Assembly: GCA_020444205.1 (NCBI GenBank) | Contig: JAHLLJ010000025.1 | Span: 1-37,298, forward strand | Reading direction: 5' to 3' | DNA length: 37,298 nt | From: Deltaproteobacteria bacterium | Lineage (GTDB): Bacteria > Desulfobacterota > Desulfarculia > Desulfarculales > Desulfarculaceae | In this document: piece after piece, positions 1 through 37,298 of the stretch | Position numbering within the stretch: position 1 is the stretch's first letter | Layout of the letters: every line of letters begins with the position of its first letter | Translations under genes and position numbers: made by a program | The notes under the pieces: model-generated | Told to the model about the DNA's origin: nothing | The model's database searches: none | Seen by the model: only the letters and a program-made list of their open reading frames with translations

Positions 1-314
1 AGGTGCACGACTGCTTCACCATCGCCGAGATGCTGGCCTACGAGGACCTGGGCTTTGCCCCCCGGGGCGGCGGGCCGGAGCTCATCCGGGCCAAGGAGAC
101 CTACAAGGAAGGCTCCATTCCGGTGAACGTGGACGGAGGCCTGCTCAGCAAGGGCCATCCCATCGGGGCCACGGGAGGCAGCCAGCTGCGCACCATCGTC
201 TTGCAGCTTCGGGGCAAGGCCGGGGACATCCAGGTCAAGGACCCGGAGTTCGGCCTGGTGCACAACATGGGCGGCGTGGGCATATACGGCAACGTGGTCA
301 TCCTAGGGAGGTAG
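1..314 (+). CDS. Thiolase family protein, C-terminal fragment (cut by window edge)
   Basis: This is the C-terminal ~104 residues of a thiolase of the SCP-x/archaeal acetyl-CoA acetyltransferase type, which makes or cleaves 3-oxoacyl-CoA. The reading frame is open at the left edge, so the start and the nucleophilic-cysteine half lie outside the window. Visible hallmarks are HDCFTIAE near the start and the SKGHPIGATG motif, which carries a catalytic histidine. Near the end, HNMGG stands where classical thiolases have the second active-site cysteine (CxG). In this subfamily an asparagine/histidine version is normal. The stop is 3 bp before the DUF35 gene, and thiolase plus DUF35 pairs are known to form stable complexes (archaeal HMG-CoA pathway; BbsA/BbsB of anaerobic toluene degradation). 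The substrate cannot be told from this fragment. Confidence 0.88.
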   Translation, partial: VHDCFTIAEMLAYEDLGFAPRGGGPELIRAKETYKEGSIPVNVDGGLLSKGHPIGATGGSQLRTIVLQLRGKAGDIQVKDPEFGLVHNMGGVGIYGNVVILGR

Positions 315-317
315 AAG

Positions 318-758
318 ATGTCAGGCAAGAAGAAACCCGAGGCGGATCTGCGCTTCGCCAAGTTCGGCACCAAGAGCTTCACCGCCACCACCAAGGTCAA
401 CGACTTCATCGACTATCTGGAAAAAGGCCAGGTGGCGGGCACCAAGTGCAACACCTGCGGGGAGGTGTTTTTCCCACCCCGGGCCCAGTGCTACAAGTGC
501 CGGGACGCGGCTGAAATCGAGTGGTTCCAAGTGCAAGGCAGCGGCAAGCTGGCCACCTACAGCGAGCTCAAGTACGCCCCCACCGGCTTTACCGAGGACC
601 TACCCTATGCCATCGCGGTGTTGGACATGGGCGACTACAAACTCTTCGGCCGTATAGGCGACGTGCCCTTGGACGAGGTGAAGGTGGGCATGGAGCTGGA
701 GGCCCAGGCGCATGAGCTCCCGAATGGTCAGATTAATTACGTGTTCAACCGGCCTTGA
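318..758 (+). CDS. DUF35 Zn-ribbon/OB-fold protein, thiolase partner
   Basis: A 146-residue protein with an N-terminal helical stretch, a rubredoxin-like zinc ribbon made by C44-x2-C47 and C58-x2-C61, and then an OB-fold (about residues 70-146) containing the typical GSGKLATYSE and PYAIAVLDM strands. DUF35 proteins bridge or channel acyl-CoA intermediates for the thiolase or HMG-CoA synthase encoded beside them and have no catalytic activity of their own. The ATG at 318 follows a GGGAGGTAG ribosome site and lies 3 bp after the thiolase stop, so the two are almost certainly co-translated. The family call is secure. The partner is inferred from adjacency. Confidence 0.9.
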   Translation: MSGKKKPEADLRFAKFGTKSFTATTKVNDFIDYLEKGQVAGTKCNTCGEVFFPPRAQCYKCRDAAEIEWFQVQGSGKLATYSELKYAPTGFTEDLPYAIAVLDMGDYKLFGRIGDVPLDEVKVGMELEAQAHELPNGQINYVFNRP

Positions 759-796
759 CCCAAACAGGAACCGGCCGAAGATCGACAGGTGATACC

Positions 797-2533
797 ATGA
801 GCGCGCCCAAGAAAAAAAGCGGCAGACCCCTCAACTTCAACGGAACCGTGGCCGACGCCCTGGCCAAGGGCTTGTTGCGCCATGGGGTGAATATGGTGTT
901 CGGCCAAAGCCTGCCCAGCGCCCTGCATCTGGCGGCCAAGAGCCACGGCATCCGCCAGGCCTGGTACCGCACCGAAAATGCGGGCGGAGCCATGGCCGAC
1001 GCCTTTGCCCGGGTGTCGCACCGGGTGGGGGTGGTCACCGCCCAGAACGGGCCCGCGGCCACCCTGCTGGTGCCGCCGCTGGCCGAGGCGCTAAAGGCCT
1101 CGGTGCCGGTGGTGGCCCTGGTGCAGGAGGTGGCCCTTACCCAGACCGACAAGAACGCCTTCCAGGAGTACGACCACATGGCCCTGTTCGGGGCCTGCAC
1201 CAAGTGGGTGCGCCGCCTGGATCAGGCCAGCCGGGTGGACGACTACCTGGACATGGCCTTCCGCGCCGCGGTGAGCGGCCGCCCCGGGCCCGCGGCCTTG
1301 CTGTTGCCCGCGGATCTGTTGCTGGCTCCTTGTGAGCCCGGGGAAGTGCCACGCAGCCAGAGCCTGGGGTGCTATCCCCTGGAGCGCACCATGCCCGGCT
1401 ACCTGCACCTGGAGCAGGCGGCGGACATGCTGGCCCAGGCCGAGCGTCCCTTGGTCATCGCTGGTGGTGGGGTGCATCTGTCCGCGGCCAGCGAGGAGCT
1501 GGCCATGCTTCAGGAGGATGCCTCCCTGCCCGTGGCCACCACGGTGATGGGCAAGGGCTCGGTGGATGAGAACCACCCCCTCAGCCTGGGAGTAGTCGGC
1601 TATTTCATGGGCACCGGCGGCATGGCCAAGTTCCAACGGGATTTGGTGGAGCAGGCAGACCTGGTGTTGTTGATAGGCAACCGCACCAACCAAAACGGCA
1701 CCGACTCCTGGACCCTGTATCCCCCCAATGCCCGCTATATCCACATAGACGCCGACCCCATGGAGATAGGGCGCAATTACGAAGCCCTGCCCCTGTTGGG
1801 CGATGCCAAGTTGATCCTCAGCGAGTTGATAACCATCCTGGGGGGCCGTGACCTGTCAAGGCGTTTGGCGGCCCGCCCGGCCCTGGAACAAAGCATTGCC
1901 CGGGGCAAGAAGCGCCACCAGCAAGAAGCTAAAAGCTTGCTGCGTTCTAGACGGAAGCCCATCCGGCCCGAGCGGGTCATGTACGAGCTCAACCGCCGGC
2001 TCACCCCGGAGACGGTGGTGGTCTCCGATGCCAGCTACTCTTCTATCTGGATAGCCAATTACCTGACCAGCCTGGCTCCGGGTATGCGTTTCATTACCCC
2101 GCGCGGCCTGGCCGGGTTGGGCTGGGGCCTGCCCATGGCCATCGGAGCCAAACTGGCCCAGCCCAAGGCCCCGGTGGTCTGCCTGGCCGGTGACGGCGGC
2201 TTTGCCCACTCCTGGGCCGAACTGGAGGCCGCGGCCCGCATGGGCCTGGACCTGGCCGTACTGGTGCTCAACAACCGTATTCTGGGGTATCAAAAGCACG
2301 CTGAAAATGTTAAATTCGGCGATCATACCGATGCGGTGTACATGTCCGACGTGAACCATGCGGCGGTGGCCGAGGCCTGTGGTTGCCGGGGCATCAAGGT
2401 GCGTAAGCCGTCCGAGCTTGCCAATGCCTTGGATTCGGCCATGACCGAGCCGGGGCCGGTGCTGGTGGACATCCTGACCGACCCCAAGGCCTATCCGCCG
2501 ATTACCAGTTTCGAGGGCAAACTGGCCATGTGA
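797..2533 (+). CDS. ThDP-dependent enzyme, acetolactate synthase large-subunit-like
   Basis: A 578-residue three-domain thiamine-diphosphate enzyme (PYR, central, PP domains) of the acetolactate synthase/benzoylformate decarboxylase superfamily. Glu60 (TEN in YRTENAGG) is the likely cofactor-activating glutamate. The ThDP/Mg motif runs from GDG at 465-467 to NN at 492-493. The central domain has the usual PLVIAGGGVH segment. Members do decarboxylation, carboligation or 2-hydroxyacyl-CoA lyase chemistry, and I cannot choose among these. An in-frame ATG at 755 overlaps the DUF35 stop, but the ATG at 797 has an AGGTGA ribosome site 4 nt upstream and is preferred. No acetolactate synthase small subunit or other branched-chain biosynthetic gene is nearby, which argues for a catabolic role together with the thiolase pair. 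Confidence 0.85.
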   Translation: MSAPKKKSGRPLNFNGTVADALAKGLLRHGVNMVFGQSLPSALHLAAKSHGIRQAWYRTENAGGAMADAFARVSHRVGVVTAQNGPAATLLVPPLAEALKASVPVVALVQEVALTQTDKNAFQEYDHMALFGACTKWVRRLDQASRVDDYLDMAFRAAVSGRPGPAALLLPADLLLAPCEPGEVPRSQSLGCYPLERTMPGYLHLEQAADMLAQAERPLVIAGGGVHLSAASEELAMLQEDASLPVATTVMGKGSVDENHPLSLGVVGYFMGTGGMAKFQRDLVEQADLVLLIGNRTNQNGTDSWTLYPPNARYIHIDADPMEIGRNYEALPLLGDAKLILSELITILGGRDLSRRLAARPALEQSIARGKKRHQQEAKSLLRSRRKPIRPERVMYELNRRLTPETVVVSDASYSSIWIANYLTSLAPGMRFITPRGLAGLGWGLPMAIGAKLAQPKAPVVCLAGDGGFAHSWAELEAAARMGLDLAVLVLNNRILGYQKHAENVKFGDHTDAVYMSDVNHAAVAEACGCRGIKVRKPSELANALDSAMTEPGPVLVDILTDPKAYPPITSFEGKLAM

Positions 2534-2592
2534 AGGGGCGATGAAGTCAAGCTCCGGCATGGGCGGCTGCCCGTACAATAGGAGCGAAATCC

Positions 2593-2898
2593 ATGAGTAA
2601 AGTGCATCTAACCGCCAATTTCACGGCCAAGGCCGGCCAGGCCGACCAAGTGGAAAAGGAGTTTCTGGCCGTGGTGCCCACGGTACGCCAGGAACAAGGC
2701 TGCCTGCGCTACGATTTGCACCGGGACAGCCGGGAGGGCAATGATTTTCTCTTCTATGAGATATGGGCCAGCCCCGAGGCCCTGAAGGCCCACGGACAGT
2801 CCGCGCACATGAACGCCATGCGCGAGCGCGTCAAGGACTTGGTGGAGGGGCCTGCCCAACTCGCTTTTTGGAACGCCGTGGACCGGGTCGACGGCTGA
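2593..2898 (+). CDS. Antibiotic biosynthesis monooxygenase (ABM) domain protein
   Basis: A 101-residue single-domain protein with the dimeric alpha/beta-barrel ABM fold, related to YgiN-type quinol monooxygenases. The family pattern is clear: a first beta strand (VHLTANFTAKAG), the QEQGCLRYDLHRD segment, the FLFYEIWASPEALKAH segment and a terminal FW. Such proteins oxidise quinols or polyketides without a cofactor, or act as small accessory enzymes. Here the substrate is unknown. A TAGGAGCG ribosome site precedes the ATG. It follows the ThDP gene by about 60 bp and probably ends that operon. Confidence 0.8.
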   Translation: MSKVHLTANFTAKAGQADQVEKEFLAVVPTVRQEQGCLRYDLHRDSREGNDFLFYEIWASPEALKAHGQSAHMNAMRERVKDLVEGPAQLAFWNAVDRVDG

Positions 2899-3035
2899 TC
2901 GCCCCGGCCGGTCCCGGCGCAACCGCGCAGGGTCCGGCCGCCTGCCTTGCCTGCGGGACTTTGCCCTGTTGACTAAAAATCCGACCAGAATGAGCCAAGG
3001 TTGTCGCTTCGGCCTCGCAGCGGTAGCATTGCGTC

Positions 3036-3734
3036 ATGTCCGAGATTAAACTTCTCAAAATGGGCCTCACTCCATATCCGGAAGGCTTGGAGTTGATGCG
3101 CCGCTTGGTCGCCCTTAAGCAACAGCGGCCCTCGCCCCAGGTGCTTTTGCTCCTGGAGCACGAGCCGGTGTTGACCATGGGCCGCCGGGCCGCGGACAAT
3201 GACATCCTGGCCCCGCCCGAATTGCTAAAGCGCGAGGGCATTGCGGTGCATCGGGTGGAGCGGGGCGGTCTGATGACCTATCACGGCCCCGGCCAACTGG
3301 TGGCCTATCCTCTGCTGGACCTGAATGTAATGAGGCTGGGGGTGGGCGATCTGGTGAGGGCCCTGGAGCGGACCCTGCTGGCCACCCTGGCCGATCTGGG
3401 GGTGGAAGGCAACCTGCACGAGGGGCATCCCGGGGCCTGGTACGGCGACAAAAAGCTGGCTTCCATCGGGGTGGCGGTCAAGCGAGGAATCAGTATGCAC
3501 GGCTTGGCCTTGAATTTGGACCCCAACTTGGAGCATTTTAACCTTATCAATCCTTGCGGCCTCACCGGCGCCTCGCCCATGACTTCGGTGCGCCTGGTGA
3601 CCGGCCACCAGGTGGACGCAGCCAAGGCCAGGGACCTCCTAGGGTCTCACCTGTGCCGCGAGCTGGGGCTCAGCTCTTCACCCTGGACCTTGGAGCGGGC
3701 TGAGGATTGCCTAATGGAGGGTAGATTGGTCTAG
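3036..3734 (+). CDS. lipB: Octanoyl-[acyl carrier protein]:protein N-octanoyltransferase
   Basis: LipB moves the octanoyl group from acyl carrier protein to the lysine of lipoyl domains, the first step of lipoate assembly in the cytoplasm. At 232 residues it has the full family pattern: the RGG..TYHGPGQLVAYP segment (residues 76-92), the KLASIGV motif with catalytic Lys140, and INPCG with acyl-accepting Cys174. The ribosome site before the ATG is weak (GCGGTAGC region), so expression may be modest. Its neighbour is the regulator of a lipoyl-dependent complex, and lipA lies 14 kb downstream, so the locus supplies its own lipoylation. The assignment is very secure. Confidence 0.95.
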   Translation: MSEIKLLKMGLTPYPEGLELMRRLVALKQQRPSPQVLLLLEHEPVLTMGRRAADNDILAPPELLKREGIAVHRVERGGLMTYHGPGQLVAYPLLDLNVMRLGVGDLVRALERTLLATLADLGVEGNLHEGHPGAWYGDKKLASIGVAVKRGISMHGLALNLDPNLEHFNLINPCGLTGASPMTSVRLVTGHQVDAAKARDLLGSHLCRELGLSSSPWTLERAEDCLMEGRLV

Positions 3735-3801
3735 CCGCCCCTGCCGCCGGGCGGGGCCGGCCAAAGTAGGCGGCTTATCCGCATCAACGAGGGAAGACGG
3801 C

Positions 3802-5775
3802 GTGGAACAAAAAACTCCCCGGGGGAAATTGAGCGAAGCTTGGCAGCAGTTCGCCCACACCGGAAAGGTGGACCGCAGCGCCCTGCGCCGGGAAGTGGCC
3901 GACTCCTGGCAGCGTTGCTATCGACGGGGCCTCAGGCCCAACGCCCCCAAAGGCCCGGTAAAGCTTTCCTCCGCCCAACTAGCCCGTATCCGCGGGGCCA
4001 ACGCCAATTTTATTGAGGCAGCCTTGCCGTTCATGCGTTTTTTACAAAGCGCGGTGCGCGGCACTGGCTTCATTCTGGTGCTCACCAACGCCGACGGGGT
4101 GCTTTTGGACGTGTTCGGTGACGAAGACATCCTGAACATGGCCCGTGACAACAACTACGTGGCCGGCAGCAGCCGGGCCGAGGAGGAGGTGGGCACCAAC
4201 TCCATCGCTTTGTGCCTGGTGGAGAAAAAGCCCATCCAAGTGACCGGGCCCGAGCACTACAACGAGCGCCACCACGACTGGACCTGCTCCTCGGCCCCGG
4301 TGTTTTCGCCCGAGGGCAGCCTTCTGGGGGCCATCACCCTGTCGGGCAAGTCTTCCAGCGCCCATCTGCACACCCTGGGCATGGTCATCTCCGCCGCCGA
4401 GGCCATTGAGAACAAACTCAAACAGCGCAAGGCGGTCAAGGAAAAGGGCAACTACGAGACTCTGCTGGAGTCGATCCTGGGCTCCATATCCGAGGCGGTG
4501 ATCGCGGTGAACCACAGGGGAGTGGTCACTCACGCCAACCAGGCCGCCTGCCGCATGGCTGGTTTCTCCTCCCAAAAGGTGATGGGCCAGACCATAGACA
4601 AGGTGTTTCCCGGTCATCCCCTGCTCATGGACATGGCCCGCAACGGAAAGGACTACGGCAATGTGGAGGTGGGGGTGGACGGCCCCCGGGGACGTAACTA
4701 TTTTATTTTGCGGCCTTTTATGATCCGCGAGGATGAACAGCACTTCGGTTTTTTCCTGGTGATGAACGAGCGCAGCCGCTTTTTCAACGAGGTGCGTAAG
4801 ATATCCGGGCACAACGCCCGTTTCACCTTTGAGGACATCAAGGGAAGCTCCCCGGAATTTTTGCGCCAGATCAAGCTGGCCAAGATCGCGGCCGGAGCCG
4901 ACAGCCGGGTATTGATCATGGGCGAGACCGGCACCGGCAAGGAGTTGTTTGCCCAGGCCATACACAACGCCTCCGAACGCAACCAAGGGCCCTTTGTGGC
5001 CATCAACTGCGCGGCCATTCCCCGAGAGCTCATCGAGTCGGAGATCCTGGGCTACAAGGACGGGGCCTTCACCGGAGCACGCAAGGGCGGCCAGGTAGGC
5101 AAGCTGGAGCTGGCCGACGGGGGCACCATCTTCTTGGACGAGGTGGGCGAGATGCCCCTGGACGCCCAAACCAAGTTCCTCAGGGTGCTGCAAGACGGCA
5201 TGATCACCCGCCTGGGAGACAACCGCCCCCTCAAGGTGGATGTGCGGGTTATCGCGGCCACCAACGAGGATTTGGTGGAGCGGGTCTCCAGCAAGGGTTT
5301 CCGTCAGGACCTCTACTTCCGCCTGAGCGTGGTGGAGCTGAACATCCCGCCTTTGCGCCAGCGCCTGGAGGACCTGCACCTGCTGGTGGAGCATATCCTG
5401 GGGCGGGTTTCCTACAAACTGGGGGCCCGCCAACTGGGCATCTCCCCGGAGGCCATGGAGGTGCTGCGCAGCTATCCCTGGCCCGGCAACGTGCGCGAAC
5501 TGGGCAACATCCTGGAGATGGCCGCAATCGTATGCGACGGCCGGGAAATCCAGGTTGAGCACCTTCCCCAGCGGATCTTCCGTCCCGGCCTGGCCACTCA
5601 AGTAACTGAAAGCGTGCAGCCCATCAAGCTCATGGAAGCGGAGGTGCTGAAAAACGCCTTGGCCGAGTGCAAAGGCAACGTGGCCAAGGTGGCCCGCAGC
5701 CTGGGCCTTTCGCGCAGCACTATCTACCGCCGTATGAAGGAGTTAGGCATAGGCAAATCGGTAAGTTTTGATTGA
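3802..5775 (+). CDS. acoR: Sigma-54-dependent transcriptional activator, AcoR-like
   Basis: A 657-residue enhancer-binding protein, GTG start with a GAGGGAAGA ribosome site. Domains in order: N-terminal GAF-type sensor (about 65-205, with the EEEVGTNSIAL and LLGAITLSG blocks typical of AcoR), PAS domain (about 220-325, SEAVIAVN), AAA+ domain (about 345-570) with Walker A GETGTGKE (374-381), the sigma-54-contacting GAFTGA loop (421-426) and Walker B TIFLDE, and a Fis-type helix-turn-helix at 625-650. AcoR proteins sense acetoin or a related compound and switch on acoABCL promoters. The next operon has a matching -24/-12 promoter, so this is its likely activator. The inducer itself is inferred from family and context only. 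Confidence 0.93.
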   Translation: MEQKTPRGKLSEAWQQFAHTGKVDRSALRREVADSWQRCYRRGLRPNAPKGPVKLSSAQLARIRGANANFIEAALPFMRFLQSAVRGTGFILVLTNADGVLLDVFGDEDILNMARDNNYVAGSSRAEEEVGTNSIALCLVEKKPIQVTGPEHYNERHHDWTCSSAPVFSPEGSLLGAITLSGKSSSAHLHTLGMVISAAEAIENKLKQRKAVKEKGNYETLLESILGSISEAVIAVNHRGVVTHANQAACRMAGFSSQKVMGQTIDKVFPGHPLLMDMARNGKDYGNVEVGVDGPRGRNYFILRPFMIREDEQHFGFFLVMNERSRFFNEVRKISGHNARFTFEDIKGSSPEFLRQIKLAKIAAGADSRVLIMGETGTGKELFAQAIHNASERNQGPFVAINCAAIPRELIESEILGYKDGAFTGARKGGQVGKLELADGGTIFLDEVGEMPLDAQTKFLRVLQDGMITRLGDNRPLKVDVRVIAATNEDLVERVSSKGFRQDLYFRLSVVELNIPPLRQRLEDLHLLVEHILGRVSYKLGARQLGISPEAMEVLRSYPWPGNVRELGNILEMAAIVCDGREIQVEHLPQRIFRPGLATQVTESVQPIKLMEAEVLKNALAECKGNVAKVARSLGLSRSTIYRRMKELGIGKSVSFD

Positions 5776-5782
5776 ACCGCCG

Positions 5783-5905
5783 CCGGCACAGCCAGCCACC
5801 GCCATAGGGCGTTGCGGGCGGCGCTCGCCTCCTCGGTGTGTTGGCATATACACCTGCGGGTTTCGCCTGCCCGGCGCCTTGTCTGGCGGCGCCTGGCTGT
5901 GCCGG
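5783..5905. repeat. 123-bp element bounded by long inverted repeats
   Basis: The outer arms CCGGCACAGCCAG (5783-5795) and CTGGCTGTGCCGG (5893-5905) are perfect 13-bp inverted complements. Pairing continues inward with only two mismatches to about 5803/5885, giving a ~21-bp imperfect stem. Inside are two further small stem-loops, GGTGT...ACACC and CGGG...CCCG. There is no T-tract, so it is not a simple intrinsic terminator. It could be a MITE-like or REP-like element, or a structured 3' region of the acoR transcript. No second copy was noticed in this window. Confidence 0.55.
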
Positions 5906-6049
5906 GTGGGGGTACGACGGATCGGCCTATTCCCCTTTCACTCTAAGTAGGAATCCGCCCGCTGTCTGCGCTCGCCGCCGCCTAGCTTAATACCCTCCGA
6001 CTGCACCTGGCCGGATACAAGACCTGCCCATTTGTTTGTTCGTTAAAAG

Positions 6050-6067
6050 TGTGCCAATTTGAGACAC
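6050..6067. promoter_or_regulatory. Candidate upstream activator site 1 for AcoR
   Basis: The sequence TGTGCCAATTTGAGACAC lies in a wider imperfect palindrome, AGTGT..CAA.TTG..ACACT (6048-6068), centred about 120 bp upstream of the -24/-12 promoter, a usual distance for sigma-54 enhancer sites. A related element follows 38 bp later. Assignment to AcoR is inferred. Confidence 0.45.
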
Positions 6068-6087
6068 TCGCGTTTTCGTGCAACACC

Positions 6088-6105
6088 TGTCCCAGGGTCT
6101 GACAC
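6088..6105. promoter_or_regulatory. Candidate upstream activator site 2 for AcoR
   Basis: TGTCCCAGGGTCTGACAC matches site 1 at 12 of 18 positions (shared TGT.CCA...T..GACAC) with the same length and orientation, spaced 38 bp start to start. Paired sites of this sort suit the oligomeric binding of sigma-54 activators. This copy is less symmetric than the first. Confidence 0.4.
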
Positions 6106-6179
6106 GGGCCTCTAATCTGCCTGGCAACAAACTCGCCGCGTTTACAGACTGTTAGCGCATCAAGTATTTGATCCTGGTC

Positions 6180-6195
6180 TGGCACGCCTTCTGCA
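6180..6195 (+). promoter_or_regulatory. Sigma-54 (-24/-12) promoter of the dehydrogenase operon
   Basis: TGGCACG-cctt-CTGCA matches the sigma-54 consensus TGGCACG-N4-TTGCA at all positions except the first T of TTGC, with exact GG-to-GC spacing. Transcription should start near 6206, leaving a leader of about 46 nt before the ATG at 6252. The AcoR-like activator encoded just upstream is the natural partner. Confidence 0.8.
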
Positions 6196-6251
6196 TGACA
6201 TTTTTAAGTTACTTAAAATCTGCCACGTCTAGCCACCTTCTGGAGGGTGAA

Positions 6252-7220
6252 ATGGATATTCCACCGAAAACTGTGCGCGAGTTGTACCGGACCATGGTGG
6301 TCATCCGGGCATTTGAAGAAAAAGTTCAAGATCTGTATGCCAGGGGTCACATTCCCGGCCTGGCCCACCTGTATATCGGCGAAGAGGCGGTAGCCGCTGG
6401 AGTGTGCGCCAATCTGGGTGACGAGGACTACATCACCAGCACCCACCGCGGTCATGGCCACGTCATCGCCAAGGGCGCCCAGCTCAAGCCCATGATGGCC
6501 GAGCTCTACGGCAAGGAGACCGGTTATTGCAAGGGCAAGGGCGGCTCCATGCACATCGCCGACGTTGACCTGGGCATCCTGGGGGCCAACGGCATCGCCG
6601 GCGGCGGCCTGCCCATCGCGGTGGGCGCCGGCCTTAGCTGCAAGATGAAATACCCCGGCAAGGTCACGGTGTGCTTCTTTGGCGATGCTTCCTCCAACAA
6701 CGGCACCTTCCACGAATCGCTGAACTTTGCCGCCGTGCACAAACTGCCGGTTATCTTTGTCTGCGAAAACAACGGCTTTGGTATCTCGGTCTCCCAGGCG
6801 CAGCACCAGGCCATAACCGACATCTCCATAAGGGCAGCCGGTTACGGCATGCCCGGGATCACCGCGGACGGCAACGACGTGCTCAGTGTGTATCTGTCCT
6901 CGGCCGAGGCCATCGAGCGGGCCCGCAAGGGCGGAGGCCCCACCCTGCTGGAGTACAAGACCTACCGGTGGCGGGGCCACCACGAAGGCGACCCCAACCA
7001 GGGCGGCCGCTACCGCACCAAGGAGGACATCCAAGCCTGGGTTGAGAACTGCCCCATCAAGCGTACGGAGCAGTACTTGACCAAAAACAGGGTGATGACC
7101 AAGAAACAGATGCAGGCGGTTTGGGATGAGGTGGAGAAGGAGATCGACGACTCCATCGAGTTTGCGGAACAAAGCCCGTTCCCGCCCCTCGAAGAAATGT
7201 TCCAGGACGTGTTGGCCTAG
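6252..7220 (+). CDS. acoA: 2-oxoacid/acetoin dehydrogenase complex E1 component, alpha subunit
   Basis: A 322-residue E1alpha of the branched-chain/pyruvate/acetoin dehydrogenase family. With E1beta it binds ThDP and passes an acyl group to a lipoyl arm. Visible features: the THRGHGH segment (residues 64-70), KGKGGSMH (94-101), and the ThDP/Mg motif from GDA (144-146) to NN (173-174). A start at 6168 would place the first codons upstream of the sigma-54 promoter, so the ATG at 6252, 2 nt after GGAGGGTGA, is chosen, and it fits the usual family length. The first gene of a four-gene operon. The AcoR neighbour favours acetoin or a related acyloin as substrate, but the sequence alone does not exclude a branched-chain oxoacid or pyruvate. 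Confidence 0.9.
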   Translation: MDIPPKTVRELYRTMVVIRAFEEKVQDLYARGHIPGLAHLYIGEEAVAAGVCANLGDEDYITSTHRGHGHVIAKGAQLKPMMAELYGKETGYCKGKGGSMHIADVDLGILGANGIAGGGLPIAVGAGLSCKMKYPGKVTVCFFGDASSNNGTFHESLNFAAVHKLPVIFVCENNGFGISVSQAQHQAITDISIRAAGYGMPGITADGNDVLSVYLSSAEAIERARKGGGPTLLEYKTYRWRGHHEGDPNQGGRYRTKEDIQAWVENCPIKRTEQYLTKNRVMTKKQMQAVWDEVEKEIDDSIEFAEQSPFPPLEEMFQDVLA

Positions 7221-7235
7221 GGGAGGGTTAGAAAA

Positions 7236-8219
7236 ATGAGTCGCGTAATTACTTATGCTCAAGCGCTTAATGAGGCCCTGGCCTATTGCATGGATAAAGA
7301 CGACAGCGTGTTCGTCATGGGCGAGGACGTGGGCCGCTACGGCGGCATCTTCCAGGTGACCGCCGGATTGCAGGAACGCTTCGGCGTGGACCGGGTTATG
7401 GACACCCCCATCTCCGAGGCCGCCTTTGTGGGCGGCGCGGTGGGCGCGGCGGTGACCGGCATGCGCCCGGTGGTGGAGATCATGTTCATCGACTTCATCA
7501 CCGTGGCCATGGACATGGTGGTAAACCAGATGGCCAAGATGCACTTCATGTTCGGCGGCCGGGCCAAGGTACCCATGGTGCTCAGGGTGAACATCGGGGC
7601 CGGCCGCGGCACCGCCGCCCAGCACTCCCAAAGCTTCCACGCCATCTTCCAGCACATACCGGGCATCAAAATCGCCATGCCCGCCACTCCTCACGACGCC
7701 AAGGGCATGCTCATCGAGGCCATCCAGGATGACAACCCGGTGCTGTTCGTGGAACACAAGAAGATGTACATCGACAAGGGCGAGGTGCCCGAAGATGCCT
7801 ACACCGTGCCCCTGGGCAAGGCCAACGTGGTGCGTCCGGGCAAGGACGTGACCGTGGTGGCCACCCTGAACATGGTGGCCAAGGCGCTCACCGTGGCCGA
7901 GGAAATGGCCGGCAAGGGCGTGGACATGGAAGTCATCGACCTGCGCTCCCTGTGCCCCCTGGACCGCGAGGCGGTGCTCGCCTCGGTGCGCAAAACCGGC
8001 ACCCTGATCACCGCCGACGAGGGCTGCCACACCGGCAACATGGGCGCCGAGTTGGCGGCCATGGTGGCTGAAGAGGCCTTGGATTCGCTGCAGGCGCCCA
8101 TCGTGCGGGTGGCCGGGCCGGACACCCCGGTGGCCTTCAGCCCTCCCTTGGAGCAGGCCTTCATCCCCAGTGAGCAGGACGTCAAGGACGCGGTCAACCG
8201 GGTTCTGGAATATCTCTAG
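7236..8219 (+). CDS. acoB: 2-oxoacid/acetoin dehydrogenase complex E1 component, beta subunit
   Basis: A 327-residue E1beta (transketolase pyrimidine-binding plus C-terminal domains). The [13 protein letters not shown] block, the [15 protein letters not shown] block with the ThDP-activating glutamate, and the C-terminal [12 protein letters not shown] block are standard for the family. It completes the alpha2beta2 E1 active site with the product of the preceding gene, 15 bp away, and sits 12 bp before the E2 gene. A GGGAGGG ribosome site precedes the ATG. Substrate as discussed for the alpha subunit. Confidence 0.9.
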
Positions 8220-8231
8220 GGGGAGGCCGCC

Positions 8232-9257
8232 ATGCAACACAGCAGCAACAGCCAAGTCAGGGCCATGCCCGCCGCGCGCTTTTTGGCGCGCGAAAAGGGT
8301 CTGGACCTGGCGGCTATAAAAGGAAGCGGCCCGGGCGGCTGCATCCTGAAAAAAGACGTTGAGGCCTTTCATGCCGCTCCGGCCCAGGCTCCGGCCACCG
8401 CCGCCGTCCAGGGCAAGGTTACCAGCCTGGCCCGCAAGCTGGCCCAGCAAAAGGGCGTGGATCTGTCCACCGTGCAGGGCAGCGGCCCCCGCGGGCGCAT
8501 AACCAAGGCGGATGTGCTCAAAGCCGCGGCCGCTCCCGCTCCGGCGGGTGGCGCCATTGCCGGGCAGAAGGTGGCCGCCACCTCCATGCGCAAGACTATA
8601 GCCCGGCGCCTGTCGGCCTCGGCCTTTACCGCGCCGCACATCTACTTCTTCAGCGACGTGAAGATGGACTCCCTGCTGGCCCTGTACAAGGACATCAAGC
8701 AGGAGATCCTGGAGCGGCACGGCGTAAAAATATCGGTCAACGACCTTCTTATAAAAGCCGTTGCCCTGACCCTGGAGGAGTTCCCCCACATCAACGCCTC
8801 TTTTGACGGCGAGAACATCGAGGTGTGGGAGGACATCAACGTGGGCCTGGCCGTGGCCTTGGACGAAGGGCTTATCGTTCCCGCCATCTCCTCCGCCAAC
8901 CTGGCTTCCCTGTGGGATATCGCTTCCGAGCGGGCCGACCTGGTGGAGCGGGCCCGGGAGCGCAAGCTCCAGGCCGACGAGATTCAGCGGGGCACCTTCA
9001 CCATATCCAGCCTGGCTCAATATGAGATAACCCACTTTACGGCCATTATAAACCCGCCTCAGAGCGCTATCCTCTCGGTGGGCAAGACCGAAGAAAAGGT
9101 GGTGGCTGAAAACGGCCAGGTGGTGGTGCGCAAAGTTGCCACCATGGGCCTGTCGGTGGATCACCGCATTATCGACGGCGCGGTGGCCGCGCAATTTTTA
9201 ACTAGCTTGAAAAAGAAACTCGAACGGCCAGCGCTCATGTTCATGGAGCTGGGTTGA
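8232..9257 (+). CDS. acoC: Dihydrolipoamide acyltransferase (E2) lacking a lipoyl domain, with two PSBDs
   Basis: A 341-residue E2 core. The C-terminal catalytic domain (about 112-341) ends in the SVDHRIIDG active-site motif (His311, Asp315) and should form the trimer-based core that transfers the acyl group to CoA. The N-terminus is unusual. It has no lipoyl domain, and instead two peripheral-subunit-binding domains in tandem, at about 11-46 ([13 protein letters not shown]...GSGPGG) and 63-98 ([13 protein letters not shown]...GSGPRGRI), joined by Ala/Pro linkers. The first has Cys37 where the usual GRI arginine stands. The E1beta stop is only 12 bp upstream, so no lipoyl domain is hidden by a wrong start or a nearby frameshift. 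A GGGGGAGG ribosome site precedes the ATG. The lipoyl arm is supplied by the E3 encoded next. Confidence 0.9.
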
Positions 9258-9280
9258 TAGCAGAGCAAGGAGGCTGAAAA

Positions 9281-11059
9281 GTGGCCGTTGAAATAGTTCT
9301 CCCCATGCTTGGGGTGACGGTTGAAAAAGGCACCATCATCGAGTGGCTCAAGGTCGAGGGTGATACTGTAGCCAAGGGTGAATCCCTCTACGTGGTGGAG
9401 GCCGACAAGGTCACCACCGAGGTGGAGTCGCCCGGCGACGGCATCTTGGGCCGCATTCTGGTTCCGGCCGGGGTGGAGGTTCCCGTACTCACCGTGGTGG
9501 GCGTTATCGTGGCCCAAGGCGAGGCGGTTCCAGACAACTACGAGGCCGTGGCCGGGGCTTCCGAGGCTCCCGCCCCCGCCGCCCCCGCCGCGCCGGCCGC
9601 CGAGGCCGCGCCGGCACCGGAGCCCGCGCCCGATGCCTACAGCACGGCCACTCCCCAGGCCGACGATCAAGACTACGACTACGGCGTGGCCGTGATCGGC
9701 GGTGGTCCCGGCGGTTACGTGGCCGCCATCCGCGCCGGTCAGATGGGGGCCAAGGTGATTCTTGCCGAAATGGACGCCTTGGGTGGTACCTGCCTGAACC
9801 GGGGATGCATCCCCACCAAATCCCTGTTGTCTGACGTGCACCCCCTGCACCAGATCAGCAAGTCCGCGGTGTACACCGGCGCGGGCAAGCTGGCCGCCAA
9901 CCTGTCCAAGATGATGCAGCGCAAGGACGAGGTAGTAGGGCGCATGTCCGCCGGGGTGGAGGGTCTGCTCAAGGCCAATAAGGTCACCGTGTCCAAGGCC
10001 CAAGCCAAGTTCATCGACGCCCACACCCTGGAGCTCAGCGGTGCCGACGGCGCCAAGAAGGTGACCGCGGCCAAGGTGATCATCGCCACCGGCTCGCGCC
10101 CCTCGGAAGTGCCTGCCCTGCCGGTGGACGGCAAGGCGGTGATCAACAGCGATCACGCCCTCAGCCTGAAGCAGGTGCCCAAGTCCCTGGTGATCGTGGG
10201 CGGCGGGGTCATCGGTGTGGAACTGGCCACCATCTTCAGCCTTATGGGCTCCAAGGTGACCATAGTGGAGCTGCTCCCCAGTATCATCGCCGGGGAAGAC
10301 CCCGAGGCGGTGGCCGCCCTCAAGACGGCCCTGGAAGAGATGGGCATCGAGATCATCACCGAGGCCAGAGCCCAAAAGGTCAAAAAGGGCAAAAACGGCC
10401 CCTCGCTGGTGATCAACGGCGCGGACGGCAAAGAGCGCACCCTCAAGGCCTCGCTGGTGCTGGTTGCCGTGGGCCGCGCGCCCAACACCGAAGGATGGGG
10501 CCGCGACGCCCTGGGCCTGGAGATGGAAGGCCCCTTTGTCAAGGTGAACGCCCGCATGGAAACCTCGGTGCCCGGGGTCTATGCCATCGGTGACGTGGTG
10601 GGCAAGTCCATGCTGGCCCACACCGCTTCGGAAGAAGGCGTGGTGGCGGTGGAAAACCTCATGGGCGAAAACCGCCAGATGGACTACGACCGCATTCCCA
10701 ACTGCATCTATACCTTCCCGGAGGTGGCTTCGGTGGGCCTGAACGAGGCCCAGGCCGTCAGCCGGGGGCTCAAGGTTGGGGTGGGCAAGTTCCCCTTCCG
10801 TTTCAGCGGCAAGGCCGCGGCCATGGGCGAAGACCAGGGCCTGGTGAAGATCGTCAGCGACCCTGAGTTGGGCGAGATCCTGGGCGCCTGCATCGTGGGC
10901 CAGCACGCCACCGACCTTATCGGCGCGGTGGCCTTGGCCATGGACCTGGAGGCCGCGGTGGACGACTTGGGTGAGGTGGTCATGGGTCACCCCACCCTGG
11001 CGGAGACGGTGAAAGAAGCGGCCCTGGACTGCCTGGGGCGAGCCATCCACAAGCCCTGA
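9281..11059 (+). CDS. lpdA: Dihydrolipoyl dehydrogenase (E3) with N-terminal lipoyl domain
   Basis: A 592-residue fusion. Residues 1-80 form a biotinyl/lipoyl domain with the modifiable Lys43 in the EADKVTTEVES hairpin. Residues 91-125 are an Ala/Pro-rich swinging linker. The rest is a full E3: FAD motif GGGPGG (140-145), redox disulfide Cys171/Cys176 in GGTCLNRGCIPTK, a second NAD-binding GGGVIGVE segment, and the C-terminal HPTLAE catalytic pair (His570, Glu575). E3 reoxidises dihydrolipoamide with NAD+. The start is GTG at 9281, 7 nt after AAGGAGG. Lipoyl-E3 fusions are known (for example Clostridium magnum acetoin and pneumococcal E3). Here it is the only lipoyl domain in the operon, so it probably also carries the acyl group from E1 to E2. 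Confidence 0.93.
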   Translation: MAVEIVLPMLGVTVEKGTIIEWLKVEGDTVAKGESLYVVEADKVTTEVESPGDGILGRILVPAGVEVPVLTVVGVIVAQGEAVPDNYEAVAGASEAPAPAAPAAPAAEAAPAPEPAPDAYSTATPQADDQDYDYGVAVIGGGPGGYVAAIRAGQMGAKVILAEMDALGGTCLNRGCIPTKSLLSDVHPLHQISKSAVYTGAGKLAANLSKMMQRKDEVVGRMSAGVEGLLKANKVTVSKAQAKFIDAHTLELSGADGAKKVTAAKVIIATGSRPSEVPALPVDGKAVINSDHALSLKQVPKSLVIVGGGVIGVELATIFSLMGSKVTIVELLPSIIAGEDPEAVAALKTALEEMGIEIITEARAQKVKKGKNGPSLVINGADGKERTLKASLVLVAVGRAPNTEGWGRDALGLEMEGPFVKVNARMETSVPGVYAIGDVVGKSMLAHTASEEGVVAVENLMGENRQMDYDRIPNCIYTFPEVASVGLNEAQAVSRGLKVGVGKFPFRFSGKAAAMGEDQGLVKIVSDPELGEILGACIVGQHATDLIGAVALAMDLEAAVDDLGEVVMGHPTLAETVKEAALDCLGRAIHKP

Positions 11060-11073
11060 GACCGTTGCGAACC

Positions 11074-11106
11074 TGGGCGGCCGGGATACCGGCACCCGGC
11101 CGCCCA
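11074..11106 (+). terminator. GC-rich hairpin after the dehydrogenase operon
   Basis: A perfect 12-bp stem (TGGGCGGCCGGG, 11074-11085; CCCGGCCGCCCA, 11095-11106) with a 9-nt loop starts 15 bp after the E3 stop. It is followed by an A/T-rich tail (taaatat) and not by a run of T, so termination may be partial or the hairpin may protect the 3' end. Confidence 0.6.
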
Positions 11107-11173
11107 TAAATATCACTAGGCACTCCGCGACTGTGCCTGCCCATCGCGGCGCGCCCGAGTGACGCGTAGCGAG

Positions 11174-11190
11174 CCTCTTGTTTCAAGAGG
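11174..11190 (+). promoter_or_regulatory. Leader hairpin just upstream of the livH ribosome site
   Basis: A perfect 7-bp stem (CCTCTTG / CAAGAGG) with a TTT loop ends 5 nt before the TAAGGAGA ribosome site of livH. It has no T-tract, so an mRNA-stabilising or translation-modulating role is more likely than termination. A smaller inverted repeat, AGGCAC...GTGCCT, lies at 11118-11138. Confidence 0.4.
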
Positions 11191-11206
11191 CCCCCTAAGG
11201 AGACCC

Positions 11207-12076
11207 ATGGATATCTTGGCCGCGTTACCCGTGCAGGCCCTGCATGGACTGGTATACGGGATGCTGCTGTTCTTGGTGGCCTCCGGCCTTACCTTGATCT
11301 TCGGCATGATGGGCGTACTCAACTTCGCCCACGGTGCCCTGTACATGCTGGGGGCCTACTTCTCCTTTTCCATTCTGCAATGGACCGGTCATTTCTGGTT
11401 GAGCCTGTTGGTGGCTCCGCTTTTGGTGGCTCTGTGCGGGGCGTTGATCGAGCGCTTTTGCCTGCGCAAGGTTCACACCTACGGCCACGCCCACGAGCTT
11501 CTGCTCACCTTCGGCATGGCCTACATCATCGAAGAGTTGGTCAAAATATTCTGGGGCAACGAGCCGCTCAGGGTGGTGCTTCCCGCCATGCTGGCCGGGT
11601 CCATTCCCCTGCTGGGCATCGAGTACCCGGTTTACCGCCTGTTCATTCTGCTCGTGTCTATTGTGGTGTTCATCATCATGTTCTTCGTGCTCTACAAGAC
11701 CAGGGCGGGCATCATCGTGCGGGCCTCGGTGGCCAACAAGAACATGGTCGACGCCCTGGGCTTTAATGTGCCTTTGGTGTTTTTGGCTCTGTTCGGCATG
11801 GGCGCCTGGCTGGCCGGGCTGGCCGGGGTGATCGGAGGGCCCTACCTCATCACCAACCCGGCCATGGCCTCAACCATCATCATCGACCTGTTCGTGGTGG
11901 TGGTGGTGGGCGGCCTGGGCTCCATCCAGGGGGCGCTCATCGCCAGCCTGCTCATCGGTCAGTTGCAATCCATCGGCATCCTCATCCTGCCTCAGTTCGC
12001 CATCTTCTTTGAGTTCCTGCTTATGGCGCTGGTGCTGATCTTCCGGCCCCACGGCCTGATGGGAGAGAGCAAATGA
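11207..12076 (+). CDS. livH: Branched-chain amino acid-type ABC transporter permease
   Basis: A 289-residue inner-membrane permease of the LivH family with about eight hydrophobic segments. The GLTLIFGMMGVLNFAHGALYMLGAY block near the N-terminus and the GGLGSIQGALIASLLIGQLQ block near the C-terminus are diagnostic in outline. The ATG at 11207, 3 nt after TAAGGAGA, is preferred over an in-frame GTG at 11159 because the hydrophobic N-terminus begins there. The first gene of livHMGFK. Liv systems import branched-chain amino acids, but also amides and aromatic or short organic acids. The placement beside an acyloin/2-oxoacid complex suggests a substrate or precursor of that pathway. Confidence 0.9.
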   Translation: MDILAALPVQALHGLVYGMLLFLVASGLTLIFGMMGVLNFAHGALYMLGAYFSFSILQWTGHFWLSLLVAPLLVALCGALIERFCLRKVHTYGHAHELLLTFGMAYIIEELVKIFWGNEPLRVVLPAMLAGSIPLLGIEYPVYRLFILLVSIVVFIIMFFVLYKTRAGIIVRASVANKNMVDALGFNVPLVFLALFGMGAWLAGLAGVIGGPYLITNPAMASTIIIDLFVVVVVGGLGSIQGALIASLLIGQLQSIGILILPQFAIFFEFLLMALVLIFRPHGLMGESK

Positions 12077-13071
12077 CCTCTAGCGCATTGCTCAAGCGGT
12101 TGTTGTTGGCGGCTGGGCTGCTCCTGTTGGTGGCAATGCCCTTTTTGATCGGCGAGTATCCGCTCAACATGGTCATCACCATGATCATCTACTCGCTGTT
12201 CGCCCTGAGCTACAACATTCTCTTTGGTCAGGCTGGGTTGCTCTCCTTTGGCCACGCCGCCTACTTCGGGGTGGGCGCCTATACCTCGGTGTTGCTTTTC
12301 AAGAAACTTGGATTCAGCCTGCTGCCGGGCATCCTGGGCGCCGGTTTAGCCGGGGGTATCCTGGGCATACTTCTGGGACTGTTCGTAGTGCGTTTGGGCG
12401 GCACCTACTTCGCCCTGTTGACCCTGGCCTTCAACGCCCTGATCTACAACGGGGCTGAAAAATGGCGGGATCTCACCGGCGGCGAGGACGGGGTGGCGGC
12501 CATGCGCCCGGATCTGCACATCCCCTTCTTTGGCGATGTGGAGATGTTCACCACGATCCACTGGTACTACTTTGTGCTCATCGTGGTGCTGCTTTGCACC
12601 TGGTTCTGCTGGCACTTCACCCGCACCCCCCTGGGTCGGCTCAATGAATGCCTGAGGGAAAACGAGGACCGGGCGCGCTTCATCGGCTACAACGTGTATC
12701 TGTCCAAGGTGGCGGTCAACGTGATCAGCGCCTTTTTCGCCGGCCTGGCAGGCGGCATGGCCGGAGCCTTTCAAGAGTTCGTCACCGTGACCTTCATCAA
12801 CCTGGACAAGGCCACCGACGTTTTGATCATGACCTTTGTGGGCGGCTCGGGAACCTTCTGGGGGCCCATCCTAGGGGCCTGCTTCCTCACCTATCTCAAT
12901 CAAATCCTGAGTGATCTAACCGAACACTGGACCCTGATCCAGGGCATTCTCTTTGTATTGTTGGTCATGTATGCACCTCAGGGTCTCAGCGGGCTCTTGA
13001 TTTCGCTAAAAGACCGCTTTTGGAGTGCCCGGGCCGCCAAGCTGGGCCCGGCCGCCAAGGGGGAGGGTTAG
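12073..13071 (+). CDS. livM: Branched-chain amino acid-type ABC transporter permease
   Basis: A 332-residue second permease, LivM family, with about ten hydrophobic segments. The ALSYNILFGQAGLLSFGHAA motif and a C-terminal FVGGSGTFWGPILGA motif are characteristic. Its ATG overlaps the livH stop (ATGA), indicating translational coupling. It pairs with LivH as the transmembrane heterodimer energised by LivG and LivF. Confidence 0.9.
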   Translation: MTSSALLKRLLLAAGLLLLVAMPFLIGEYPLNMVITMIIYSLFALSYNILFGQAGLLSFGHAAYFGVGAYTSVLLFKKLGFSLLPGILGAGLAGGILGILLGLFVVRLGGTYFALLTLAFNALIYNGAEKWRDLTGGEDGVAAMRPDLHIPFFGDVEMFTTIHWYYFVLIVVLLCTWFCWHFTRTPLGRLNECLRENEDRARFIGYNVYLSKVAVNVISAFFAGLAGGMAGAFQEFVTVTFINLDKATDVLIMTFVGGSGTFWGPILGACFLTYLNQILSDLTEHWTLIQGILFVLLVMYAPQGLSGLLISLKDRFWSARAAKLGPAAKGEG

Positions 13072-13075
13072 TACC

Positions 13076-13825
13076 GTGAATATGTTGGAGGTCAAGGGAC
13101 TGTGTAAAAGCTTTGGTGATCTTGAGATCATCTGCGGGATCAACCTGGCCGTGGAAAAGGGTCAGCGCCACGCCATCATCGGACCAAACGGCGCGGGCAA
13201 GACCACCTTTTTCAACCTGCTCAGCGGCCACTACAGGCCCACGGCGGGCGACATCTATTTCAAGGGTCAAAAAATCAGCGGCCTGCAGCCGTATCGCATC
13301 AACCGGCTGGGCCTGGGCCGCTCCTTTCAGATAACCAACGTGTTTCCCGGGCTTACGGTGTTGGAAAACGTGCGCTCGGTGGTGCTCTCGCGCCATGGGG
13401 TTCGTTTCAACTTCTGGAGCACCGTGGCGGGCATGAACGAGATCAACCGCGAAAGCATGGGCATCCTGGAGCAGATAGGGCTGGATGCCAAGGCCGATCA
13501 CCTGGCCGGGGAAATGGCCTACGGTGAACAGCGCGCCCTGGAGATCGGCCTGGTGCTGGCCTCCCAGCCGGAGATGATACTATTGGACGAGCCCACCGCG
13601 GGCATGAGCATCGATGAAACCCGCGAGGCCGTCAAGCTGGTGGACCGGGTGACCGAGGGCAAGACCCTGATGATTATCGAACACGACATGGAGGTGGTGT
13701 TCTCCTTGGCGGACGTGATCACCGTGATCAGCTACGGCGAGGTGCTGGCCAGCGGCACCCCGGAGGAGATACGCAGCCATCCCAAGGTGCAAGAGGCCTA
13801 TCTGGGGACGGAAGTCGCATGCTGA
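13076..13825 (+). CDS. livG: Branched-chain amino acid-type ABC transporter ATP-binding protein
   Basis: A 249-residue cytoplasmic ATPase: Walker A GPNGAGKT (36-43), a LivG-typical degenerate signature (AYGEQRALEIG in place of LSGGQ), Walker B MILLDEPTAG and the switch histidine in IEHDME. The GTG at 13076 is chosen because GGAGGG lies 9 nt upstream. A longer in-frame start at 13025 would run back into livM and add a low-complexity N-terminus, and an ATG at 13082 is also possible. It overlaps livF by 7 bp. Confidence 0.9.
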   Translation: MNMLEVKGLCKSFGDLEIICGINLAVEKGQRHAIIGPNGAGKTTFFNLLSGHYRPTAGDIYFKGQKISGLQPYRINRLGLGRSFQITNVFPGLTVLENVRSVVLSRHGVRFNFWSTVAGMNEINRESMGILEQIGLDAKADHLAGEMAYGEQRALEIGLVLASQPEMILLDEPTAGMSIDETREAVKLVDRVTEGKTLMIIEHDMEVVFSLADVITVISYGEVLASGTPEEIRSHPKVQEAYLGTEVAC

Positions 13826-14529
13826 AGCTGGACAAGGTCAATACTTATTACGGCGAGAGCCATGTGCTCTTCGACATAAGCCTGGAGGTGAACCAGGGCG
13901 AGATAGTGGCCTTGGTGGGGCGCAACGGAGTGGGCAAGACCACCACCATGATGACCATCATGGGCCTGGTGAAACCTTCCTCCGGCTCCATCTCCTTCAA
14001 AGGCAAGGAGATAGCGGGCAAGACGCCCCATGAGATAGCCATGGCCGGGTTGGGCTTCGTGCCCGAGGAGCGCTGGATATTTCCCAACCTTACGGTGCAT
14101 CAGAATCTCTTGATGGGCATTAAACCCGGCCACATGAATAAGCAGGTGGACGACGGCTGGACCATGGAGCGGGCTTACGACAACTTTCCGCGCCTGGCCG
14201 AGCGGCGCAACCAAAAGGGCGGGGTGCTCTCCGGGGGTGAGATGCAGATGCTCACCATCGTGCGCACCCTCATGGGCAACCCGGACTTGATCCTCATCGA
14301 CGAGCCCACCGAGGGCCTGGCACCCATCATCGTGGAGCGAGTCAACGAGGTGATCCATCAGATCAACCACACCGGCACCACGGTGCTGCTGGTGGAGCAA
14401 AAGCTCAACGTGTGCCTGGGCCTGGCCCAGCGTTTGTACGTGCTCAGCAAGGGCGACATTAAGTGGACCGGCACTCCGGACGAACTGGAGGCACGCCAGG
14501 ACATCCGCAAGGAGTACCTGGAGGTTTGA
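13819..14529 (+). CDS. livF: Branched-chain amino acid-type ABC transporter ATP-binding protein
   Basis: A 236-residue second ATPase with Walker A GRNGVGKT (34-41), the signature LSGGEMQ, Walker B LILIDEPTEGL and a VEQ switch motif typical of LivF. It overlaps the livG stop, so the two subunits are probably made in equal amounts. The protein PEERWIFPNLTV segment is a family hallmark. Confidence 0.92.
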   Translation: MLKLDKVNTYYGESHVLFDISLEVNQGEIVALVGRNGVGKTTTMMTIMGLVKPSSGSISFKGKEIAGKTPHEIAMAGLGFVPEERWIFPNLTVHQNLLMGIKPGHMNKQVDDGWTMERAYDNFPRLAERRNQKGGVLSGGEMQMLTIVRTLMGNPDLILIDEPTEGLAPIIVERVNEVIHQINHTGTTVLLVEQKLNVCLGLAQRLYVLSKGDIKWTGTPDELEARQDIRKEYLEV

Positions 14530-14548
14530 TGAAATAAGGGATACAAAA

Positions 14549-14564
14549 GGCCGCCCCGGCGGCC
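14549..14564 (+). other. Intercistronic hairpin between livF and livK
   Basis: GGCCGCC-CC-GGCGGCC forms a compact GC stem (effectively 6 bp with a 4-nt loop) in the 65-bp gap before livK. Hairpins at this place often mark processing or partial termination that lets the binding protein be made in excess. Confidence 0.4.
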
Positions 14565-14594
14565 GGCAACCTTACCAGGGAGAGAGGTAGGACT

Positions 14595-15803
14595 ATGAGG
14601 AAATTTGGATTGATTTTGGCTATCGCCGCTGCCTTGGCCATGGTGGCCACCGCGGCCGTGGCTGGTGGCGTGGTGAAATTCGGCGTCAACGAGATTCGCT
14701 CCGGCGCCTTCAAGTCCAACGGCGACCGCACCATCTGGGGCATCCAGGCCGCGGTCAAGGAAGCCAACGACGCAGGCGGCCTGTTGGGCAAGAAGATCGA
14801 ACTGGTGATCATGGACAACCAGATGAAGGGCGAGATCGCGGTGCGCAACGTAAAGCGCATGGTCCTGCAGGACAAGTGCGAAGTCATCATCCAGGGCTCC
14901 TCCTCGGGCGTGGGCGGCGCCATCGCCCAGACCATGCCCCGCTACAAGAAGATCTACCTGGACACCAACGCCGAGGCCATGGGCATCACCGGCGAGAACT
15001 TCACCCCCTACACCTTCCGCACCTGCTTGAACGCGGGAATGCACGTCAAGGCCCTGGCTCACTACTTCGCCAAGAAGGGTCTCAAGAAGGTCTTCTTGAT
15101 CAACCAGGACTACTCCTGGGGTCATGACGTGGCCAAGTACTACAAGTTGTTCATCGAGAAGCTGGCTCCCGGCACCGAGGTGGTGGGCAGCGAGTTCCAC
15201 AAGGTGTTCAACAAGGACTTCGGCCCCTACATCAGCAAGATTCAGGCCTCGGGCGCGGACTACGTGATCAGCGGCAACTGGGGCACCGACCTGACCCAGC
15301 TTATCGTGCAGTCCCGCAGCCTGGGCATGAACCTGCCCATCGGCTGCACCTTCTTGGATGACGACGCGGTGGGCGCGGTGGCCGGCGATGCGGCCATCGG
15401 CTGCGTGCAGGCCAACATGTACCTGCTGGGCGTGAACAACCCCCGGGCCAAGCAGTTCGAGGACACTTTCCACAAGACCAGCGGCGGCAAGTGGCCCAGC
15501 TTCGTGATCATGGAGGCCTACCTGGGCACCAAGATGTACATCGAGGCGGTTAAAAAGGCCGGCAGCTTTGATACCGACAAGATTATCAAGGCCTTTGAAA
15601 ACATGACCTACACCGGCCCCGTGGGCAACATGACCATGCGTAAGGAGGACCACCAGAACCAGAGTCCGGCGGTGGTCGGCGTGGTGAAGGGCAAGACCAA
15701 GTACTACCCCTTCGCCTATCCCACCCCGGTTATGGTGCTCCCGGCCAAGGACGTCAGCCTGACGTTGGAGGAAAGCGGCTGGAAGCCCTACAAGGGTAAG
15801 TAA
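14595..15803 (+). CDS. livK: ABC transporter substrate-binding protein, LivK/type-1 periplasmic family
   Basis: A 402-residue periplasmic binding protein. The N-terminus is a Sec signal peptide with a hydrophobic core and probable cleavage after AVA (about residue 23). The mature part has the type-1 fold: VKFGVNEIRSGAF, then WGIQAAVKEANDAGGLLGKKIELV with ligand-domain helices, a QGSSSGVGGAIA loop and DYSWGHD. This last-in-operon position is less common than livK-first. Ligand specificity cannot be read from the sequence. A GGGAGAGAGG ribosome site precedes the ATG, and a strong terminator follows the double stop. Confidence 0.92.
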   Translation: MRKFGLILAIAAALAMVATAAVAGGVVKFGVNEIRSGAFKSNGDRTIWGIQAAVKEANDAGGLLGKKIELVIMDNQMKGEIAVRNVKRMVLQDKCEVIIQGSSSGVGGAIAQTMPRYKKIYLDTNAEAMGITGENFTPYTFRTCLNAGMHVKALAHYFAKKGLKKVFLINQDYSWGHDVAKYYKLFIEKLAPGTEVVGSEFHKVFNKDFGPYISKIQASGADYVISGNWGTDLTQLIVQSRSLGMNLPIGCTFLDDDAVGAVAGDAAIGCVQANMYLLGVNNPRAKQFEDTFHKTSGGKWPSFVIMEAYLGTKMYIEAVKKAGSFDTDKIIKAFENMTYTGPVGNMTMRKEDHQNQSPAVVGVVKGKTKYYPFAYPTPVMVLPAKDVSLTLEESGWKPYKGK

Positions 15804-15815
15804 TAAGACCCCTCC

Positions 15816-15865
15816 AGCCGGGTGGGCCGCCTTTAGGCGGTCCGCCCGGCTCCCCTATAAAATTT
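15816..15865 (+). terminator. Strong intrinsic terminator of the liv operon
   Basis: A 16-bp stem (15816-15831 with 15836-15851; two G-U pairs, otherwise perfect) with a TTTA tetraloop starts 12 bp after the livK stop and is followed by an A/T-rich stretch including AATTTT. This separates the transporter operon from the VOC-SDR-MDR-lipA operon. Confidence 0.85.
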
Positions 15866-15883
15866 TGCGAGGCGGTGAGCATA

Positions 15884-16321
15884 ATGCAGGCACAGTGGCA
15901 TCACGTAGGTATTTCGGTGGCTGATCTGGATCGGGCGTTGCATTTTTACCGGGACCTTTTGGGTTTTGAGGTGGAGTGGGATCACCCTCAGAGGGGTGGG
16001 CCTGAAATGTCCAAGGTGGTGGGCCTTGACGACGTAAATGCTCACATGGTTATGCTCAGGGGATACGGCACCCATATAGAGCTTTTCGACTACCAGAGCC
16101 CCAAGGGCCAGGCGGTGGGCTCGGGCCGCCAATGCGACTACGGGCTCATACACTTCGCCCTTACCGTGACCGGCCTGCAGGGGCTTTACGACCGCCTGGT
16201 CAAAGAGGGTGTGGAGTTCAACTGCCCTCCCCAGGTGCTCAGGCCTGGGGTCTTGGCCACCTACATGAAGGACCCAGAAGGGGTTACCATTGAGTTGGTG
16301 GAATACGGCGAGGAGGCTTGA
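15884..16321 (+). CDS. VOC (glyoxalase/epimerase) family metalloprotein
   Basis: A 145-residue protein with two beta-alpha-beta-beta-beta modules. The metal-ligand set looks complete: His7 (HHVGI), Glu66 (HIELF), His90 (IHFAL) and Glu137 (TIELVEY). This fits lactoylglutathione lyase-, methylmalonyl-CoA epimerase- or dioxygenase-like chemistry, and I cannot decide between them. ATG 15884 is preferred. A GTG at 15875 has a ribosome site too close to be useful. Its stop is 3 bp before the SDR gene, so it acts in the same pathway as the two dehydrogenases, perhaps on a ketone or 2-oxoacyl intermediate. Confidence 0.82.
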   Translation: MQAQWHHVGISVADLDRALHFYRDLLGFEVEWDHPQRGGPEMSKVVGLDDVNAHMVMLRGYGTHIELFDYQSPKGQAVGSGRQCDYGLIHFALTVTGLQGLYDRLVKEGVEFNCPPQVLRPGVLATYMKDPEGVTIELVEYGEEA

Positions 16322-16324
16322 TTC

Positions 16325-17053
16325 ATGAGTTTACAAGGCAAAAGGGCGTTGGTTACCGGCGGAGCCGCCGGGCTGGGCCTGGCCATCGCCACCGCCCTGG
16401 CCGAGGCGGGCGCCAAGGTGGCCGTCTGGGACTGGCAAATAGAGTCGGCCAACCTACCGCCGGAGCGCTTTCCCATCACCGCCAAGGTGGACGTGTCCTC
16501 CAGCCTCAGGGTGGAAGCCGCGGCCAAGGAGGTTTTGGATCGCTGGGGTGGGCTGGACATCCTGGTCAACAACGCGGGCATCTGCATAACCGGATCGGTG
16601 CTGGAGCTGACCGAGCAAGACTGGGACCGGGTGATGGCCGTAAACCTCAAGGGCACCTTTTTATGCTCCAAGGCCTTTGCAAAGGCCATGCAGGAGCAGA
16701 AGTCGGGTAAGGTGATCAACCTGGGCTCGGTGGCCGCCAAGCTGGGGGGCATCGTTTCGGGCAGCGCCTACAGTGCCTCCAAAGCGGGCGTAATTTGTTT
16801 CACCAAGTCCCTGGCCAGGGAGATGGCTCCCTATGGGGTCAACGTCAACGCCATCGCCCCCGGGGTGATCGTAACCGACATGACCAAGGACCTGTCCAAG
16901 GGTGACTTCAGCAACTATGAGTCCGGCATACCCCTGGGCCGGGTGGGCGAGGCCAAGGATGTGGCCGCCCTGGCCCTGTTTTTGGCCGGGCCGGACAGCG
17001 ACTACCTGACCGGCGAGATCATCGACATCAACGGCGGCCAGTACATGGACTAG
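16325..17053 (+). CDS. Short-chain dehydrogenase/reductase (FabG-like)
   Basis: A 242-residue classical SDR. Cofactor motif TGGAAGLG (11-18), Asp36 at the end of beta-2 (favours NAD(H) over NADP(H)), NNAG (82-85), and the catalytic Ser135, Tyr149, Lys153 (YSASK). The C-terminal GGQYMD is usual for FabG-like members. It probably interconverts a secondary alcohol and a ketone. Next to a zinc alcohol dehydrogenase and an AcoR-controlled complex, acetoin/butanediol-type redox is one possibility. This is inference from context. Confidence 0.87.
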   Translation: MSLQGKRALVTGGAAGLGLAIATALAEAGAKVAVWDWQIESANLPPERFPITAKVDVSSSLRVEAAAKEVLDRWGGLDILVNNAGICITGSVLELTEQDWDRVMAVNLKGTFLCSKAFAKAMQEQKSGKVINLGSVAAKLGGIVSGSAYSASKAGVICFTKSLAREMAPYGVNVNAIAPGVIVTDMTKDLSKGDFSNYESGIPLGRVGEAKDVAALALFLAGPDSDYLTGEIIDINGGQYMD

Positions 17054-17083
17054 GGTTTGGGCTTGATCCGGGGGAGGCGAATG

Positions 17084-18118
17084 ATGAAGGCGCTGCGTAA
17101 ACTGGCCGGCGGCGAAGGCCATGTGGAGTTGGTGGACATCCCCACTCCCTCGCCCGGCTCCGGCCAGGTGTTGCTCAGGGTAAAAAGCGTGGGCATCTGC
17201 GGCACGGACCTGCACATCTGGGAGGGCCGCTTTGACAAGGTGCGCCCGCCGGTGACCCTGGGCCACGAGTTCGCGGGCGAGGTGGCCGAGCTGGGCCCGG
17301 AGGTGGTGGGCTGGCAAAAGGGCCAGCGGGTGGTCAGCGAGAGCCAAGCCTCCTCCTGCGGTACCTGCGTTTACTGTGAGCAGGGTCAGAGCAATGTATG
17401 CCCCGAGCGCCTGGCCTATGGCTATGGGGTGGACGGGGGCATGGCCGAGTATGCCTTGGTGCGCGCCGACGGCCTGCACGCCCTGCCCGAAAACGTCAGC
17501 TTTCAGCAAGGGGCCATGGTGGAGCCTTTGGCCGTGGCCGTGCACGCGGTCATGGAGCGGGGTGTAACCCTGGGCCAGGGGCCTGCTTTGGTCAGCGGTC
17601 CGGGTCCCATCGGCTTGCTGGTGCTCATGGTGCTGGCCCAGGCCGGGGTCCCGGCGCTGGTCTGCGGCACCTCCAAGGACCAGGCCCGTCTGGAATTGGC
17701 TGCCCGCCTGGGGGCGGGGGCTACGGTCATGGTGGACCAAGAGGACCTGGGCCAGGCGGCCCAGGATTTCACGAGCGGCCTGGGCTTTGCCGCGGCCTGG
17801 GAGTGCTCCGGCGCGGGTCCGGCCCTTAGCGCGGCCCTGACCAACGTGCGCCGTCAGGGAGAGGTGGTGCAGGTGGGGCTGGCCGGGGGAGCGCCCACGG
17901 TGGACGTGGACCAGCTCACCCTCAAGGAGATCACCCTGCGTGGGGCCTTTGTGCACAACCGGGAGACTTGGGAGCGCGCTGTCCAGCTCTTGGGGGAGGG
18001 GGCTCTGGACCTGACCCCGCTTATCAGCGCGGAAATGCCGCTAGGCGATTGGCAAAGCGCCTTTGAGCTTTCCCGCGATCAGGCGGGAATCAAGTATCTG
18101 CTGCGGCCGGGAGAGTAG
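17084..18118 (+). CDS. Zinc-dependent MDR alcohol dehydrogenase (threonine/butanediol dehydrogenase-like)
   Basis: A 344-residue medium-chain dehydrogenase. Catalytic zinc ligands Cys39 (GICGTD), His61-Glu62 (GHEFAGE) and Glu147 (VEPLA). Structural-zinc cysteines 92, 95, 98 and 106. Rossmann motif GPGPIG (172-177). The GTDLHIW and GHEF segments resemble threonine, sorbitol and (R,R)-2,3-butanediol dehydrogenases. ATG 17084 has GGAGG 6 nt upstream. The ATG at 17081 or a TTG at 17057 are alternatives. It is co-transcribed with the SDR and lipA. A role in feeding a ketone or acyloin to the E1-E2-E3 complex is plausible. Confidence 0.85.
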   Translation: MKALRKLAGGEGHVELVDIPTPSPGSGQVLLRVKSVGICGTDLHIWEGRFDKVRPPVTLGHEFAGEVAELGPEVVGWQKGQRVVSESQASSCGTCVYCEQGQSNVCPERLAYGYGVDGGMAEYALVRADGLHALPENVSFQQGAMVEPLAVAVHAVMERGVTLGQGPALVSGPGPIGLLVLMVLAQAGVPALVCGTSKDQARLELAARLGAGATVMVDQEDLGQAAQDFTSGLGFAAAWECSGAGPALSAALTNVRRQGEVVQVGLAGGAPTVDVDQLTLKEITLRGAFVHNRETWERAVQLLGEGALDLTPLISAEMPLGDWQSAFELSRDQAGIKYLLRPGE

Positions 18119-18125
18119 GTAAGCC

Positions 18126-19013
18126 ATGGCCCAGGGAGGAACCCCTCACAATCGCCCCGCCTGGCTGGTGCAAAAGGTGCCGGACCAGGACAGCCTGCGC
18201 CGCATGCGCTCGCTCATGGAGGGCCGAGCCCTAAATACGGTGTGCGTGGAAGCCCAGTGCCCCAACCAGGGCGAGTGCTTTTCCTGCGGCACGGCCACCT
18301 TCCTCATTCTGGGCGACATCTGCACCCGGGGCTGCCGCTTCTGCGCGGTGAAAGGCGGACGGCCCGCGCCGGCCGACCCGCAGGAACCACTCCGCCTGGC
18401 CCAAACCGCCGCCGAGCTGGGGCTCAAGCACGTGGTCATCACCTCGGTGACCCGCGACGACCTGCCCGACCAGGGGGCGGGACAGTTCGCCGAGGCGGTG
18501 CGCCAGGTGAAGAAGCTTAGCCCCAACACCAGCGTGGAGGTGCTCATCCCCGACTTCCAGGGCCGGGTGGACCTGTTGGATATGGTGGCCCAGGCCGGAC
18601 CCGAGGTGATCGCCCATAACCTGGAGACCGTACCCCGCTTTTACGGCCCGGTACGCCGGGGGGCCATTTACCAGCGCTCCTTGGAAGTGGTGGCCAAGGT
18701 GAAGCAGGTGGCCCCTAAGGCGGCCAGCAAGTCGGGCATAATGCTGGGCCTGGGCGAAACCCGCGACGAGGTGCTGGGAGTGCTGGCTGATCTGCGCGGG
18801 GCCGACTGCGACATCCTCACCTTGGGGCAGTATTTGGCCCCGTCCACGGCGCATGCTCCGGTGGAGCGCTTTGTGCCGCCCGAGGAGTTCGAGGAGCTCA
18901 AGCGGCAGGCCCTGGCCATGGGCTTCAAGTACGTGGCCTCCTCGCCCTATGTGCGCAGCTCCTACCGGGCCGACCGGGCCTGGCGGGCGGTGCAAGAGGC
19001 AGCGGGCGCTTAG
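18126..19013 (+). CDS. lipA: Lipoyl synthase (radical SAM)
   Basis: A 295-residue LipA, which inserts two sulfurs into protein-bound octanoyl groups. Both iron-sulfur motifs are present: the auxiliary cluster cysteines Cys40-x4-Cys45-x5-Cys51 and the radical SAM Cys66-x3-Cys70-x2-Cys73 (CTRGCRFC). The C-terminal RSSY motif, whose serine ligates the auxiliary cluster, is also there. It begins 8 bp after the MDR stop, so it is made with the catabolic enzymes. Together with lipB it completes de novo lipoylation of the E3-borne lipoyl domain. Confidence 0.96.
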   Translation: MAQGGTPHNRPAWLVQKVPDQDSLRRMRSLMEGRALNTVCVEAQCPNQGECFSCGTATFLILGDICTRGCRFCAVKGGRPAPADPQEPLRLAQTAAELGLKHVVITSVTRDDLPDQGAGQFAEAVRQVKKLSPNTSVEVLIPDFQGRVDLLDMVAQAGPEVIAHNLETVPRFYGPVRRGAIYQRSLEVVAKVKQVAPKAASKSGIMLGLGETRDEVLGVLADLRGADCDILTLGQYLAPSTAHAPVERFVPPEEFEELKRQALAMGFKYVASSPYVRSSYRADRAWRAVQEAAGA

Positions 19014-19036
19014 CTCTCAGATGCCAGGCAAAAAGA

Positions 19037-19065
19037 CAGGGGCCCGGTGATGCACCGGACCCCTG
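19037..19065. terminator. Bidirectional terminator between lipA and the convergent dehydrogenase gene
   Basis: A 13-bp stem (19037-19049 with 19053-19065, one mismatch) with an ATG loop sits between convergent stops. On the minus strand it is followed by a T-run (complement of the A5 at about 19030-19034), a good intrinsic terminator for the minus-strand gene. Plus-strand termination is less certain. Confidence 0.75.
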
Positions 19066-19085
19066 AATGCGTTTGAAAGCCTGGT

Positions 19086-20171
19086 CTAGGCCAACAGGGC
19101 CGCCTTGACCGCGTCGCCCATCTCAGTGGTGCCGGCGCTGCCGCCCATGTCCTTGGTGCGCACCTCACCCTTTTCCAACACCTTGATCTCCGCGTCCTGC
19201 ACCGCCTGGGCCGCCTCGGCCTCGCCCAGGTGATCCAGCATCATGCGCACCGACTCGATGGTGGCGATGGGGTTGACCACCCCCTTGCCCGCGTACTTGG
19301 GGGCCGAGCCGTGGATGGGCTCGAACATGGAGGGAAAGTCCTTCTCCGGATTGATGTTGCCGCCCGCGGCAAAGCCCATGCCTCCTTGAAGCATGGCCCC
19401 CAGGTCGGTGATGATGTCGCCGAACAGGTTGCTGGCCACCACCACGTCGAAGTACTCGGGGTTTTTAACCATCCACATGGTCATGGCGTCCACCAGGGCC
19501 AGGTCCTGCTTTATGTCCGGGAAGTCGGCGGCCACCTCGCGGTATATCTTGTCCCAGTAGACCATGGAGTAGTTCAGGGCGTTGGACTTGGTGCAGTTGG
19601 TGACCATGCCCACCTGCTCACCCTCCACCCGGCCCTTGCGGCTGCGAGCCAGCTCAAAGGCGTAGCGGATGACCCGGTCGCAGCCCTTGCGCGAGAAGAT
19701 GGCGGTCTGATAGGCAAAGCCCTCGGGCGCGTCGGGCTTGAAGTAGCCGCCGGTGCCCGCGTACTCGCCCTCGGTGTTCTCGCGCACCACCATGAAGTCC
19801 ACGCTTTCGGGGGTGGCGGTGCGAATGGGGGTGTACACCCCAGGGTAGAGCTTGATGGGCCTGAGGTTCACGTACTGGTCAAAGCCCTTGCGGATCTCCA
19901 GCAGGATGGTCAGCGACACGTGATCCGGCACCTTGGCCGCGTCGCCGATGCAACCAAGGAATATGGCGTCAAAGTCTTTGAGCGTGTCCAGCTTGTCCTT
20001 GGGGCCCATCTCGCCGTGCTTCAGGTAGTAGTCGCAGCTCCAATCATAGCTTTCCACCTTGCAACTGAAGCCGAACTTGTCGCCCGCGGCAGTGAGTATC
20101 TTGACGGCCTCCTGGGCTATCTCGTTTCCAACCCCGTCTCCGGGGATGTTGGCAATGGAGTAGGTCTTCAT
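19086..20171 (-). CDS. Tartrate/D-malate dehydrogenase-like (isocitrate/isopropylmalate dehydrogenase family)
   Basis: A 361-residue NAD-dependent beta-decarboxylating dehydrogenase. Family features: IPGDGVGNE near the start, the [11 protein letters not shown] segment, [29 protein letters not shown], and the metal/substrate signature [17 protein letters not shown]. The RYAFELA plus SMVYWD combination resembles tartrate/D-malate dehydrogenases (TtuC/DmlA) more than LeuB or Icd, and no leu genes are nearby. The ATG at 20171 has a GGAGGA ribosome site 9 nt upstream. A longer frame to 20252 is not supported. It is monocistronic, closed by the shared terminator. Confidence 0.82.
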
Positions 20172-20336
20172 GGTCGTATCTCCTCCGGGGCACCGCGGGG
20201 CGATGCCGGGTGTTGGTTGCTTGCGGTCGTTGGAAACCAAGCACGGCGGCACGTTGGCCTGGAAAACGCGAAATGGTTTTAACCCTCGTGAGGGTCCAGA
20301 TTCCAGCCCGCTGGCCGGAAAAAGGCCTCGCCATGT

Positions 20337-20366
20337 TTCTTACAGAACCGAGTGGCTGGTTGTCAA
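20337..20366 (-). promoter_or_regulatory. Candidate sigma-70 promoter for the tartrate/malate dehydrogenase gene
   Basis: On the minus strand a perfect -35 TTGACA (20366-20361) is followed after 18 bp by TAAGAA (20342-20337), a poor -10 with 3 of 6 matches. If used, it gives a leader of roughly 160 nt. Confidence 0.35.
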
Positions 20367-20384
20367 TAAATTTAAGTGCTTAGA

Positions 20385-20395
20385 ACACATTGTGT
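20385..20395. promoter_or_regulatory. Palindromic candidate operator between divergent genes
   Basis: ACACA-T-TGTGT is a perfect palindrome about 20 bp upstream of the minus-strand -35 element and 100 bp before the OYE start. It could bind a regulator of either gene. No regulator gene is adjacent other than the MarR 1.2 kb away. Confidence 0.3.
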
Positions 20396-20496
20396 CACGC
20401 GGTGGCCGGGTGAAGCGCTTTTGTTGTACATTGGGCGTGGCGCGCACCGGTCGGTGTGCGCGAGGCGGTTAAGGCAAAAACCGGGAAAGGCTAAGC

Positions 20497-21600
20497 ATGG
20501 CATCGCTGTTCGACTCCACCAGCCTGGCGGGAATACCCCTGCGCAACCGTTTGATGCGTTCGGCCACCTGGGAGCGCATGGCCGACGAAAAGGGCCGCCT
20601 GACCTCCCGCCTGGAGCAGACCCTACTCACTATCGCCGAGGGCGGTGCATCCCTGATCTTTCCCGGTTACGCCTTTGTAATGGCCCAGGAGCAGCCCAAC
20701 CCGGGAATGCTGGGCATTTACCAAGACGCCTGCGTGCCGCAGTTGCAGCGGCTTACCGATGGCGTGCACCAGCGGGGCGCGGCCATTGGACTGCAGCTGG
20801 CTTACGGGGGCTCCTTCACCTTTTTCCGGCCCGAGGGGCGCGAGATCTGGGGGCCTTCGGCGGTGCCTCATCCGGCCAGCGAGGTGGTGCCCAAGGCCAT
20901 GACCCAGGGGGACATAGAGCGCCTGGTGGAGGCCTTTGCCCTGGCCGCTGGACGGGCAAAGCGGGCGGGCTTTGACTGCGTGCAAATGCACAGCTCCCAC
21001 GGCTACTTGCTCAGCCAGTTCCTTTCGCCCTATTTCAACCGCCGCGACGACGCCTATGGTGGATCTGTTCAAAACCGCTGTCGCATCCACCGGGAGATAC
21101 TTGCCGCCATTCGCCGGGTGACTGGAGACGGCTTCCCGGTGCTTATAAAAATAAACAGCGCTGATCACATGCCCGGCGGGCTAAGCGCGGCCGACAGCCT
21201 GGAGGCCTGCCGCATTCTGGACAGACTGGGCATAAGCGGCATAGAGGTCAGCGGAGGGCTGCGCAGCAAGGACCCGGACACCTATTTTGTAAAGCCTCAC
21301 ATCCTCAAGCCCGAGCTGCAGTGCTATTACCGCCGCTACGCCGCCGAGGTGGCCAAGGCGGTAGAGGCCCCGGTGATTTTGGTGGGGGGAAATCGCAACG
21401 CGAGGATGCTGCAAGAGATTCTGGACAATACGGCCATCTCCTACTTTTCCTTAAGCCGCACCTTGATCAGCGAGCCGGACCTGGTGAACCGCTGGCGCGA
21501 GGACCCGGACCACCAGCCCCGCTGCCTCTCCTGCAACAAATGCTTCGACCCCGGCGGGCACATCTGCGTGCTGGACCGCCAGGGCGATCGGGAAGCTTGA
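20497..21600 (+). CDS. Old Yellow Enzyme family FMN oxidoreductase
   Basis: A 367-residue TIM-barrel ene-reductase. His165-x2-His168-Gly-Tyr170 in the HSSHGYLLSQFLSP block and the following FNRRDD.YGGS motif identify the family and supply substrate-binding residues. The usual QLxHxG block has become QLAYGG. After the barrel a cysteine cluster, Cys343-x2-Cys346-x2-Cys349-x7-Cys357, recalls the [4Fe-4S] motif of 2,4-dienoyl-CoA reductases, but the spacing differs and the second Rossmann domain of those enzymes is absent. It probably reduces an activated C=C or takes part in redox of an enone. A GGGAAAGG ribosome site precedes the ATG. It is convergent with the MarR gene. Confidence 0.83.
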   Translation: MASLFDSTSLAGIPLRNRLMRSATWERMADEKGRLTSRLEQTLLTIAEGGASLIFPGYAFVMAQEQPNPGMLGIYQDACVPQLQRLTDGVHQRGAAIGLQLAYGGSFTFFRPEGREIWGPSAVPHPASEVVPKAMTQGDIERLVEAFALAAGRAKRAGFDCVQMHSSHGYLLSQFLSPYFNRRDDAYGGSVQNRCRIHREILAAIRRVTGDGFPVLIKINSADHMPGGLSAADSLEACRILDRLGISGIEVSGGLRSKDPDTYFVKPHILKPELQCYYRRYAAEVAKAVEAPVILVGGNRNARMLQEILDNTAISYFSLSRTLISEPDLVNRWREDPDHQPRCLSCNKCFDPGGHICVLDRQGDREA

Positions 21601-21619
21601 GGCGGCCACGGCGCCGGTC

Positions 21620-22078
21620 TTAGTTGTTTTCGTTTCTACTGTAGATTTGCTTTAGGGTGGCCAAAAGGCCGGCCTTGTCCTGTGCGGAAAGGTCACCCAC
21701 GAACTGGTCGATGTGCTTTTCTTTTTCCGGCTGAATATTCTCCAGAGCCTTCCTGCCCTTGGGGGTGATCTCCAACAGGGTGACCCGTTCGTCCTGGGTG
21801 TAGCGCTTGCGCAAAAGGAAACCGTCGCGCTCCATGCGCTTGGCCACGCCGGTCATGTTGGCTCCGGTGACCAACAGGATGTTGCTCACCTTGGTGATGG
21901 TGTTGGTGCCGTCTTCAGAGGCGTTGAGCACCCTGAGAACGTTGTACTGGGTAAAGGTGAGGCCATAGTTCTTGAATATTTCCGATGAGGTCTTTTTGAA
22001 AAGTTCGGAAACACGGACCATGCTCATCAATACTTTTTCATCAACGCTGAGACTGCTTCTGTATTTGCTGCCGTTCAT
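21620..22078 (-). CDS. MarR family transcriptional regulator
   Basis: A 152-residue winged-helix regulator: helices around TFTQYNVLRVLNA, recognition region TGANMTGVAKRMERDGFL, wing RKRYTQDERVTLLEIT and a C-terminal dimerisation helix. MarR proteins usually repress their own gene and a divergent operon and are released by a small aromatic or acyl-CoA ligand. The divergent operon here is the FAD/Fe-S set. A good promoter and an overlapping palindrome lie in front of this gene, as expected for autorepression. The ribosome site is weak (GGAT). Confidence 0.9.
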   Translation of the reverse strand: MNGSKYRSSLSVDEKVLMSMVRVSELFKKTSSEIFKNYGLTFTQYNVLRVLNASEDGTNTITKVSNILLVTGANMTGVAKRMERDGFLLRKRYTQDERVTLLEITPKGRKALENIQPEKEKHIDQFVGDLSAQDKAGLLATLKQIYSRNENN

Positions 22079-22111
22079 GAGATCGATCCGGGTATGGGTT
22101 ATAAGCTTAAG

Positions 22112-22126
22112 ATGTTAATTAAACAT
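22112..22126. promoter_or_regulatory. Candidate MarR operator overlapping the marR -10 element
   Basis: ATGTT-AATTA-AACAT has perfect 5-bp arms. It covers most of the minus-strand -10 hexamer (22122-22127) and lies 34 bp upstream of the marR start, so binding would block the gene's own transcription. A second small palindrome, TAAGCTTA, is at 22102-22109. Confidence 0.5.
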
Positions 22127-22150
22127 AGTATTTATCAAAAATTATGTCAA
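22122..22150 (-). promoter_or_regulatory. Sigma-70 promoter of the marR gene
   Basis: On the minus strand TTGACA (22150-22145, perfect) is followed by a 17-bp spacer and TATGTT (22127-22122, 4 of 6). Transcription should begin near 22115, giving a leader of about 37 nt. Confidence 0.65.
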
Positions 22151-22435
22151 TACGCAAAAGTTACTAACAGAGAACCATAATTAATCATGCCGTGACTCGC
22201 GGTCATATGATGCTGATTTTAAAAAATAATACCCTTTCAATCATCAACTTAAACTAAATACTTTCCCTTGGCTTGGTAGGGCTGGGCATCGCGGGCCCGG
22301 CGGTCGTTTTGGGCGAGGAGCTCCTATTTTTAAAGCATATCCTGTTCGCCTTTGCTGGATTTGATAAAGGTTGCCCTTTATTTTATTAATAAAATTAAAG
22401 ACTAATAATAAGTATTGCTTCGTTAGGAAAAACCC

Positions 22436-22463
22436 TTGACAGCTTCAAGGTAAACATTTAAAT
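22436..22463 (+). promoter_or_regulatory. Sigma-70 promoter of the FAD/Fe-S operon
   Basis: TTGACA (22436-22441, perfect), a 16-bp spacer and TTAAAT (22458-22463, 4 of 6). A 10-bp perfect palindrome, TAATATATTA, at 22467-22476 falls at the expected transcription start and could be an operator for the divergent MarR. The leader to the ATG at 22508 is about 38 nt and has a GAGGAGGG ribosome site. Confidence 0.6.
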
Positions 22464-22507
22464 AAATAATATATTAACTATATGGCGAGCACTGCGAGGA
22501 GGGCCCG

Positions 22508-23971
22508 ATGCAAATCAAGGCAAAGCTAGCGGAGATAGTGGGAAAGGAGCATGTGGGCGCCACCCGCAAAGTCCTTCTTCCCTATTCCAAGGACCATAGC
22601 CTGTTGGAGTGCAACGGCTTGGCCGATGTGGTGGTCTGGCCGGAAAACGCCGAGCAGGTACAAAAGATAGTCCAACTGGCAAACGAGATAAAAATGCCGG
22701 TGATTCCGGTAAGTTCTGAGCAGCACTTCCATGGCAGCACCCTGCCCAAGATGGGCGGGATAATCATGGACCTCAGGCGCATGAACCAAATTTTGGACTA
22801 TGATGTGCCCGATCGCTTGGTGCGTATCGAGCCGGGGGTGACCTGGGGCCAGCTCCAGCCCGAGCTTATGAAGATAGGCCACCGCATCGTCATGCCGCTT
22901 ATGCCCCTGGCCAACAGCTCGGTGGTGGCCAGCCTGCTGGAGCGCGAGGTGCCCACCAACCCCCGCTACGAGTACGGCGAGCCCATGACCTCCAACGAGG
23001 TGATCTGGGGCTCGGGCATGCGCTTCCGCACCGGCTCGGCCAGCGTGCCGGGCTTCCCGGAAAAGGCCGATTCCAAGGGCGGCAACCCCGAAGGGCCGGG
23101 CACCAACTGGTACCGCTTCTTCCAAGGGGCCGAGGGCACCATGGGGGTGGTCACCTGGTCCATCGTCAAGTTCGAGTATCTGCCCGAGATCGACAAGACC
23201 TACTTCATCACCTTTGACAACATCGGCGAGGCCATCGAGCCCCTGTATCAGATGCAGCGGCGCATGATCGGCAACGAATGTTTCCTCATCAACAACCAGG
23301 TGGGTGCCCTGATCTTCGGCGACGGCAGCACAAAGACCTACCAGTCGCTCAAGCGCCAGCTTCCGCCCTGGTTCATCGTGCTGGTGCTTTCCGGTCCGCC
23401 GCGCTCTCCGGAGGCCAAGCTGGCCTACGAAAAGAAGGCCCTGGACGAGGTGTGCGCCAACCAGCCCAGCGTGCTCAGGGTGGACGAATCCCTGCCCGGC
23501 GCGGTGGGCCTGGAGCGTAAGCTGCCCGACATGCTGCGCAACCCCTGGCCGGCCGAGCGCAGCTATTGGAAGCACCAGCTCAAGGGCGCATGCGAGGACC
23601 TGCTGTTCATCGCCAAGATGGAACAGGCGGCCGCCTTCACCGAGCTGGTCACCGAAACCGCCGGGGCCCACGGCTACGACGTGCGCCGGATGGGCGTGTA
23701 TCTACAGCCCATCGAGCAGGGGAGGGCCTGCCACCTGGAGTACCAATTCTATTACGACCCGGACGACGAGACGGACAAGGCCATGGTCAAGGCGCTCTAC
23801 ATGGACGCGGCGGCCAAGCTGTTCGAGCAGGGGGCCTTCTTCTCCCGGCCCTACAGCCTGCTTTCACCCATGGTGTTTGAAAAGGCCCGCGGCTACACCA
23901 ACACCATTACCCGGGTGAAAGAGGTGTTGGACCCCAACTACATCATGTGCCCCGGCAATGTCTGTTTCTAA
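22508..23971 (+). CDS. FAD-binding oxidoreductase, VAO/PCMH family (GlcD-like)
   Basis: A 487-residue flavoprotein. The N-terminal PCMH FAD-binding domain (about 35-230) shows the ADVVVWPENAEQVQKIV strand-helix, a PVSSEQHFHGST pyrophosphate loop that is not the usual glycine-rich form, the RLVRIEPGVTWGQL block and the GAEGTMGVVT block. The C-terminal cap ends in LDPNYIMCPGNVCF, like vanillyl-alcohol-oxidase and lactate/glycolate dehydrogenase relatives. It probably oxidises a hydroxy acid or an activated alcohol and passes electrons to the Fe-S protein encoded 13 bp downstream. The substrate is unknown. It is the first gene of an operon divergent from marR. Confidence 0.83.
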   Translation: MQIKAKLAEIVGKEHVGATRKVLLPYSKDHSLLECNGLADVVVWPENAEQVQKIVQLANEIKMPVIPVSSEQHFHGSTLPKMGGIIMDLRRMNQILDYDVPDRLVRIEPGVTWGQLQPELMKIGHRIVMPLMPLANSSVVASLLEREVPTNPRYEYGEPMTSNEVIWGSGMRFRTGSASVPGFPEKADSKGGNPEGPGTNWYRFFQGAEGTMGVVTWSIVKFEYLPEIDKTYFITFDNIGEAIEPLYQMQRRMIGNECFLINNQVGALIFGDGSTKTYQSLKRQLPPWFIVLVLSGPPRSPEAKLAYEKKALDEVCANQPSVLRVDESLPGAVGLERKLPDMLRNPWPAERSYWKHQLKGACEDLLFIAKMEQAAAFTELVTETAGAHGYDVRRMGVYLQPIEQGRACHLEYQFYYDPDDETDKAMVKALYMDAAAKLFEQGAFFSRPYSLLSPMVFEKARGYTNTITRVKEVLDPNYIMCPGNVCF

Positions 23972-23984
23972 AGGAGGCGGCCAA

Positions 23985-25262
23985 ATGATCGTGGAAGGAT
24001 CGTTGGAGCTCAAAGACTACATGTACGAAATGCGCCGGTGCATGCGCTGCGCCAGCTGCAAGTGGCTCGACCACATCTACATGCCTGATAACCGTTTCGT
24101 GTACCGCTGCCCCAGCTACGGCAAGTACTACTTCTCCAAGGTGGCCTACGGCCGCCTTAAGCTGGGTCTGGCCCTGACCGAAGACCGCCTGAGCGACTCC
24201 CCGGGCATGAAGGACATGGTGTTCCAGTGCCTGATGTGCGGGGCCTGCGATAGCGGCTGCAAGCGCAACCTGGACCTGGAGATCACCAACTCTCTGGAGG
24301 CCCTGCGCGGCCACATGGTGGACAAGGGGAGCTTCCCCAAGCAGCACCAGAAGCTCATCGACAATGTGGTCAAGACCAAGAACCGCTATGGCCTGCCCGC
24401 CAAGGAGCGCACCGCCTGGAAGCCCACCAAGGCCAAGAAGAAGGCCGACACAGTGTACTTCGCGGGCTGCGGCGCCTCCTACAAGGAGACCAAGGTGGCC
24501 CAGGCCACGGACAAGATCCTGGGCGCCATGGGCGGCTACATGCTCATGCCTGGTGAGCAGTGCTGCGGCCATCCCCTGTTCGCCATGGGGCACTACGATG
24601 CTTTCAAAAAGCAGATGGAAGCAAATCTCAAGGCCATGGCCAAAACCGGGGCCAAGCGTTTGGTCACCGCCTGCGCCGAGTGCTACAAGACCTGGAAGGT
24701 CGACTACCCCCGCCTGATGAAGAGCAACACCGCTGATCTTCCTTTTGAAGTGGTGCACATCACCGAACTGGTGGACGAGGCCCTGAATAAAGGCGAGCTG
24801 GAGTTCAAGGGCAAGCTGGATATGAAGCTGGCCTGGCACGACCCCTGTAACCTGGGCCGCATGTCCGAGCCCTACACCCATTGGGAGGGCGGCCGCGGCC
24901 AATGGGGCTGCCTGGAGCCCGCCAAGGGCTTCAAGGCCAAGCAGTTCAACCGGGGCACCGCCGGAACCTACGAGCCTCCCCGCAACATCCTGGCGGCCAT
25001 GGACGGCGTACAAGTGCTGGAGTTCAAGCGGCACCACGAGTTCTCCTGGTGCTGTGGCGGCCATGGCGGAGTGCCCGAGGCCTACCCCGATCTGGCGGCC
25101 TACGCGGTGGACGAGAGGCTGGAGGAGGCCAAGGCCGTGGGAGCCGAGGCCGTGGTGAGTGCCTGCCCCTACTGCAAGCAGCAGTTCGAGGCGGGCCAGA
25201 AGAAGCGGGACCATCAGGTCCAGGTCTTCGACATCACCGAGCTGATCGCCCAGGCGCTATAG
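23985..25262 (+). CDS. Fe-S oxidoreductase with two CCG domains (GlcF/HdrD-like)
   Basis: A 425-residue electron-transfer protein. The N-terminus has a ferredoxin-like pair of cysteine groups. Group one is Cys19-x2-Cys22-x2-Cys25, then a long 16-residue gap to Cys42-Pro. Group two is the compact CLMCGACDSGCK. Two cysteine-rich CCG domains follow (GCGAS...EQCCGH...CAEC and DPCNLG...WCCGGHGG...CPYC), the cluster-binding modules of heterodisulfide reductase and glycolate oxidase subunit F. It most likely takes electrons from the flanking FAD subunits and hands them to quinone or another carrier. ATG 23985, 6 nt after AAGGAGGC, is preferred to an upstream in-frame ATG at 23958 that overlaps the previous gene. 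Confidence 0.87.
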   Translation: MIVEGSLELKDYMYEMRRCMRCASCKWLDHIYMPDNRFVYRCPSYGKYYFSKVAYGRLKLGLALTEDRLSDSPGMKDMVFQCLMCGACDSGCKRNLDLEITNSLEALRGHMVDKGSFPKQHQKLIDNVVKTKNRYGLPAKERTAWKPTKAKKKADTVYFAGCGASYKETKVAQATDKILGAMGGYMLMPGEQCCGHPLFAMGHYDAFKKQMEANLKAMAKTGAKRLVTACAECYKTWKVDYPRLMKSNTADLPFEVVHITELVDEALNKGELEFKGKLDMKLAWHDPCNLGRMSEPYTHWEGGRGQWGCLEPAKGFKAKQFNRGTAGTYEPPRNILAAMDGVQVLEFKRHHEFSWCCGGHGGVPEAYPDLAAYAVDERLEEAKAVGAEAVVSACPYCKQQFEAGQKKRDHQVQVFDITELIAQAL

Positions 25263-25277
25263 AGAAAGGAAGAGGCC

Positions 25278-27017
25278 ATGCCCAAAGTTACCGAAAAGGT
25301 ATCCAAGGCGGCTTACAACGCCCTGCAAAATATAGTTGGACCCGAGTGGGTCACCGACGACGTGGCCATTACCGAGAGCTACGTCAAGGGCGGTGAGATC
25401 CACGACTGCATCTACCAGCGCGGCCAGCAGCCTCCCGGCGTGGTGGTCATGCCCAAGGACACCGAGGAGGTGCAGAAGATCGTCAAGGTCTGCATGCGCT
25501 ACCATCTGCCCTACACTCCCATCGGGGCCTTCTGGGGGGTGCACTGCGGCGGCAAGGTGCCCTTCCACGTGTCCATCGACCTGTCGCGCATGCGCTCGCT
25601 GGAGTGGGACGAAAAGCACATGGTGGCCATCGTGGGGCCGGGCCAGGTCCACTCGCCGCTGCAGGCCGAGGCCCAGGAGCGGGGCATGTACACCATGACC
25701 CCGGGCGGCGGCTCCCAGGCGGCGGTGATCGGCAACATGCTCACCTGCAACTACTCACCCCTCAACTACCGCCTGGGTCTGGCCACCCGGCGCATCCTGG
25801 GGGTGGAGTGGGTGCTGCCCAACGGCGAGGTGATCCGCCTGGGTTCCCTGGCCACCAGCGACGACCCCTACTGGGGAGAGGGCCCCGGCCCGGACCTGCG
25901 CGGTCTGCTGCGCGGCTATCTGGGCTGGTGGGGCAAGGTGGGCATCATCACCAAGATGGCCATTAAGATGCATCCCTTGTTCCTGCCCGAGCGCATGCAG
26001 CCGGTGGAGCGGGGCATGCTCTCCACCCTGGAGTTCCCGGACAACCGCATCAAGTGGTACAACTTCCGCATGCCTTCCGAGGAGGCCATGCACGACGCCA
26101 TGCGCGAGATCGCCCGCTGCGAGATCGGCGCGGCGGTGATGCGTGTGCCCACCATCTGGCGCTACCGGGGCAAGTCCCGCTCTCGTGAGGACTTCTGGAG
26201 CAAGTGGGGTCCGGACGAGAAGAAGATCCGCGACTCCCGCGCCACCAGCTCCATCTGCCGGGTGCTTCTGATCGGCTACACCAGCGAGGAGCAGCTCCAG
26301 TACGAAGAGTCGGTGCTCATGGACATCATGGACGAGGTGGGCGGCGAGCTGGGCCGCACCAAGCAGTCCGACCAGTCCTGGATCAAGAACGCCGACTCGG
26401 CGGGCATGTGGTGGCCGGCCGGCGGCTACGTGTCGGTGGAGTTCGTGGTGGAGACCCTGGAGCACTCCTTTGCCCGGGGCAAGACCCTTCTCAAGGAGAA
26501 GGAGGCCAAGTTCACTCCGCCGCTGGTGGACGAGTACGGCGAAGAGGGCTGGATCCAGATGACCGACATGGGCCACACCAGCTACTTCGAGTTCCTCATC
26601 CAGTGGGACCCGGAGCACCCCATGGGCAAGTACGAGTCCGGCGAGTACAAGGCCTGGGAGCACTGGGTGGCCAGCCAGCGCACGGCCATCGACCACGGCC
26701 AGTTCACCGCCAACATCGGCAGCCTGAGCGTCATGGGCCTCACCGGCCCGGCCTTTGGCCCCAACTACGGCGAGATCTACGACAAGGTGCGCCAGGCGGT
26801 GGACCCCCTGGACATCTCCAATCCGCCTCTGGACTTGCACGACCGGGTGATCAACGAGTTCGCGCCCAAGTGGAAGGAAGATTACGACTTCCAGACCTGG
26901 ACCGATCTGATGCACGACGGCAAGGAGTGGTGGAAGGTCCTGACCAGCCGGGATATTGAGTGGAAGGACTGCCTGCCGGAGTGGTACTGGGACCGCGACG
27001 ACAAGGAAATAGGTTGA
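25278..27017 (+). CDS. Second FAD-binding oxidoreductase, PCMH family
   Basis: A 579-residue flavoprotein, longer than and clearly different from the first. FAD-domain features: GVVVMPKDTEEVQKIVKVC, the loop PIGAFWGVHCGGK, AIVGPGQVHSPLQAEA, GGGSQAAVIGNML and WGKVGIITKMAIK. The tail is rich in Trp, Asp and Lys. The gene begins 15 bp after the Fe-S gene, so FAD, Fe-S and FAD subunits are probably made together. This recalls GlcD-GlcF-GlcE, but here both flavoproteins are full length. The substrate is unknown. The FAD-family call is sure, the complex is inferred. Confidence 0.82.
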   Translation: MPKVTEKVSKAAYNALQNIVGPEWVTDDVAITESYVKGGEIHDCIYQRGQQPPGVVVMPKDTEEVQKIVKVCMRYHLPYTPIGAFWGVHCGGKVPFHVSIDLSRMRSLEWDEKHMVAIVGPGQVHSPLQAEAQERGMYTMTPGGGSQAAVIGNMLTCNYSPLNYRLGLATRRILGVEWVLPNGEVIRLGSLATSDDPYWGEGPGPDLRGLLRGYLGWWGKVGIITKMAIKMHPLFLPERMQPVERGMLSTLEFPDNRIKWYNFRMPSEEAMHDAMREIARCEIGAAVMRVPTIWRYRGKSRSREDFWSKWGPDEKKIRDSRATSSICRVLLIGYTSEEQLQYEESVLMDIMDEVGGELGRTKQSDQSWIKNADSAGMWWPAGGYVSVEFVVETLEHSFARGKTLLKEKEAKFTPPLVDEYGEEGWIQMTDMGHTSYFEFLIQWDPEHPMGKYESGEYKAWEHWVASQRTAIDHGQFTANIGSLSVMGLTGPAFGPNYGEIYDKVRQAVDPLDISNPPLDLHDRVINEFAPKWKEDYDFQTWTDLMHDGKEWWKVLTSRDIEWKDCLPEWYWDRDDKEIG

Positions 27018-27084
27018 CCCTGGGGAGGGCCGGAGCCAAAAATTAGGCTCCGGCCCATCCCATCCTTTTCGCGGGAGTCAATCA

Positions 27085-28023
27085 ATGTCCAACACTCATA
27101 TGGCGGTTGTGGGCATCGGCGCCACCGGCGCGGTGCTGGCCGCGGCACTACTGAAACAGCGCCTGGACACGGTGCTGGTGGCCTCGTCCGAGGCCAAGGC
27201 GCAAACTCTGAAAGAAAATGGCCTACGCGTGGGCGGTTTCCTGAACTACCAGGTGCCGGTTACGCGCGCGAAGGGCGGCGTGGCCAAACTGGCCGACGAC
27301 CCGCCGGGCACGATTATTTTAGCCACCAAGACCTTTCACTTGCCCAAAGTGCTCGACGAGTTGGCCGGTGTTTTCCAGCCGGGCATGAAGATCGTCAGCG
27401 CGCACAACGGCCTGGGCACCGAGGACCTCATCGCCGAGCGCTTCGGCCCACAAGCGGCCCTGCGCATGTCGCTCAACTACGGGGTGGGCTTTGAGGCCCC
27501 CGGCCAGGTGCAGGTGGCCTTTTTCAACCGTCCCAATCATTTGGGGGTGGTTGACCCGGCCGGCGAGGCAGCGGGGCGGGAGCTGGCCGAAGCCCTGACC
27601 CAGGGCGGCCTGGACACCGAGCTGGTGCCGGACATCAAGCTGTTCATCTGGAAAAAGATGATCATGAAGTGCACCATGGCCAACATCTGCGCGGTGACCG
27701 ACCGCACCATCCGGGCCTGTCTGGACGACCCGCCCACCCGGCGCATCGCCGACGCCTGCTTCCAGGAGATTCTGGGCGTGGCCAAGGCCAAGGGCTACGA
27801 TCTGGGGCCTGACTACCTGGACCAGGTGATGGGCTATCTGGACAAGGTGGGGGCGCACAAGGATTCCATGTGCGTGGACCTGGCCAACCGCCAGCCCACG
27901 GAGATCGAGTTCCTGGGCGGCAAGGTGTGTGAGTATGCGGCAGAAGAGGGCCTGGAGGTTCCCCACTATCAGGTGATGACCGATCTGGTGCGGGCCCTGG
28001 AGAACAACTACCTGAAGGCATAG
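27085..28023 (+). CDS. Ketopantoate reductase family (PanE/ApbA-like) protein
   Basis: A 312-residue NAD(P)-binding protein with the Rossmann motif GIGATG (10-15), the AHNGLGTED loop and the helical C-terminal domain with HKDSMCVDLANRQPTEIEFLGG. The catalytic lysine is probably Lys191 (IWKKM). By eye the two asparagines that follow it in PanE are replaced (Lys195, Ala199 next to Asn200), so a 2-oxoacid other than ketopantoate is likely. Such PanE paralogues are common in catabolic operons. It follows the FAD gene by about 67 bp and is probably in the same operon. Confidence 0.83.
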   Translation: MSNTHMAVVGIGATGAVLAAALLKQRLDTVLVASSEAKAQTLKENGLRVGGFLNYQVPVTRAKGGVAKLADDPPGTIILATKTFHLPKVLDELAGVFQPGMKIVSAHNGLGTEDLIAERFGPQAALRMSLNYGVGFEAPGQVQVAFFNRPNHLGVVDPAGEAAGRELAEALTQGGLDTELVPDIKLFIWKKMIMKCTMANICAVTDRTIRACLDDPPTRRIADACFQEILGVAKAKGYDLGPDYLDQVMGYLDKVGAHKDSMCVDLANRQPTEIEFLGGKVCEYAAEEGLEVPHYQVMTDLVRALENNYLKA

Positions 28024-28061
28024 AGCCGCTACGGCGGCAAGGGAAGGCTGAGCCCCAGGCC

Positions 28062-29501
28062 ATGGCGGATGTACTGCTCATAGATACCAACACCACGCCC
28101 TTTAACGAGGCCTTCCCGGTCTACCCCATCGGCCTGGATTACTTGCAAGGGGCCTTGGCCAAGAGCGGCTTGGGCAACGCCAAAATACTGGACCTGACCA
28201 GGGCGGGCGGCCCCCTGAGCTCACGCGATCTGAGCGAGCGGGGGGCGCGTAGCCTGGCCTTGATAAAGCAGGCGATCGACTCCCAACCCTGGGACGCGAT
28301 CGGCCTGAGCCTGCGCAACATCGACTCCACCTATCCCACCCTCGAGGGCCAGGCGGAGCTGCATCACTATCTGCCTCAGCTAACCGCTTACCTGAACTGT
28401 GTGCAGGAAAATGCGGCATCGGATACCCATGTACTGCTGGGAGGCACCGGATTTTCCATGATGCCCGGGGCCTTCCTAGAGGGCCGCCCGGACACCTGGC
28501 ACGGCCTGGTGGGTCCGGCCGAGAGCGCCTTTGTGGACACGGTGGGCAGCATCATCGAAGGCAAAGAGCCCCCCCGCCTGGCCCGGCAGGGGGGCGAAGG
28601 CATCCTGGGCTGCCTGCGAAACCGCGAGCTGCTGTCCCGTTACCTGGAGCTGCCCATAGGCGAGGGCACCTTTGGCCTACGCACCAAAGTGGGCTGCGGA
28701 CAGGCCTGCGGCTACTGCCCCTATCCCTTGATCAACGGCCCAGGGCAGCGCTTCAAAGACCCGGCCGAGGTGGCGCAGGAGCTCAAGCTGTTGGCCTCGG
28801 TGCACTGGGAGCGGCCCGAGCCCGTGCCCCTGCGCTTCATGTTTGCCGACGACATCTTCAACCGCCCGGTGGCTCACGCCAAGGCGGTGCTGGCGGCCAT
28901 GCAGGAAGAGGGGATCATCCCTTACTCTTGGCACGCTTATCTGGACCCGGCCCAGATTGACCGGGAGTTTTTGGAGCTGGTCAAGGACACCAACGGCTGG
29001 TGCCGTCATGAGCACCCGGACGGCAGCGGCGGCCGGGCCATGTTCTTCCCGTTCGACCTGGAGAGCGGTAGCGACCGCATGCTCTCGCGCCTGGGCAAGC
29101 CTTACAACAGCGAAGAGCTGCTGGCCTCGGTGGAGGAGTTCCAAGGGGCCGCGTCCGACTGGCTGACCAGGGGCGAGCTGGATCATGTGGCCTTTGGCTT
29201 TCATCTGCTCATGGGCTATCCCGGCGAGGATGAGGCCAGCGTGGCCGAGACCTGCGACTTGATAAACCGCACCCAGCCCCACCAAGTGGCAGTGCAGCTG
29301 GGGGTAAGGGTCTACCCGGACACTCCCCTGGCCCGGCGCACCAGAGGCGAGCTGTGGCGCGAGGAAAAAGACCTGTACCAACCCACCTTCGTGCCTGTGG
29401 ACGAAAATGCGGTGCTGGGCTGGCTGCGCCAACATCTGGACGCGGCCTATGACCGCCTCAGCCGCAAGGGCAACATGCTGCTAATCAGCCAGGGCGAGTG
29501 A
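28062..29501 (+). CDS. Radical SAM protein with B12-binding-like N-terminal domain
   Basis: A 479-residue protein. The N-terminal part (about 1-170) has the alpha/beta pattern of B12-binding/radical SAM proteins (VLLIDTN...YPIGLDYLQGAL; VLLGGTGFS) but lacks a recognisable DxHxxG cobalamin motif. The radical SAM core starts with Cys212-x3-Cys216-x2-Cys219 (CGQACGYC) and continues with a DDIFNRP segment, LESGSDRMLSRLGK and GFHLLMGYPGE, as in the MiaB/Elp3-like clade. The reaction is unknown. Its place between a PanE-like reductase and an acyl-CoA dehydrogenase suggests a rearrangement, methylation or maturation step in that pathway. Confidence 0.78.
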   Translation: MADVLLIDTNTTPFNEAFPVYPIGLDYLQGALAKSGLGNAKILDLTRAGGPLSSRDLSERGARSLALIKQAIDSQPWDAIGLSLRNIDSTYPTLEGQAELHHYLPQLTAYLNCVQENAASDTHVLLGGTGFSMMPGAFLEGRPDTWHGLVGPAESAFVDTVGSIIEGKEPPRLARQGGEGILGCLRNRELLSRYLELPIGEGTFGLRTKVGCGQACGYCPYPLINGPGQRFKDPAEVAQELKLLASVHWERPEPVPLRFMFADDIFNRPVAHAKAVLAAMQEEGIIPYSWHAYLDPAQIDREFLELVKDTNGWCRHEHPDGSGGRAMFFPFDLESGSDRMLSRLGKPYNSEELLASVEEFQGAASDWLTRGELDHVAFGFHLLMGYPGEDEASVAETCDLINRTQPHQVAVQLGVRVYPDTPLARRTRGELWREEKDLYQPTFVPVDENAVLGWLRQHLDAAYDRLSRKGNMLLISQGE

Positions 29502-29541
29502 AACCAGCGCAAGCGACATCCCATTAAATAAGGGGGTCCTC

Positions 29542-30681
29542 ATGGACTTTGATCTGAGCGAAGAGCACAAACTCATCCAGGAGACGGCGCGGCGTTTCGC
29601 CCAACAAGAGATTGCGCCGGTGGCCAAGCAATATGATCGCGAGGAGAAATACCCCCGTGAGCTGGTGCTCAAGGCGGCGGAGATCGGCATGGTGGGGCCC
29701 ACCATCCCCGAGGAGTACGGCGGGCCGGGATTCGGCTTTTTCGAACAGGCGCTAATCGTGGAGCAGATGGCCCGGGTGGATCTGGGTATCACCCAGGCCA
29801 TTGAGTCGGCCGCCTTTGGCGCGCAAAACATCGCCTTCTTCGGCACTGAGGAGCAAAAGCAGAAATATCTGCCCAAGCTGGCCAGCGGCGAGGCGGTGGC
29901 CGCCGGGGCCTACACCGAGCCCGACGCGGGCACCGACGTGGTGGCCGCTCGCACCAAGGCGGTGGCTGACGGCGATGAATGGGTGATCACCGGCAACAAG
30001 ATGTTCATCACCAACGGCACGGTGTGCGACTTCATGGCCGTGTTCTGCCTCACCGACCCGGAGGCGGCCTCGCCCCACCAGCGCCACAGCCTCATCATGG
30101 TGGAATCGGACCGGTCTGGAGTGACCGCCACCCCCATCAAGGGCAAGATGGGCCTTAGGGCCAGTGACACTGCGGAGGTTTCTTTTGAAGAAGTCCGGGT
30201 GCCCCTGGACAATCTGGTGGGTACCAGGGGCCAGGGTTTCAAGCAACTCATGCACTTTTTCGACGCTACTCGCACCACCGTGGCCGGGCAGGGAGTGGGC
30301 CTGGCCCAGGGCGCCCTGGACCTGGCCGTGGCCTATGCCAAGGAGCGGGTGACCTTTGGCCGCCCCCTGATAAGCAACCAAGCCATTCAATTCACCTTGG
30401 CCGAAATGGCCACCCGCATCGAGCTGGCCCGCCAGGCCACCTACCGGGCCGCCTGGCTGGTGGACCAGGGCCGCCCGGACCCGGTGTTCAACTCCATGGC
30501 CAAGTACTACTCTGGGGAGATGGCGGTGTGGGTGTGCAACCAGGCCTTGCAGATCCACGGCGGGTACGGCTTTGTGGATGAGTACGACATCTCGCGCTTC
30601 TACCGGGACGCCAAGATCCTGGAGATCTATGAGGGCACCAAGGAAGCGGAAAAGATGGTCATCGCCAAAAAGCTGTTTTAA
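29542..30681 (+). CDS. Acyl-CoA dehydrogenase
   Basis: A 379-residue FAD-dependent acyl-CoA dehydrogenase, which makes the 2,3-double bond in an acyl-CoA and gives electrons to an electron-transferring flavoprotein. Features: EEYGGPGFG, AYTEPDAGTDVV, the WVITGNKMFITNG block, QIHGGYGF and, at the end, IYEGTKEAEK with the likely catalytic Glu364. Length and order match short/branched-chain members. No etfAB is in the window. A TAAGGGGGT ribosome site precedes the ATG. Confidence 0.92.
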   Translation: MDFDLSEEHKLIQETARRFAQQEIAPVAKQYDREEKYPRELVLKAAEIGMVGPTIPEEYGGPGFGFFEQALIVEQMARVDLGITQAIESAAFGAQNIAFFGTEEQKQKYLPKLASGEAVAAGAYTEPDAGTDVVAARTKAVADGDEWVITGNKMFITNGTVCDFMAVFCLTDPEAASPHQRHSLIMVESDRSGVTATPIKGKMGLRASDTAEVSFEEVRVPLDNLVGTRGQGFKQLMHFFDATRTTVAGQGVGLAQGALDLAVAYAKERVTFGRPLISNQAIQFTLAEMATRIELARQATYRAAWLVDQGRPDPVFNSMAKYYSGEMAVWVCNQALQIHGGYGFVDEYDISRFYRDAKILEIYEGTKEAEKMVIAKKLF

Positions 30682-30695
30682 AGAGGTAGCGCAAC

Positions 30696-30881
30696 ATGAG
30701 TCCGCAACAAGGTGGAACCAGCGAACAAGCAGAACGTGAAACAGCCAGGGGCATCAAGATGGAGCTTTATGGCGTGGAAATGCGCCAGAAAAGAGTGAGC
30801 CGCAGCAGCCCCCACCAGGGGCGCGTCTACCTGCCCCTTAGCTGGCTGGGCAAACGGGTGAAGATAGTGAGGGTGGATTAG
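30696..30881 (+). CDS. DUF2080-like small protein
   Basis: A 61-residue basic protein. The C-terminal 40 residues (ELYGVEMRQKRV...GRVYLPLSWLGKRVKIVRVD) match the short DUF2080 pattern: a GRVYLP.SW.GK.VKV core ending in a beta strand. DUF2080 is listed as 'putative transposon-encoded' and resembles AbrB/SpoVT-like swapped-hairpin DNA-binding folds. It begins 15 bp after the acyl-CoA dehydrogenase stop with an AGAGG ribosome site 9 nt upstream. No transposase gene or terminal repeats were seen. Family assignment is from memory of the motif. Confidence 0.65.
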   Translation: MSPQQGGTSEQAERETARGIKMELYGVEMRQKRVSRSSPHQGRVYLPLSWLGKRVKIVRVD

Positions 30882-31552
30882 GGCTCGGGGGCGGCGGGTG
30901 CATCTTCTGTTTAAAATACCGATTTTATTGTAGAAATTAAATATAGACTTTCGCCCGGCCTTACCAACTAGCGAATTTATTAATAGTAAACCTATACAAT
31001 TGTTTTTGATAATTCAGGAGCCCGGCTACACCAAGCTTACGCGCAACGGCTTAACAAATTGAAATTAAAGCAATAAATGTAAAAAATACTTACCATCTAT
31101 CATAAGTGGCTAATATGGGTTGAGATTTTGACCAAGATCGCCCGGCTCCCGTTTTACGGCCTCCATCCACGACCGGAACGGAGCATTCTAAACACAAGTC
31201 CAGTTTTTTGCGTTTATAGAAATGGTTATCCCCTTGGGCGAGGAATGGAACCTGTTGATTATAGAAAACTACTTGACAGAAGCAAAAAGATTAAACTATA
31301 AAATAATTAACTATAAATTAATGAGGCATCGCATCTTTGCCAGCTTCATGCCCGTGGAACGAACACCGGTCGCAACAACTTTGAACGTCACAAACAATGG
31401 GTAGAAAACCACAGCACTGATTACAACAATTACCCCCCGGAACGCCACATTTGGGCCCCGGAGCTGAAACAACCCAAAGGCCTCTTCTTTCCGTTGTTTA
31501 TGAGGGGCGGCCCTGCCGCATCCTTTAAAAACCGAAGCAAAGGAGGGTTCGG
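30882..31552. other. 671-bp AT-rich intergenic region and TRAP operon leader
   Basis: No convincing gene. It is mostly AT-rich, with short GC patches (GCCCGGC occurs near 30955, 31018 and 31141). A good sigma-70 promoter at 31273-31302 and a pair of direct ACTATAAA repeats (31295-31302, 31310-31317) lie here. The last 240 bases are the presumed leader of dctP. An open frame at 31222-31404 has no ribosome site and no protein-like character. Confidence 0.65.
31273..31302 (+). promoter_or_regulatory. Sigma-70 promoter of the TRAP operon
   Basis: TTGACA (31273-31278, perfect), an 18-bp spacer and TATAAA (31297-31302, 5 of 6). The start is expected near 31309, leaving a leader of about 240 nt before dctP. 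The -10 region is duplicated as ACTATAAA 15 bp downstream. Confidence 0.6.
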
Positions 31553-32572
31553 ATGGTGGCTAATGTTATTGGGCCGTGGAGGGGATTTTTCCGGCTCGGG
31601 GTTGCGCTTTTGTTGGCGGCGGCCTTTCTTCTGGCCCCGGCCGGCGCGGCCATGGCCAAGGATACCTATGTAATCAAAGCCATTTCAGCCTTTCCCAAGA
31701 ACCACCCCCACAACCTGGGCCTGCCCCTGTTCATTAAACTGGTTCAGGAAAAATCCGGAGGCCGTCTGAAGATCAACTGGCTGGGCGGTCCCGAGGTGGT
31801 CAAGACCTTTGACCAGGCCGAGGCCCTGCGCCGGGGCTCGGTGGACATGCTGCTGTACAATCCCTTCTCCTTTTTCAAACCCCTGGGCGCGGTGTTCATG
31901 TGTCGCGGCCTGTCTCAGATTCCGGCCTGGCAGGAACGCCAGTCCGGGGCCTTTGATCTGTGGGTGAAGATATTCCGCGAGAAGGTAAACGCCGAGTACT
32001 TGGGCTCGCTCAACTCCCTGGTGCCTTTCCGCTTGTTCCTCAACAAGAAGATCGACGGTGTGGACGGGCTCAAGGGTCTCAAGATCAGGGTGGCTCCCTT
32101 GTACATGCCCTGGATGAAGGCCCTGGGGGCCAAGCCCATCACCATCCCGCCCATGGAGATCTACACCGCCATGCAGCGCGGCGTGGTGGACGGCTTTGTG
32201 TGGCCTGCCTACGCCATACCCGGCCTGGGCTGGCACGAGGTCACCAAGTACATGGTCATCCCCGGCGCTTTCCAGATTGAGCCTGCCACCATCGTCAATC
32301 TGGACAAGTTCAACGAATTGCCCAAGGACCTGCAAAAGGTGCTCAAGGACGTCACCGAGATCATGGAAGGCATCGACACCGCCCGCTCCTTGGTGCGCAT
32401 GGAGACCGACTGGAAGATCATGAGCGCCGCGGGCATGAAGAAGCTGGTCCTGCCGCCGGCCGACGCCAAGAAGTTCGTGGACACGGCTAACAACGTGACT
32501 TGGGAGTACGTGATCAAGCAGGCTCCCAAGTACGCGCCCGAGATGCGCAAGCTGACCGCCAAGAAGAAGTAA
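31553..32572 (+). CDS. dctP: TRAP transporter solute-binding protein
   Basis: A 339-residue DctP-family periplasmic receptor. Signal peptide with a hydrophobic core (residues 15-30) and probable cleavage after AMA at residue 35. The mature part has the GLKIRVAP motif with the arginine that usually salt-bridges the ligand carboxylate, and PPMEIYTAMQRGVVDGFVWP. TRAP receptors bind organic acids, so a carboxylate ligand is likely. An AAAGGAGGG ribosome site precedes the ATG. It is the first gene of dctPQM, followed by a large hairpin. Confidence 0.92.
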   Translation: MVANVIGPWRGFFRLGVALLLAAAFLLAPAGAAMAKDTYVIKAISAFPKNHPHNLGLPLFIKLVQEKSGGRLKINWLGGPEVVKTFDQAEALRRGSVDMLLYNPFSFFKPLGAVFMCRGLSQIPAWQERQSGAFDLWVKIFREKVNAEYLGSLNSLVPFRLFLNKKIDGVDGLKGLKIRVAPLYMPWMKALGAKPITIPPMEIYTAMQRGVVDGFVWPAYAIPGLGWHEVTKYMVIPGAFQIEPATIVNLDKFNELPKDLQKVLKDVTEIMEGIDTARSLVRMETDWKIMSAAGMKKLVLPPADAKKFVDTANNVTWEYVIKQAPKYAPEMRKLTAKKK

Positions 32573-32579
32573 ACCCATT

Positions 32580-32608
32580 GCCCCGGCTCCCAGCCCGGGA
32601 GCCGGGGC
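32580..32608 (+). other. Large intercistronic hairpin between dctP and dctQ
   Basis: A perfect 12-bp GC stem (GCCCCGGCTCCC with GGGAGCCGGGGC) and 5-nt loop starts 7 bp after the dctP stop. There is no T-tract. A second GC inverted stretch (GGCGCGCC) follows. It probably limits read-through or protects dctP mRNA, so that receptor exceeds permease. Confidence 0.65.
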
Positions 32609-32668
32609 GCAGCGCCTGCTCCGGCGCGCCGGGTGGACCCGGTGCGTTGCCAACCCCTTGGGAGGCAT

Positions 32669-33193
32669 ATGGCCAACAAGGCGTTAAAGGTGTTCGACGG
32701 CCTGGTAACGGCGGGAGCCGCGGCCGCGGGCCTCATATTTTTGTTCATGATGGTAGTGGTGTGCGTGGACGTAATCATGCGCTACTGGTTCCAGAGCCCC
32801 ATGGGGTGGGTGGTGGAGGTGTGCGAATACCTTTTGCTCTACGTCACCTTCCTGGGCGCGGCCTGGCTGTTGCGTCGCAACGGCCACGTGCGGGTGGACC
32901 TGATCTATTTTTATTTGAGCGATAAATCCATCGCCCGCCTCAAGCTCATCACCGCCATAGCGGGCACCTTGGCCTGCGCCATTCTTTTCATCATCGGCTG
33001 CGAGTCCACCGTGGACGCATATATCCGCGGCAATCCAGAGATAAAGACCCTGAGCATTCCCAAGTGGACCCTGCTGTGGGTAATCCCCTATGGAAGCCTC
33101 ATGCTGACCATTCAATTCGCAAGGCAGGTTTTGGAGCACAGGCAACAGTACCGGGAGCTCGCTTCCGGACAAACACCCAGCAAGGCGGCCTGA
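32669..33193 (+). CDS. dctQ: TRAP transporter small permease subunit
   Basis: A 174-residue inner-membrane protein with four hydrophobic segments (about 15-40, 48-70, 90-115, 130-152). The VDVIMRYWF and PMGWVVEVCEY segments and a WLLRRNGHVRVDL loop are typical of DctQ. The ATG at 32669 with GGGAGG just 3 nt upstream is preferred to an in-frame GTG at 32633. The large subunit begins 7 bp after its stop. Confidence 0.88.
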   Translation: MANKALKVFDGLVTAGAAAAGLIFLFMMVVVCVDVIMRYWFQSPMGWVVEVCEYLLLYVTFLGAAWLLRRNGHVRVDLIYFYLSDKSIARLKLITAIAGTLACAILFIIGCESTVDAYIRGNPEIKTLSIPKWTLLWVIPYGSLMLTIQFARQVLEHRQQYRELASGQTPSKAA

Positions 33194-33200
33194 GGTAACT

Positions 33201-34514
33201 ATGGAATGGTGGTGGACCCTAGCCCTGATTTTGGGCGGACTGCTGGCCATCTTGGCCACCGGTCTGCCGGTGGCGTTCAGTTTCCTGGTGGTCAATCTGA
33301 TAGGCGCCTACTGCCTGTGGGGCGGCTGGTCCGGGCTGGCCCAGCTGGTGGACAGCATCTACAGCTCGGTGACCATGTTTTCCCTCTTGCCCGTGGCCCT
33401 TTTCGTGCTCATGGGCGAGCTGCTCTTACACTCCAGGCTGGCGCTCAAAGCTATCGACATCGTGGACTCCTGGCTGGGACGCCTGCCTGGCAGGCTGAGC
33501 CTGGTCACCCTGGGGGCGGGCACCATGTTCTCCTGTCTCAGCGGCTCCAGCATGGGCACCACGGCCATGCTGGGCTCCATCATGATTCCGGAGATGGAAA
33601 AGCGCGGCTACAAGCCGGCCATCAGCGTCGGCTCGTGCATGAGCGGCGGCCTGGCCATGATCATCCCGCCCAGCGCCCTGGCGGTGATCTTGGCCTCCAT
33701 AGCACAGGTATCGGTGGGCAAGGTCCTGGTGGGCGGCCTGCTGCCCGGGCTGCTGCTGGCCGGGCTCTATGTGCTCTACATCGTGGGACGCTGCTACCTG
33801 AACCCCACCATCGCCCCAAGCTACCAGCCCGAGCCCATACCGCTCAGTAAAAAGCTGGTCGTGTCGGTCAAGTACCTGCTGCCCATGTCCGGAGTGGTGT
33901 TCGTGGTGGTGGGGCTAATCTTCTTGGGCGTGGCCACGCCTACCGAGTCCGCGGCCATGGGGGCCATGTCCGTGGTGATCCTCTGCGCGGCCTACCGCCG
34001 CCTCACCTACGAGGTCCTCAAGAAATCGGTGGTGGGCACCCTCAAAATCGCGGTGATGATGTTCGCCATCCTCACCGGATCCTTGGCCTTTAGCCAGCTT
34101 TTGGCCTACACCGGGGCCACCTCGGGGCTGGTGGAGTTTGTCTCCGGGCTGCCCCTGCATTCCATTTTTCTGATGATAGCCATGCAACTGGTGCTGTTGG
34201 TCCTGGGCACCTTTATGGAACAGATATCCATCATGATGATCACCCTGCCCATCTTCATGCCCCTGGTAAAGGCCCTGGGCATCAATGAGGTGCTGTTCGT
34301 GATCATCATGCTGGTCAACCTGGAGGTGGCCATGAAAACGCCGCCCTTTGGGTTTCTCTTGTTCGTCATGCGGGGGGTGGCCCCGGAAAAGGTCACCATG
34401 GGGGACATCATTCGCTCCACCATCCCCTTTGTGATTATCGACATGGTGGCCATCGCCTTGATGATGGCCTTCCCGGTCATTGTTTTGCTGCTGCCGGAGC
34501 ACATCATGCACTGA
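33201..34514 (+). CDS. dctM: TRAP transporter large permease subunit
   Basis: A 437-residue permease with about twelve membrane segments, DctM family. The SGSSMGTTAMLGSIMIPEM segment, the LAMIIPPSALAVI segment, GVATPTESAAMG and the KTPPFGFLLFVMRGVAP segment near the C-terminus are family landmarks. It forms the Na+-coupled channel with DctQ. It is followed by an acyl-CoA synthetase gene 42 bp downstream, fitting import then CoA activation. Confidence 0.93.
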   Translation: MEWWWTLALILGGLLAILATGLPVAFSFLVVNLIGAYCLWGGWSGLAQLVDSIYSSVTMFSLLPVALFVLMGELLLHSRLALKAIDIVDSWLGRLPGRLSLVTLGAGTMFSCLSGSSMGTTAMLGSIMIPEMEKRGYKPAISVGSCMSGGLAMIIPPSALAVILASIAQVSVGKVLVGGLLPGLLLAGLYVLYIVGRCYLNPTIAPSYQPEPIPLSKKLVVSVKYLLPMSGVVFVVVGLIFLGVATPTESAAMGAMSVVILCAAYRRLTYEVLKKSVVGTLKIAVMMFAILTGSLAFSQLLAYTGATSGLVEFVSGLPLHSIFLMIAMQLVLLVLGTFMEQISIMMITLPIFMPLVKALGINEVLFVIIMLVNLEVAMKTPPFGFLLFVMRGVAPEKVTMGDIIRSTIPFVIIDMVAIALMMAFPVIVLLLPEHIMH

Positions 34515-34556
34515 CCCGGCCTTGATCAATCAACTCGCCTCAGTGGAGTAGAGCAC

Positions 34557-36104
34557 ATGCATATGGGAGACATGCTGCGCAGGACCGCGGGCCGGGTGCC
34601 CGACAAACCCGCGCTTATAATGGGGGAGGACTCCCTCACCTACGGCCAACTGAACCGCCGGGTAAACAAGCTGGCCAATGCCTTGCTCGGCCAGGGGCTG
34701 GCCAAGGGCGACAGGGTGGCGGTGCTCACCAACAACTGCATCGAGTTCTTTGAGATATACCTGGCCTTGTGCAAGTCCGGCGGGGTGCTGGTGCCCATCA
34801 ACAACCTGCTGCGCCTGGGCGAGTTGAACAAGATCACCGCCTATATGAAGCCGAGCAAAATCATCTACCACCATGACTTCCAGGAGTTGGTGCTTGAGGT
34901 GATGGCGGATAATCCTTCCCTGGAGAGTGCCATCTGCCTGGGCGGGGATCCGGCGCCGGGCCATTCGGCTTATGAGGCCCTAATGGCCGAGGGCAGCGAG
35001 GACGAGCCTGGGGTGGAGGTAAAGGGTGAGGACCTGATGAGCATCTTCCTCACCTCCGGCACCACCGGCAGGCCCAAGGGGGCGCTCAGGACCCACCACC
35101 AAAACTGCCTCAACGCCTTGAGCGCGGCCATTGAGGTGGGCCTCAAACCCGACGACCGGGTGCTGCTGTTGTTCCCCTTTTACCACGTCACCTTTGAGGA
35201 CCGATTCTGTCACCTGCTGATGGGCAACACCTTTGTTTTGCGCCGGGAGGGAAGCTTTGATCCTGCTCAGGTGCTGGACCTGTTGTCCCGGCACCGCATC
35301 ACAATATGCCAGTTCGTGCCCACCATGATCAGCAGCATGCTGGAGAACAAGGACATCGAGACCTACGATCTCAGCTCCCTGCGCCTTATCCTCTACGCCG
35401 CCGCGCCCATGCCGGTGGAGCTGCTTAAAAGGGCCATGGGGCGTTTCCAGTGCGGCTTTATGCAGTTCTACGGCCAGACCGAAACCGGGCCCATGACCAC
35501 CATACTCAGGCCCGAGGACCATATCATCGAAGGCACCCCAGAGCAGGTGGAGCGCCTGGCCTCCTGTGGACGGCCGGTGCTCATGTTCGACGCCAAGGTG
35601 GTAGACGAAAACGGCAAAGAGGTGGCACCCGGCGAGGTCGGCGAGCTGGTGGTGCGTAGCGAGGCCGCGGTAGGCGGCTATTGGGATCTGCCCGAAGAGA
35701 GCGCGCAGACCATGAAGGACGGCTGGCTGCACACCGGGGACTACGCCCGCAAAGACAACGAGGGCTTCATCTTCATCGTGGACCGCAAGGGGGACATGAT
35801 CATCAGCGGGGGCAAGAACATCTATCCCCGCGAGATCGAGGAAGTGCTTTACCAACATCCCGAGGTGCGCGAAGCCATGGTCATCGGGGTGCCTGATCCT
35901 CACTGGGGTGAGTCGGTCAAGGCCATCGTGGTGCTCAAAAACGGGGTCAAGGTGGAGGCCCAGGAGATCATAGAGCACTGCAAGCAAAACCTGGCCTCCT
36001 ATAAAAAGCCCAAAACCGTGGAATTTTGGGACTCGCTTCCCAAAAGCCCCACCGGTAAGCTGTTGAAAAGAGTGGTGCGCGACAAATTCCTCCAGTCCGG
36101 CTAG
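34557..36104 (+). CDS. AMP-forming acyl-CoA synthetase
   Basis: A 515-residue adenylate-forming ligase (acid + ATP + CoA to acyl-CoA). Motifs: P-loop LTSGTTGRPKG (165-175), FYGQTETGP, HTGDYARKDNEGF, the hinge DRKGDMIISGGKNIYPREIEEVL, and the C-terminal PTGK with catalytic Lys501. It resembles medium/long-chain or aromatic acid ligases, and the substrate cannot be fixed. GGAG lies 8 nt before the ATG at 34557. Placed behind a TRAP importer and before a thioesterase, it probably activates the imported carboxylate. Confidence 0.92.
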   Translation: MHMGDMLRRTAGRVPDKPALIMGEDSLTYGQLNRRVNKLANALLGQGLAKGDRVAVLTNNCIEFFEIYLALCKSGGVLVPINNLLRLGELNKITAYMKPSKIIYHHDFQELVLEVMADNPSLESAICLGGDPAPGHSAYEALMAEGSEDEPGVEVKGEDLMSIFLTSGTTGRPKGALRTHHQNCLNALSAAIEVGLKPDDRVLLLFPFYHVTFEDRFCHLLMGNTFVLRREGSFDPAQVLDLLSRHRITICQFVPTMISSMLENKDIETYDLSSLRLILYAAAPMPVELLKRAMGRFQCGFMQFYGQTETGPMTTILRPEDHIIEGTPEQVERLASCGRPVLMFDAKVVDENGKEVAPGEVGELVVRSEAAVGGYWDLPEESAQTMKDGWLHTGDYARKDNEGFIFIVDRKGDMIISGGKNIYPREIEEVLYQHPEVREAMVIGVPDPHWGESVKAIVVLKNGVKVEAQEIIEHCKQNLASYKKPKTVEFWDSLPKSPTGKLLKRVVRDKFLQSG

Positions 36105-36113
36105 GCTTCATAG

Positions 36114-36133
36114 CTTCGGCCGGAAGGCCGGAG
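36114..36133 (+). other. GNRA-like tetraloop hairpin after the CoA synthetase gene
   Basis: CTTCGGCC-GGAA-GGCCGGAG folds into an 8-bp stem (one G-U pair) with a GGAA tetraloop, 9 bp after the stop. No T-tract follows, so it may stabilise the transcript end or attenuate the thioesterase gene. Confidence 0.5.
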
Positions 36134-36180
36134 GATGAGCCGAATTGGGGGCCGGCCGCCCGGTTCCCGGGAGCGGATGG

Positions 36181-36603
36181 ATGTTTGTAAACAGCGTGGA
36201 ACGCCGGATCATGTGGGGGGACCTGGATTCCCTGGGCATCGTCTTTTACCCCCGCTTCTACGAATGGATCGACGCCTCGGGCCACCTGTTTTTCGAGGCC
36301 CTGGGCTTCAACCTGGGCGAGGTTTGGAAGAATCGCCAGATTTGCTTCGGCCTGGTGGGCACCTCCTCGCAATACTTTGCCCCGGGCCGCTACCACCAAC
36401 AAATACGCATAGACACCAGCGTGTCCGAGATCACCCCCAAGACGATAACCATGGATCACCAGATCATTGATGCCGCCTCGGGCAAGCTGATGGTCCAGGG
36501 GATGGAAAAACGCATCTGCCTGGATGTGAGTGACCCAGAGCAATTTCACGCCCGCGATATTCCCGACGACATTCACCAGGCCCTAGAGCAAAGCATTCCC
36601 TGA
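36181..36603 (+). CDS. Acyl-CoA thioesterase, 4HBT/YbgC family
   Basis: A 140-residue hot-dog-fold protein. The MWGDLDSLGIVFYPRFYEWID block holds the family's catalytic aspartate (Asp16 or Asp14) and matches the 4-hydroxybenzoyl-CoA thioesterase/YbgC pattern. It should hydrolyse an acyl-CoA and may control the CoA pool for the neighbouring ligase. ATG 36181 with GGGAG 7 nt upstream is chosen. A longer TTG start at 36145 is not supported. Confidence 0.85.
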   Translation: MFVNSVERRIMWGDLDSLGIVFYPRFYEWIDASGHLFFEALGFNLGEVWKNRQICFGLVGTSSQYFAPGRYHQQIRIDTSVSEITPKTITMDHQIIDAASGKLMVQGMEKRICLDVSDPEQFHARDIPDDIHQALEQSIP

Positions 36604-36675
36604 ACCCAGGGATGATTCCCCAACAATTACTACGCCAGCTAGCCGTTAAATTACAGGTTCCCTCACTTTTTGGGT

Positions 36676-36681
36676 TATGAT
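36676..36681 (+). promoter_or_regulatory. Possible -10 element for the second VOC gene
   Basis: TATGAT matches TATAAT at 5 of 6 positions, about 80 bp before the gene, but the only -35-like hexamer (TTACAG, 36651) is 19 bp away. A weak candidate only. Confidence 0.25.
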
Positions 36682-36759
36682 GATTCCCGCCGCCCGGCCG
36701 GCGAATTAGGGCCGGGTAGGGCGGACCATAATTTGAACGTCATCAAAGGAGATGCGCTG

Positions 36760-37152
36760 ATGTTGAAGCCGGCCAAGGACAGCATTGATTTGGGGGTGGT
36801 GGTTAGCGACATTGAAGCCAGCCTGGCTTTCTACCGCGACACCCTGGGCCTTACCTACGTAGGCACCAATGCCGTGGGCTTTGGGACCCTGCACCGGCTG
36901 CGCTATGGCACCAGCGACTTCAAGCTTATCGACCCGTCCGACCCGGTCCCCGCCGGTCCCAAGGGACTGACCGCCAGCTTGGGCCCGCGCTACTTCACTT
37001 TCGTCATCAGCAACCTGGACGAGGTGTGTGACACGTTGGCCGCCCAGGGAGTTACTTTTGAGATAGAGCCGGTGGAGATACGCCCCGGAGTGCGCATCGC
37101 CATGGTGCACGACCCGGACGGCAACGTGGTGGAGTTCGTCCAGTTGGTTTAA
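36760..37152 (+). CDS. VOC-fold protein with incomplete metal site
   Basis: A 130-residue VOC/glyoxalase-bleomycin-resistance fold: VVVSDIEASLAFYRDTLGL opens the first module and VHDPDGNVVEFVQ closes the second. Of the usual four ligands only the last glutamate (Glu126) is clear. The first His is replaced (IDLGVVV), the first-module Glu position reads FKLID, and the second-module His position reads YFTFVI. It may bind a ligand without catalysis or use another metal site. The ATG at 36760 follows AAAGGAGA by about 7 nt. A longer frame from 36670 is not supported. Confidence 0.8.
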   Translation: MLKPAKDSIDLGVVVSDIEASLAFYRDTLGLTYVGTNAVGFGTLHRLRYGTSDFKLIDPSDPVPAGPKGLTASLGPRYFTFVISNLDEVCDTLAAQGVTFEIEPVEIRPGVRIAMVHDPDGNVVEFVQLV

Positions 37153-37167
37153 GAGCGTTTCCCTAAA

Positions 37168-37298
37168 TCAGGGCAGGGCGGCCATCTGGCGATCGTGCAG
37201 GCGCGACAGGCAGGCCAGAGCCACAATGGACCCCAGCAGGCAGAGGGCCATGTCGCTCTGGGTGTCCCACACGTAGCCCTGGGTGCCCAGGAAATCTT
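37168..37298 (-). CDS. DUF2238 (YjdF-like) membrane protein, C-terminal fragment
   Basis: The last 42 codons of a minus-strand gene cut by the right edge. Its TGA stop is at 37170-37168. The fragment contains GYVWDTQSDMALCLLGS, a hydrophobic segment, and ends SRLHDRQ, the C-terminal WDTQxDM...SRLHDRQ signature of the DUF2238/YjdF inner-membrane family. Function unknown in the family. It is convergent with the VOC gene, 15 bp apart. Confidence 0.75.
   Translation of the reverse strand, partial: DFLGTQGYVWDTQSDMALCLLGSIVALACLSRLHDRQMAALP

Follow-up and report, generated by a model that had tools for sequence, protein, structure and literature searches.

Where does the acyl-carrying arm of an oxoacid dehydrogenase reside when its E2 begins directly with subunit-binding domains (PSBDs) and has no lipoyl domain (LD)? 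This question is raised by a four-gene operon in a stretch of 37,298 nucleotides (here called the window; contig JAHLLJ010000025.1, assembly GCA_020444205.1) from a deltaproteobacterium of the family Desulfarculaceae. Analyses of its sequence and of related loci make it highly probable that the operon codes for an acetoin/2-oxoacid dehydrogenase with the LD at the N-terminus of E3 and not on E2, that this domain was most likely relocated from the E2 of the same operon family, and that E3 would serve as the acyl arm.

Operon organization and domain layout

The genes are arranged in the order E1 alpha, E1 beta, E2 and E3, all on the + strand, with intergenic gaps of 15, 12 and 23 bases, and a ribosome-site-like stretch lies upstream of the start codons of E2 and E3. 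The gene for E1 alpha (6252..7220), a TPP-dependent dehydrogenase alpha subunit, was recognized by PF00676 (293 bits, query from 6246) and its start was placed at the ATG of MDIPPKTV. E1 beta (7236..8219) matched PF02779, PF02780 and NF006667 (372 bits, cut-off 321), the E2 acyltransferase (8232..9257) is the sole PF00198 match in the window genome, and the E3 dihydrolipoyl dehydrogenase (9281..11059) matched TIGR01350 (525 bits, cut-off 409). The parts expected of a 2-oxoacid/acetoin dehydrogenase complex are present, namely a TPP-dependent E1 alpha and beta, an E2 with PSBD and the catalytic motif DHRxxDG, and an E3 with the functional motifs CxxxxC and HPTxxE, while the LD with a lipoylatable lysine that is usually, though not universally, found on E2 is located on E3 instead.

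The initial annotation held that E2 starts with binding domains and lacks an LD, and the Pfam search of 8232-9257 agreed, as it returned two PF02817 E3_binding matches (whole-protein E 2.2e-33) followed by PF00198 and no PF00364. The first PSBD occupies aa 9-44, the second about aa 62-97 and the catalytic core aa 112-338, with DHRIIDG at 310. The AlphaFold model showed PSBD-like helix pairs at 13-22/40-48 and 65-74/92-100 and then the core, with low confidence at residues 1-7. Alignment indicated that the window E2 starts 8 residues ahead of its Pfam PSBD match, inside the region that forms the LD-PSBD linker in its sisters. No LD was missed on E2, since its frame opens no earlier than 8220, only 12 bases separate E1 beta from the E2 ATG, and the LD model run against all window frames of >=80 codons found no LD besides that of E3.

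The annotation had also described a complete LD with Lys43 and an Ala/Pro linker on E3, and both were recovered. PF00364 matched residues 4-72 (59.2 bits, cut-off 22.1), ahead of Pyr_redox_2 and Pyr_redox_dim; Lys43 lies within EADKVTTEVES, the linker (81-133) has 53 residues of which 19 are Ala and 10 Pro, and the FAD/NAD core carries GGTCLNRGC at 168 and HPT at 570. E3 consequently has the three parts of an LD-bearing E3, an N-terminal LD, a linker and a dihydrolipoyl dehydrogenase. In the AlphaFold model the E3 core was good, while the LD, covered by three alignment rows, was modelled with low confidence (pLDDT about 36).

Genes for lipoate attachment and synthesis are located on either side of the operon, each as one copy in the window: lipB, coding for lipoyl(octanoyl) transferase (3036..3734, + strand; PF21948, 139 bits; TIGR00214, 143.5 bits, cut-off 83.6), and lipA, coding for lipoyl synthase (18126..19013, + strand; TIGR00510, 369 bits, cut-off 310). 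Downstream of E3 in two related genomes, a LipB-LipA fusion was observed (L037, 7538-9157, + strand; L038, 1174-2796, - strand), a frame of about 540 codons whose N-terminal half matches LipB and whose C-terminal half matches LipA. The GAF-PAS-sigma54 activator encoded at 3802..5775 (+ strand; PF00158, PF01590, PF00989 and PF02954) had DhaR as its top NCBIfam match, at 420 bits under the cut-off of 551, and from its position is a probable regulator of the E1-E2-E3 operon. E1 matched PDH- and BCKDH-type chains and models alike, and no specific diol or acetoin model exceeded its cut-off for the SDR (16325-17053) and Zn-ADH (17057-18118) genes. The substrate may be acetoin or a 2-oxoacid; the neighbouring genes for the sigma-54 activator, SDR and Zn-ADH are weak pointers to a role of the acetoin type. 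The window further contains an acetolactate-synthase-like TPP enzyme upstream of lipB (755-2533; NF004772, 909 bits, cut-off 673) and, after E3, a putative branched-chain-amino-acid/urea-type ABC transporter (11159-15803), also present in G006, of whose genes three, for a permease, an ATPase and the binding protein, were profile-scanned, the remaining two being assigned by eye.

Conservation in the genus and other lipoyl proteins

A protein search of 60 relatives gave an E2 match in 14. In three congeneric genomes (G004, G005 and G006) E2 is 86-90% identical over all 341 residues and an E2 without LD is followed by an LD-bearing E3, the contig of G004 ending within E3. Including the window genome (G000), four of the eight genomes of the genus that were covered have this layout; among the other congeneric genomes searched, G001, G002 and G007 had no E2 match and G003 had two distant ones (38-40%). 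The window belongs to a MAG of 342 contigs, 82% complete, so that an assembly or gene-calling artefact might conceal an LD on E2. However, identical junctions were found in the three further assemblies, one of which (G006) is a single-contig chromosome of 4.48 Mb, and together with the scan of the window frames they rule out a hidden LD; we give an artefact practically no chance of accounting for the layout. As the domain is present in sister operons, its loss could also mean that the E2 gene is degenerate and the complex inactive or partial, for example a lipoamide dehydrogenase with its own substrate. This is very improbable, as the E2 frame, DHRIIDG and both PSBDs are kept in the four genomes at 86-90% identity, and 10 of 20 fetched Bacilli loci, described below, keep the same layout.

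Other lipoyl arms were searched for with PF00364, PF01597, PF00676 and, on G000 alone, PF00198. In G000, G005 and G006 the E3 of the operon was the only lipoyl-type PF00364 protein found, the remaining PF00364 matches being biotin-type by motif (MKM, MKL, MKT) or weak and partial in long frames. Each of these genomes has one full-length E1_dh match, the E1 alpha of the operon, with partial matches of 33-37 bits also in G000 and G005, and a second E2 was absent from G005 and G006 by protein search (one match each). Homologues of the GcvH type (PF01597) occurred in each of the five genomes searched, with 9 matches in G000 (about 5 full length, several partial at contig ends) and 7 in G006, and lipoyl synthase was likewise found in each of the five. 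Genomes G004 and G078 have the window layout plus further LD-bearing E2s, and in these the LD of E3 need not be the sole arm. Of the separate lipoyl-bearing E2s or stand-alone lipoyl proteins that, if they worked with this E1, would speak against the initial annotation, the search of G000, G005 and G006 found none of the lipoyl-type PF00364 kind, while GcvH-type proteins are present.

The many GcvH-type proteins and the further LD-bearing E2s of G004 and G078 might indicate that the acyl arm is borrowed from another lipoyl protein, either a second E2 or a free one, and that the LD of E3 is accessory. Small LD genes beside E1 genes in other bacteria point the same way; frames of 83-90 codons with an LD follow E1 beta in L081 (5950-6219), L082 (5971-6219) and L083 (5980-6228), loci from Rhizobiaceae, Nitratireductor and Burkholderiales. 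However, the lack of another lipoyl-type PF00364 in the single-contig G006 as well as in G000 and G005, with one full-length E1 alpha in each, makes a borrowed arm unlikely, and no case of a 2-oxoacid E1 working with GcvH is known to us. That the arm has most likely moved to E3, as originally proposed, is supported by the conservation of the LD and its lysine in the four congeneric genomes having the operon, by its being the sole lipoyl-type PF00364 found in three of these four, and by the finding that its nearest non-congeneric LDs are on the E2s of orthologous operons.

With the arm on E3, LipB and LipA would place lipoate on Lys43, LipB probably being the enzyme that modifies this LD, and E1 would acylate the E3-borne arm. 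The E3 dimer would dock on one of the tandem PSBDs of E2, with the 53-residue linker tethering the LD; at the E2 core the arm would hand its acyl group over to CoA, and the FAD site of the same E3 or of a neighbouring one would then reoxidise the dihydrolipoyl group. The predicted arm is doubly jointed, running from LD through linker, E3 dimer, PSBD and a further linker to the E2 core.

Orthologous operons and origin of the lipoyl domain

The phylum scan covered 395 genomes, of which 142 had an E2 match at E <= 1e-20. Among the matches listed, a frame of <=350 codons together with coverage of the first PSBD was seen for the window, G006 and G078, frame length being a proxy for LD absence and domain reading being confined to fetched loci. 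The frame of G005 is longer solely from an open upstream frame, and the phylum frequency leaves out G093, G294, G336 and G431, whose short frames lie at the ends of contigs. Loci L039, L040, L043 and L044 code for an E1 that is 64-67% identical to that of the window, an E2 of the form LD-PSBD-PSBD-E2 and a plain E3, the C-terminal part of which is cut off in L040, while L045, with an E1 68% identical to that of the window, has an LD-less E2 and an LD-bearing E3. The Desulfobacterota operons L039, L040, L043 and L044, and those of MAG loci such as L054, L057 and L060, are orthologous to the window operon and share its tandem PSBDs, but their LD is on E2 while that of the window is on E3.

Between the window LD and 12 E2-borne LDs of the operon family, identity is 61.5-75.6%, and it falls to 53-56% for four more distant ones. 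Among the best 60 rows of this comparison, the E3-borne LDs of Bacilli were 42-47% identical and all belonged to the group with two LDs; the LDs of L094-L103 were not among these 60. The LD tree, constructed from 78 columns and 63 rows and having many open forks, long branches that meet and clades named after the layouts had been seen, grouped the window LD with the E2-borne LDs of the operon family in a clade of 20 rows (98/98), nearest, with weak support (84/30), to the E2 LDs of L056-L058/L067. For this tree, LDs of the same type and sequence were collapsed into a single row, L095-L103 of the Bacilli entering as three distinct rows, and L050, L051, L053, L062 and L064 (genomes already in) as well as L069 and L072 (near copies of L065 and L071) were omitted.

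Since the orthologous operons have the LD on E2 and the window LD groups with those, the domain most likely moved from the E2 of its own operon family to E3, one gene downstream. In the core trees, the window E3 core clustered with L039/L052 and the window E2 core stood apart. Because the neighbours of the LD differ from those of the E3 core, the LD may possibly have been taken from the operon of a relative rather than from its own, and this conflict between the LD and core trees slightly lowers our confidence in the favoured explanation. The window clade and L045 were not sisters in the trees, but a single clade of both was not rejected by any data set, p-AU being 0.195 for E3, 0.158 for E2, 0.252 for E2 and E3 together, 0.347 for the four genes and 0.405 for E1. 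These phylogenies suggest at least one LD move in Desulfobacterota, possibly two.

Bacilli and comparison with known systems

The initial annotation assumed that an LD-bearing E3 is usually paired with an E2 that keeps its own LD. In a scan of 398 Bacilli genomes, at least 27 matches run over query residues 1 to 591 or 592, and 20 of the 27 listed were fetched. Contrary to the assumption, ten of them (L094-L103) have an LD-less E2 with two PSBDs and an LD-bearing E3. The other ten (L084-L093) resemble the window in having an LD at the N-terminus of E3 and differ in that their E2 also carries one. The proposed search for operons with a PF00364-less E2 beside an E3 with PF00364 was positive in the four congeneric genomes, in L045 and in half of the fetched Bacilli loci. 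The solved E3 chain 5u25_A (602 residues) aligns over residues 4-587.

Within each genome of L084-L093, protein identity between the E2 LD and the E3 LD is 88.5-100% (10/10) and DNA identity 82-92%, while E2 LDs compared between genomes are 77-100% identical in protein (median 85%), with a median of 79% in DNA. This suggests copying or gene conversion between the adjacent E2 and E3 genes, and no more than suggests it, because LDs from different genomes are already so similar that the excess is modest. On the LD tree, a grouping of the 17 E3-borne LDs as one clade was rejected (p 4.8e-5; short alignment, groups named afterwards), and likewise one clade of the window genus (four rows), L045 and the three L095-L103 LDs (p 3.6e-4; same alignment and naming), a test that excluded L094, a long branch placed elsewhere. 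The E3-borne LDs of Desulfobacterota and Bacilli are apparently of separate origin. Two PSBD hits were found in 12 of 13 distinct LD-less E2s (the 13th has one) versus 29 of 45 LD-bearing E2s, a hint only, the rows being related and the model built from the same family. Rather tentatively, and the more so for the modest excess in L084-L093, the LD could be regarded as a mobile module with several transfers from E2 to E3 (one or possibly more in Desulfobacterota, perhaps two, and separately in Bacilli), probably via a dual-copy state. Tandem PSBDs would make such a transfer tolerable, since E1 and the arm-bearing E3 would no longer compete for one docking site.

In Neisseria and Alcaligenes the E2s keep LDs beside an LD-bearing E3. 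The S. pneumoniae dihydrolipoamide dehydrogenase, 'harboring its own substrate' in the title of Hakansson and Smith 2007 (J Biol Chem 282:29521), is reportedly an E3 with its own LD, as in the window. PMC7873978 states that PDH LDs are usually on E2, cites Alcaligenes eutrophus and Neisseria meningitidis as exceptions with the LD on E3, and places the LD of the Mycoplasma hyopneumoniae PDH on PdhD, its E3, as in the window; western blot and LC-MS/MS showed lipoylation of PdhD, at K42, and PdhD was identified as a distinct lipoylated band of whole cells. M. hyopneumoniae, likened here by its described domain placement, belongs to another lineage and obtains lipoate via salvage ligases, while the window has lipB and lipA beside the operon. 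In PMC6609329, the JCVI-syn3A model takes E2 as the lipoylated subunit, and mycoplasmas need not be alike in this respect. Passages of PMC4433191 gave nothing on the LD, and a literature search, mostly outside subscription papers, gave no description of an LD-bearing E3 with an LD-less E2 in Desulfobacterota.

The E2s of the Bacilli loci L095 and L103, presumably from streptococci, match NF011416/PRK14843 over the full length of the model and far above its cut-off of 429. They share with the window an E2 of PSBD-PSBD-core, an LD-bearing E3 and the order E1a-E1b-E2-E3; the window E2 (239 bits) and that of L094 (251) are both below the cut-off. The model is also passed by the LD-bearing E2 of L087 (468) and is not confined to LD-less E2s. 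This NCBI E2 model, of 347 positions, starts past any LD, and with the ten Bacilli loci and PdhD K42 of M. hyopneumoniae (PMC7873978) it takes away the novelty of the 'distinct catalytic geometry' first claimed for the window.

Orthologous operons of the phylum differ in the site of the arm, even between two genomes of one family (L044 versus L045), so the effect of arm placement on channelling can be tested directly. The window operon adds one more example that speaks against regarding the acyl-carrying arm as necessarily a part of E2. An LD-less E2 with an LD-bearing E3 is already known in other bacteria and is not a new kind of arrangement; what the present loci add to those systems is a set of matched operons that bear the arm on E2 or on E3, together with evidence for separate origins.
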